From Deltaproteobacteria bacterium RBG_16_49_23 (GTDB lineage: Bacteria; Desulfobacterota; BSN033; UBA1163): a stretch of 43,086 nucleotides of DNA. Shown here piece by piece: positions 1 to 43,086 of this stretch. Location: NCBI GenBank assembly GCA_001798855.1, contig MGQQ01000145.1, positions 1 to 43,086 on the forward strand. The letters are read 5' to 3'. The notes under the pieces were generated by a model. It saw only the letters and a program-made list of their open reading frames with translations, ran no database searches and was not told where the DNA came from. The position numbers and the translations under genes were made by a program. Each line of letters starts with the position of its first letter. Positions within the stretch are counted from its first letter, which is position 1.

Positions 1-619
1 GCTCAATCATTTCGCCAAGAAATTTCGCAATGACATCGATAAGCGTCCTTTCTTCCATGTAGAAAGGTCCTTCATCTTTTGCTGGTTTCTCCTTGAGATA
101 ACTCACTGCCAAAATACCTTTGGGCTCGCCGTTAACTAAGATTTCGGAGGTCTGCCTCCATGGCGTCTCTTTGAAATTGTTGGTTTTATATTCCTTACCT
201 TCAAGAATAATTTGCACACAAGTATCCTCCGGATACTGCCAACCATTCGGGATGAGTTTTACAATATCATGGATTTTTTCTTCAACTGAAGCATATTTTT
301 TATTACCCAGGAGACCAATAACAGAATAGAGACAGCCTATTTCTTTAACTCGCTCAGCAAGAAGGGGTTCTTGTTTTTGCAGAATTTCTATCGCGTGCTT
401 CCGCTTTTCTATTTCTTGTCTTAGTTCCTCCTTCACGAAGTTGAGTTCCGCATTAAGTTTCTTTATTCGCTGTTCCGCCGCGTCGGCAATTTTTCGTATT
501 GCTTCCTCTATCTTTTTGCGTTCGATTTTATCTTGAACCTGAACTGAATCATCATTCAAGAATGGTTTAGTTTTCTCCTCAAAGAGAATTTGCTGTTTTG
601 TTTTACCCTTCTTTTTCAT
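1..619 (-). CDS. GAF-type sensor protein, N-terminal part (runs off window)
   Basis: An open frame of about 206 codons starts with ATG at 617-619 and continues past base 1, so the C-terminus is missing. Residues 1-35 are basic and polar, about 36-95 form a heptad-rich coiled coil, and the rest is a GAF-like domain with an IPNGWQYPEDTC motif and a later GPFYMEERTLIDVIAKFLGE stretch. That module is very common in PAS/GAF histidine kinases and GGDEF or LuxR-type regulators of Desulfobacterota, so an output domain is expected beyond the edge; it cannot be identified from here. There is no transmembrane segment, so a cytosolic sensor is likely. The Shine-Dalgarno is weak (AGAGA). It lies on the inner side of the tRNA-Glu scar at 895-910 and may be cargo of an integrated element. 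Confidence 0.75.
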   Translation of the reverse strand, partial: MKKKGKTKQQILFEEKTKPFLNDDSVQVQDKIERKKIEEAIRKIADAAEQRIKKLNAELNFVKEELRQEIEKRKHAIEILQKQEPLLAERVKEIGCLYSVIGLLGNKKYASVEEKIHDIVKLIPNGWQYPEDTCVQIILEGKEYKTNNFKETPWRQTSEILVNGEPKGILAVSYLKEKPAKDEGPFYMEERTLIDVIAKFLGEMIE

Positions 620-894
620 AGCATTCTCTGAAAAATTCTACAAAATCAAGGAAGGGAATGCAAGGGGTTTTGGAATAGAGGCAGAGTGAAACTCGTGGGT
701 GTGCTCGATAGTCCTAACAAATATTTCTCTGCAGCGACAGTGATGATTCTCCAAAGTATTCTCCACAACAGAAATCCCTCTCGTGAATCTGCTCGATCTT
801 AATCAGAGTCGGGAATACAGAATAAGAGATGTCGAATAATTTCTAAATATCTAATGAAATCATGATAATAAGTTTTTCGTAATACTGCAGGCGT
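620..894. other. Gene-free AT-rich stretch at element end
   Basis: No convincing gene, promoter or hairpin is visible between the sensor start and the tRNA-Glu fragment. A short plus-strand open stretch near 681-800 has no recognisable family and no ribosome binding site. If the tRNA scar is an attachment site, this is the terminal segment of the integrated element. Confidence 0.4.
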
Positions 895-910
895 CCGGTT
901 GGGGGCGCCA
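895..910 (+). other. 3' end of tRNA-Glu (attachment-site scar)
   Basis: The bases read as the 3' T-stem strand (CCGGT, 895-899), the 3' acceptor strand (TGGGGGC, 900-906), discriminator G (907) and CCA (908-910). The acceptor would pair with 5' GCCCCCA, the start typical of bacterial tRNA-Glu, and G is the tRNA-Glu discriminator. Upstream of base 895 the tRNA pattern stops: the T-loop is not TTCNANN and there is no anticodon arm. This is what remains at the distal end of an element that integrated into a tRNA 3' end; the intact tRNA would lie to the left, outside the window. Confidence 0.65.
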
Positions 911-922
911 ATTCATATGACC

Positions 923-959
923 AAGGGGTTAGCCATTTGGTTAATCCCTTGATTTTTTT
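923..959 (+). terminator. Rho-independent terminator downstream of tRNA fragment
   Basis: Twelve base pairs (923-934 with 939-950, two G-U wobbles) and a 4-nt loop are followed by a run of T at 952-959. Its position 12 nt after the CCA is that of a tRNA gene terminator, supporting the view that the right flank is the original chromosomal side. Confidence 0.75.
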
Positions 960-972
960 CCGGTGCCCAAAC

Positions 973-1148
973 TTGATGGTTCCGTAAAAAGTCTGAAAAT
1001 CCCATTATCAGTCATTCCTGCGCAAGTCCCGCTCTTAGCCGGATATTTTGATGTAGTTAGAATTCTCTGGATTCCCGTTTTCACGCCTGCGCGCTGAAGC
1101 GCTCTGGCGCGCAAGCACGGGAATGACAACTTTTTACGATTCCATCAA
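973..1148. repeat. MITE-like element, copy A
   Basis: Terminal inverted repeats of 20 bp (973-992 and 1129-1148, 18 of 20 complementary, core CGTAAAAAGT) enclose further palindromes of the GTCATTCC...GGAATGAC type. There is no coding capacity. A second copy with the same termini is at 21134-21281, showing that this is a mobile or mobilised family. Confidence 0.75.
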
Positions 1149-1282
1149 ACTTTGTCCATATCAAATTTCCATGACCAATGATTTTGGAGCGTTTTTGAAA
1201 GGCTTTACTCCCCTCCCTTTTTGTGTTATGAAGGCTTGAAAGAATTTGAAAGAATTGCGGATTTTTATTTAAAGCTTCCCTT

Positions 1283-1993
1283 ATGGATGTATCTCTTCTA
1301 AAAAGAAAGAAATGGGCCATTCCTCTCTTATTATTGATTATTGTTTTTCTTCTCATTTACCAGTTTAACTCCCAGATATGGATCAAGGTTATTGAATTAT
1401 ACGAAATCCTTCACCACGGCCCCCAATTGAAGAGCCTGATCTCCTCCTTTGGTCCCTATTCTCCTCTGGCTTATATTCTCCTCCAGGTCCTGCAGGTTGT
1501 CATCGCCCCCATCCCGGGAGGAGCCATTGAATTTATCGGAGGCTATCTCTTCGGAGCGAAGGCAGGGTTTTTCTATTCCATGATCGGGCTCATCATGGGT
1601 TCCCTGCTTGCTTTCGGCCTGGCAAGAATTTTTGAAAGAGTGGCTGTTGAGAAATTTGTTCACATACGGACGAGGAAAAAATTTGATTACCTCATCGGAC
1701 ATGAAGGTGTGATCCTCAGTTTTGTGCTCTTTCTCATTCCGGGTTTTCCCAAGGATGCCCTGTGCTACATCCTGGGTTTGACCCCCATGCATCTTGGGAT
1801 CTTTCTTGTCATTTCTACCATCGGGAGGATTCCCGGAACTTTGATCGCTTGCCTTCAGGGCGGGAAAGCCTTCGATCATCAATATAAGACTTTGTTGATC
1901 CTGTTCGGAATATCCGCGCTGATCATCATGGTTTTTTATGTCTACCACGATGAAATCCATCATTTGATCAAGAGGTTCAGGAAAGTGAAATGA
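1283..1993 (+). CDS. DedA/TVP38 (VTT-domain) membrane protein
   Basis: 236 residues with an N-terminal transmembrane segment (about 11-28), a hydrophobic core with the family motif PIPGGAIEFIGGYLFG (about 76-91), then LFLIPGFPKDALCYILGL and several more membrane segments. These are hallmarks of the SNARE-associated/VTT (TVP38/TMEM64, DedA-like) family, whose members are lipid scramblases or proton-coupled flippases acting in the inner membrane. The length is normal. The ATG at 1283 precedes the basic segment LLKRKK, as expected for inside-positive topology. It sits 38 nt upstream of the next gene on the same strand. The exact substrate cannot be read from sequence. Confidence 0.88.
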   Translation: MDVSLLKRKKWAIPLLLLIIVFLLIYQFNSQIWIKVIELYEILHHGPQLKSLISSFGPYSPLAYILLQVLQVVIAPIPGGAIEFIGGYLFGAKAGFFYSMIGLIMGSLLAFGLARIFERVAVEKFVHIRTRKKFDYLIGHEGVILSFVLFLIPGFPKDALCYILGLTPMHLGIFLVISTIGRIPGTLIACLQGGKAFDHQYKTLLILFGISALIIMVFYVYHDEIHHLIKRFRKVK

Positions 1994-2031
1994 TCGACTT
2001 CTCGAAGGGCTTCGAAAGGTGAACCGGATCG

Positions 2032-2421
2032 ATGGCAAAAGAGACTAAAGGAGGGAAATGGACGTCCGATCTCGTCCTGGACCTCTACTCCAGCCTGTTG
2101 TCGGAGGTGTGGGAGGTGGTATCGGCTCTGATCGGAGAGGCCATTTTAGAACTTCTTTTCAACCTGTCGATCAAAAAGATAGGAGAAAAGTATCCTTTTT
2201 TGAATTCTCTGAAGGTGTCCGAAGAGGGGATCTCGCTGGAGAAGATGAGGGAGGATTACCGGAGCATGCCTCCGGTCGAAATTCACCGCGGTTTTCAGAG
2301 CCTGTTCAATCATCTTCTCAATCTTTTCTCGGCTCTCACAGAAGGGGTGATCAGCCGGGAGGTTTTTCCAAAGGTCTTCCCCAAGGTGAGGGAGGCGGAG
2401 CGTCTTGTTTCTCAGAAATAG
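2032..2421 (+). CDS. Small unknown protein coupled to diguanylate cyclase
   Basis: 129 residues, not a family I recognise. It is mostly helical and amphipathic (about residues 13-50 and 85-115), without signal peptide or clear membrane span. It is judged real because its frame is open throughout, a longer alternative frame over the same bases gives a low-complexity translation, and its stop codon overlaps the Shine-Dalgarno (AGGAGA) of the following GGDEF gene, a layout typical of translational coupling. The simplest inference is an accessory or regulatory partner of that cyclase. Confidence 0.65.
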   Translation: MAKETKGGKWTSDLVLDLYSSLLSEVWEVVSALIGEAILELLFNLSIKKIGEKYPFLNSLKVSEEGISLEKMREDYRSMPPVEIHRGFQSLFNHLLNLFSALTEGVISREVFPKVFPKVREAERLVSQK

Positions 2422-2429
2422 GAGAAGCA

Positions 2430-3446
2430 GTGAGACTCATTTTTAAGAATCTGAATATCCTCCGGTCGATTATCAATACGATCAATACGAGCTTCGAGAT
2501 CAAGGAGATCGTCGAATCGGCAGGAAACAATCTTCCCAACCTCTTTGAATTCTCAGCCTTCGGTGTTCTCTGGAAGGCGGAATCGACCCTCTACCTCTAC
2601 CAGGAGGAGTCCTGTCCTTCCTCTTTCACACAGGAGGTGGCCAGGAATATGGTGAGAGTCTTCTCGATCTTGGGAGAAGAGCCGAATGATCTCGACCGTG
2701 TGACCCTTCAGGTCGAGAAGAGAAAATTACGGCCCTCTCATATGATGATGGATCCGAAGGCGACACTGAAATCGTATCTCACCCTTCCCCTCGCCGTGGA
2801 GGAGGAGATCATCGGCTGTGTCTCACTCAATAGCGATCAACCCAATGCCTTCGATGCGCAAGACCTCCAGTTTTTTTCCGTCATCGGATATCAGATGGCA
2901 GCCACGCTAAAGCATTTTCAGAGATTTAGTTCCGTTAAGACGATGGCCATCTATGACACTCTCACCACCCTTTATAACCGGGGATATCTGGAGGAAAGGC
3001 TGATCATCGAGGCACAGAAGTCATTTTACGGGGGGATTGCCCTTTCCCTGGTCATGGTGGACATCGACCATTTTAAGAAGGTGAATGATACCTTCGGGCA
3101 TACCGAAGGGGACAAGGTCCTGAAGGAGATCGCCTCCCTGTTAAAAACCTCGGTCCGGAAGAAGGACACGGTTGCCCGTTACGGAGGGGAGGAGTTCATC
3201 CTCATTCTGCCGGAGGCAGGATTGGATGAAGCCTCCATGATCGCAGAGCGTATCCGGCGATTGGTGGAGAGCACCCTCTTCGAAGTGGGACAGGCCCGTA
3301 TGAACCTGACGGTGAGTTTAGGGATCTCCAACTTTCCAAGTCATCATGCCAGGTCAAAAGAGGATCTGGTGAAGATGGCAGATCAGGCCCTTTACGATGC
3401 AAAGAGAGGGGGCCGCAATCGTGTATGCATCTTTAATCCCGCTTAG
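2430..3446 (+). CDS. GAF-GGDEF diguanylate cyclase
   Basis: 338 residues from a GTG at 2430, chosen because AGGAGA at 2420-2425 sits just upstream and a GAF-like domain begins right after; the frame is open further upstream (to 2058) but that translation looks spurious. Residues about 10-165 are GAF-like; 170-335 are a GGDEF domain with DIDHFKKVND (211-220), the active-site signature GGEEF (252-256) and an RxxD product-inhibition site (R243 to D246). It should therefore condense two GTP to cyclic di-GMP and be feedback inhibited. There is no membrane anchor, so it is probably a soluble enzyme controlled by its GAF ligand or by the 129-residue protein encoded just upstream. Confidence 0.9.
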   Translation: MRLIFKNLNILRSIINTINTSFEIKEIVESAGNNLPNLFEFSAFGVLWKAESTLYLYQEESCPSSFTQEVARNMVRVFSILGEEPNDLDRVTLQVEKRKLRPSHMMMDPKATLKSYLTLPLAVEEEIIGCVSLNSDQPNAFDAQDLQFFSVIGYQMAATLKHFQRFSSVKTMAIYDTLTTLYNRGYLEERLIIEAQKSFYGGIALSLVMVDIDHFKKVNDTFGHTEGDKVLKEIASLLKTSVRKKDTVARYGGEEFILILPEAGLDEASMIAERIRRLVESTLFEVGQARMNLTVSLGISNFPSHHARSKEDLVKMADQALYDAKRGGRNRVCIFNPA

Positions 3447-3497
3447 AGATATTAACAGTCTCATAATAATGACGACATTGTTTTATAAAATCTCCCC

Positions 3498-3563
3498 CCT
3501 GCCTTCGCCGAAGCGCCTGCCCGCCGCACGAGGCTTTGGGAGGCGGGGCTTCGCGCAGGCAGG
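3498..3563. repeat. 66-bp palindromic repeat, copy 1
   Basis: A GC-rich 66-bp unit (CCTGCCTTCGCCG... to ...CGCGCAGGCAGG), internally palindromic. It is present again, identical base for base on the opposite strand, at 16007-16072. It is followed by a second palindrome (about 3568-3618, arms CCCCTCTTTG / CAAAGAGGGG). No coding role is visible. Confidence 0.8.
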
Positions 3564-3743
3564 TCACCCCTCTTTGCCCTCCGGGCCAGAAGCCCTATGG
3601 GCTGGAGGCCAAAGAGGGGGAAAGAAAAGGAGGACTTAACCAAAGAAGGGGAGAGAAAAGGGAGAAATGCCCCATTCGATTATGCAAAGAGTTATATAAA
3701 AGATAATCATCCTATTCTGTTTGAGGAGAAAGGAGGTCCTAAG

Positions 3744-4076
3744 ATGAAGTTGCTCAGCGTTATTCTCATTTCTATTGTCCTGACCCTGCTCTTCTTTTCC
3801 ATCAGCTCTTCGATAGCCCAGGAGAGAATGGTCGTGGTCGGGACGGTTAAAAGCATTGAGGGAAGAATGGTGATGGATGTGGAGAGCGAGAAGGATAAGG
3901 CTCCGATCAGCTTCAGGATCGGACGAAAGACCGTTTACACACCCCGGCGGTACCCGATTCCCGGGGAAAAAGTGAAGGTGGAATATTTGCCCCACAGGGG
4001 AAATTTTGTGGCCTATACGGTGACGATCCTGGGAGTGGCTGGCTCGAAGGAGGTTTCAAAAGAGAGTTCCAAATAG
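3744..4076 (+). CDS. Small exported protein of unknown function
   Basis: 110 residues from ATG 3744, selected because AGGAGG stands 8 nt upstream and the product then begins with a classic signal peptide (MKLLSVILISIVLTLLFFSI..., likely cleaved near residue 25 after SIA). The mature part is short and beta-rich: VVVGTVKSIEGRMV, then GRKTVYTPRRYPIPGEKVKVEY, resembling small OB-like or SH3-like periplasmic folds. I do not recognise a named family. The gene is single, followed by a strong bidirectional terminator. An upstream in-frame extension to 3597 runs through a repeat and is not credible. Confidence 0.7.
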   Translation: MKLLSVILISIVLTLLFFSISSSIAQERMVVVGTVKSIEGRMVMDVESEKDKAPISFRIGRKTVYTPRRYPIPGEKVKVEYLPHRGNFVAYTVTILGVAGSKEVSKESSK

Positions 4077-4114
4077 GAGTCCATTGAGCCGTCTTATAAA
4101 AAGAGGGATTTCAT

Positions 4115-4150
4115 TAAAAAAAGGCGCCCTTTCTCCGGGTGCCTTTTTTA
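4115..4150. terminator. Bidirectional terminator between convergent genes
   Basis: Stem GGCGCCC / GGGTGCC (4123-4129 with 4137-4143) is flanked by eight A (4115-4122) and seven T (4144-4150), so it can terminate both the small exported gene and the oppositely oriented tatC. Confidence 0.88.
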
Positions 4151-4163
4151 ATTCTTCTTCCTT

Positions 4164-4901
4164 TCATGAAGAGGAGACTGCGTCATTCACCGATCTCTTT
4201 CGCTCAATGATCTTAACCAAAAGGATCCCGATCTCAAACAGAATATAGAGCGGTCCTCCCATCAATGCCATATTGAAGATATCCGGGGTGGGGGTGAGCA
4301 CGGCGGATAGGATGGCCATGATCAGAATCGCATACCTGCGGTTACGGGTTAAAAATGAGGCGTTCACCACACGGATGTAGCTCAACAGGGCAAGGATTAA
4401 GGGAAGCTCGAAGACAAGGCCGAAGGCGAAGATGAACCCCACACAGAAAGAGATATATTTCGCGACGGAGATCATGGGCTTGATGGTGGCCGATTGATAT
4501 CCCATGAGGAAACGGATGCCGAATGGAAGGGTGACGAAATAGCAGAAGAAGGCCCCGCCGTAAAAGAGGAGGATGGCAGCCAGGGGAACGTAGAAGGAAG
4601 ATTCCAATCCTCTCCTCCGGAAAAGAGGGGAGAAGGCTTTCCAGAGATGATGGAAGAGGACAGGGATGGTAAGAAAGAGGCTTGCAAAGAGCGTCAACTT
4701 GAGAAGGGAGAGAAAGGCTTCGGGAATGGCGTAGGCGACCAGATCCTCCTGGAGGGAGCGATGAAGATGGCGGAGCAACTCCTTTGCAAACGGAAAAAGG
4801 ATGACCCCGAGGAGGACGACCGCTCCGATGATATGGAAAAGCCCTTTTCTCAAGCCGCCCAGCGATTCAAAAAGTTCTTGCCGTTTGATTCCCATCCCCA
4901 T
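4164..4901 (-). CDS. tatC: Sec-independent translocase TatC
   Basis: 245 residues from ATG 4901, chosen because GGAGAAAG precedes it and the length then matches TatC (about 250); the frame is open further upstream without a better site. Six hydrophobic segments and TatC hallmarks are visible: an early FESLGGLRKGL corresponding to the HLxELRxRL signal-peptide-binding loop, FYGGAFFCYFVTLPFGIRFL, the conserved glutamate in FAFGLVFELP, and LTPTPDIFNM. It forms the twin-arginine receptor core in the inner membrane and exports folded redox proteins. No tatA or tatB is adjacent. The N-terminal loop is slightly divergent (SLGGLRK) compared with the consensus. Confidence 0.92.
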   Translation of the reverse strand: MGMGIKRQELFESLGGLRKGLFHIIGAVVLLGVILFPFAKELLRHLHRSLQEDLVAYAIPEAFLSLLKLTLFASLFLTIPVLFHHLWKAFSPLFRRRGLESSFYVPLAAILLFYGGAFFCYFVTLPFGIRFLMGYQSATIKPMISVAKYISFCVGFIFAFGLVFELPLILALLSYIRVVNASFLTRNRRYAILIMAILSAVLTPTPDIFNMALMGGPLYILFEIGILLVKIIERKRSVNDAVSSS

Positions 4902-5012
4902 TCTTTCTCCGAAACGAATGCAGATTGTAATGTAACATAAAAGAAGTTCTTCCGAAACATCGATTTCATCCATTCCTCCACAAAAAAAATCATATCGAGG
5001 GTGAAATCTATG

Positions 5013-5041
5013 TTGACAAAGGTTTGAAACAGAGATATACA
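5013..5041 (+). promoter_or_regulatory. Sigma-70 promoter for the first ATP-grasp gene
   Basis: TTGACA (5013-5018), 17-nt spacer, TATACA (5036-5041). Predicted start near 5048 gives a leader of about 20 nt to ATG 5070. Confidence 0.75.
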
Positions 5042-5069
5042 AAATCTAAAAGGCAGAATTTTTTTGGGA

Positions 5070-6113
5070 ATGAACTTCAAAGTCGGCATCACCTATAACC
5101 TCAGGAAGGATTTTCCTCAACAAAAAGATCAACCGATTGATTCTTTCGAGGAGTTCGATTCCGAAGAGACAATCGATGCCATTCGCGATGTCCTCGAAAG
5201 CGACGGACACAAAGTATTCAAGCTGGGTGGCGGGACCGGTCTAATCGACCGGTTGAGAACCACTCCTGTTGATATCGTTTTCAACATCGCAGAGGGGATA
5301 GGGGGACGCAACAGGGAAGCCCACATCCCCGCCCTCCTGGAATTTTTGAATATTCCCTATACCGGATCCGATCCCCTCACCCTGTCCCTCACCCTGGATA
5401 AAGCGATGGCAAAGAAGTTGGTCAGGAGTGATGGAATTCCCACTCCCGGGTTTAAGAAAGTGGAGAGGATGGAAGATCTCCATGGCATCGATCTTCGCTA
5501 CCCCCTTTTCGTGAAGTTGTGTTATGAAGGGTCGAGTAAAGGGGTACGGCTTGATTCAAAGATCTCAGAGCCAGCCGCCTTGAGGGAGAAGGTGGGGTGG
5601 CTTCTGGAGACTTACGGGTCGCCCCTTTTGGTCGAAGAGTTTGTGAGCGGCCCTGAATTTACCGTGGGAATACTGGGTAATTCAAATCCCACTGTTCTCG
5701 GCGTGATGCAGATCGAGATCAAAGGGAGTCCTCCTGATGAGGCGATCTATTCTCTGGAGGTGAAGAGGGAGTGGGAGGAGAGAGTCCGTTACCACTGCCC
5801 TCCTCCGATCCCCGCCGATCGATTAAAGAGGATTGAAGAGGTGGCGCTGAGGGTCTATCGCACCCTGGAATGCAGGGATGTATCCAGAGTGGATATCCGC
5901 ATCGGGAGAGACGGGGTCCCTTACTTTTTGGAGGTCAATCCCCTTCCCGGGCTCTCTCCTGTCTATGGCGATCTTCCCATCATGGCCGGGCGGATGGGAT
6001 GGGAGTATAGCCGATTGGTCAAAACGGTTTTCCATCATGCCCTGAAGCGATATGGAATGGCCGGCACGAGCCGGAACGATTGTTATGCCGGCGCTCAAAA
6101 CCGGGCGGAGTGA
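5070..6113 (+). CDS. D-Ala-D-Ala-ligase-like ATP-grasp enzyme (1)
   Basis: 347 residues from ATG 5070; an in-frame TTG at 5064 is an alternative. The order of Ddl elements is visible: N-terminal substrate domain with VDIVFNIAEGIGGRNREAHI and IPYTGSDPLTLSLTLDK, ATP-grasp lysine segment YPLFVKLCYEGSSKGVRL, the LLVEEFVSGPEFTVGILG strand, and the metal-binding FLEVNPLPGLSP near the C-terminus. Such enzymes join a carboxylate to an amine through an acyl phosphate. It differs from genuine Ddl (no HGxxGEDG loop), so the amino-acid substrates are not predictable. A related paralogue follows KamA at 11404, suggesting both serve one pathway. The promoter at 5013 reads into it; the next gene starts 3 nt after its stop. 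Confidence 0.85.
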   Translation: MNFKVGITYNLRKDFPQQKDQPIDSFEEFDSEETIDAIRDVLESDGHKVFKLGGGTGLIDRLRTTPVDIVFNIAEGIGGRNREAHIPALLEFLNIPYTGSDPLTLSLTLDKAMAKKLVRSDGIPTPGFKKVERMEDLHGIDLRYPLFVKLCYEGSSKGVRLDSKISEPAALREKVGWLLETYGSPLLVEEFVSGPEFTVGILGNSNPTVLGVMQIEIKGSPPDEAIYSLEVKREWEERVRYHCPPPIPADRLKRIEEVALRVYRTLECRDVSRVDIRIGRDGVPYFLEVNPLPGLSPVYGDLPIMAGRMGWEYSRLVKTVFHHALKRYGMAGTSRNDCYAGAQNRAE

Positions 6114-6116
6114 TGG

Positions 6117-7205
6117 ATGAAGATCAAACAGGCTGACCCGAACCTCTTTGAAATGATCCTGAGACATTTGAAGGAGGCGGTCGTCTTTGCCGACGACCGG
6201 GGGCGGATCCAAATCTTCAATCCTGTGGCCGTGGAGTTTTTCAAGCTAAGGGAGAAGCAGGCGCTGGGAAAGAGGTTCGAGCGGGTCATCCCCTATAAGA
6301 TTATCAGGAAGCAATTTGATTCCGTATATGAAAATAGAGAGGGCCATCACGATATCGAACTGGCGATCCGTGTCCCAGCTTCCTCCGAAGAGGAAGCGCG
6401 TTTGCTCCGGTGCAGTTTTTCCCCCGTCTTCGACAGAAAAGAGATCTTTATCGGATGCCTGGCCACCTTTGCGGATATCACGGAGAAGGGACTGCTCTCC
6501 CGGGAGATCAGCCAGAGCAAAGACCTCTCCACGATCGGCATGCTGGCCAGGTGGATGGCCCATGAGATCCGGAATCCCCTCAGTTCCCTCAATATCAATA
6601 TTGAATTATTGAGGGACGAATTGAGGGAAGAGATCCATCTTGCCCAGAAGGAGGAGATTCAATCCCTTCTCAATTTCATCAGTTACGAAACCCTCCGTCT
6701 GGAGAATAATCTCAAAGAGTTTCTCGATTTTAACCGTCTTCCTCCCTTGAAATTTGAGTGGGTCCAGTTGAACGACGTCCTGGACTCGATCGTCCGGCTG
6801 TTGAGGCCGGACGCCCAGATGAAGAACGCAAGGATGGATGTCCATTTTCAGAAGAACTTGCCCCTGGTGAGGATCGATGTGAGCCAGATCAATCTGGCGA
6901 TCTCCAATCTCCTCATCAACAGCGTTCAGGCCGTCTCGGAAAGAGGGGAGGTCCATCTCTTCACCCGGGCATCGAAGAAGAATGTTTTCATCATCACACG
7001 GGATAACGGAGAGGGGATCTCCAGAGAGCATCTCCCAAAGATTTTCGATTTTATGTTCAGCACCAAACCCATGGGTTCGGGGTTGGGGCTTTCGATCGCC
7101 AAGAAGATCATCTCAGACCATCATGGCGAGATCACCGTGAGAAGTGAGGTGAATAGAGGCTCGACCTTCAGGATACGTCTTCCGCTCAATCCGAAGGCAA
7201 GCTGA
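6117..7205 (+). CDS. PAS-domain histidine kinase (NtrB-like)
   Basis: 362 residues. A PAS domain spans about 8-125, followed by HisKA with the phospho-accepting histidine H149 (MAHEIRNPLSSL), then HATPase_c with N box (ISNLLINSVQAV, 262-273), G1 box DNGEG (296-300), F box (FDFMFS) and G2 MGSGLGLS (319-326). There is no membrane segment, so it senses a cytosolic signal through PAS, as in NtrB. It starts 3 nt after the ATP-grasp stop with GGAG upstream, so it is co-transcribed, and it precedes an NtrC-type regulator, its likely partner. Confidence 0.92.
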   Translation: MKIKQADPNLFEMILRHLKEAVVFADDRGRIQIFNPVAVEFFKLREKQALGKRFERVIPYKIIRKQFDSVYENREGHHDIELAIRVPASSEEEARLLRCSFSPVFDRKEIFIGCLATFADITEKGLLSREISQSKDLSTIGMLARWMAHEIRNPLSSLNINIELLRDELREEIHLAQKEEIQSLLNFISYETLRLENNLKEFLDFNRLPPLKFEWVQLNDVLDSIVRLLRPDAQMKNARMDVHFQKNLPLVRIDVSQINLAISNLLINSVQAVSERGEVHLFTRASKKNVFIITRDNGEGISREHLPKIFDFMFSTKPMGSGLGLSIAKKIISDHHGEITVRSEVNRGSTFRIRLPLNPKAS

Positions 7206-7210
7206 TCAAA

Positions 7211-7370
7211 ATGGAATAATGGAAAGTTGGAAAATCAATACAGGAATAATGGAATACCGGAATGTTGGAATGTTGGGTAAACCTATTTGGATTTTGTTCT
7301 TCTCATTACTCCATTATTCCAATCTTCCATTGTTCCATGTTCTTTCTTTCTCCCCTATTCCATCATTCCT
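7211..7370. repeat. TGGAATAATGGAA hairpin element, copy 1
   Basis: The left half carries repeated GGAATAATGGAA-like units and the right half their complement (TCCATTATTCCA units), so the transcript could fold into a long imperfect hairpin inside the kinase-regulator operon. Related copies are at 28399, 30043 and 33129. Confidence 0.6.
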
Positions 7371-7388
7371 TTAAATTTGGGCAGATTT

Positions 7389-8741
7389 ATGGACAGAAAA
7401 GTGATTCTCCTTGTGGAGGATGATCCCCATGTAGGAGAGAGCCTCCGCCTCCTCTTCAAGAAGAAGGGCTACGCGGTCCTTCTGGCATCGAATGGAAAAG
7501 AAGGCCTGCATCTTTTTCGAAAGGAAACAATCGATCTCGTAATTACGGATGTGGTCATGCCGAAGATGGGCGGTCTTGAACTCCTGGAAGCTGTGAAAGG
7601 ATTGAGACCGGAGACAGAGGTGATCGTGATCTCCGCCCAGGGGACGATTGAAAAGGCGGTCCAGGCCATGAAATTAGGAGCCTTCGATTTCATTGAAAAA
7701 CCAATCAATCCAAGGGTCATCTCTCTCCTGGCAGAAAGGGCTCTCGAGAAGCAGACCCTGATCCTCCAGAACCGGGACCTTCGTTCTCAATTAGAGGATA
7801 AATTTCATTTCAGAAATATCATCGGAAGAAGCGAGAAGATGGTGAAGATCTTCGAACTCATCCGCCATATCGCTCCTTACGACAGTTCCGTCCTTGTCAC
7901 AGGGGAGAGCGGCACCGGGAAAGAGCTGATCGCCAATGCTATCCATTACAACAGCCCGCGCGCGGCAATGCCCTTTATCAAGGTGAGCTGCGCTTCCTTA
8001 AGCGAAGGGATCATTGAGAGTGAGCTCTTCGGCCATGAGAAAGGAGCGTTTACCGGAGCGATCGCCTCCCGGAAGGGACGATTTGAGATGGCCGATCAGG
8101 GGACCCTCTTTTTGGACGAAGTGGAGGATATTCCTCCCGCCACCCAGATTAAACTTTTAAGGGTCCTCCAGGAAGGCGAATTGGAGAGGGTGGGAGGAAA
8201 TAAAACCCTTAGAGTTAATATCCGGATTATTGCGGCGAGTAACCGGGACCTGCTGGAGGCGGTCAGGAATTCCACTTTCAGGGAAGATCTCTATTATCGT
8301 CTCAATGTAGTGAATATCAAACTGCCGCCCTTGAGGGAGCGTAAAGAGGATATTCCCTTCTTGACCCATTTTTTTATTGAGAAGTTTAAGAAGAAGTATA
8401 AGATGAAGGTGAAGGGGGTGGCCCAGAGGGCGATGAACCCTCTCATGGACTATGCCTGGAGTGGAAATGTAAGAGAGTTAGAGAACACGATCGAATCGGC
8501 TCTGGTGATCCATAGTCCGGAAGCGCTGGACATACAGCATCTTCCACAGGAGATCAGAGATTTTAAGGAAGAACAGGACGTGATCCCTTTTAAAATCGGA
8601 ACGCCTCTTGAGGATGTGGAGAGAGAGATGTTGATTCAGACCTTGAAGGCCACAAAAGGGAACAAGCGTAAGGCTGCTAAGTTGTTAGGAATCAATGTGA
8701 GGACGATACATAGAAAAATCGAAGATATACAAGGAGATTGA
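7389..8741 (+). CDS. Sigma-54 response regulator (NtrC/AtoC family)
   Basis: 450 residues from ATG 7389, which starts the receiver domain exactly; the open frame upstream lies in a repeat. The receiver domain (2-118) has D11, D12, phospho-acceptor D54 and K104. The AAA+ domain has Walker A GESGTGKE (172-179), the sigma-54 contact loop GAFTGA (219-224) and Walker B FLDE (241-244). A Fis-type helix-turn-helix lies at about 425-445 (NKRKAAKLLGINVRTIHRKI). All catalytic positions are intact, so it should activate sigma-54 promoters when phosphorylated, presumably by the kinase upstream. Targets are unknown; the only sigma-54-like site I can see nearby, before 9098, is weak. Confidence 0.94.
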   Translation: MDRKVILLVEDDPHVGESLRLLFKKKGYAVLLASNGKEGLHLFRKETIDLVITDVVMPKMGGLELLEAVKGLRPETEVIVISAQGTIEKAVQAMKLGAFDFIEKPINPRVISLLAERALEKQTLILQNRDLRSQLEDKFHFRNIIGRSEKMVKIFELIRHIAPYDSSVLVTGESGTGKELIANAIHYNSPRAAMPFIKVSCASLSEGIIESELFGHEKGAFTGAIASRKGRFEMADQGTLFLDEVEDIPPATQIKLLRVLQEGELERVGGNKTLRVNIRIIAASNRDLLEAVRNSTFREDLYYRLNVVNIKLPPLRERKEDIPFLTHFFIEKFKKKYKMKVKGVAQRAMNPLMDYAWSGNVRELENTIESALVIHSPEALDIQHLPQEIRDFKEEQDVIPFKIGTPLEDVEREMLIQTLKATKGNKRKAAKLLGINVRTIHRKIEDIQGD

Positions 8742-8813
8742 CCAAGATAACCGGAATATTATTAAGAAGGGCAAATAGTCGCATCATCGATGCGTTAACG
8801 GTAAAATAATGGC

Positions 8814-8852
8814 AAAATGTCATCTTTTATTTAAAAAGGGATGGCATTTTTT
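8814..8852 (+). terminator. Probable terminator after the response regulator
   Basis: Stem 8814-8824 with 8840-8850 (one G-U), a 15-nt AT-rich loop and a run of T continuing to 8852. The loop is long, so strength is uncertain. Confidence 0.5.
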
Positions 8853-8933
8853 CATTAAATTCTTTGAAGGTCCAGAATTCATAGAAAATTAAGAAAGAAC
8901 ATAAAATTTTAAATCCTTTTCTGTCTTTTACTG

Positions 8934-9006
8934 ATGTCATTCCCGCGAAAGCGGGAATCCAGTAAAATCAATAAGTTCTGGATTCCTGCCTGCGCAGGAA
9001 TGACAT
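8934..9006. repeat. GTCATTCC...GGAATGAC palindromic repeat
   Basis: A 73-bp inverted unit bounded by ATGTCATTCC and GGAATGACAT, with inner palindromes CCCGCGAAAGCGGG and CCTGCCTGCGCAGG. The same motif is embedded in both MITE-like elements and at 36217-36306. The rest of the 8742-9097 gap holds only the terminator and a promoter-like region. Confidence 0.7.
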
Positions 9007-9067
9007 AAATGTGCAAAGTTATCATTGAACTTTTAGGAATCATGGTTTTCAGTAGCCTGCCGGAATT

Positions 9068-9090
9068 TGGCACGAAAATTGATATATAAT
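9068..9090 (+). promoter_or_regulatory. Promoter-like region with TATAAT next to the start codon
   Basis: TATAAT lies at 9085-9090, so transcription would begin around 9097, right at ATG 9098. Overlapping it is TGGCAC-N5-TTGAT (9068-9083), which has sigma-54 spacing but GA instead of GC at -12. No Shine-Dalgarno is present. Either reading gives an almost leaderless message. Confidence 0.4.
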
Positions 9091-9097
9091 ATTTTTT

Positions 9098-9523
9098 ATG
9101 AAAGAGAAGGTTAGATGGGCCTTTATTCTTGATAAGGATGAATTCGTTCGGCTCAGCCTGAATAAGATCCTTAAGAAGTATGGCTTTCAGGTTGAAGAGA
9201 TTGAAGATATTTCCGCGCTTGAGAAGAGAAAGAAGGATGTCAAAGGGGGAATGATCCTGGCTGATTTGGAAATGGAAGGCCTGGAAAGATGGCTTCCCCT
9301 TTTAAAAAAATGGAATGATCGTTTCATATTGATGAGCCCGCAAATCACCGATGATCTCATCCAGCGTCTCAAACAGACAGGCATCCACCGCATCCTCAGG
9401 AAACCCGTTGAACCAAAACTGTTGAGGAAGGCGATCCGGGAGATGTCTTTCCCCGATGGAGTGAAGTTTTCTTCGTCGGTTAAAAAGAGGGGAGGGTTCC
9501 CGATTCAATCAGAAAGGAGGTGA
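9098..9523 (+). CDS. Receiver-like regulatory protein
   Basis: 141 residues resembling a stand-alone response-regulator receiver: an early acidic pair (FILDKDEFVR), a possible phospho-acceptor in MILADLEM (about residue 50), FILMSPQ, and the conserved lysine-proline RKPVEP near residue 106. Spacing and acidic pocket are poorly conserved, so phosphorylation is doubtful. The C-terminal 20 residues are basic. The ATG at 9098 has no ribosome binding site but abuts a TATAAT box. It is co-directional with the small lipoprotein 6 nt downstream. Confidence 0.7.
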   Translation: MKEKVRWAFILDKDEFVRLSLNKILKKYGFQVEEIEDISALEKRKKDVKGGMILADLEMEGLERWLPLLKKWNDRFILMSPQITDDLIQRLKQTGIHRILRKPVEPKLLRKAIREMSFPDGVKFSSSVKKRGGFPIQSERR

Positions 9524-9529
9524 AAACAG

Positions 9530-9748
9530 ATGAAGAAGTGGATTTTGCTCTTTTTTGCACTGGTTATGGTCGTCAATATTGCCGCCATTGGGATCGGATG
9601 TAAAGCCAAGGCTCCGGAAAAACCAGCGGTCAAAGAGGAACCGAAACCTGCTGAGGCCAAACCTGCTGAAGCGCCTCCAGCAGAAAAACCGGCAGAGAAA
9701 CCGGCTGAAAAACCCGCTGAGAAGCCTGCTGCAGCTCCCAAGAAGTAA
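9530..9748 (+). CDS. Small lipoprotein with PAEKPAEK repeats
   Basis: 72 residues beginning with a signal peptide (MKKWILLFFALVMVVNI) and a lipobox AIGIGC, giving a lipidated cysteine at about residue 24. The rest is low-complexity Pro, Ala, Lys and Glu repeats (PAEAKPAEAPPAEKPAEK...), an extended chain suited to spanning periplasm or peptidoglycan. AGGAGG is 8 nt upstream of the ATG, a very strong site suggesting abundant expression. Function unknown; a passive cell-wall spacer or electrostatic anchor is possible. It lies just upstream of kamA. Confidence 0.8.
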   Translation: MKKWILLFFALVMVVNIAAIGIGCKAKAPEKPAVKEEPKPAEAKPAEAPPAEKPAEKPAEKPAEKPAAAPKK

Positions 9749-9804
9749 GATGGGAATTTCGGTAAGGTGAGAACAGCGGAAAGGGTTATTCTCATGGTCG
9801 AAGG

Positions 9805-9838
9805 GTTGGCGTCCTCTCTTGTGAGAGAGGACGCCAAC
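9805..9838. other. Perfect 14-bp hairpin downstream of the lipoprotein gene
   Basis: GTTGGCGTCCTCTC at 9805-9818 pairs completely with 9825-9838 around a 6-nt loop. There is no T run on either side, so it is not a classical terminator. It may stabilise the lipoprotein mRNA 3' end or be an operator. Confidence 0.6.
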
Positions 9839-9948
9839 AGAAGTCCAAAGATGAAGGAGAGGTAAAGATCATTCGCCGTCAACGAAAAAAGAAGAAAAGG
9901 TGCATGCCTGCTTTCGAGGACAGAGGGCGATTCCTTTGTGTTGGAGGG

Positions 9949-9978
9949 GGAGGTATCGATGTCGATATCTCCTTTTTT
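9949..9978 (+). terminator. Rho-independent terminator before kamA
   Basis: Eleven base pairs (9949-9959 with 9962-9972, one G-U) are followed by six T (9973-9978). It separates the lipoprotein transcript from kamA, or attenuates read-through into it. Confidence 0.78.
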
Positions 9979-10028
9979 GTTTGCGAAGGGATTGAATCTC
10001 ACGGGCAGGGATGCGGGAAGGAGTGAAA

Positions 10029-11312
10029 ATGGAGCCTGCCTCAGACTCTAATTTATCTGTCCCGCTAAGAAGAATCGAGAGACCATTACAACTTGGATTA
10101 TTTCAAAACTCAGAAGAAGAGAAGGCAGTCGTTGAAACAAAAGAGACCCTTCCTCACTTCTGGAAGGAGGTCACGGAAAGGGAATGGAATGACTGGAGAT
10201 GGCAACTCCGACATCGGATCACGACGCTTGACCAGCTTAAAGAAATCATCCAGTTGATTCCGGAAGAGATCGAGGGAATCAAACATTCCAAAGGGAGACT
10301 GGCCCTGGCCGTCACTCCATACTTTGTCAATCTAATGGATCCGGTAAATCCGAATTGCCCCATCCGGAGACAGGCCATCCCCCGGGTTGAGGAGCGCCAC
10401 CTCTCCAAGAGCGATATGGTGGACCCCTGCGGAGAGGATAAGGATTCTCCGGTACCCGGTCTCGTCCACCGTTACCCGGACCGGGTCCTTTTGCTGATCA
10501 CCGATCAATGCGCTGTCTATTGCCGTTATTGCACCCGGAGACGGCTGGTAGGAAGCACGGAACGGTCGATCACAGAAGGAAATTTTGAAGAGGTTATCAA
10601 ATATCTGAAGAAAAACCGGAAGGTCCGGGATGTCCTTCTCTCAGGAGGGGATCCCCTTCTCCTCGAAAATGAGAGACTGGAGGAGATTTTAAGCCGCTTG
10701 AGGGCAATCCCCCATATCGAACTCCTCCGGATCGGCACGAGGGTTCCGGTCTCCCTTCCCCAGAGAATCACTTCGGGATTGGTAAAGATGCTCAAAAAAT
10801 ACCATCCCCTGATGATATCCATCCATTTCACCCATCCTAAGGAGATCACCGATGCGGTGAAGAGGGCCTGTAATGATCTTGCAGACAGCGGAATTCCTCT
10901 GGGAAGTCAGACCGTCCTTCTCAAGGGGATTAATGATAAGGCCCATATTATGAAGAGACTGCTTCATGAACTTCTTAAGATCCGGGTCCGGCCCTATTAT
11001 ATCTATCAGTGTGACCTGGCCATGGGAACGGAGCATTTCAGGACCTCTGTCGCCACAGGGATTCAGATCATCGAGAAGCTTCGCGGCCATACCACAGGTT
11101 ATGCCATTCCCACCTTTGTGGTGGATGCGCCGGGAGGAGGAGGGAAGATCCCTGTGGAGCCCAACTACCTGGTTTCCAGGGGGAAAGGGAAGATGGTCTT
11201 AAGAAATTATGAAGGGAAGATCTACGAATATCCGGAACCGAATATCATTGAATTCAAGAAAGCAAAATCAAACAGCGATGAGAAGGTCGCAACAAAGAAG
11301 GTGATGGCCTAG
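10029..11312 (+). CDS. kamA: L-lysine 2,3-aminomutase (KamA/AblA)
   Basis: 427 residues from ATG 10029, preferred over ATG 10011 because GGAAGGAG sits 6 nt upstream. This radical-SAM, PLP-dependent enzyme converts L-lysine to beta-lysine. The 4Fe-4S/SAM motif CAVYCRYC (C161, C165, C168), SGGDPL (205-210) and PLP lysine K373 in DAPGGGGK are present. D329 (YQCDL) and D366 (VVDAPG) correspond to the two aspartates that bind the lysine side-chain amine in the clostridial enzyme; glutamate aminomutases change them, so lysine specificity is supported. Length and C-terminal PVEPNYLVS...VLRNYEG region fit full KamA rather than the shorter EpmB. The usual partner AblB acetyltransferase is not in the window; a ligase-like ATP-grasp gene follows instead. 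Confidence 0.93.
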   Translation: MEPASDSNLSVPLRRIERPLQLGLFQNSEEEKAVVETKETLPHFWKEVTEREWNDWRWQLRHRITTLDQLKEIIQLIPEEIEGIKHSKGRLALAVTPYFVNLMDPVNPNCPIRRQAIPRVEERHLSKSDMVDPCGEDKDSPVPGLVHRYPDRVLLLITDQCAVYCRYCTRRRLVGSTERSITEGNFEEVIKYLKKNRKVRDVLLSGGDPLLLENERLEEILSRLRAIPHIELLRIGTRVPVSLPQRITSGLVKMLKKYHPLMISIHFTHPKEITDAVKRACNDLADSGIPLGSQTVLLKGINDKAHIMKRLLHELLKIRVRPYYIYQCDLAMGTEHFRTSVATGIQIIEKLRGHTTGYAIPTFVVDAPGGGGKIPVEPNYLVSRGKGKMVLRNYEGKIYEYPEPNIIEFKKAKSNSDEKVATKKVMA

Positions 11313-11403
11313 TCATTTCAGATTTCAGATTGTAGATTGAAAAGTTCTTGTGGTTAAAATTCAATTTGAAATTTGAAATCTGAAATAGTTGTTGGTTGAT
11401 AGC

Positions 11404-12453
11404 ATGGGGAAGGAGATGGAAAGGTCCGGATTAAGAGTGGCTGTGCTCTACAACCTTCTCGAAAGGCTTGAGAAAGGGGAGGAGAAGGATATCCTGGCAG
11501 AGGAGTCGATCCTCGAGGAGATCGGTGCGATCGAAGAGGGGATCCGTTCCCTGGGACATCAGTTTTTTGTGATGGCCGTGCGCAATGAGATCGATACGGT
11601 CATCCACTGGTTGAAAGAGATTCGACCCGATGTCATCTTCAACCTTTGTGAGAGTGTGTATGGAGACGCGCGCCTGGAAATGAATATCCCCGCCCTGCTG
11701 GATCTCTTACGAATTCCTTATACAGGGTCTTCTCCCCTGACCCTTGGGTTGTGTCAGGACAAAGGGAAGGTGAAGGATATCCTCTCCTCTCAGGGTATCC
11801 TCACCCCCCGGTATAAAATATTCGATCGAGAGGTCGGCTCTCTGAAAGGAAATATCTTTCCCATTATCGTCAAACCCCTCCACGAAGATGGCAGCCTCGG
11901 GATCTCCAAGGAGAGCGTGGTCTATAATGATGAAGCCCTGAACAGAAGAATCCGGTATGTCATCGAAAAATATCAACAGCCCGCGCTCGTGGAGGAGTAT
12001 ATCGAAGGCAGGGAGTTGAATGTGGGTTTGCTGGAGACGAATGGTAAGGTGGGAGCCCTTCCCATTTCTGAGATCGACTACTCAGAATTTCCTGAAGGGG
12101 TTCCACGGATTTGCGGTTATGAAGCCAAGTGGGTGAAGGAGAGCATCGAATATCAGAAGTCAAAACCGGTCTGCCCCGCCCCATTGGAATGGGTGATTCA
12201 GAGGCGGGTGGAACATCTTGCCATTAAGGTCTTTAAACTCTTCGGCTGCCGGGACTATGCGCGGGTGGATATGCGTATTGACCGGGGCGGGAAGATTTAT
12301 ATTCTCGAGGTCAATCCCAACCCTGACATCTCCCCGCCCTCCGGTATGGCGAGGGCCATCCGGATTCAGGGGATGACCTATTCTGAATTCATCGGAAAGG
12401 TGCTTGAGAAGGCATTTCAAAGGAAAGATGGGGAGATAATCAATGCAAAATGA
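11404..12453 (+). CDS. D-Ala-D-Ala-ligase-like ATP-grasp enzyme (2)
   Basis: 349 residues from ATG 11404; a TTG at 11389 is possible. Neither start has a good Shine-Dalgarno. It is a paralogue of the enzyme at 5070 with parallel motifs: PDVIFNLCESVYGDARLEMN, IPYTGSSPLTLGLCQDKGKV, IVKPLHEDGSLGIS, ALVEEYIEGRELNVGLLE and the metal-binding ILEVNPNPDISPPSGMAR. The family makes amide bonds between an amino acid carboxylate and an amine with ATP. Placement 91 nt after kamA suggests that it uses beta-lysine or a beta-lysine conjugate, which is inference from position only. The intergenic gap contains an inverted repeat (ATTTCAGATTTCA near 11317 and its complement near 11374). Confidence 0.84.
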   Translation: MGKEMERSGLRVAVLYNLLERLEKGEEKDILAEESILEEIGAIEEGIRSLGHQFFVMAVRNEIDTVIHWLKEIRPDVIFNLCESVYGDARLEMNIPALLDLLRIPYTGSSPLTLGLCQDKGKVKDILSSQGILTPRYKIFDREVGSLKGNIFPIIVKPLHEDGSLGISKESVVYNDEALNRRIRYVIEKYQQPALVEEYIEGRELNVGLLETNGKVGALPISEIDYSEFPEGVPRICGYEAKWVKESIEYQKSKPVCPAPLEWVIQRRVEHLAIKVFKLFGCRDYARVDMRIDRGGKIYILEVNPNPDISPPSGMARAIRIQGMTYSEFIGKVLEKAFQRKDGEIINAK

Positions 12454-12571
12454 TCTAATGATCAATTAGCAATAATCATTGACTATTGAAAATTGACTAT
12501 TGACAATTGATCTTTTTCCCCCGATCCTCCCATCACCTCATCTCCCCATTCCCCTATCCGTGGTTAGAACT

Positions 12572-13753
12572 ATGAGCGCCCTTCCCAGAATCACCTTGAA
12601 GAAAGGAAAAGAGAAGCCAATCTTAAGGGGTCATCCCTGGGTCTTTTCAGGAGCTGTTGCAAGAGCAGAAGGAGATCTTTCTCCGGGAGAGATTGGAGAG
12701 GTCTATTCGGGAGATGGAAACTTTTTAGGAATAGGCCAATTCAATCCCCATTCTCAGATCATTCTTCGCATGCTGACCCGGAGAAAGGAAGTTCTGGATT
12801 CGTCTTTTTTCAGAGAGCGGTTGTTGCTGGCCGATGCCCTGAGAGAAAGGGGGTTAAAGGGAAAGGCGAATGATTACCGGGCCATCAACGGAGAGGGAGA
12901 TTTTCTACCGGGATTGATCGTGGACCGTTATGGAGAGACCCTCGTGATTCAATTTCTGACAGCAGGGATGGACCGGCTGAAAGGGATTTTCCTCGATCTT
13001 CTGGTTAAACATTTCAATCCGAAAAGCATCTATGAACGGAGCGATGTTCCAGCCCGAAAAGAGGAAGGTTTGCCTGAAGCCAAGGGTCTTCTCTACGGGG
13101 AGGAGGTTCCCGAATCTGTTGAGATAGAGGAGTATGAATGCCGGTTCAGAGTCGATGTGAAAAAAGGTCAGAAGACAGGCTTTTATCTGGATCAACGGGA
13201 GAATCGGTTCTCCCTTCAGGAGGTCTCTCAGGGGAAGAAGATACTGGATTGCTTCTGCTACTCCGGAGGTTTTTCCATCCATGCAGGGCTGGGAGGGGCA
13301 AAAGAGATCGAATTGATCGATTCCTCCGAAGATGCCCTGGAAAGAGTGAAGGACCATTTCGCTCTCAATCATCTGGGAAAGCTCCCCGCTCATCTGATCC
13401 GGGGAGATGGTTTTGAAGTGATGAGGAGCCTTGACTCCGATTATGATATCGTCGTTCTCGATCCTCCTCCTTTTGCTAAAAAGAAGGCTCACCTCCCGGG
13501 CGCTTCGAGAGGATATAAGGACCTCAACCTCCAGGCATTCCGTCTCTTGAAAAGGGAAGGCCTTCTCTTCACCTTCTCCTGTTCCCACCACATGAACTGG
13601 GATCTCTTTCAGAAGATCGTCTTCTCAGCGGCCGTGGATGCGAAGAGGAAGGTTCAACTCCTGGGCCGGAGAGGACACCCGATCGATCATCCCGTCGACC
13701 TGTCCCACCCCGAGGGAGAATATCTGAGAGGCATGGTCTGCAGGGCGCTGTAA
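12572..13753 (+). CDS. rlmI: RlmI-type 23S rRNA cytosine methyltransferase
   Basis: 393 residues from ATG 12572, which matches the family length; the preceding 24 codons of open frame are proline-rich leader. An N-terminal PUA-like domain (KGKEKPILRGHPWVFSGA...) is followed by a linker and a Rossmann methyltransferase: KKGQKTGFYLDQRENR, SAM-binding ILDCFCYSGGFSIHA, catalytic DPPPFAKKK and the cysteine nucleophile in FTFSCSHHM. This is the COG1092 architecture of E. coli RlmI (m5C1962 in 23S rRNA). The upstream gap (12454-12571) has tandem ATTGACTATTGA units. Co-directional with the ATP-grasp gene; functional linkage to it is not evident. Confidence 0.88.
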   Translation: MSALPRITLKKGKEKPILRGHPWVFSGAVARAEGDLSPGEIGEVYSGDGNFLGIGQFNPHSQIILRMLTRRKEVLDSSFFRERLLLADALRERGLKGKANDYRAINGEGDFLPGLIVDRYGETLVIQFLTAGMDRLKGIFLDLLVKHFNPKSIYERSDVPARKEEGLPEAKGLLYGEEVPESVEIEEYECRFRVDVKKGQKTGFYLDQRENRFSLQEVSQGKKILDCFCYSGGFSIHAGLGGAKEIELIDSSEDALERVKDHFALNHLGKLPAHLIRGDGFEVMRSLDSDYDIVVLDPPPFAKKKAHLPGASRGYKDLNLQAFRLLKREGLLFTFSCSHHMNWDLFQKIVFSAAVDAKRKVQLLGRRGHPIDHPVDLSHPEGEYLRGMVCRAL

Positions 13754-13808
13754 TTTTTTGGAATTTTTTAGCGCTTTAGCTTTTTGAAAAAAAAATATCT
13801 AATCCCCC

Positions 13809-13877
13809 TTCACCCTGTTAGATAGCAGGTGAATATCCAATTATTGAAAGTGAAAAAAATTTATCTAACAGGGTGAA
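13809..13877. repeat. Perfect 16-bp inverted repeat
   Basis: TTCACCCTGTTAGATA at 13809-13824 and its exact complement at 13862-13877 flank 37 nt. It abuts the terminator at 13878 and belongs to the CCCCCTTT/AAAGGGGG repeat clutter of the 13754-14000 gap, which otherwise holds no gene. Confidence 0.65.
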
Positions 13878-13906
13878 TCCCCCTTTATCAAAGGGGGAAT
13901 TTTTTT
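13878..13906 (+). terminator. Terminator after the methyltransferase gene
   Basis: TCCCCCTTT pairs with AAAGGGGGA around a 3-nt loop, followed by T7 (13900-13906). A second similar palindrome (CCTCCCTTTG / CAAAGGGAGG) follows at once. Confidence 0.7.
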
Positions 13907-14000
13907 CCTCCCTTTGGCAAAGGGAGGTGGGGAGGGATTTTTAAAAGTTTATTTCAACCGCCCCATTGTTACCCGCATCATTTTAGAGGCTTGGGATTTC

Positions 14001-14029
14001 TTGACCGCCTTGAAAGATTCGGTTAATAT
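14001..14029 (+). promoter_or_regulatory. Sigma-70 promoter for aspS
   Basis: TTGACC (14001-14006), 17-nt spacer, TAATAT (14024-14029), about 65 nt before the aspS start. Confidence 0.65.
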
Positions 14030-14094
14030 TAATCTCAATTTCACCCCCCTTGACCTCATTAAAATTCTAATTAGAAAGGCTGAATGAATCAGGG

Positions 14095-15876
14095 ATGATG
14101 ATTGATTTTTTAGGAGACTGGAAGAGGACGGATTACTGCGGAAATCTCCGGAAGGAGGATGCCGGGCGGGAGGTGTTCCTTCTGGGATGGGTGCAGAGAA
14201 GGCGGGACCTGGGAGGGCTCATCTTCATCGAGGTGAGGGACCGGTATGGCATTGTGCAGGTAGTCTTCAATCCCGAATCGAATCCCGAAGCCCATGAGAA
14301 AGCTCAAGCCCTTAGAAGCGAATATGTTGTTGGAATTGAGGGAAGGGTGGTTTTAAGGCCTGAAGGGACGGCGAATCCCAAGCTGGGCACCGGCGAAGTT
14401 GAGGTGGCGGTCAAGGAGCTGAAGATCCTCAATATCTCCCGGACGCCGCCGTTTCTCATCGAGGAGGAGGAAGAGGTGGCCGAGAATACCCGGCTCAAAT
14501 ACCGGTATCTTGATTTAAGAAGGCCGGGTTTACAGAAGAATCTGATCCTCCGGCATCGGTTGGCCAGGGAGGTGAGAGATTATTTCGACCGGCTGGGTTT
14601 CCTGGAGGTCGAAACGCCGATGCTCACCAAGTCCACTCCTGAGGGAGCAAGGGATTTTCTCGTTCCAAGCCGTCTCAGCCCGGGCCATTTTTACGCACTG
14701 CCGCAATCTCCTCAACTCTTCAAGCAGATTCTCATGGTCGCCGGTTATGACCGGTATTTTCAGTTGGTGAGATGTTTCCGGGATGAAGACCTCCGCTCGG
14801 ACCGCCAGCCCGAGTTTACGCAGATCGATGTGGAGATGTCCTTTGTAACGGTTGAGGATATCCGGAAAACAATGGAAGGGCTCATGGTTCACCTCTTCAA
14901 AGAGGTCATGGGAATGGAACTGGAGACCCCTTTCCCGATTTTGAGCTACGATGAGGCGATGGACCGGTATGGTCTGGATAAGCCTGATACCCGGTTCGGG
15001 CTCGAATTGAGGGATCTTTCAAAAGTTTTGATGCATTCTACCTTCAAGGTCTTCAAAGATGCGCTCGATAAAGGGGGAATCCTCAAGGCGATCAATGTGA
15101 AGGGAGGGGCAACCTTTTCACGAAAGGAAATCGATGAGCTCACCCACTTTGTCTATGCCTATGGGGCCAGAGGTTTGATCTCGGCCAAAGTGGGCCAGGA
15201 CACCTGGCAATCCCCCATGCAGAGATTCATCACAGATGAGGAGAGAAAATCCGTGGGAAAAGTGATGGAAGCATCGGAGGGCGATCTCCTTCTCCTGATC
15301 GGAGGTCCTTCGAAGGTGGTGAATCAATCTCTGGCAAACCTCCGCCTCCATCTCGGCAAGAAATTAGGGCTCATTCCCGAAGAGGAGTACCGGTTCGTAT
15401 GGATTTTGGATTTTCCTCTCTTAGAATATGATGAGACAGAGAAGAGGTATGCGGCTGTCCATCATCCCTTCACCGCCCCCAGGGATGAGGACCTCTCAAC
15501 ATTGAAGGATCACCCGGAGGAGGTGAAGGCCAAGGCTTATGATCTTGTTTTAAACGGCTCTGAGATCGGGGGAGGAAGCATCCGGAATCATCTGAAGGAG
15601 GTGCAATCCCTCCTCTTCGAGAAGCTGGGGATGGATGAGGAGGAAGCGAGGGAGAAGTTCGGATTTCTGCTGGAGGCTCTCGAATTCGGGACCCCTCCTC
15701 ATGGAGGGATCGCTTTCGGGTTCGACCGGCTCGTCATGATCCTCAGCCATTCGGAGTCGATCCGGGATGTGATCGCCTTTCCCAAAACCCAGAAGGGAAC
15801 CTGTCTGATGACCGACGCCCCTTCGAAAGTAGATGGAAAGCAACTGGATGAGCTGTGGATTAAATTGAAGGTTTAG
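14095..15876 (+). CDS. aspS: Aspartyl-tRNA synthetase
   Basis: 593 residues, the normal bacterial size. The N-terminal OB-fold anticodon-binding domain ([20 protein letters not shown]) is followed by the class II core with motif 1 around [20 protein letters not shown], motif 2 [18 protein letters not shown] and motif 3 [13 protein letters not shown], plus the bacterial GAD insertion in the middle. It charges tRNA-Asp. Leucine follows RRD at residue 39, the residue seen in discriminating bacterial enzymes such as that of E. coli rather than histidine, weakly suggesting that tRNA-Asn is not mischarged. Two adjacent ATGs (14095, 14098) are possible starts. Confidence 0.96.
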
Positions 15877-16006
15877 TAACGCCTTAGCGCTTTGAAAAAA
15901 GCCATCTAATCCCCCTTCATCCCCCTTTGGTCTCCGACCCAGAGCGGTCTCTGACCCGGAGGGCAAAAGGGGGAAATATTTCTCCTCCCTTTGGAAAAGG
16001 AGGTGG

Positions 16007-16072
16007 CCTGCCTGCGCGAAGCCCCGCCTCCCAAAGCCTCGTGCGGCGGGCAGGCGCTTCGGCGAAGGCAGG
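16007..16072. repeat. 66-bp palindromic repeat, copy 2 (inverted)
   Basis: By eye this is the exact reverse complement of 3498-3563 over all 66 bases. It is preceded by a palindrome (about 15925-15973, CCCCCTTT...AAAGGGGG) and fills the gap between aspS and the next gene. Confidence 0.8.
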
Positions 16073-16139
16073 GGATGGATTTTATGAATCAGTTGTCTAT
16101 CAAAATACGGAAGATAAATCCGTAAAGAAAGGATCAAGA

Positions 16140-17954
16140 ATGGCCATTGCAAAGAAGAAAAAAGCATTTCAAAGCAAGACAGCTATTGTCCAATTTCCAC
16201 TCCTGGATATCCAGGAGCCGAATCTCTACCGGCATGTCTTTCCCTACGAGGAGGTCTGCCGGATCGAGTTCGATAACCGGTTCGTCTTCATCGATCCTCC
16301 GGAGGAGATCTTTATCACAGACACCACGTTCCGCGATGGCCAACAGGCAAGGCCCCCTTATACCGTGGAACAGATCGTTGATCTTTATGACATGCTCCAC
16401 AAACTCGGGGGCGCCAACGGCGTGATCCGCCAGTGCGAATTCTTTCTTTACAGCGAAAAGGACAAGGAGGCGTTGAGAAGATGTCAGGAAAGGAATTACC
16501 GCTACCCCGAGATCACCGGATGGATCCGCGCTGCCAAAGAAGATTTCAAGCTGGTCAAAGAGATGGGATTGAAAGAAACGGGCATCCTCACCTCGGTGTC
16601 GGATTATCATATCTTCTTAAAATTGAAGAAGAACCGGAGGGTGGTGTTGAGGGAGTATCTCTCCATTGTTTCTGCAGCCCTGGATCTGGGGATCATCCCA
16701 AGGTGCCATTTTGAGGATGTCACCCGTGCGGATATCTATGGGTTCTGTATCCCCTTTGCGCAGGATATCATGCGCCTTGCCGAGGAGGCAAAATTGCCGG
16801 TCAAGATCCGGCTCTGCGACACCCTGGGCTATGGCGTGACCTATCCGGGCGCGGCCCTCCCGCGGTGCGTGCCAAAGATCATCCGTGCCATGGTCGATGA
16901 TGCGGGAGTGCCTCCCGAATATTTGGAATGGCACGGTCATAATGATTTTTACAAGGGGCTGATCAATGCGACCACCGCCTGGCTCTATGGATGTTCGGGG
17001 GCCAATGGGACGCTCTTGGGCTTTGGAGAGAGGACGGGCAATGCGCCGATTGAAGGGCTCATCATTGAATATATCAGCCTTGTGGGTCACAACAACGGCA
17101 TTGATACCACCATGATCACAGAGATCCGAAATTATTTCGAACGGATCATCGGCGTCCACATCCCTCCCAATATGCCTTTTGTCGGAGCCGCCTTCAATGC
17201 CACCAGCGCCGGCATCCATGCCGATGGCATTTTGAAGAACGAGGAGATCTATAACATCTTCAATACCTCCAAGATTCTCAACCGGCCCATTTCGGTCTCG
17301 GTCAATGACAAATCCGGATTGGCGGGCATTGCCCAGTGGATTAACTCACATTTCTCCCTTACCGGAAAAGACCGGATCGAAAAGACCCATCCAGGGGTGG
17401 GAAAGATCAATCGCTGGGTGACGAAACAGTATGAGGAAGGAAGAACGACCGCGATCTCCGACCTGGAGATGGAGAAAGTGACACGGAAATACCTCGCCGA
17501 GATCTTCGTCTCAGAGTTTGACATGTTGAAGGCAAGGGCGCGAGAAATGGCTTACCACATCATCGAACGGGTGATTGAGGAGCCGGGAATGAAGTCCATG
17601 AATACGGAGCAGATCGAGCCCATCTTGCAATCTCTGGTGGATGAATATCCCTATTTGCAGTATGTCTATGTGGTCAATATACATGGAATAAAGGTTACAC
17701 GGACCATCTGTCAGCCCGTGGACCAGGCGAAATTCGCCAATGTCCCGGTGGGGGAGAATTACTCCGATCGCCCCTGGTTTATCAATCCGTTAAAGGACGG
17801 CAAAATTCACGTCACCGACCTCTACTCTTCAAAGCATACCGGAGCGCTCTGTATCACCCTCTCCGGACCGATTCGGGTTGAAACAGGAGAGATCAAAGGC
17901 ATCCTCGGCCTGGATATCCGGTTCGAAGACCTGACCAAGAGCGAGGAGGAGTAG
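16140..17954 (+). CDS. Re-citrate-synthase-like protein fused to a Cache sensor domain
   Basis: 604 residues from ATG 16140 (AAGGA upstream; the open frame before it crosses a repeat). Residues about 55-410 are an HMGL/isopropylmalate-synthase-type TIM barrel with TDTTFRDGQQARPPYT (60-75), CHFEDVTRADIYGF (189-202) and metal site HGHND (265-269). EWHGHNDFYKG, CDTLGYGVTYPGAALPR and AGIHADGILKNEEIYNIF are, from memory, features of the Re-citrate synthases of anaerobes (acetyl-CoA + oxaloacetate to citrate) rather than LeuA. Residues about 465-600 add a PDC/Cache-like domain (GENYSDRPWFINPLKDGKIH, then LSGPIRVETGEIKGILGLDI), normally an extracytoplasmic sensor, here without membrane anchor. It replaces the LeuA regulatory domain and is probably allosteric. 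Homocitrate or another 2-oxoacid reaction remains possible. Confidence 0.82.
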   Translation: MAIAKKKKAFQSKTAIVQFPLLDIQEPNLYRHVFPYEEVCRIEFDNRFVFIDPPEEIFITDTTFRDGQQARPPYTVEQIVDLYDMLHKLGGANGVIRQCEFFLYSEKDKEALRRCQERNYRYPEITGWIRAAKEDFKLVKEMGLKETGILTSVSDYHIFLKLKKNRRVVLREYLSIVSAALDLGIIPRCHFEDVTRADIYGFCIPFAQDIMRLAEEAKLPVKIRLCDTLGYGVTYPGAALPRCVPKIIRAMVDDAGVPPEYLEWHGHNDFYKGLINATTAWLYGCSGANGTLLGFGERTGNAPIEGLIIEYISLVGHNNGIDTTMITEIRNYFERIIGVHIPPNMPFVGAAFNATSAGIHADGILKNEEIYNIFNTSKILNRPISVSVNDKSGLAGIAQWINSHFSLTGKDRIEKTHPGVGKINRWVTKQYEEGRTTAISDLEMEKVTRKYLAEIFVSEFDMLKARAREMAYHIIERVIEEPGMKSMNTEQIEPILQSLVDEYPYLQYVYVVNIHGIKVTRTICQPVDQAKFANVPVGENYSDRPWFINPLKDGKIHVTDLYSSKHTGALCITLSGPIRVETGEIKGILGLDIRFEDLTKSEEE

Positions 17955-17970
17955 GAGAAAGAATTTGTCA

Positions 17971-17999
17971 TTGACAAGAAGGAAGTTAATTGGTAAAAG
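17971..17999 (+). promoter_or_regulatory. Possible promoter for the TRAP operon
   Basis: TTGACA (17971-17976), 17-nt spacer, TAAAAG (17994-17999). The -35 is perfect and the -10 poor. Confidence 0.4.
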
Positions 18000-18033
18000 A
18001 GGGAGCAATTAAATCAAAAAGGAGGAAGAAGCG

Positions 18034-19017
18034 ATGAGAAGAGTTTGGGTCATATTAAGCGTTGTATTACTTATTCTTTTCTTCACCCTGGCTACAAGCG
18101 AAGCGCAGGTGAAGCCGGGTTGGCCGAAGTCCGTAACCATTGGGGCCGCGCCGGTGGGCGGTGTCTATTTCACCTGGATGGGAGGATTTGCCAAATTACT
18201 GCATGATAAGATGGGGATTCCCGGCAATGTTGAGACAACCGGAGGCCCGGTGCATAATACCCAGTTGGTCGATGCCAAACAACTTGATTTCGGGGGAGTG
18301 ACCGCGGCTCCTGTCTGGGAAGGATGGACCGGAGAGGGCTGGGCCAAAGGAAAGAAACATCAGAACACGAGAGTGATCTTTCCTATGTATGCCACCTATT
18401 TTCAGATGTATGCCCTGAAAAAGACCGGAATTAAAACGATCCACGATCTTAACGGGAAAAGCATAGGAGTCGGTCCTGTAGGCGGGACCCCCGCCACTTA
18501 CTGGCCAAAAATTCTTGAGGCGGCAGGGGTGAAACCCGGCCGAATTACCAATGCGGGGTCATCCGATCTCAACTCCCAGCTCAAGGACGGGATGCTTGAT
18601 GCCAACGGGCAGTCTGTGGGACTTCCCTGGGGGCTCATCAATGAAGTGGAGACGACCCATGATGTCAACGTCATCGGCGTTCCAAAGGCCGACGCCGAAA
18701 AGTTTATCGCCAAATATCCCCTCTTTGCTCCCGGCGTGATTCCGAAGGGATACTATAAAAGCAATAAGGATTACGATGTGGAGACGATTACGGTCTGGAA
18801 CTTTATGATCACCCATAAAGATGTTCCAGGGGATTTTGTATACGAAGTGGTCAAGAAGACTTTTGAAAATGTGGATATCCTTATCACGACCCATGCATCG
18901 GCAAAGGAAACAAAACCAGAGCCCGTCATTTTCAGTCCTATTCCCCTCCATCCAGGAGCAATAAGGTATTATAAAGAAAAGGGCATCAAGATTCCGGATA
19001 AATTGATCCCGCAATAG
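18034..19017 (+). CDS. TAXI-family TRAP transporter solute-binding protein
   Basis: 327 residues; AGGAGG is 9 nt upstream of the ATG. A signal peptide covers about 1-25 (ILSVVLLILFFTLATSEA). The mature domain has TAXI hallmarks: VTIGAAPVGGVYFTWMGGFA, ETTGGPVHNTQLVDAKQLDFGG split over two strands, LNGKSIGVGPVGGTPATYWP and VGLPWGLINEV. TAXI proteins bind small carboxylates such as glutamate or C4 acids in the periplasm and hand them to a DctQM-type permease, which is encoded next. A hairpin with T8 after the stop probably lets the binding protein be made in excess of the permease. Confidence 0.93.
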   Translation: MRRVWVILSVVLLILFFTLATSEAQVKPGWPKSVTIGAAPVGGVYFTWMGGFAKLLHDKMGIPGNVETTGGPVHNTQLVDAKQLDFGGVTAAPVWEGWTGEGWAKGKKHQNTRVIFPMYATYFQMYALKKTGIKTIHDLNGKSIGVGPVGGTPATYWPKILEAAGVKPGRITNAGSSDLNSQLKDGMLDANGQSVGLPWGLINEVETTHDVNVIGVPKADAEKFIAKYPLFAPGVIPKGYYKSNKDYDVETITVWNFMITHKDVPGDFVYEVVKKTFENVDILITTHASAKETKPEPVIFSPIPLHPGAIRYYKEKGIKIPDKLIPQ

Positions 19018-19059
19018 AATCGATGAATGATCTCAAGGTTCTTTGAATCAAGAGAATGT

Positions 19060-19100
19060 GCGGATGAGCCATGCCTCTCATGGCCATTCGCATTTTTTTT
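19060..19100 (+). terminator. Intra-operon terminator or attenuator
   Basis: The arm GCGGATGAGCCATG (19060-19073) pairs with CATGGCCATTCGC (19079-19091) with one bulge, followed by T8 (19093-19100). It lies between the binding protein and permease genes. Confidence 0.7.
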
Positions 19101-19193
19101 AAAGGGTCTTATGATTCTGTGAGAGGGCGGACAACACACTTCAGGCGAGGCGCTCTTTATCGCTGAGGGGAAGGGGAAAAAAGGAGGAGAAAG

Positions 19194-21137
19194 ATGGTAG
19201 AGGAAAAAGTAGTGGATATCAAAGAGGTTGCGCATAAACTGGAAGAGATGCATATCAAAGATATCGAAGTCTCGGGTGGAAGGGAACTGACAGGCATTGT
19301 CTTCAAGGCAGTCTTTGTGATCGGACTTGTCATGAGTCTCTTTCACATCTATGTCTTGACCATTCGGGCCATCGACCCCTGGTATTTCAGGACAATGCAT
19401 GTCGTCTTTGCAGGAGTTTTAATCTTCGCTGTAATCCCTGGATGGAAGAACTCACCCCAAGATCGTCTTCATTTAATCGATTATCTTTTCATTCTATTAA
19501 CCGTGGCTCCTGCCGCCTATATCTTTATTGTATTTGATGAGTGGATCTATCGAGTGGGTGTGGTTCCAAATACTCTGGACTTCATCTTCTCCACCATCTT
19601 TGTCATTACGGTAGTGGAAATGGCACGGCGGGCCACAGGTTTGCCCCTGGCTATCCTCTCAGGGATTTTCATTCTTTATGGTTACTTTGGCAATTATATG
19701 CCAGGCCTCTTTTACCACAAAGGATATTCATGGCCCAGAATGATGACCTACCTCTTCAGTCTGGATGGGATATTGAGCCTTCCTATTTTAGCCTCTGCCC
19801 ACTATATCTTCCTTTTCGTCCTCTTCGGAGCCTTCGTAGAGGCATCCGGAGCAGGTAAGTTTTTTGTCGATTTTGCACGTTGCGCAGCAGGCCGTTTGAG
19901 AGGAGGCCCTGCAAAGGTCTCCATCATTTCAAGCGCCATCATTGGAACAGCCTCAGGATCTTCCGTGGCCAATGTCGTCGTGGACGGAGTCTTCAACATA
20001 CCCTTGATGAAGGCCAGTGGATTTAGGGCTACCGCAGCCGGAGCCATAGAGGCGATGAACTCCACAGGGGGACAGATCATGCCACCCGTCATGGGCGCTG
20101 GCGCATTTCTCATGGCAGAGATTTTGGGGATTCCTTACTCTAAAGTTGCCTTAGCAGCAGTAATCCCGGCACTGCTGTATTACACCTCTGCCTACTGGAT
20201 GATCGACTTTTACTCGGCTTCTTCTGGATTGAGGGGGATGACAAGGGAAGAACTGCCTATTTTCAAAAAGATCATGGTAGAAAAGGGATACCTTCTCGTT
20301 CCCATCGTTGTTCTCCTGTTTTCATTGATGGTGTTGTTCTATTCTCCTTATCGGTCTGCAATGTATGCGATCATCTCTCTCATTATCGTGAGTTGGATAA
20401 GCAAGGCTAGTAGAATGGGATTTCGAAGTGTTATTGAAACCCTTGCCAAAGGAGCAAGAGGGTCGATTGAAATAGCCGCCACCTGTGCTGCAGCGGGGAT
20501 TATCGTCGGCGTCCTTACACAAACTGGATTAGGAATGAAGTTTGCGATGATCATTATCAACTACTCAGGAGGAAGCCTTCTTCTTGCCCTATTCTTCACC
20601 ATGCTGATTGCCATTATTCTTGGCATGGGAATGCCCACCACGGCGGCTTATGCTATATCGGCCTCGGTTTTGGCCCCTGCATTGATTCAGCTTAAAGTTC
20701 CGGCCATTGCTGCTCATCTTTTCATCTTCTATTTTGCCTGTCTTTCTGCGCTGACTCCTCCTGTGGCTTTAGCCGCCTTTGCGGCGGCCGCCATTGCCAA
20801 TGCAAAGACCTGGAATGTAGGATGGTTAGGAATGAAATTTGCGTTGGCTGGATTTCTTATCCCTTATATGTTTGTTTATGGGCCTGCAATGGTCCTTGTG
20901 GGAAGTCCGACAGAGATTACCTTTGTCATTATTACAGGTCTTTTAGGGACTATGGCGCTGGGAGCTGCGGTCCAGGGGTGGTTATTGAAAAAGGCGGGAT
21001 GGATAGAGCGGCTCATCCTGCTGATAGGGGCCCTATGCCTGATCAAACCGGGCTGGGTCACAGACCTCATCGGCTTCGGGTTGCTCATCATTGTTGCCGG
21101 TTATCAATACACAAAATACAAGAAAAGTATTATTTGA
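19194..21137 (+). CDS. TRAP transporter fused permease (DctQM type)
   Basis: 647 residues; GGAGGAGAAAG precedes ATG 19194. After a charged N-terminus (1-40) come about four DctQ-like membrane helices (45-150), then the large DctM domain with GAFVEASGAGKFFVDFARCA, SSAIIGTASGSSVANVV, AIEAMNSTGGQIMPPVMGAG and GMGMPTTAAYAISAS, typical of fused permeases that work with TAXI binding proteins. It imports the bound carboxylate using a sodium or proton gradient. The last codons run into the MITE-like element starting at 21134: the TGA stop (21135-21137) lies inside the repeat arm, so the original C-terminus may have been altered. Confidence 0.93.
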   Translation: MVEEKVVDIKEVAHKLEEMHIKDIEVSGGRELTGIVFKAVFVIGLVMSLFHIYVLTIRAIDPWYFRTMHVVFAGVLIFAVIPGWKNSPQDRLHLIDYLFILLTVAPAAYIFIVFDEWIYRVGVVPNTLDFIFSTIFVITVVEMARRATGLPLAILSGIFILYGYFGNYMPGLFYHKGYSWPRMMTYLFSLDGILSLPILASAHYIFLFVLFGAFVEASGAGKFFVDFARCAAGRLRGGPAKVSIISSAIIGTASGSSVANVVVDGVFNIPLMKASGFRATAAGAIEAMNSTGGQIMPPVMGAGAFLMAEILGIPYSKVALAAVIPALLYYTSAYWMIDFYSASSGLRGMTREELPIFKKIMVEKGYLLVPIVVLLFSLMVLFYSPYRSAMYAIISLIIVSWISKASRMGFRSVIETLAKGARGSIEIAATCAAAGIIVGVLTQTGLGMKFAMIIINYSGGSLLLALFFTMLIAIILGMGMPTTAAYAISASVLAPALIQLKVPAIAAHLFIFYFACLSALTPPVALAAFAAAAIANAKTWNVGWLGMKFALAGFLIPYMFVYGPAMVLVGSPTEITFVIITGLLGTMALGAAVQGWLLKKAGWIERLILLIGALCLIKPGWVTDLIGFGLLIIVAGYQYTKYKKSII

Positions 21138-21281
21138 TGGTCTCGTAAAAAGTCGAAAAAGGCTGATCACCGTCATTCCGGCGAAAGCCGGAATCCATCG
21201 ATCTCAGGTAGTTATGAAGGCACTGGACACCGGTTTTTCCCGCGTCTCGCGGGATGAGACGACTTTTTACGAAACCATCTT
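21134..21281. repeat. MITE-like element, copy B
   Basis: Inverted termini 21134-21153 and 21262-21281 share the GATGG...CGTAAAAAGT arm of copy A at 973. Internal palindromes are GTCATTCCGGCGAAAGCCGGAAT and TCCCGCGTCTCGCGGGA split across the unit. It provides the stop codon of the permease gene. Confidence 0.75.
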
Positions 21282-21375
21282 ATTTAAAACCCGATAGAAG
21301 GATTTCTGAAGATGAACCCGAGATTCGAAAGGGCAGGTTTCCAGCCTGTCCATTTGCGTTTTAAGGAGGTAAGTA

Positions 21376-22956
21376 TTGATTCTTACAGAGACTCTGAAAA
21401 AAGCATCCAAACTCTTTTCCGGGAAGCCAGCCATTGTCTGCGGAGGAAGGCGGTGGACCTACCGGGAATTCGATGAACGGGTTAAACGGTTTGCTCAATC
21501 TCTCAAAGCCTTTGGAGTGGGCAAGGATGATAAGGCGGCCATCCTTCATCCCAACTGCCACTATTTTTTAGAAGCCTATTACGGGATTGCTCAGATCGGA
21601 GCCACATCGGTCCCCATCAACACCAGGCTTTCTCCCGGAGAGATCGCTTTTATCCTGCAGGACTCTGAATCAAAAGTCTTGATCTCGGATCCGATGTTCC
21701 AAAAGCAGGTCGATCCGATCAGAGGGAAGATCCCGGAAATTAAAAAGATTCTGTGGACAGGGGATGGGATTCCAGGACGGGAAGAGCGTGATCTCAATTA
21801 TGAGAAAGCCCTCGAACAGGGAGATCCGGACGCTACTCCGGAGACGCCTGTCACGGGAGAGGACATTGCCCAGATTTATTACACAAGCGGGACCACGGGA
21901 CGGCCCAAGGGCGTGATGCTTTCGCATAAGAATGTGACGACCCATGCCCTGGGGACGATTGCAGAAATCCATCTCACGGATCAGGATGTCTGGATTCATG
22001 TGGCGCCGCTCTTCCATCTTGCCGATGCCTGGGCGACGTGGGCGATCACCTGGGTGGGCGGAACGCATGTTCTGGTCAGGGAGTTTGATGCAAAGACAGT
22101 TTTAGAGACGATTGAAAAAGAGAGAGTGACCCTTACCAATCTTATTCCCACCATGCTCAACCTCATGGTCAACTCTCCGGATGTTGGTAAATACGACTAT
22201 TCAAGCCTCAGAGTCCTGCTCAGCGGGGGAGCGCCCATTGCGCCTGAAGTCGTCAGGAAGATTGTCGAAACCTTCAAATGCAATTATATTCAGACCTATG
22301 GGATGACCGAGACGAGTCCCTATCTGACACTCTCCATCTTAAAGGACCATTTGAAAAGATTGCCTGACAGAGAGCAGCTTCAGTTCAAGTCGAAGACGGG
22401 AAGGGAGTTCATCGGCGTCGAGCTGAAAGTGGTGAATGACCGGGGAGAAGAGATCAAGAAAGATGAAAAAGAGGTCGGTGAGATCATCGTCAGAGGAGAT
22501 ATTGTGACAAAGGGCTACTGGAAGCTTCCGGAAGAGACGGCAAAATCGATCAGAGAGGGCTGGCTCTATACGGGCGACATGGCCGTTATGGATGAAGAAG
22601 GATACGTGACCATTGTCGATCGAAAGAAAGATATGATCCTCACCGGCGGGGAAAATGTCTATTCGACTGAGGTGGAGAACGTGCTCTATATGCATCCTGC
22701 CATATTAGAATGTGCGGTCGTTGGAGTGCCCGATGAGAAATGGGGTGAGGCGGTCAAAGGTATTGTTGTTTTGAAGCAGGGACAGATAGCTACAGAGCAG
22801 GAGATCATCCGGTTCTGCAAAGAAAAAATCGCCCATTACAAGGCCCCCAAATCAATCGACTTCATCGACGCCCTTCCAAGAACCGGCTCCGGGAAGATCC
22901 AGAAGAAGGGGTTGAGGGACCGGTACTGGGAAGGCTACGAAAAGAAGGTCCATTAA
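21376..22956 (+). CDS. Acyl-CoA ligase (AMP-forming)
   Basis: 526 residues from a TTG at 21376, fixed by a near-perfect AAGGAGGT at 21363-21370 with 5-nt spacing; no ATG lies nearby. ANL-superfamily motifs are in order: YYTSGTTGRPKGVMLSHKN (about 168-186), YGMTETSP, GWLYTGDMAVMDEEGY, DRKKDMILTGGENVYSTEVE and the catalytic lysine in PRTGSGKIQKKGLRDRYW. It adenylates a carboxylic acid and forms its CoA thioester; substrate (medium-chain, long-chain or aromatic acid) is not resolvable. Its place downstream of a TRAP carboxylate importer suggests activation of an imported acid. Confidence 0.9.
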   Translation: MILTETLKKASKLFSGKPAIVCGGRRWTYREFDERVKRFAQSLKAFGVGKDDKAAILHPNCHYFLEAYYGIAQIGATSVPINTRLSPGEIAFILQDSESKVLISDPMFQKQVDPIRGKIPEIKKILWTGDGIPGREERDLNYEKALEQGDPDATPETPVTGEDIAQIYYTSGTTGRPKGVMLSHKNVTTHALGTIAEIHLTDQDVWIHVAPLFHLADAWATWAITWVGGTHVLVREFDAKTVLETIEKERVTLTNLIPTMLNLMVNSPDVGKYDYSSLRVLLSGGAPIAPEVVRKIVETFKCNYIQTYGMTETSPYLTLSILKDHLKRLPDREQLQFKSKTGREFIGVELKVVNDRGEEIKKDEKEVGEIIVRGDIVTKGYWKLPEETAKSIREGWLYTGDMAVMDEEGYVTIVDRKKDMILTGGENVYSTEVENVLYMHPAILECAVVGVPDEKWGEAVKGIVVLKQGQIATEQEIIRFCKEKIAHYKAPKSIDFIDALPRTGSGKIQKKGLRDRYWEGYEKKVH

Positions 22957-23100
22957 CCTCAAAAAATCAATTCTAAATTCCAAAACCCAAATGTCAGATT
23001 AATGACTAAATTAAAGCAAAGGTTCAGGTTTAGGCAAAGGTTTAGAATTTAATTTTTTAAACCTTAACCTCAAACTCAGCCTCAGCCTTTATTTACAGCG
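22957..23100. other. Low-complexity spacer
   Basis: Contains AT-rich direct repeats (AAAGGTT and CTCAACCTCAG-like units) and no gene or clear terminator. Confidence 0.4.
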
Positions 23101-23450
23101 ATGGCATACACACCTGAGCTAAAACAACTGATCCGGAAAGTGGAACAGACCCGGCCTCTCAGATTGGCTAAGAGGGGAGAGGACTGGGAATTTCCGAGGA
23201 TGAGCCTCGCCGAAAAAGAGGAACGGCTGAAGAGGTTTCACCCTTCCTATAAAGAGGGCTCATTGCAGGAACTGAAGGTCGGTCCGAGCAAGGGCTATCG
23301 TCTGCCTCCTGAGTTTTGTAGCATTCTGGAGTCCTGGAGCCGGATCGATCCGGATCGGATCGATCTTTCGCAGGTCGCTTACGTAACCGATGTCCTGATC
23401 ATCGGAGGAGGGGGAGCAGGGACAGCAGTAGCGCTTCTCGCTCTCCAAAG
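23101..23450 (+). pseudogene. Flavoprotein N-terminus, cut by an IS66-type element
   Basis: About 115 residues of a FAD-dependent oxidoreductase of the succinate dehydrogenase / fumarate reductase / APS reductase flavoprotein superfamily. After a conserved N-terminal extension (RKVEQTRPLRL, EFPRMSLAEKEERLKRFHP, ELKVGPSKG, DPDRIDLS) comes the ADP-binding strand TDVLIIGGGGAGTAVALLAL (residues 96-115). The frame then continues, without a stop, into transposase sequence. No flavoprotein sequence is recognisable after the element, so the 3' part (about 80 percent of a normal gene) is deleted or lies elsewhere. Confidence 0.75.
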
Positions 23451-25060
23451 TCAATTGGGAGATCCTGAACCTGGAGAACCAGTAGGCGTGCCGCGCTGCC
23501 CCTATCCACCCTCTGATTTCGAATGCTTGTACAGGCACAGTTGCCCGTATCTGGATGGATTGTCCACCCAGTGGGTATTGGAAGAGTACCGACGGGCCCA
23601 TGACGTGTATCAGGAGCATCTGCGAATCATCGATCTCTTTGATGGCGACTTAAAAGCCAGGGATGAGCGGATACGGGTTCTGGAGCGGGACAATGCGCAG
23701 CTTAGGGCGAAACTTCAGGCCTTGCACCGACGGCAATTTAAGCCGAATGAGAAGAAAGAAGTGGAAATAGGTGGAAACAATCCCGAGAGTCCCTCGTCGT
23801 CCCATGAAGGGGAGAAGAAAAAGCGTGGAGCAACGCCAGGACATCCGGGATGGGTGAGGCCCAAGCCGCAGCATATTGATAGGACTGTTGAGGTGCCTGC
23901 CCCCACGATCTGCCCTCATTGTCAATCCGAGGGCTTGGCACCGATCCAAGAAACGACGGAGCACGTTCAGGAAGATATCGTGATCCAGCCCCAGACCCTG
24001 GTCACATGCTATCGGCATGGGCAGGCATTCTGTGCGAGGTGCAACCGTCCCGTGGTTCAGGCAGGCAAGGGTGAGCTGTTGAACGCCCCTATCGGGCCGG
24101 TCGCAAAGTCCGTAGCCCTTTACTTACGCTATCGGATCGGGATTTCCTATCGGAAAACGACGGAGTTGTTTCGGGAGTTATTCGGCCTTGAGTTTGTTCC
24201 GGCTTCCGCCCTGGGGTTCGACCGCAAAGCGGCGGCACAGGGGATGCCGATCTATGAGGATTTGCGCGACAAGATCAGGACCTCCGAGCTGCTCCATGCC
24301 GACGAAACCTCCTGGCGCAATGACGGCGTGGGCCATTTTATATGGTTCGCAGGCAATCAAAACCTCGCCTTCTTTCATATCGACCGGCATCGGTCTGCCG
24401 AGGTGGCCAAAAGCATCTTCGGAGAAAACTTTGATGGGACCCTGGTGCGCGACCGCTATGCCGCCTATAACGGTATCGGTCTGGACTGGCAGACTTGCAT
24501 CGCCCATATCATCACAAAGGCCAAGGAAATCAGAGGGGAACATGCGCTCCTGCTGCAAACCGAAAAAGACACCGCTGTCGCCCCCTTCTGCAATAATCTC
24601 ATCGATCTATGCTCACGACTCTGCGATACAGGCCAGAAGCTCAAATCCGGCCATATCCCCCGGAACGAAGCGGCCAAGCTCGAAAAACGCTTCGTTATGG
24701 AACTCAATCCCGCGAAGCGCGGGACAAACAGACCCTTCGTTTCAAACCTGCCGAGACTCTCCGTAGTTTTCTCGTAGGCCCCGAACAAAAGTCTCTCTTT
24801 ACATTCCTCCGGCGCCCCGGTGTGCCGCCCACCAACAACCACGCAGAACAATCTCTTAGACATCTGGTGATCTTCCGAAAGATATGCTTTGGATCGAGAT
24901 CAAAAAGCGGACTCAAAACTCACAGCATCCTCCCCAGTCTGGTGCAAACCGCCAGAAGACAAGGGGTCCATCCAAGGAAGTTTCTCCAAACCCTCCTCAC
25001 CGCAGATACAGCAACCGCTCAAGCTGCCCTGTATAATAATTCAAGTTGATATCTCCACAA
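23447..25060 (+). mobile_element. IS66-family insertion sequence (ISBst12-like, single ORF)
   Basis: The element contains one large transposase frame and no tnpA/tnpB ORFs. The left boundary is inferred from where flavoprotein sequence ends (about 23447) and the right boundary from the transposase stop (25049); I could not pick out the terminal inverted repeats or the target duplication, so both ends are approximate. Confidence 0.65.
23488..25049 (+). pseudogene. IS66 transposase, frameshifted
   Basis: A plausible own start is GTG 23488 (VPRCPYPPSDFECLY). Present are the coiled-coil region (RDERIRVLERDNAQLRAKL), zinc-finger-like CPHC...CARC, catalytic D in LLHADETSW, D in VRDRYAAYNG, then a shift of frame around 24705-24730 within CCCGCGAAGCGCGGG; the third acidic residue (NNHAEQSLR, glutamate codon 24846-24848) and the C-terminus are in the other frame, ending at 25049. 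The element is therefore probably inactive, unless the frameshift is programmed or a sequencing error. Confidence 0.8.
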
Positions 25061-25310
25061 CCGATGGGTAAAATAAGGACTAAACTGTTACCATTCCATT
25101 TCCCTGTTCGGCTGCCTTCAAAAAATCCCCCACTTATCGGAAATTTGGATTTTCACAATTCTGTTTTATTCGGGTCTTCACCGGGACCCTGGATTCCGCC
25201 TGGAGTTTACCTCGATGAAAATCGGGGCCGGAATCCATTTTTTCAAGGCCTTCTGGATGCCGGATCATGTCCGGCATGACGGGAAAGACGCATTTATAGA
25301 CAGGCTCTAA
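25061..25310. other. Gene-free stretch with palindromic repeat
   Basis: No gene visible. About 25185-25285 carries GGATTCCG...CGGAATCC and GGATGCCGGATCATGTCCGGCATGAC palindromes of the genome-wide repeat type. No continuation of the flavoprotein is detectable. Confidence 0.45.
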
Positions 25311-25478
25311 TTAATCTTCACCTTCCTGGTCGGGGCCGTTGTCCTTTCGGCCTCCTTTGAGTCCTTTTCGGATGCCGGAGATGAGAAGCCAGAGGACGAT
25401 GAGACCGATGCCAATAGCTAAAAAATTCGTCGCTCCAATCCTTCTTAAAAAATCTGAGAAGTATTCAACTGTTTCCAT
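25311..25478 (-). CDS. Tiny single-span membrane protein
   Basis: 55 residues from ATG 25478. An amphipathic N-terminus (METVEYFSDFLRRIGA) is followed by one membrane segment (about 19-37, FLAIGIGLIVLWLLISGI) and a charged tail rich in K, G, D and E. It starts 13 nt after comM and is probably in the same transcript, although no clear ribosome binding site is present. No family recognised. The frame is open 32 codons upstream into comM, but those residues are the antisense-like overlap and not credible. Confidence 0.55.
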   Translation of the reverse strand: METVEYFSDFLRRIGATNFLAIGIGLIVLWLLISGIRKGLKGGRKDNGPDQEGED

Positions 25479-25491
25479 CTTATGACTGGAT

Positions 25492-27024
25492 TCAAGAAAC
25501 CAGATTTCTGTCCAGAGTGCGGTACTGAATGGCTTCAGAGAGATGGGCCGGCTGGATCTCCTCCTGACCTTCAAGATCGGCGATGGTCCGGGCCACCTTC
25601 AGAATTCTCGTATAGGCCCTGGCGCTCAGTCCAAACTTATCGATGGCCACTTCCAGCAATTTCTGACTCGCTTCATCGATCTGGCAATACTTCTTAATAT
25701 GCCGGTTCGTCATCTGGGCATTGCAGTAGATCTTCATCCCTTTGAATCGATCGAGTTGGGCCTTCCGGGCCTGATCGACCCGTCTTTTAATTTCACGGGA
25801 GGATTCGCCTGCGGCACGGCTTGCCAAATCCCGGTACTTCACCGCTGGAACTTCGACATGAATATCGATACGGTCCATCAAAGGGCCGGAGATTTTTGAC
25901 CGGTAGCGCTGAATCTGGGGAATGGTGCAGGAGCATTCGTTGTTGGGGTCGCTGTAATAACCGCAGGGGCAAGGGTTCATTGCGGCAACAAGCATAAATC
26001 GGGCAGGGTAGGTGAGGGAGGTGGCAGCCCGGGAGATCGTTACCTTTTCCTCCTCCAGGGGCTGGCGCATCACCTCCAGAACATTCTTCTTAAATTCGGG
26101 AAGTTCGTCGAGGAAAAGGACACCGTTATGGGAGAGGCTGACCTCTCCCGGCTTCGGGATCTGTCCTCCCCCGATCAGGCCTGCGTCGGAGACGGTATGA
26201 TGGGGACTCCGAAAAGGCCGGGTGACAATGAGGGCCCTGTCTGCAGGGATGAGTCCAAGCACGCTATGAATCTTCGTCGTCTCGATGCTCTCCTCGAAAT
26301 TCATATCCGGGAGGATGGTGGGAAGACGTTTTGCCAGCATCGTCTTCCCGGAGCCGGGAGGACCGACCATAATCAAATTATGTCCGCCTGCGGCAGCCAC
26401 TTCCAGGCACCGCTTGACATGCTCCTGGCCTTTCACTTCATTGAAATCAACAGGATAGTTCATCTCCATCTTAAAGACTTCGTCAAGATCCAAAACAACG
26501 GGATCGATGGCGAGGTTGCCATTCAGGAATTCGACACAGTCGGAGAGGGTATCGAGAGGAAGAACCTCAATTCCTTTGACCACCGCGGCTTCTTTTGAAT
26601 TTCCCCTGGGAAGCAGGATTCCCCGGAGGCCGGCGTCCCTTGCAGCCACGGCAATGGGAAGCGTTCCTTTGATGGGTTTGACCTGGCCATCCAGGGAGAG
26701 CTCCCCCAGGATGAAATAACGGTCGAGTCTCTCTTTCTGAACCACCTCTGTGGCTGCCAGTATGCCGATGGCCATGGGTAGGTCGAAGGCCGCCCCTTCT
26801 TTTCTGATATCGGCCGGAGCAAGGTTAACCGTGATTCGCCGGGAAGGAAAGTCGTAGCCACAATTCTTGGTTGCGGCTTTGACCCTGTCCTTTGACTCTT
26901 TCACTGCACCTTCGGGAAGGCCAACCGTGGCAAAGGCGGGAAGGCCCTGAGCGATGTCGGCCTCAACTTCCACCACATAGGCGTCAATTCCGAAAACGGC
27001 GCTGCTAAGAACACGGGCTAACAT
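25492..27024 (-). CDS. comM: ComM/YifB AAA+ ATPase (Mg-chelatase-like)
   Basis: 510 residues from ATG 27024; a GTG at 27030 is excluded if the promoter at 27033 is right. An N-terminal Lon-substrate-like domain ([20 protein letters not shown]) precedes the AAA+ core with Walker [14 protein letters not shown], Walker [12 protein letters not shown], a cysteine cluster [17 protein letters not shown] and a C-terminal Mg-chelatase domain ([20 protein letters not shown]). ComM is a hexameric branch-migration helicase that extends strand uptake during natural transformation. Its presence does not prove competence. The transcript start predicted is only about 2 nt from the ATG, so it may be leaderless. 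Confidence 0.93.
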
Positions 27025-27032
27025 TGTCACTA

Positions 27033-27061
27033 CTTATATCAGAAATAAAACAGCCAAACAA
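27033..27061 (-). promoter_or_regulatory. Promoter of comM
   Basis: On the minus strand TTGTTT (27061-27056), 17-nt spacer, TATAAG (27038-27033); predicted start near 27026, next to ATG 27024. Confidence 0.5.
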
Positions 27062-27438
27062 GGGGAAATATTTTGACAAAGAAACCTCTCAGTTACTTGT
27101 CCGAATGATACAAATGTATCTTTATACCCCCTCTTTAGCAAAGAGGGGTGAGGGGAGATTTCCCAAACTTATTTTTAAAATCCCCCTTTATCCCCCTTTG
27201 CCAAAGGGGGATAAAAGCACTACAAATGAAGGGTTACTTGACAAAGAACAATGAACAAATAACAATGGACAAAGGACAAAGGGCAAAGGTTCAATACCCC
27301 CTAACTATAAAAATACATTGTCGATATGACCGAACCATTTATTGTGTTAATTTGTAGGTCATTCGTAGCGCCCTCGTTTACCGGGGGCGTATCATGGCGT
27401 CGGCAATAAATGCCGACGCTACCACAAGGGAAGCCCGA
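27062..27438. repeat. Repeat-filled gap between comM and the ROK gene
   Basis: Holds CCCTCTTTAGCAAAGAGGG (about 27130) and CCCCCTTTGCCAAAGGGGG (about 27195-27213) palindromes, then ACAAAGAACAATGAACAAAT-like low-complexity direct repeats (27240-27295), and a GGCGTCGGCAATAAATGCCGACGC palindrome near 27400. No gene. Confidence 0.6.
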
Positions 27439-28407
27439 ATGAATTTGAAACCATTTTTGATTGGAGTGGATGTGGGGGGGACGAACATCCGGATGGGAAT
27501 CGTCACTCCGGATGGTGGAATTGTAAAAAGGATTCAATACCCCACGGATGCGTCACGGGGCGGCCTCGCGATGATGGAGAGCCTGGTCTCAAGGCTTCAG
27601 GATTTTATCAAGGGAGAGGCAGGAGGGATTCAGCCCGAGATCAGGATAGGAATCGGCATTGCAGGACCCGTCGATATGAGGAGAGGTATTCTGATCGTCC
27701 CGCCCAATCTTCCGGACCTTCATGGGTTTCCGTTGAAAGCCTTCCTTCAGGAAAGGATTCTCTATCCCATCGCCATTGAGAATGATGCGAATGCCTTCAC
27801 CCTGGGTGAGGGCTGGAAAGGTGCGGCAAGGGGATCCCTGGACTATTGTGGCATCACTCTTGGGACAGGAGTGGGAGGAGGGATTGTGGTTGCAGGGAAG
27901 ATTCTCCATGGAGCAGGGGGGATGGGAGGAGAGGTGGGACATATAGTGCTCAATCCGGAGGGGCCCTTATGCGGTTGCGGAGGAAAAGGATGCCTCGAAG
28001 TCTATGCTTCCGGAAATGGAATCAGAGGAATGGCAAGGAAAGCGATTGAGAAAGGTGAAGGGAAAGGGATCCTTAAGAGAAGCGGGGGGGATCTCCGGAA
28101 GGTTACATCGGAGGAGGTTTTTAAGGCCGCCCGGGAAGGAGACGAAACAGCCCTTCACGTTTTTAAAGAGATGGGTGGATATTTAGGGCTGGGACTGGTG
28201 AACCTCGTCAACCTCTTCAATCCCGAGAAGATTGTGATCGGCGGCAAAGTCTCAAGAGCATGGGACTATTTTATTGGGAGCGCAATAGAGGTTGTTGATC
28301 AAAGAGCCATGAAAGGGCAGAGGGAGAGGGTTGAGATTGTCCAGGGCGAATGCGGAGATGATGCGGGAATATTGGGTGCGGCTTATACAGCGCTGAAATT
28401 GGAATAA
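27439..28407 (+). CDS. ROK-family sugar kinase (glucokinase-like)
   Basis: 322 residues from ATG 27439, where the ROK fold starts (FLIGVDVGGTNIRMGIV, ATP-binding DxGGT); the upstream open frame is repeat. Catalytic aspartate lies in AIENDANAFTLGEG, and the zinc-binding signature GHIVLNPEGPLCGCGGKGCLE with following EVYAS is complete, so it is a kinase and not a ROK repressor (no HTH). Glucose is the likely substrate, as in single ROK glucokinases, but N-acetyl sugars cannot be excluded. The stop codon TAA lies within the TGGAATAATGG repeat that starts at 28399. Confidence 0.9.
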   Translation: MNLKPFLIGVDVGGTNIRMGIVTPDGGIVKRIQYPTDASRGGLAMMESLVSRLQDFIKGEAGGIQPEIRIGIGIAGPVDMRRGILIVPPNLPDLHGFPLKAFLQERILYPIAIENDANAFTLGEGWKGAARGSLDYCGITLGTGVGGGIVVAGKILHGAGGMGGEVGHIVLNPEGPLCGCGGKGCLEVYASGNGIRGMARKAIEKGEGKGILKRSGGDLRKVTSEEVFKAAREGDETALHVFKEMGGYLGLGLVNLVNLFNPEKIVIGGKVSRAWDYFIGSAIEVVDQRAMKGQRERVEIVQGECGDDAGILGAAYTALKLE

Positions 28408-28541
28408 TGGAATATTGGGTATCAGGAAAGAAAATTAAAATTGGAAAAGTGGAATATTGGGTTTCAAGAGGAAAAAAATAATAAATCTTATTCTATGAAT
28501 TTCCCATTTTTCCAGTATTCCAGTGTTCCGTTATTCCATAT
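28399..28541. repeat. TGGAATAATGGAA hairpin element, copy 2
   Basis: Left arm from 28399 (TTGGAATAATGGAATATTGG) and right arm ending near 28541 (TCCAGTATTCCAGTGTTCCG then TTATTCCA) lie between the convergent ROK and cysS genes. It supplies the last codons and stop of the ROK gene. Confidence 0.6.
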
Positions 28542-28551
28542 TTGATCTATA

Positions 28552-30027
28552 TTATTTGATTTTCCAGAGGGTGCCCGAGGGGGTGTCTTCCAAAATGATC
28601 CCTTTTGAGAGAAGGCTGTTTCGGATCTCATCCGCTTTCTTCCAGTCCTTATTTTTTCTTGCTGCATTTCTCTCCCCGATAAGGTTGAGAACCTCTTCTT
28701 CTGAGAGGCCTATGTTTTTCAACCCTTCTTTTTTCTGCCTGTCCATATAAGCACCCGGCTCTTCCCGAAACAGGCCGAGAATCCACCCCATTTTTGAGAA
28801 ATGACCATATCCCTGACTGAGTAATGAGCGAATTTCGTCGGTGGGTTGGCCCCCCGAAAAACCCAGCAGGCCATTTAAAGCTGTTTGAAGGTCGTAAAAG
28901 TATCCAAGGGCCTGAGCGGTATTGAAATCGTCATCCAGGGCCTCTTCGAATCGTGCTTGAAAGGACTCGATCGTCTTCTGGGAATTCCCGATGGAGAAAG
29001 AATCTTCTTTCTTTTGTTTTGCGGAGACATGTTTTTTTAATTCCTCCTGAATCGCATGGAGTGTGATATAAAACCGGTCCAATCCTGTCTTGGCTTCCAG
29101 GAGGCTATCTTCCGAATAATCGACAGGGCTCCGGTAGTGATGTGAGAGGAAGAAGAGCCGCAGGGCTTCCGGATGCCATTCGTTGAGGATCTCTTTGATG
29201 GTTAAGATGTTTCCGAGCGATTTGGACATCTTCTCCCGGTTGATATTGACAAAACCATTATGGATCCAGTAGCGGGCAAAAGGCTTGCCGGTTGCGGCTT
29301 CGGATTGGGCGATCTCATTCTCGTGGTGGGGAAAGACAAGGTCTCTCCCTCCGCCATGAATATCGAGTGTCTCTCCAAGATACTTCTGACTCATGACCGA
29401 ACATTCGATATGCCAGCCCGGCCTCCCTTCTCCCCAGGGGCTTTCCCAGAAAGGCTCTCCGGGCTTGCTCGATTTCCATAGGGCGAAGTCGAGAGGATTC
29501 TCTTTCTTTTCATCGATCTCTACCCGCGCGCCGGCCTGCATCTCTTCGAGGTTCCTTCCGGAAAGCTTGCCGTAGTCCTTAAATTTCTCCACCGAGAAGA
29601 AGACATCGCCATCCCTCGGATAGGCAAATCCTTTCTCAATGAGGGTTGAGATGAGGTCGATCATGCCGGAGATATGTTCCGTGGCCTTAGGCTCAACAGA
29701 GGGCTTCTCCAGCCCGAGGCCTCCCATATCGATATAAAATTCTTCGATGTATTTCTCGGCGATTGTCCTGTAGTCCACCCCCTCTTCATTGGCCTTTTTA
29801 ATGATCTTATCGTCGATATCGGTGAAGTTCCGGACAAAGGTCACATCGTATCCCCGATGGCGTAAGTATCGGTAGAGGGTATCAAAGACGATTGCCGAAC
29901 GGGCGTGGCCAATATGGCAGAGATCATAAACCGTTACCCCGCAGGCATACATCCCAACCCGATTTCCACGGAGGGGAAGAAAATCTTCCTTTTTCCCTGT
30001 CAGAGTATTGTATACACGAAGAGTCAT
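28552..30027 (-). CDS. cysS: Cysteinyl-tRNA synthetase
   Basis: 491 residues from ATG 30027; the open frame upstream is repeat sequence. Class I synthetase signatures: zinc ligand C29 in YACGVTVYD, HIGH motif HIGHAR (38-43), zinc-site region ECSVMSQKYLG and HGGGRDLVFPHHENEIAQSE split by the fold, and KMSKSLGN. It ligates cysteine to tRNA-Cys. Last gene of the minus-strand block that starts at carD, with a repeat element between it and gltX. Confidence 0.96.
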   Translation of the reverse strand: MTLRVYNTLTGKKEDFLPLRGNRVGMYACGVTVYDLCHIGHARSAIVFDTLYRYLRHRGYDVTFVRNFTDIDDKIIKKANEEGVDYRTIAEKYIEEFYIDMGGLGLEKPSVEPKATEHISGMIDLISTLIEKGFAYPRDGDVFFSVEKFKDYGKLSGRNLEEMQAGARVEIDEKKENPLDFALWKSSKPGEPFWESPWGEGRPGWHIECSVMSQKYLGETLDIHGGGRDLVFPHHENEIAQSEAATGKPFARYWIHNGFVNINREKMSKSLGNILTIKEILNEWHPEALRLFFLSHHYRSPVDYSEDSLLEAKTGLDRFYITLHAIQEELKKHVSAKQKKEDSFSIGNSQKTIESFQARFEEALDDDFNTAQALGYFYDLQTALNGLLGFSGGQPTDEIRSLLSQGYGHFSKMGWILGLFREEPGAYMDRQKKEGLKNIGLSEEEVLNLIGERNAARKNKDWKKADEIRNSLLSKGIILEDTPSGTLWKIK

Positions 30028-30042
30028 AAATCTATCCAAAAA

Positions 30043-30138
30043 CGGAATAATGGAATAATGGAATGGTGGAATGATGTGATTAAAAATGACTCTTGCTGAA
30101 AACCCATTGTTCCAATATTCCATCGCTCCAATATTCCA
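30043..30138. repeat. TGGAATAATGGAA hairpin element, copy 3
   Basis: Arms GGAATAATGGAATAATGG (from 30044) and CCATTGTTCCAATATTCCA (about 30103-30121), plus another TCCAATATTCCA, in the cysS-gltX gap. Confidence 0.6.
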
Positions 30139-30144
30139 GATTTC

Positions 30145-31590
30145 TCAAGAAAGCTCCAGAGCCATTTTCAATCGATTGATCATCCTGTCTTTACCGAGGA
30201 GAGGGAGGATTTTTACCAGCTCCGGACCTTTCATCTTTCCGGTGATTCCCGCCCGGAGAAGGGCGTAAAGAGATTTACCCTTTCGTCCCGTCCTGCCTTC
30301 GAACCGGACAAGCAGGGGAGATCCCGAATCTCCTTCCATTTCGGAGAAACCCTCTAAGACATTTAAAATCGTTTGAAGCGCTTCCCGGTTTTCAGGGGAG
30401 ATCAGGACGGCCTTTGCTTCTTCACTGAAGGAGAATAGCGCATCGAAAAAAATTCCTAAATATTCCTCAACCTGCGAGAGAATGGAGAGGTTCTCTTTCA
30501 GAAGACCGCAGATTTGAGCAAGATATTCTTGATCCATCTGTTTGACCGGGATTCCGGCCTTCTCAAAGTAGGAGAGAAGTAACCGGACGAGTCGACCGTT
30601 ATCCGTTTTACGGATGTAGTGGCTGTTAAGCCATTCCAATTTTTTGCGGGAATGGATGGGAGCATTTCTTGAGAGAGCAGTGAGGGAGAATGCTTTGACG
30701 ATCTCCTCCGGGGTGAGAATCTCCTCTCCGGAGGGAGAGGTCCATCCCAGGAGGACGAGATAATTCAGAAGAGCCTCCGGTAGAAAACCTTCCTCCCGGT
30801 ACTGGGAGACCGCTGTGGCGCCATGGCGTTTGCTCAAGGGGGACCGGTCCGGACCGAGAATGAGGGGATGGTGGGCGAAAACCGGAGGTTGCCATCCCAG
30901 GGCGCGATAGACCAGGATCTGCCTGGGGGTGTTGGAGAGGTGGTCGTCTCCCCGTATGACATGGGTGATGCGCATCGAATGGTCGTCGATGACACAGGCA
31001 AAGTTGTAAGCCGCCATCCCATCGGAACGGACGATGATGAAATCACCGAGCCCATCCGAATCGAAACTCATCCTTCCATGGATGAGGTCTTCAAAGACGA
31101 CCATTCCCCTATCCACCCGAAACCGGAGGACGGGCCGGAGACCTTCTGATTCCATTTCTGAGATCTCCCGTTGGGAGAGGGAGCGACATTTTCCATCATA
31201 CTTTGGCATCATGCCCCTGGCGAGCTGCTCTTTTCGAAGGGATTCGAGCCTTTCAGGGGAACAGAAACATTTATAGACTTTTCCTTCCCCGAACAGGTTC
31301 TCCGCATACTCACGATAAAGGGGAAGCCGCTCGGATTGACGATAGGGACCATTCTGTCCAACTCCATCAGGCCCTTCCTCCCAGAGAATCCCCAGCCACC
31401 TGAGGTCCCGGAGGATCGCCTCGATGGAGGCTTCGGTCGATCGTTCCACATCGGTATCTTCGATCCGCAGAATGAATGCGCCTCCTTCCTTTCGTGCAAA
31501 GAGATGGTTGAAGAGGGCAGTGCGGGCATTTCCGATATGGAGAAGTCCGGTGGGAGCAGGAGCGAAGCGAACACGCACGTTTGAAGTCAT
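30145..31590 (-). CDS. gltX: Glutamyl-tRNA synthetase
   Basis: 481 residues, normal for the family. Starts MTSNVRVRFAPAPTGLLHIG with the HIGH-type motif HIGN (18-21); IEDTDVERS, the FVNFACVIDDH-type YNFACVIDDHSMRITHVIRG and HVIRGDDHLSNTPRQ follow; KMSKS is replaced by PLSKRHGA, as in many GluRS. A cysteine-bearing segment VYKCFCSPERLE is present. It charges tRNA-Glu, the same tRNA whose 3' end is found as a scar at 895-910. AAGGTCC upstream serves as ribosome binding site. Confidence 0.96.
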   Translation of the reverse strand: MTSNVRVRFAPAPTGLLHIGNARTALFNHLFARKEGGAFILRIEDTDVERSTEASIEAILRDLRWLGILWEEGPDGVGQNGPYRQSERLPLYREYAENLFGEGKVYKCFCSPERLESLRKEQLARGMMPKYDGKCRSLSQREISEMESEGLRPVLRFRVDRGMVVFEDLIHGRMSFDSDGLGDFIIVRSDGMAAYNFACVIDDHSMRITHVIRGDDHLSNTPRQILVYRALGWQPPVFAHHPLILGPDRSPLSKRHGATAVSQYREEGFLPEALLNYLVLLGWTSPSGEEILTPEEIVKAFSLTALSRNAPIHSRKKLEWLNSHYIRKTDNGRLVRLLLSYFEKAGIPVKQMDQEYLAQICGLLKENLSILSQVEEYLGIFFDALFSFSEEAKAVLISPENREALQTILNVLEGFSEMEGDSGSPLLVRFEGRTGRKGKSLYALLRAGITGKMKGPELVKILPLLGKDRMINRLKMALELS

Positions 31591-31868
31591 TTGGGACCTT
31601 TAATCATTCTTATAGTCGCTTAGTGAATTAACATCGACAAAAAAATGTTGATGATTTGGGAAAACCAAATGTTAGCCGAAGGCTTTAGCCTGCGCGTATC
31701 GGCCTCCAATGTAATACCGACCCTGAAACGCAACCTAAAGGTTGCGGCTACCAGGAAATAACTGCCCCGAAGGGGCCACCTCTTCCAGGCGAAGTCCCGG
31801 ATGAGGCGTAGATTCTTACACGATAAAATCTTAGAATTTATCTCTAATATTTATACGCAAATATACAT
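31591..31868. other. Gap with short palindromes, no gene
   Basis: Contains GCAACCTAAAGGTTGCGGC-like and GCCGAAGGCTTTAGCC palindromes (31675-31755) and a CCCCGAAGGGG hairpin near 31763. No open frame with family resemblance. Confidence 0.5.
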
Positions 31869-31901
31869 AAAAAAATCTCCCCTCCCCAACGTGGGAGGGG
31901 A
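31869..31901 (-). terminator. Terminator after ispF
   Basis: On the minus strand a 9-bp stem (31901-31893 with 31886-31878) is followed by two bases and T7 (31875-31869). Confidence 0.7.
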
Positions 31902-31928
31902 TTGGGGGAAAATGCCAAATATTTTTGT

Positions 31929-32402
31929 TTAATTCTCTTCTACCAGGGCTACGGCATAGGCGGCGATTCCTTCTCCCCTGCCGGCAAAGCCCAGCCCTTC
32001 CGTCGTGGTGGCTTTCACATTGATCCTGGCCGTGTCGATTTCGAGGACCTGGGCAATTTCATTAACCATCCTGGGAATGAAATCCGATAGTCTCGGTTTC
32101 TGAGCGACGATCGTCGCGTCAATATTGAGGAGGTGAAATCCTTTCTCCTTCACCTTGGTCATCACCCTTTCTAAAAGAAGGGCGCTCTTGATGTCTCTGT
32201 ATTGGGGGTCGGTGTCCGGAAAGTGTCGTCCGATATCCCCTTCTGCAATGGCCCCCAGCAGGGCATCACAGATGGCATGGAGGAGAACATCGGCGTCGGA
32301 GTGGCCCTGGAGCCCGTAGAGGTAAGGGATACGGACCCCTCCGAGGATCAAAGGCCGATTCGGTACGAGAGAATGGACATCATAACCGAACCCCACCCTC
32401 AT
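31929..32402 (-). CDS. ispF: 2-C-methyl-D-erythritol 2,4-cyclodiphosphate synthase
   Basis: 157 residues, the usual size. Metal ligands D8 and H10 (GYDVHSL) and H42 (SDADVLLHA) are at the canonical positions; GDIGRHFPDTDP and NVKATTTEGLGFAGRGEGI are conserved. It forms the cyclodiphosphate in the non-mevalonate isoprenoid pathway. Its start overlaps the ispD stop by 4 nt, indicating translational coupling. Confidence 0.96.
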   Translation of the reverse strand: MRVGFGYDVHSLVPNRPLILGGVRIPYLYGLQGHSDADVLLHAICDALLGAIAEGDIGRHFPDTDPQYRDIKSALLLERVMTKVKEKGFHLLNIDATIVAQKPRLSDFIPRMVNEIAQVLEIDTARINVKATTTEGLGFAGRGEGIAAYAVALVEEN

Positions 32403-33112
32403 TCCTCTTCTCCTTTTGTATGGTTTCTCATCTTAAGGATAAGATTTGCCAGCATGAGATCTTCCAGTGTGGTAATTTTAATATTCGTGTAAGACCCCGG
32501 AAGGATGTGGATCTTCTTCCCTAATCGCTCAACAAGGGAAGCATCATCGGTGCCGATATAGCCGTCCTCCGTGGCCTTGAGATAGGCTTCTCTGATGAGA
32601 GAGGCTTGAAAGGTCTGGGGGGTTTGAGCTTGCCAGAGGGATTCCCTCTCCAGAGTCTTGAGGACCGTTCCGTCCGGATGGGCCATCTTAATGGTGTCCT
32701 TCACCGGCATGGCAATGATGACCGCCCCAAAACGGGCGGCGGAGCGGATCGATTCTTCGATCATCTCTTTCGTGACAAAAGGCCGGACCCCGTCATGGAT
32801 GACGATGATCTCCGCATCTCCGGGAAGTCCATCAAGCCCATTCCTGACAGAGTCCTGTCTCTGTTTTCCACCCGGGATGATCCGGGAGATCTTCCTGTAC
32901 CGGAATTTTTCGATGATTTCTGTCAGGCAATAGTCTTGATCCTCGCGGCCAACCACCAGGAGGATGGAGCGGATGAGAGGGCAGGCGTCAAAACGATCAA
33001 GGGTATGGGCAAGAATGGGTTTTTCCCCCAGGGAGAAGAACTGTTTCTTTCTTCCCTCCATGAACCGCTGACCCTTACCGGCAGAGACGATCACCGCGTC
33101 GGCTTTCATCAT
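32399..33112 (-). CDS. ispD: 2-C-methyl-D-erythritol 4-phosphate cytidylyltransferase
   Basis: 237 residues with the CTP-binding VSAGKGQRF (9-17), IIPGGKQRQDSVRNGL, HDGVRPFV, WQAQTPQTF and TNIKITTLEDL motifs. It makes CDP-methylerythritol, the step two before IspF. Start at ATG 33112 (MMKADAV; the second ATG is equally possible). The 146-nt gap upstream contains a TGGAATAATGG element, so it may or may not share the carD transcript. Confidence 0.95.
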   Translation of the reverse strand: MMKADAVIVSAGKGQRFMEGRKKQFFSLGEKPILAHTLDRFDACPLIRSILLVVGREDQDYCLTEIIEKFRYRKISRIIPGGKQRQDSVRNGLDGLPGDAEIIVIHDGVRPFVTKEMIEESIRSAARFGAVIIAMPVKDTIKMAHPDGTVLKTLERESLWQAQTPQTFQASLIREAYLKATEDGYIGTDDASLVERLGKKIHILPGSYTNIKITTLEDLMLANLILKMRNHTKGEEE

Positions 33113-33128
33113 TCGACAATAAAACTAC

Positions 33129-33257
33129 ATGGAATAATGGAATGTTGGAATACTGGAATAATGGGCTGTTTAGAATCTTGGAAATTGATTTTTCCATTTA
33201 GACCCAACATCCCATCTTTCCCCGCCTACCGGCAGGCAGGCATTATTCCAACCTTCC
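33129..33257. repeat. TGGAATAATGGAA hairpin element, copy 4
   Basis: Left arm ATGGAATAATGGAATGTTGG (from 33129), right arm GCATTATTCCAACCTTCC (ending 33257), with a CCTACCGGCAGGCAGG palindrome inserted near 33224-33240. Confidence 0.6.
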
Positions 33258-33258
33258 T

Positions 33259-34317
33259 TTAGAATTCGCTGTCCAGGGGGTAATAATTATCCTTTCCCCT
33301 GTTTTCCCGGCTCGCCTCCTCTTTCAGGCGGGCGAAGATCATTCTCCCGGCGGGCGTCTGAAGGACACTGGTCACAACGACATCAATACTTTTTCCTATC
33401 TGCCGCCTTCCATTGTCCACGACGATCATGGTGCCATCATCGAGATAGGCCACTCCCTGCCCCATCTCTTTCCCTTCTTTAACGATTTTGGCATTGATCT
33501 CCTCTCCGGGGAGGACGACAGGTTTTACAGAGTTGGCCAGGGCATTGATGTTGAGCACCTCTATTCCCTGAAGCCCGGCGACCTTGTTGAGGTTGGAATC
33601 GTTGGTGATGATCTTTCCCTGGACCTCTTTGGCAAGCTCGATCAGCTTGGCATCGACCTCTTTGACCGAGGGGTAGTCCGTGTCCACAATCCGGACATCC
33701 ACATCGATCTGCTTCTGGATGTGGTGGAGAATTTCAAGACCCCTTTTCCCCCTGGTTCGCTTGATAGGATCGTGGGAGTCGGCGATGTGCTGAAGTTCAC
33801 TGAGGATAAATTGGGGGATGAGAAGAGGGCCCTCCAAAAAGCCCGTTTCCGCGATATCGGCGATGCGGCCGTCGATGATGACGCTTGTATCCAGAATCTT
33901 GGCAATGCCATCCCTGGGAGAACCTTTTCCCATGGATTTCCAATCCTGCGGACCGCGGGAAAGATGGAATTCCCCTCCTTTTTTTAAACCGATCCGGAGC
34001 CCGATATATCCGCACACCCCGTAGAGTAACCCGAATAAAGGCAGGGCGGTCTGTTGTTCGCCAAAAAGAAAGGGGAAAAAGGCATTGGAAATGAGATTGG
34101 CTAAGATGATTCCAAGGATCAGTCCAATAAGGCTTCCTAAAAGATTTTTTAAAGAGACTTTTTTCAACCGATCCTCCATGAGGAGGGTCAGGGCGGAGAG
34201 AAAAAGACCCCCGAAGAGTCCCCATAAACCCATCCGGGGCGAAAATCCCTTTGTCAGAAAGTATCCGCTTGCACCGCAGATGAGAAACAAAAAAAGACGT
34301 AGAATCCAGGTGTCCAA
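33259..34317 (-). CDS. PIN-TRAM domain membrane protein (YacL-like)
   Basis: 352 residues from a TTG at 34317, chosen because AAGGAGG lies 8 nt upstream; the GTG at 34326 abuts the Shine-Dalgarno with no spacing. Four membrane segments (about 1-120) precede a PIN nuclease-like domain (ILDTSVIIDGRIADIAETGF, then DAKLIELA and ITNDSNL with the acidic residues) and a TRAM RNA-binding domain (VVLPGEEINAKIVKEGKEMGQ, YLDDGTMIVVDNGR). This architecture is common in Gram-positives (YacL) and Desulfobacterota, usually beside carD and ispD, as here. Likely an inner-membrane-tethered RNA-binding or RNase protein; target unknown. Confidence 0.9.
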   Translation of the reverse strand: MDTWILRLFLFLICGASGYFLTKGFSPRMGLWGLFGGLFLSALTLLMEDRLKKVSLKNLLGSLIGLILGIILANLISNAFFPFLFGEQQTALPLFGLLYGVCGYIGLRIGLKKGGEFHLSRGPQDWKSMGKGSPRDGIAKILDTSVIIDGRIADIAETGFLEGPLLIPQFILSELQHIADSHDPIKRTRGKRGLEILHHIQKQIDVDVRIVDTDYPSVKEVDAKLIELAKEVQGKIITNDSNLNKVAGLQGIEVLNINALANSVKPVVLPGEEINAKIVKEGKEMGQGVAYLDDGTMIVVDNGRRQIGKSIDVVVTSVLQTPAGRMIFARLKEEASRENRGKDNYYPLDSEF

Positions 34318-34380
34318 ATCGTTCACCTCCTTTCAATGAAGTTTTGATGGATTGAATGAAAAGACGGGGAAAATCGATGT

Positions 34381-34863
34381 CTATGCGCCAAAGATCGTCC
34401 GGATCTCTTTCAGGATTTCAGACTCTTTCACATTCTTGGCGACGGCCAGCTCCTTCACCAGGAGGGTCTTGGCCGTGTCCATAATTTTCTTCTCACCGAA
34501 GGAGAGCTCTTTTTCGGCCCTCAGGAGGTGAAGGTCCCGAAGGACTTCCGCAATTTCATAGATCGATCCCGTATTAATTTTTTCCATGTACTCCCGGTAT
34601 CTCCGGTTCCAGGTCTGATTATCCAGGGTGATCTCCCTGTCTTTCAGGATCCCGATCACCTTCCGGGCATCGATCTTCCGGATCACCGTTCTCAGGCCGG
34701 CGGACTTTACATTGTCTTCGGGGACCATGATGGTCATCCCGTTATCGACGAAGCGAAGGATATAGAAGCTCTGCTCCTTACCCGATATACGCTTGGTCTC
34801 AATGGCTTCAATCACTCCTACCCCGTGACCCGGGTAGACTGCTTTATCACCGATATTAAACAT
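34381..34863 (-). CDS. carD: CarD/CdnL-family RNA polymerase-binding regulator
   Basis: 160 residues, normal for CdnL. The N-terminal RNA-polymerase-interacting domain is seen in MFNIGDKAVYPGHGVGVIEA and FYILRFVDNGMTIMVPEDN; the C-terminal helical DNA-binding half includes NRRYREYMEKINTGS and ELSFGEKKIMDTAKTLL. CarD stabilises open promoter complexes, notably at rRNA promoters. GAGGAAAGGGGACG provides a ribosome binding site. First gene of the block with the PIN-TRAM and isoprenoid genes. Confidence 0.95.
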   Translation of the reverse strand: MFNIGDKAVYPGHGVGVIEAIETKRISGKEQSFYILRFVDNGMTIMVPEDNVKSAGLRTVIRKIDARKVIGILKDREITLDNQTWNRRYREYMEKINTGSIYEIAEVLRDLHLLRAEKELSFGEKKIMDTAKTLLVKELAVAKNVKESEILKEIRTIFGA

Positions 34864-34967
34864 AATTTTCGTCCCCTTTCCTCATGATTCACGATTCAAA
34901 GAGGTTATCTTTTTCTCCCGTATATCAGCCTGACTGTTGAGGTGAGAACGGGCAGTTGAGTGAGGTC

Positions 34968-36122
34968 TCAAGATCCTTCTCGTCCGGCAAGTTTCAATAT
35001 ATCCTCTTCGTTAGGCCTTTTCCCCTGAATCAACTTTCCGACAGAAGCGTCCATTCCAAAGATAGTTGAGATCTGAATCTTCCCCTTGACCTCTCCTCTT
35101 TCTCCGGGATTTCCAGGCCGGAGCACCTCCATCACATCTCCCACCTTCAGGCCGCTTAATCTACCGGCATTGATGTAAACCTCTTCCCCGTCGACCCTGG
35201 CTACCCGGCAGAACCAGTCCAGACGGTCCAGTTCCCTTGATAGGGACCGACTGATTTCGGAAAGGGTCAGGTCAAAGGCCTTTCCTTTTGCCTTCTCATC
35301 GGAGAAGAGCCCCTTCTCTTTGGTGGGGACAATGGAGTTCTGGGCCGCAAGTGTTTTGAGTGTTTTGCCGGAGAAGGTATCGATGATTTTCATCTCTATC
35401 TTGATGATCGCAGTCGACGTCCCATCCTGGTCCTGTGCTCCTTTTGTGGTGAAGACATAGGGACCTAAGATCTCTCCGAGCACGATGGCATGGATTCCGA
35501 AGGTCTCGCTGAGCATTCTTGAGGTTTTCGGGGATTCCAGATCGGATGGAGAGATCCCCCTGGCTTCCAGAAATCCCTTTACCAACTGATAGTCAACAAA
35601 GAGAACCTGGAGGGGTCTTCGCATCATCTCTTTCATCAGTCTTTCAGCCAACCAGTCGCCGAAGGCCTCTTCGGCAGAAGTGGTCCGGTCATTAAAGTGG
35701 GCAACCACCACTTTCTTCTTTAAATGAGCGACGGGAGAGACTGAAACGGATGTTGAAAGAGCCTCTTTTTCCGGCAGGAAAGAGGGTGATCGGGTTGTGG
35801 CGCCAGAAAGCGTTTTCCTTCCCTCCTCACCGCGTATCGATGGAGCGGCAAATGCCTCTTTTTTTGCCAGATACTCCTCCACAGGAATCAAGAGATATTT
35901 GGGTTGATTCCCTCCTTCGGAAACCCGGGGATTGATGACCTTCACGTATTCGTGTTTGTCGATAATAATGACTTCCTTATCCACCAATTCCTTCATCTTC
36001 GCCTTATGAGGAGGCCCCTTTTTAAACGGAAACCAGGATGGTGTGGAACAGGCAAAAAGAAGGAAAAGGGTGAAAAGTGAGAGAAAAACAGGAAGATAGC
36101 GTTTCGTTGCGTTTGATTTCAT
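34968..36122 (-). CDS. Lipoprotein with FlgT-like C-terminal domain
   Basis: 384 residues. Signal peptide and lipobox LLFAC give lipidated C25, so it is anchored in the outer or inner membrane. Residues about 130-300 resemble the CsgG/FlgT-type fold (KKVVVAHFNDRTTSAEEAFGDWLA, GIHAIVLGEILG, IIKIEMKIIDTFSGKTL), and about 305-370 resemble FlgT C-terminal or OapA-like beta domains (VYINAGRLSGLKVGDVMEVL). A low-complexity linker lies at about 90-125. No flagellar or curli genes are adjacent, so a generic envelope-assembly role is inferred. AAAGGAAAAG precedes the ATG, and a sigma-70 promoter lies at 36146-36174. Confidence 0.75.
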   Translation of the reverse strand: MKSNATKRYLPVFLSLFTLFLLFACSTPSWFPFKKGPPHKAKMKELVDKEVIIIDKHEYVKVINPRVSEGGNQPKYLLIPVEEYLAKKEAFAAPSIRGEEGRKTLSGATTRSPSFLPEKEALSTSVSVSPVAHLKKKVVVAHFNDRTTSAEEAFGDWLAERLMKEMMRRPLQVLFVDYQLVKGFLEARGISPSDLESPKTSRMLSETFGIHAIVLGEILGPYVFTTKGAQDQDGTSTAIIKIEMKIIDTFSGKTLKTLAAQNSIVPTKEKGLFSDEKAKGKAFDLTLSEISRSLSRELDRLDWFCRVARVDGEEVYINAGRLSGLKVGDVMEVLRPGNPGERGEVKGKIQISTIFGMDASVGKLIQGKRPNEEDILKLAGREGS

Positions 36123-36145
36123 CTTTTCCTTTAGGCGAGTAATTA

Positions 36146-36174
36146 ACTATACCCTAAAATTGTGAAAAAATCAA
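36146..36174 (-). promoter_or_regulatory. Sigma-70 promoter for the lipoprotein gene
   Basis: Minus strand TTGATT (36174-36169), 17-nt spacer, TATAGT (36151-36146), about 25 nt before the start codon. Confidence 0.7.
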
Positions 36175-36196
36175 CGTAGAAATCGGAGATGTCATT

Positions 36197-36334
36197 TAAG
36201 GCAACCTCTAAAAATGTCATTCCTGCCCCGGTCTTCACCGGGATAAACTCCAGCAGGAATCCATAAGTTCTTGACATAACAGGACTCCTGCCTGCGCAGG
36301 AGTGACGAATTGGGAATTATTAGAGGTTCCCTTA
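36197..36334. repeat. MITE-like element with TAAGGnAACCTCTA termini
   Basis: Termini 36197-36210 and 36321-36334 are 13 of 14 complementary; inside lies a GTCATTCC...GGAGTGAC palindromic unit. Confidence 0.65.
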
Positions 36335-36370
36335 AGAATTAAAAGTGCACCGTTTTTTATGGATTTAAAG

Positions 36371-36706
36371 TTTAAAAGTGCACACCTAATCTGTTTAAAG
36401 TTGGCCATGGCACGTGCTTCAATTGTGACCAAACCATCACACGATTGAAATCAGTAGCTCCTCCCTCTCCCGCTGGAGGCTGTGTCGCAATGTGGGAATT
36501 GGGATGTTTGTCATTCTGAACGAAGTGAAGAATCTAATGATTTCAACTGAATCGATCATAGAGATTCTTCGGCTATTGCCTCAGAATGATATTACGACAC
36601 AGTCTCCTGGCGGGAGAGGGTTGGGGTGAGGGTGGATTAGGAATAACCCCCTCACCTTCATCCTCTCCCCTTTGGGAGAGGAGATTTAAAGGTGTGCACT
36701 TTTAGA
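36371..36706. repeat. Nested inverted-repeat element
   Basis: Outer arms TTTAAAAGTGCACACCT (36371-36387) and its complement at 36690-36706 match at 16 of 17. Within it, CCCTCTCCCGC (36463-36473) pairs with 36610-36620, and immediately inside that GGAGGCTGTGTCGCAAT (36475-36491) pairs with 36591-36607 (15 of 17). A further copy of AAAAGTGCAC is at 36341. This looks like a palindromic element inserted into another. No gene is present in 36123-36807. Confidence 0.65.
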
Positions 36707-36807
36707 TTTTAGCTAACACACAGAAATTAGAGGAAATGGTTTTTATTTTTTTAAGATGAGCCGGTGAATTCAAGACAATATTAATGAAAATAGGGTGTTA
36801 TGAGTTT

Positions 36808-37581
36808 TTAAGCGCTGCGGGCAAGGAAGGCGAGGACTTTCTGGAGGTCTTCCGGCGTGTCAACACCGATGGGTTCATAATCAACCGGAACAACTTTGAT
36901 TTTATAACCATTTTCCAAAGCCCGAAGTTGCTCCAGTTTCTCTATTTTTTCCAATGGGGTGGGTTTCATTTTGGCAAACCGCAAGAGGAAAGCACGTCGA
37001 AAGACATAGAGCCCTATCGTTTTAAATACCCTTTTTGAAAAAATACCTCTTTTTTCGACAGGCTTACGGAGAATTTGCTCCATATTAAGATCGCGGGGAA
37101 AGGGGATGGGAGAGCGTGAGAAGTAGAGGGCGAAACCTTTTTGATCCACAACCACCTTCCCCTGGTTGGGGTTGAGCCAGTCCTTCACATCCTCAATCCT
37201 TGTCATCAAGGTGGACATATCCAGGGTTTCGTCTTTCAGGAGAGGGCGGATGGCTTTATCAATGATAGAGCCTTTGATCAGAGGTTCATCTCCCTGAACA
37301 TTGACAATAAATTCGGACCTGAGCTTGCGGGCAACCTCTGCCACCCGGTCGCTTCCGGAGGGATGACCTGGAGAGGTCATCACAGCTTTTCCTCCAAACC
37401 TTTGAACCGCCTCCAGGATCCTCTGGTCGTCGGTGGCCACAATGACTTCCTCGATCAATTTCGATTGGCCCACCCCTTCATAGACCCATTGAATCATCGG
37501 CTTGCCCAGAATATCGACAAGGGGTTTCCCCTCGAACCGTTTCGAACCATATCGCGCAGGAATAACGGCAATGACCTTCAT
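36808..37581 (-). CDS. kdsB: 3-deoxy-manno-octulosonate cytidylyltransferase
   Basis: 257 residues with MKVIAVIPARYGSKRFEGKP, VATDDQRI, TSPGHPSGSDRVAEVA, NVQGDEPLI, FSRSPIPF and GVDTPEDL, the full KdsB signature set. It activates Kdo as CMP-Kdo for lipopolysaccharide core synthesis, so the cell has a Kdo-containing outer membrane. It stands alone; kdsA, kdsD and other LPS genes are not adjacent in the window. Confidence 0.95.
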   Translation of the reverse strand: MKVIAVIPARYGSKRFEGKPLVDILGKPMIQWVYEGVGQSKLIEEVIVATDDQRILEAVQRFGGKAVMTSPGHPSGSDRVAEVARKLRSEFIVNVQGDEPLIKGSIIDKAIRPLLKDETLDMSTLMTRIEDVKDWLNPNQGKVVVDQKGFALYFSRSPIPFPRDLNMEQILRKPVEKRGIFSKRVFKTIGLYVFRRAFLLRFAKMKPTPLEKIEKLEQLRALENGYKIKVVPVDYEPIGVDTPEDLQKVLAFLARSA

Positions 37582-37800
37582 AGGGTTCTAATCCCCCTGC
37601 TTCCCCTCATCAAAAGAAGGATCCCGTGAAACGCATGGACTCCTCCCTTTGGAAAAGGGAGGTCGGGAGGGATTTTACAAAGTTTATTTCAAACCGCTAT
37701 TTTTATTTAAGCAGATTAATACGGGACTGTCAATCTCATTTGCTCTTTCCCTCTTCCCGCCAGAGAGCAGCTAAGGCTTTTTTTTTAAAAACAATTCTCC
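37582..37800. other. Gap with palindromic repeat
   Basis: Divergent gap between kdsB and the serine hydrolase. Carries CTCCCTTTGGAAAAGGGAG (37645-37663), of the same family as those at 13910 and 15985. No gene. Confidence 0.5.
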
Positions 37801-37828
37801 TTGACAACCCGAATTATTATGATAGCCT
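37801..37828 (+). promoter_or_regulatory. Extended -10 promoter for the serine hydrolase gene
   Basis: TTGACA (37801-37806), 16-nt spacer, TAGCCT (37823-37828) preceded by TGA (extended -10). The same arrangement recurs at 41538. Confidence 0.55.
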
Positions 37829-37857
37829 GTCAAATAAAAAAGAAGGGAGGAACTGCT

Positions 37858-39168
37858 ATGAAAAAGTTCACACGAATAATGGCGGCGGCAATACTTTTGG
37901 TGTTTTTGGCCACAATGGCCAGCGCTCAGGGTCTTCCCAAAGCGGAAACCCCCGAAGCAGTCGGATTCTCATCTGAACGGCTGAAGAAAATTTCTGCAGC
38001 ATTGCAGGCCGATGTTGACAAGGGAGTGATTCCGGGTGCGGTCGTTACGATTGTTCGCAAAGGCAGAATCGCTTATTATGAACCCATTGGCTATCAGGAC
38101 CGGGAGAAAAAAATCCCGATGAAACACGACTCGATCTTCCGCGTCGCCTCCATGACCAAGCCCTTTACTTCCCTTGCGGTCATGATGCTGGTGGAAGAGG
38201 GTAAAATCCAATTGGGCTATCCAGCTTCCCGCTATCTTCCGGAGTTCAAAGACCTGAAAGTGGGTGTCGAGAAGACGGACGCCGCAACCGGCCGGAAGGA
38301 GCTGGTTTTAGTTCCTCCCGATCGCGAGATGACGGTCCAGGATTTGTTACGCCACACCTCCGGAATCACTTACGGCATTTTCGGTAAATCAATGGTCAAG
38401 GACCTCTATAATGTTAAAGGTGGAAATCCTTTCGATTTTAATCAGACGAATGCTGAGATGGTAGCCAAGCTTTCCAAATTGCCTCTCCAGTATCAACCGG
38501 GCACGGCCTGGGATTACTCCATGTCTACGGATGTATTAGGCCGCATCGTCGAAGTGGTTTCCGGTCTTGAACTGGATGCTTTTATTGCAGAGCGGATTGC
38601 GAAACCGCTTAAACTTTCTGACACCGGCTTCTGGGCAGAGGGTGAAAAGCAGGCCATGCGCGTAGCCGAACCGCAAGTGGATCCGGCGACCGGCAAAAGG
38701 CCACCGTTGTTTCATGACTCGATGCAGCGTCCCAAATGGATCGCGGGCGGCGCCGGCATGTTATCGACAGCGACTGATTATGCGCGTTTCTGCCAGATGT
38801 TTTTGAATGGAGGCGTGCTGGAAGGGGTTCGATTGGTTTCCCCTAAAACCATCGGACTGATGACGGCCAACCACCTTCCTCCCGGCATTCCGTTCAGCCC
38901 GGTAAGCTACCCATTGTTTCAAGCAATCATCCCGAGTCCGGAGGTGGGGCAGGGGTTTGGATTAGGTTTTGCCGTGCGTACCGAGGCTGGCCGGAATGCA
39001 CTTCATGGGTCAGTGGGCGATTATTTTTGGGCGGGGGCCTATGGGACGTATTTTTGGATCGACCCGAAGGAGCAGATGGCTGTCGTCCTGATGATGCACG
39101 CACCGCCCCTGCGGTTGCACTACCGCTACCTCATGCGAGGCGCGGTGTACCAGGCTATGGTAAAGTAG
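37858..39168 (+). CDS. Exported serine hydrolase (class C beta-lactamase/esterase family)
   Basis: 436 residues from ATG 37858 with AGGGAGG 8 nt upstream. Signal peptide 1-23 (cleavage after ASA). The catalytic SxxK is S98-M-T-K101 in FRVASMTKPFTS; the second motif tyrosine is Y220 (WDYSMSTD, so Y-S-M in place of Y-A-N); the third motif appears as HGSVGDYFWAG instead of KTG. These variants are usual in EstB-type esterases and penicillin-binding-protein-like hydrolases rather than true AmpC, so esterase or D-amino peptide hydrolysis in the periplasm is more likely than antibiotic resistance. 22 nt upstream of glycerol kinase and probably co-transcribed. Confidence 0.88.
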   Translation: MKKFTRIMAAAILLVFLATMASAQGLPKAETPEAVGFSSERLKKISAALQADVDKGVIPGAVVTIVRKGRIAYYEPIGYQDREKKIPMKHDSIFRVASMTKPFTSLAVMMLVEEGKIQLGYPASRYLPEFKDLKVGVEKTDAATGRKELVLVPPDREMTVQDLLRHTSGITYGIFGKSMVKDLYNVKGGNPFDFNQTNAEMVAKLSKLPLQYQPGTAWDYSMSTDVLGRIVEVVSGLELDAFIAERIAKPLKLSDTGFWAEGEKQAMRVAEPQVDPATGKRPPLFHDSMQRPKWIAGGAGMLSTATDYARFCQMFLNGGVLEGVRLVSPKTIGLMTANHLPPGIPFSPVSYPLFQAIIPSPEVGQGFGLGFAVRTEAGRNALHGSVGDYFWAGAYGTYFWIDPKEQMAVVLMMHAPPLRLHYRYLMRGAVYQAMVK

Positions 39169-39190
39169 GGGGGATGCCTTCTTTTGATTT

Positions 39191-40696
39191 ATGAAAAAAG
39201 AATATATCATGGCCCTGGATCAGGGGACCACGAGTTCCCGGGCGGTGATTTTTGATCACCGGGGGAAAATCGTCGGTATGGCGGCCAAAGAGTTCAAGCA
39301 GATCTATCCCCGTCCCGGATGGGTCGAACATGATCCTGCGGAATTATGGAACTCGCAATTGGAAGCTGCCCGGCAGGCGCTTGATTCCGTCAATCTTTCA
39401 CAGCGAAACATCGCGGCCATCGGAATCACGAACCAGCGGGAGACCACTTTAATCTGGGACAGGGAAAGCGGCCGGCCGGTGCATAATGCTATTGTGTGGC
39501 AATGCCGAAGGACCGCTCAGAGTTGTTCCGAAATCAAGAAGACAAGATTCGCCCAAGAGATTCGCAGGAAAACGGGATTGGTAATTGATGCCTATTTTTC
39601 AGCCACCAAGATTCAATGGATTTTGGACCATCGGAAGGCGATCCGCCGGGCAGCGGAAAAAGGGAGGCTGGCCTTTGGCACGGTGGATAGCTGGCTGCTA
39701 TACAATCTCACGGGGAAGAAGCTCCATATCACAGATTATTCTAACGCCTCCCGCACCCTGCTTTACAATATTCATGATCTTTCGTGGGATGGTAAGATCT
39801 TAAAATATTTTCATATTCCCAAAGAAATCCTGCCGGTTGTCAAAGCTTCCAGCGAGATCTACGGAAGTACATCTCCTGAGTCTTTTTTAGGGAGGGAGAT
39901 CCCCATTGCGGGAATCGTGGGAGATCAACAGGGAGCTCTTTTCGGCCAGACCTGTTTCCGCAAGGGCCTTTCCAAGAATACCTACGGAACAGGTTGCTTT
40001 TTGCTGATGAATATAGGGCGGAAGCCTCTGCTTTCAAGAAAAAATCTTCTGACAACGATCGCCTGGGGGATCGGCCGGAAAATCGAATATGCCTTGGAAG
40101 GAAGCGTTTTTATCGCAGGAGCCGTAGTCCAATGGCTCCGGGATGAGTTAAAGATGATTCAGCAAGCCTCCGATAGCGAAAGGTTGGCTGGCAGCATCCG
40201 ATCCAATGAGGGCGTCTATTTTGTCCCGGCCTTCGTCGGCCTGGGAGCGCCTTACTGGGATATGTATGCCCGGGGATCGATTTTTGGATTGACCCGTGGA
40301 ACGACGCTGGCTCATATTGTCCGGGCCGCCTTAGAGTCAATTGCCTATCAGACAAGGGATGTGCTGGAATGCATGGAAGAGGATTTCGGAACGGGATTGA
40401 AGGAATTGCGGGTCGATGGAGGAGCGGCTGCCAATGAGTTCCTCATGCAATTTCAAGCCGACATTCTGGGGGTTCCGGTAGTCATCCAGGAAACCACTGA
40501 GACGACTGCCTTGGGAGCCGCCTACCTTGCTGGTTTAGCCGTAGGGTTTTGGAAGGACCAGCAGCAGATCGCCGCAAATTACAGAGTGAAGAGGAAGTTC
40601 ATTCCCCGGATGAGTTTTAAACAAAGAGAATCTCTTTACCGAAGGTGGAAGAGGGCCGTTGAAAGGACAAAAGGGTGGGAACAGGAAGAATCGTGA
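39191..40696 (+). CDS. glpK: Glycerol kinase
   Basis: 501 residues matching GlpK throughout: [97 protein letters not shown] and [20 protein letters not shown]. It phosphorylates glycerol to sn-glycerol 3-phosphate in the cytosol. Start ATG 39191 corresponds to the E. coli start; the ribosome binding site is weak (GGGGGGA, distant). No glpF or glpD neighbours. A preceding esterase could release glycerol from acylglycerols, which is inference from adjacency. Confidence 0.95.
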
Positions 40697-40806
40697 AGCG
40701 ACATGGAATCAGGGATGTTTTTTTGAATTGGCAGGGGATTTGTTTTTTAAGAGAATTGGGTAAGATGGAAGGGTAAATATTAGCCTTTTGCAGAAGAGGG
40801 GAGTAT

Positions 40807-41169
40807 ATGGGATTGACTCACGTCACAGTAGCCCTTAAAGCTTTGGAATCTGCTAACGGAACCTATGAGGCAGAATTTCTCGTCGATACGGGAGCTATAG
40901 ATTGTCTTGCTCCCGGAGTGGAATTGAAGCGGATAGGGGTGAAAGCTGTGGGAACTACAGTCTATGAGCTGACTGATGGTACTCTGAAGGAGTACCCATT
41001 TGGATTGGTTCAGATCTCTTTTATGGGTGAGATTACTGCGGGACGGGTCATCTTCGGCCCCGATGACTCAGAGCCATTGATGGGTGTAACCGCACTCGAA
41101 TCCGTGGGGATTACGGTTGACCCGGCAAACCGCACCCTTAAGCGGCTGCCTGCGATCCCGTTGAAATAG
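40807..41169 (+). CDS. Retropepsin-like aspartic protease domain protein
   Basis: 120 residues with the clan AA signature FLVDTGAIDCL (catalytic D27, T28, G29), a hydrophobic-hydrophobic-glycine region later (PLMGVTALESVGITVD), and typical beta-rich strands. Such single-domain proteins in bacteria are often toxin-associated or of unknown role and would need to dimerise to form an active site. AGAGGGGAG lies upstream of ATG 40807. It is followed by a clear terminator. Confidence 0.82.
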   Translation: MGLTHVTVALKALESANGTYEAEFLVDTGAIDCLAPGVELKRIGVKAVGTTVYELTDGTLKEYPFGLVQISFMGEITAGRVIFGPDDSEPLMGVTALESVGITVDPANRTLKRLPAIPLK

Positions 41170-41196
41170 GAATTGAATCATAGCTATTCTCAGAGA

Positions 41197-41222
41197 GGAA
41201 CGCCAAGTGCGTTCCCCTTTTT
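41197..41222 (+). terminator. Terminator after the retropepsin-like gene
   Basis: GGAACGC (41197-41203) pairs with GCGTTCC (41209-41215), 5-nt loop, then CCTTTTT. Confidence 0.85.
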
Positions 41223-41263
41223 ATTGCGTTATTCCACTCTCCTTCACTTGTTCGGAGAAAAGG

Positions 41264-41289
41264 TAAGCGCTGAGAAAATAAACCTGCCC
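41264..41289 (+). repeat. AAGCGCTAAGAAAATAGACC direct repeat, copy 1
   Basis: AAGCGCTGAGAAAATAAACC followed by TGCCCC. Copies 2 and 3 lie at about 42218-42243 and 42718-42743; a shorter relative is at about 42608-42628. Confidence 0.65.
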
Positions 41290-41328
41290 CCGTGACTAAT
41301 AAAGGGAACCACTCAGAAAATATGTTCG

Positions 41329-41490
41329 ATGTCCATTGAGATTCTTGCCAGTGGTCCCGAATGGGAATATATCAACGTACGCCGACCTTTGTTCTATCTT
41401 AAGTAATCTATCTGAAAAGGTTCTCAGTGGGTAGTGTTTGAACCAAATGATGAACCCCTTTAACTCGCCACAGTCAATACACCCGTAATA
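41329..41490 (+). pseudogene. Phage tail-sheath protein fossil
   Basis: Read in the frame of base 41359, the plus strand gives PEWEYINVRRPLFYLK, stop, SI, stop, KGSQWVVFEPNDEPL, stop, LATVNTPV. This matches, in order and spacing, the C-terminal part of contractile-phage tail-sheath proteins, where the consensus runs WKYINVRRL, then two or more acidic residues, then TQWVVFEPN and EPLW. Three in-frame stops replace a conserved Glu, Glu and Trp without changing the frame. It is a remnant of a prophage or contractile injection system, with no other tail gene nearby. Confidence 0.7.
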
Positions 41491-41537
41491 CATAGCCTAA
41501 GAAAAGACAGCTGTCTCTTTTAGAATACAGTTTTTCC

Positions 41538-41565
41538 TTGACAACACAAAATATTGTGGTAGCTT
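41538..41565 (+). promoter_or_regulatory. Extended -10 promoter upstream of the DUF3467 gene
   Basis: TTGACA (41538-41543), 16-nt spacer, TAGCTT (41560-41565) preceded by TGG. The leader would be about 200 nt and includes a palindromic repeat (about 41640-41697, CCCTCTTTGG...GCAAAGAGGGG). Confidence 0.5.
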
Positions 41566-41768
41566 TTCACATGAATAGAAAAGTTCCTGAAATAGGGAAA
41601 GATCTCTACAAATCCTTCCTTAACAAAAGAGAGGTATTCCCCCTCTTTGGCCGCTGGCCCATAGGGCCTCTGACCCGGAGGGCAAAGAGGGGATAGGGGA
41701 GATTTTCCGAATGAAACGCCCGTTTCTGTGGACAGCCTCACGGATTTCCACCTTGAGAGGAGGTTTTT

Positions 41769-42044
41769 ATGCCGAATGGACAGGATATTAAAGTCAATTT
41801 CCCTCCAAATCTTCAAGGAGGGGTTTATTCAAACAATATGGTCGTCACCCACACAAAAGAAGAGTTCATCCTCGATTTCCTAATGGTTGCGGCACCGGCA
41901 GGCGCCGTTACTGCAAGGGTCATTGTCAGCCCGGGCCATATGAAAAGAATTCTTGCAGCCTTACAAGACAACATTATGAAGTATGAAAATACCTTCGGCA
42001 CAATCCAGATAGCCGAGGAACCCAAGGGCAAGATATTATCCTAA
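41769..42044 (+). CDS. DUF3467 family protein
   Basis: 91 residues with the family pattern: GGVYSNNMVVTHTKEEFILDF, MVAAPAGAVTARVIVSPGHMKR and ILAALQDNIMKYENTFG. DUF3467 proteins are small, widespread and of unknown function. AGAGGAGG stands 6 nt before the ATG. Complete, with no frame disruption, in contrast to the neighbours. Confidence 0.85.
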   Translation: MPNGQDIKVNFPPNLQGGVYSNNMVVTHTKEEFILDFLMVAAPAGAVTARVIVSPGHMKRILAALQDNIMKYENTFGTIQIAEEPKGKILS

Positions 42045-42217
42045 GAAATACATTAATCCAGCGATAAAAATGTCATGCTGAACTTGGTTCAGCATCTCGT
42101 TTTGTGTTTTTGGGTGAGATCCTGACACGTAGTGGTGAACAGACGTAAATAAACGAGTTCAGGATGACAGGCCCAGGAAATTTCAAATATTTTTGTTTAG
42201 AATTTGGGCGGGAAAGT

Positions 42218-42243
42218 GAGCGCTAAGAAAATAGACCTGACCC
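42218..42243 (+). repeat. AAGCGCTAAGAAAATAGACC direct repeat, copy 2
   Basis: GAGCGCTAAGAAAATAGACC then TGACCC, ending about 10 nt before the start of the HTH pseudogene. Confidence 0.65.
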
Positions 42244-42252
42244 TGCCGATAA

Positions 42253-42578
42253 ATGAAGAAAAAATCGTTTAAAGAGCTTTTCGATCAGGCAAAGAGACGG
42301 GATACCTATTGGGTTGCCTCTCTCATTCTCGATTTTACTGAGGGACTTCATAAAATGATGGAGGCAAACGGAGTCTCCAGGAGCGAGCTTGCACGACGCC
42401 TTGAATCAGCCCTGCTTATATTACTAAGGTGCTTCGTGGCAATGTCAATTTCACATTAGATTCAATGGTGCGTTTGGTAAGGGCAGCAGGGGGGGAGGTC
42501 AGCCTTCATGTTGCACCTAAAGCTCAGAAGAAAAGAAACGATTTTTATAGAAAACAAGGGATGAAAAAGGCCGCCTAA
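42253..42578 (+). pseudogene. XRE-type HTH regulator (antitoxin-like), frameshifted
   Basis: The first frame gives MKKKSFKELFDQAKRRDTYW... up to GVSRSELARRLE (helix-turn-helix start). Around 42406-42411 the frame is lost; from CCT at 42411 the other frame continues PAYITKVLRGNVNFTLDSMV and RLVRAAGGEVSLHV, ending KKAA at 42578. Joined, the product would be about 108 residues and a complete HTH protein like HigA-type antitoxins. No toxin gene is recognisable beside it. A one-base difference explains the break. Confidence 0.75.
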
Positions 42579-42717
42579 TCCAAAGTTAATGAGAAGAATT
42601 CGAGAGTGTCAAAAAGAAGCCTGACCCCGGACTCCTTTCTATGAAATGGCATAATGAGAACTTAATCAGGAATGTAGAATCAGGGCTTCAGCCTTGGCGG
42701 AATTTGGTGGAAAAGGC

Positions 42718-42743
42718 GAACGCTAAGAAAATAGACTTGACCC
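42718..42743 (+). repeat. AAGCGCTAAGAAAATAGACC direct repeat, copy 3
   Basis: GAACGCTAAGAAAATAGACTTGACCCC, ending 28 nt before the next gene. The 42579-42717 gap holds only the shorter relative of the repeat. Confidence 0.65.
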
Positions 42744-42771
42744 CATCCCGGCGATGTCAAAGGAGGTAGCC

Positions 42772-42996
42772 ATGCTAAAATACTCCCGAGCCACACTCGA
42801 GGAAAGGGAATTGGAATCGAGAATAATCCGAGTTCCTGAATTAATTGAGGAGGGTTTGACCTATCTTGAACATCAACGAGGCACTGGCGAAGGAAGACTT
42901 GATATACTATTCGTTGACGCCAATAAGACATTAGTAGTAGCAGAGCTAAAGGTAGTCGAAGATCTTAATATGCTCTTTCAAGCTTTAGACTATTAA
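42772..42996 (+). pseudogene. Truncated PD-(D/E)XK (NucS/DUF91-like) protein
   Basis: 74 residues from ATG 42772, selected by AGGAGG at 42761. Residues about 45-72 hold the nuclease-like core GRLDILFVDANKTLVVAELK, with Asp, then Glu-x-Lys, and the NMLFQALDY helix start that in relatives continues for many more residues. Here TAA follows directly after DY, so the domain is cut short. The sequence after the stop (GGTGGACCCAATTGTC and on) looks like an insertion-sequence end. Confidence 0.6.
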
Positions 42997-43086
42997 GGTG
43001 GACCCAATTGTCAAGACAATAATTTGACAAAGTTAAGTTACACTTTGGAGTCTGAAGTTACTTATTCTGGAAGAGAGAGATGAGAG
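42993..43086. mobile_element. Possible end of an insertion sequence (runs off window)
   Basis: At the point where the nuclease-like gene breaks off, the sequence switches to GGTGGACCCAATTGTCAAGA with a TTGTC/GACAA palindrome and repeated TTTGACAAAGTTAAGTTA-like words, no coding frame. This resembles an IS terminus, but no transposase is in view. Confidence 0.35.

What the first reader, a model, noticed from the sequence alone, without database searches (positions are those of the whole stretch)
16140..17954. Re-citrate-synthase-like enzyme with a fused Cache (PDC) ligand-sensing domain
Cache domains normally sit outside the membrane in chemoreceptors and kinases. Here one lies at the C-terminus of a soluble acyl-CoA-dependent synthase, in the position of the LeuA-type regulatory domain. 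This suggests direct allosteric control of citrate (or homocitrate-like) synthesis by a small carboxylate, a design I do not know to be described.
Basis: partly seen in the sequence, partly recalled or inferred. Interest (0 to 1): 0.7.

Follow-up and report, generated by a model that had tools for sequence, protein, structure and literature searches.

The report
Citrate-making enzyme with fused sensor domain
A bacterial enzyme that probably makes citrate carries at its end a small-molecule sensor of a type normally found outside the cell membrane; the same combination recurs in many anaerobic bacteria, which suggests that a metabolite switches the enzyme directly.

Summary
Window 16140-17954 (+) encodes 604 aa: an HMGL-type acyl-CoA synthase domain (58-331) followed by one soluble Cache module (493-600, over Pfam's cut-off), where LeuA-type enzymes carry LeuA_dimer. 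It is a family: 145 of 297 genomes of the host phylum have a relative; 99 of 103 full-length rows examined keep the Cache; the fusion also occurs in eight other named phyla. The catalytic part is 62-66% identical to anammox-type relatives linked in print to Re-citrate synthase. In the phylum it tends to exclude Si-citrate synthase (both 29, this only 116, PF00285 only 130, neither 22). Against: Nitrospirota show no exclusion, and the window's own genome holds a Si-type gene. The Cache pocket is nearly fixed (R544, W546, S564, D592 in 99 of 99) and resembles amino-acid-sensing Cache domains, but the published motif is not met exactly. Best reading: a Re-citrate synthase with an intracellular Cache as allosteric metabolite sensor, probably for an amino acid; glutamate is my guess. 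Product, ligand and allostery are untested, and no structure could be predicted. I found no description in the open library searched.

The parts
16140..17954 (+). Cache-fused Re-citrate-synthase-like gene, 604 aa plus stop
   Evidence: Cache kept in 99 of 103 full-length rows
16311..17132 (+). HMGL-like catalytic domain (residues 58-331), with R65, D66, H265, H267, N301 invariant in 103 of 103 rows
   Evidence: (PF00682); the catalytic and metal role of these residues is recalled from LeuA
17196..17279 (+). sub-threshold HCS_D2-like subdomain (residues 353-380)
   Evidence: E 0.0013, under the cut-off
17616..17939 (+). Cache/PDC module (residues 493-600), matching only part of the double dCache_1 model
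   Evidence: (PF22673 1.9e-12; PF02743 model positions 57-156 of 240)
17769..17780 (+). R544-P-W546-F547, predicted carboxylate-binding part of the Cache pocket
   Evidence: motif in PMC11237719 (passages)
17823..17831 (+). Y562-S-S564, second part of the predicted Cache pocket
17913..17915 (+). D592, equivalent of the amino-group-binding Asp of amino-acid Cache sensors
   Evidence: PMC7277094 passages
14095..15876 (+). aspS-type tRNA synthetase gene, conserved upstream neighbour (not thought to be functionally linked)
   Evidence: protein 7; cluster 0
21376..22956 (+). AMP-dependent acyl-CoA ligase; follows the synthase in 8 of 8 family relatives examined

Best explanation
The gene encodes a Re-type citrate synthase (acetyl-CoA + oxaloacetate to citrate, on the HMGL/LeuA-type barrel) whose C-terminal regulatory place is held by a soluble, intracellular Cache module. 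The module binds a small metabolite through R544/W546 (carboxylate) and Y562/D592 (most likely an amino group) and passes the bound state to the catalytic part, as LeuA_dimer does for leucine. The most sensible ligand is an end product of the citrate - aconitase - isocitrate dehydrogenase branch, such as L-glutamate. Shown here: domain order, conservation, spread, sequence neighbourhood, genome context. Inferred: citrate as product, ligand binding, allostery, ligand identity.
For: Domains. Catalytic part 62-66% identical to the Planctomycetota loci L171, L174, L177, L179, L191, L194, L195, of which L179 and L195 are titled Brocadia/Brocadiaceae; beside these lie genes that I read by eye as sucC (7 loci) and sucD (5 of the 7). 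PMC8027424 proposes a Kuenenia gene beside a succinate-CoA ligase, 55.1% identical to the C. kluyveri enzyme, as Re-citrate synthase (passages). Host phylum: both 29, this gene only 116, PF00285 only 130, neither 22 of 297; Fisher p about 1e-31, not corrected for kinship; of 90 families with either gene 23 have only this one, 47 only PF00285, 20 are mixed, and 10 families hold genomes of both exclusive kinds. NADP-isocitrate dehydrogenases over the equivalog cut-offs lie directly behind Cache-bearing genes in L013, L061 and L107. Ten of ten sampled genomes of the window's family have an NADP-isocitrate dehydrogenase and an aconitase over cut-off; two of them, G081 and G111, have this gene and no PF00285 match. 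Of 134 catalytic columns conserved at 95% or more in the 94 other rows, the window's protein deviates in one, L to I at 210. Pocket: R544, W546, S564, D592 invariant in 99 of 99 rows; 4 of 5 mapped pocket positions fall among 9 invariant of 125, hypergeometric p 6e-5. Best solved relatives of the Cache profile are the amino-acid sensor Tlp3 (1.2e-11), KinD (8e-10) and PctA (6e-7).
Against: In Nitrospirota the gene and PF00285 do not exclude each other (both 22, this only 9, PF00285 only 58, neither 29 of 118; p 0.82; with long PF00285 matches only 16, 15, 35, 52; p 0.30). The window's own genome holds a citrate synthase gene closest to type II (410.7 bits, just under the 421.3 cut-off) beside sdhA and sdhB, so there this enzyme is not the only candidate; both genes occur in 29 of 297 genomes. 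No characterised Re-citrate synthase sequence was in hand, so membership is indirect. The published amino-acid motif with its own spacing is met in 0 of 135 distinct Cache ends (3 with the spacing printed in the same paper's methods); D169 of Tlp3 is Ser here. The Cache is absent in 4 of 103 host-phylum rows and 39 of 77 named loci, so the catalytic part can do without it.
Confidence: 0.62

Rival explanations
1. The enzyme is a Re-citrate synthase, but the Cache is an oligomerisation or stability module that has kept its old pocket without regulating anything.
For: Cache and PAS domains also serve as dimerisation domains (abstract of PMC8694187 as shown in the search listing). The domain is absent in several lineages whose catalytic parts stay alike.
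Against: The pocket positions stay fixed while the rest of the module drifts: mean Cache identity 54% against 67% for the catalytic part over 4851 pairs, yet 4 of 5 mapped pocket residues are invariant in 99 of 99. Part of that may be structural.
Confidence: 0.18
2. The synthase condenses another acyl-CoA or 2-oxo acid (homocitrate-like, or a longer acyl-CoA), at least in the window's family, where an acyl-CoA ligase gene follows it and most genomes also have a Si-type citrate synthase.
For: Acyl-CoA ligase gene behind it in 8 of 8 family relatives examined; PF00285 present in 8 of 10 sampled family genomes; best NCBIfam scores are homocitrate and isopropylmalate synthase, far under their cut-offs; some relatives are followed by two-subunit aconitase/homoaconitase-type genes that fit subfamily models only.
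Against: The window protein departs from the phylum-wide catalytic consensus in one conservative column; exclusion with PF00285 in the phylum; of five dehydrogenase neighbours scanned, three pass both NADP-isocitrate dehydrogenase equivalog cut-offs, a fourth passes one, the fifth none.
Confidence: 0.13
3. The Cache senses a 2-oxo acid such as pyruvate or 2-oxoglutarate instead of an amino acid (a variant of the best explanation, so the odds overlap).
For: The stretch YSSRITG of KinD matches this family's Y-T/S-S-R/K-x-T-G closely, including S564; that KinD binds pyruvate is recalled, not read here.
Against: In the same alignment KinD has Ala at the D592 place and Phe at the W546 place; W546 and D592 are kept in 99 of 99 rows here, as in Tlp3 and PctA.
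Confidence: 0.22

Closest known systems
Re-citrate synthase of the Clostridium kluyveri / Syntrophus aciditrophicus clade (Li 2007, Kim 2013; known to me through passages and reference lists of PMC12016533 and PMC8027424; the originals are not held)
   Same: HMGL fold; 62-66% identity to anammox-type relatives, one of whose kin is proposed as Re-citrate synthase; tends to exclude Si-citrate synthase in the host phylum
   Different: The clostridial and anammox-type relatives seen here end near residue 450-480 and have no Cache
LeuA/CimA-type synthases with LeuA_dimer PF08502
   Same: catalytic barrel, linker subdomain, C-terminal small-molecule regulatory domain
   Different: the regulatory domain is of another family: Cache instead of LeuA_dimer; two other synthases of the same genome have LeuA_dimer
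dCache_1 amino-acid sensors (Tlp3, PctA; dCache_1AA)
   Same: R/K-x-W-aromatic, second aromatic and final Asp at the published spacing in 128 of 135 distinct ends
   Different: one module, no transmembrane helices; first aromatic one place nearer to R544; Tlp3 D169 is Ser; the output is a biosynthetic enzyme
Intracellular Cache exceptions: YkuI_C, Diacid_rec, actinobacterial stand-alone dCache_1AM
   Same: Cache used inside the cell (PMC4822843 and PMC10104139, passages)
   Different: I know of these in signalling or transcription contexts, not fused to a metabolic enzyme

Membership tests
Re-citrate synthase | HMGL-type synthase with the metal and catalytic residues of the LeuA superfamily | tested here: met
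   PF00682 7.7e-29; R65, D66, H265, H267, N301 in 103 of 103; their role is recalled from LeuA
Re-citrate synthase | groups with characterised Re-citrate synthases | tested here: inconclusive
   Lies in one sequence family with anammox-type and clostridial loci, but no characterised sequence was available; the link through Kuenenia rests on PMC8027424 (passages)
Re-citrate synthase | replaces Si-citrate synthase | tested here: inconclusive
   Exclusion in the host phylum, none in Nitrospirota, both genes in the window genome
Re-citrate synthase | citrate formed by attack on the Re face of oxaloacetate | not testable with these tools
   needs enzyme and labelled substrates
Cache domain (PF22673/PF02743) | profile match over a curated cut-off | tested here: met
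   PF22673 48 bits against 27; PF02743 31.8 bits against 45, under its cut-off
[quoted passage not shown]
   0 of 135 distinct ends; without the first aromatic 128 of 135; with it one place nearer 123 of 135. Control: 1 of 26 other dCache reading frames from five genomes has the core, the 26 being those of 42 other matches for which one search gave a locus
dCache_1AA amino-acid sensor | two Cache modules, outside the membrane | tested here: not met
   one module and no convincing transmembrane segment
LeuA-type regulated synthase | C-terminal LeuA_dimer PF08502 | tested here: not met
   no PF08502 match in the window protein; present in two other synthases of the genome
Homocitrate synthase (NifV type) | NCBIfam equivalog TIGR02660 over its cut-off | tested here: not met
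   141.8 bits against 462.9

The most novel reading that the evidence does not exclude
A Cache domain, the commonest extracellular sensor of prokaryotes, was moved into the cytoplasm and fused to the committed enzyme of the oxidative TCA branch, where it reads an amino acid (glutamate) and feeds back on citrate synthesis. This would be the first metabolic enzyme known to me that a Cache domain controls allosterically, and a regulatory route for Re-citrate synthases across many anaerobic phyla; the Cache-less clostridial and anammox-type enzymes may even be secondary losses (the root of the tree does not decide this).
Probability: 0.33. Interest if true: 0.78.

Novelty: new variant of a known kind. 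Interest (0 to 1): 0.62.

Why it matters
Citrate synthase gates carbon into glutamate synthesis and the TCA cycle. I found nothing on how Re-citrate synthases are regulated in the little that I could read (the words 'regulat' and 'allosteric' do not occur in the main text of PMC12016533). A fused Cache would give a direct, testable control point in a large share of anaerobic bacteria, and would show that Cache domains can regulate enzymes and not only receptors. The mapped pocket residues and natural Cache-less relatives make the test simple.

Tried and rejected
Structure prediction of the full protein from a 50-sequence alignment was not available, so no fold search was possible; profile searches of PDB sequences stood in.

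The TAXI-TRAP transporter downstream as a hint to the ligand: rejected, because none of the 8 family relatives fetched has it there; it looks like an insertion in this genome.

Rooting the tree with two LeuA/CimA-type sequences: their branches are 9 to 10 changes per site long, so I do not trust the root. As drawn, that root falls among Cache-less clostridial rows, which would favour a later gain of the Cache; the unrooted tree allows losses as well. The minimum is 5 changes of the label (106 rows; 80 rows), of which well supported branches force 2.

Second-phylum replicate (Nitrospirota): it did not repeat the exclusion with PF00285. Many PF00285 matches there are partial or sit in frames of about 600 aa that look like ATP-citrate lyase (my reading); leaving the short ones out did not bring an exclusion either.

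A hydropathy count over the other rows failed and was rerun: 4 of 141 rows slightly exceed 1.6 in the C-terminal 165 residues (highest 1.64), which I take as beta core, not membrane helices.

Papers (search listings unless said otherwise): 27 hold 'Re-citrate synthase'; 'Cache domain' with 'citrate synthase' 3, unrelated by their titles; with 'isopropylmalate synthase' 0; 'SYN_02536' 0; Syntrophus aciditrophicus with citrate synthase 13; 'Cache domain' with 'fused', 'metabolic enzyme' and 'allosteric' 3, none on this by title. Further listings. Passages only were read of PMC8027424, PMC12016533, PMC4822843, PMC11237719, PMC7277094, PMC10104139 and PMC11245519. The library holds open-licence papers only.

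Full report
What is there. The reading frame at 16140-17954 gives 604 residues. Pfam finds HMGL-like at 58-331 and a Cache/PDC module (MCP-like_PDC_1) at 493-600, the latter over its cut-off; dCache_1 matches below its cut-off and only at model positions 57-156 of 240. No stretch of the C-terminal part looks like a transmembrane helix. Two other HMGL synthases of the genome carry LeuA_dimer in the corresponding place; a fourth HMGL gene is a pyruvate carboxylase subunit B-type gene.

How widespread. In the host phylum (deltaproteobacterial by the title of a near relative, L160, 94% identical; presumably Desulfobacterota) 145 of 297 genomes have a relative at E 1e-40. I fetched loci for 109 of these 145 genomes, 110 rows. 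After dropping seven rows cut by contig ends (and a second copy of the window), 103 remained, 99 with and 4 without the Cache. Three were dropped (two cut by contig ends, one with a masked stretch). Of the other 77, 38 have the Cache and 39 do not. The Cache is present in loci assigned to Thermodesulfobacteriota 10, Nitrospirota 4, Lentisphaerota 3, Omnitrophota 2, Elusimicrobiota 2, Spirochaetota 2, Auribacterota 1, Margulisiibacteriota 1 and Fibrobacterota 1, three of no stated phylum, and nine titled Deltaproteobacteria bacterium, which the taxonomy file puts under Myxococcota; it is absent in the 11 Bacillota and 14 Planctomycetota of this set. Five of the 77 have the same C-terminus as a host-phylum row. 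In a sample of the clostridial phylum 26 of 249 genomes have a relative at E 1e-60 and none of the 30 matches reaches the Cache. The Cache label needs at least 5 changes on the tree; the root is not resolved.

What the enzyme makes. Seven planctomycete relatives are 62-66% identical to the window protein and lie next to genes that I read as sucC and partly sucD. PMC8027424 describes a Kuenenia gene beside a succinate-CoA ligase, 55.1% identical to the C. kluyveri Re-citrate synthase, as the likely Re-citrate synthase, and calls for biochemical proof (passages). PMC12016533 reports a second, distant Re-citrate synthase clade (about 28% identity to the kluyveri and Syntrophus enzymes; passages). 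In the host phylum the gene and PF00285 avoid each other: both 29, this gene only 116, PF00285 only 130, neither 22. Kinship inflates the p-value of about 1e-31, but 10 families contain genomes of both exclusive kinds. Neighbours over 189 loci, many with short flanks and some fetched twice: an aspS-type gene upstream (82 loci), an aconitase/isopropylmalate-isomerase-type cluster (30 loci, 23 with Cache) and an isocitrate-dehydrogenase-type cluster (29 loci, 22 with Cache). Ten of these neighbours were scanned. Three dehydrogenases directly behind Cache-bearing genes (L013, L061, L107) pass both NADP-isocitrate dehydrogenase cut-offs, that of L159 passes one, that of clostridial L178 none. The short aconitase-like proteins fit subfamily models only, while that of L164 passes the aconitase equivalog. 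Ten of ten sampled genomes of the window's family have NADP-isocitrate dehydrogenase and aconitase over cut-off; G081 and G111 have no PF00285 match.

What speaks against. The window's genome has a citrate synthase gene closest to type II beside sdhA and sdhB, and in Nitrospirota there is no exclusion. So replacement is not the whole story; a division of labour between an energy-yielding Si enzyme and a regulated, anabolic Re enzyme is possible (inference). In the window's family the conserved gene behind the synthase is an acyl-CoA ligase (8 of 8 relatives), which leaves room for another acyl substrate, though the catalytic consensus is kept.

The sensor. Against PDB sequences the Cache profile finds Tlp3 (1.2e-11), KinD (8e-10) and PctA (6e-7). 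The Tlp3 residues that hold the amino acid (K149, W151, Y167, D169, D196; PMC7277094 passages) correspond to R544, W546, Y562, S564 and D592. R544, W546, S564 and D592 are invariant in 99 of 99 rows and Y562 is kept in 89. Four of five mapped positions fall among only 9 invariant of 125 (p 6e-5); part of this may be structural. The published amino-acid motif (PMC11237719, passages) is met except for its first aromatic: core 128 of 135 distinct ends, with the aromatic one place nearer 123, exact spacing 0; control 1 of 26 other dCache frames, a small set. A preprint states that amine-type Cache domains occur only in signalling proteins or stand alone and calls an intracellular case rare (PMC10104139, passages); an earlier survey names two mainly intracellular Cache families (PMC4822843, passages).

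Verdict. A real and widespread architecture that I did not find described: Re-citrate-synthase-like enzyme plus intracellular Cache. The regulatory role is the natural reading, with position, pocket conservation and domain type as support, but no experiment. I rate it a new variant of a known kind.

Noticed in passing
window 18034-21137: A TAXI solute-binding gene and a fused TRAP permease sit between the synthase and the acyl-CoA ligase; in 8 of 8 family relatives the ligase follows the synthase without them, so they look inserted. Solved TAXI relatives include 1us4/1us5.
   Followed up: partly
window 23101-24777: IS66-like transposase gene close behind the acyl-CoA ligase (under the NCBIfam cut-off), perhaps connected with the local rearrangement.
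   Followed up: no
L010, L011, L014-L016, L018-L021, L023, L026, L065, L068, L150, L159, L172: Cache-bearing synthase followed by an aconitase/homoaconitase-type gene, and in L065, L068, L150, L159 and L172 also by a small subunit and an isocitrate-dehydrogenase-type gene: a compact citrate-to-2-oxoglutarate operon (only L014, L068 and L159 were scanned).
   Followed up: partly
L227:1800-5755: The window genome's own citrate synthase gene, closest to type II, lies with succinate dehydrogenase A and B.
   Followed up: partly
Nitrospirota sample: 31 of 118 genomes have a relative, in 29 of which a match reaches the Cache; 16 of the 31 also have a long PF00285 match, which is unexplained.
   Followed up: no
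window 5064-6113, 10011-12453: Two D-Ala-D-Ala-ligase-like ATP-grasp genes near a lysine-2,3-aminomutase-like gene (the second ligase by its sequence only).
   Followed up: no
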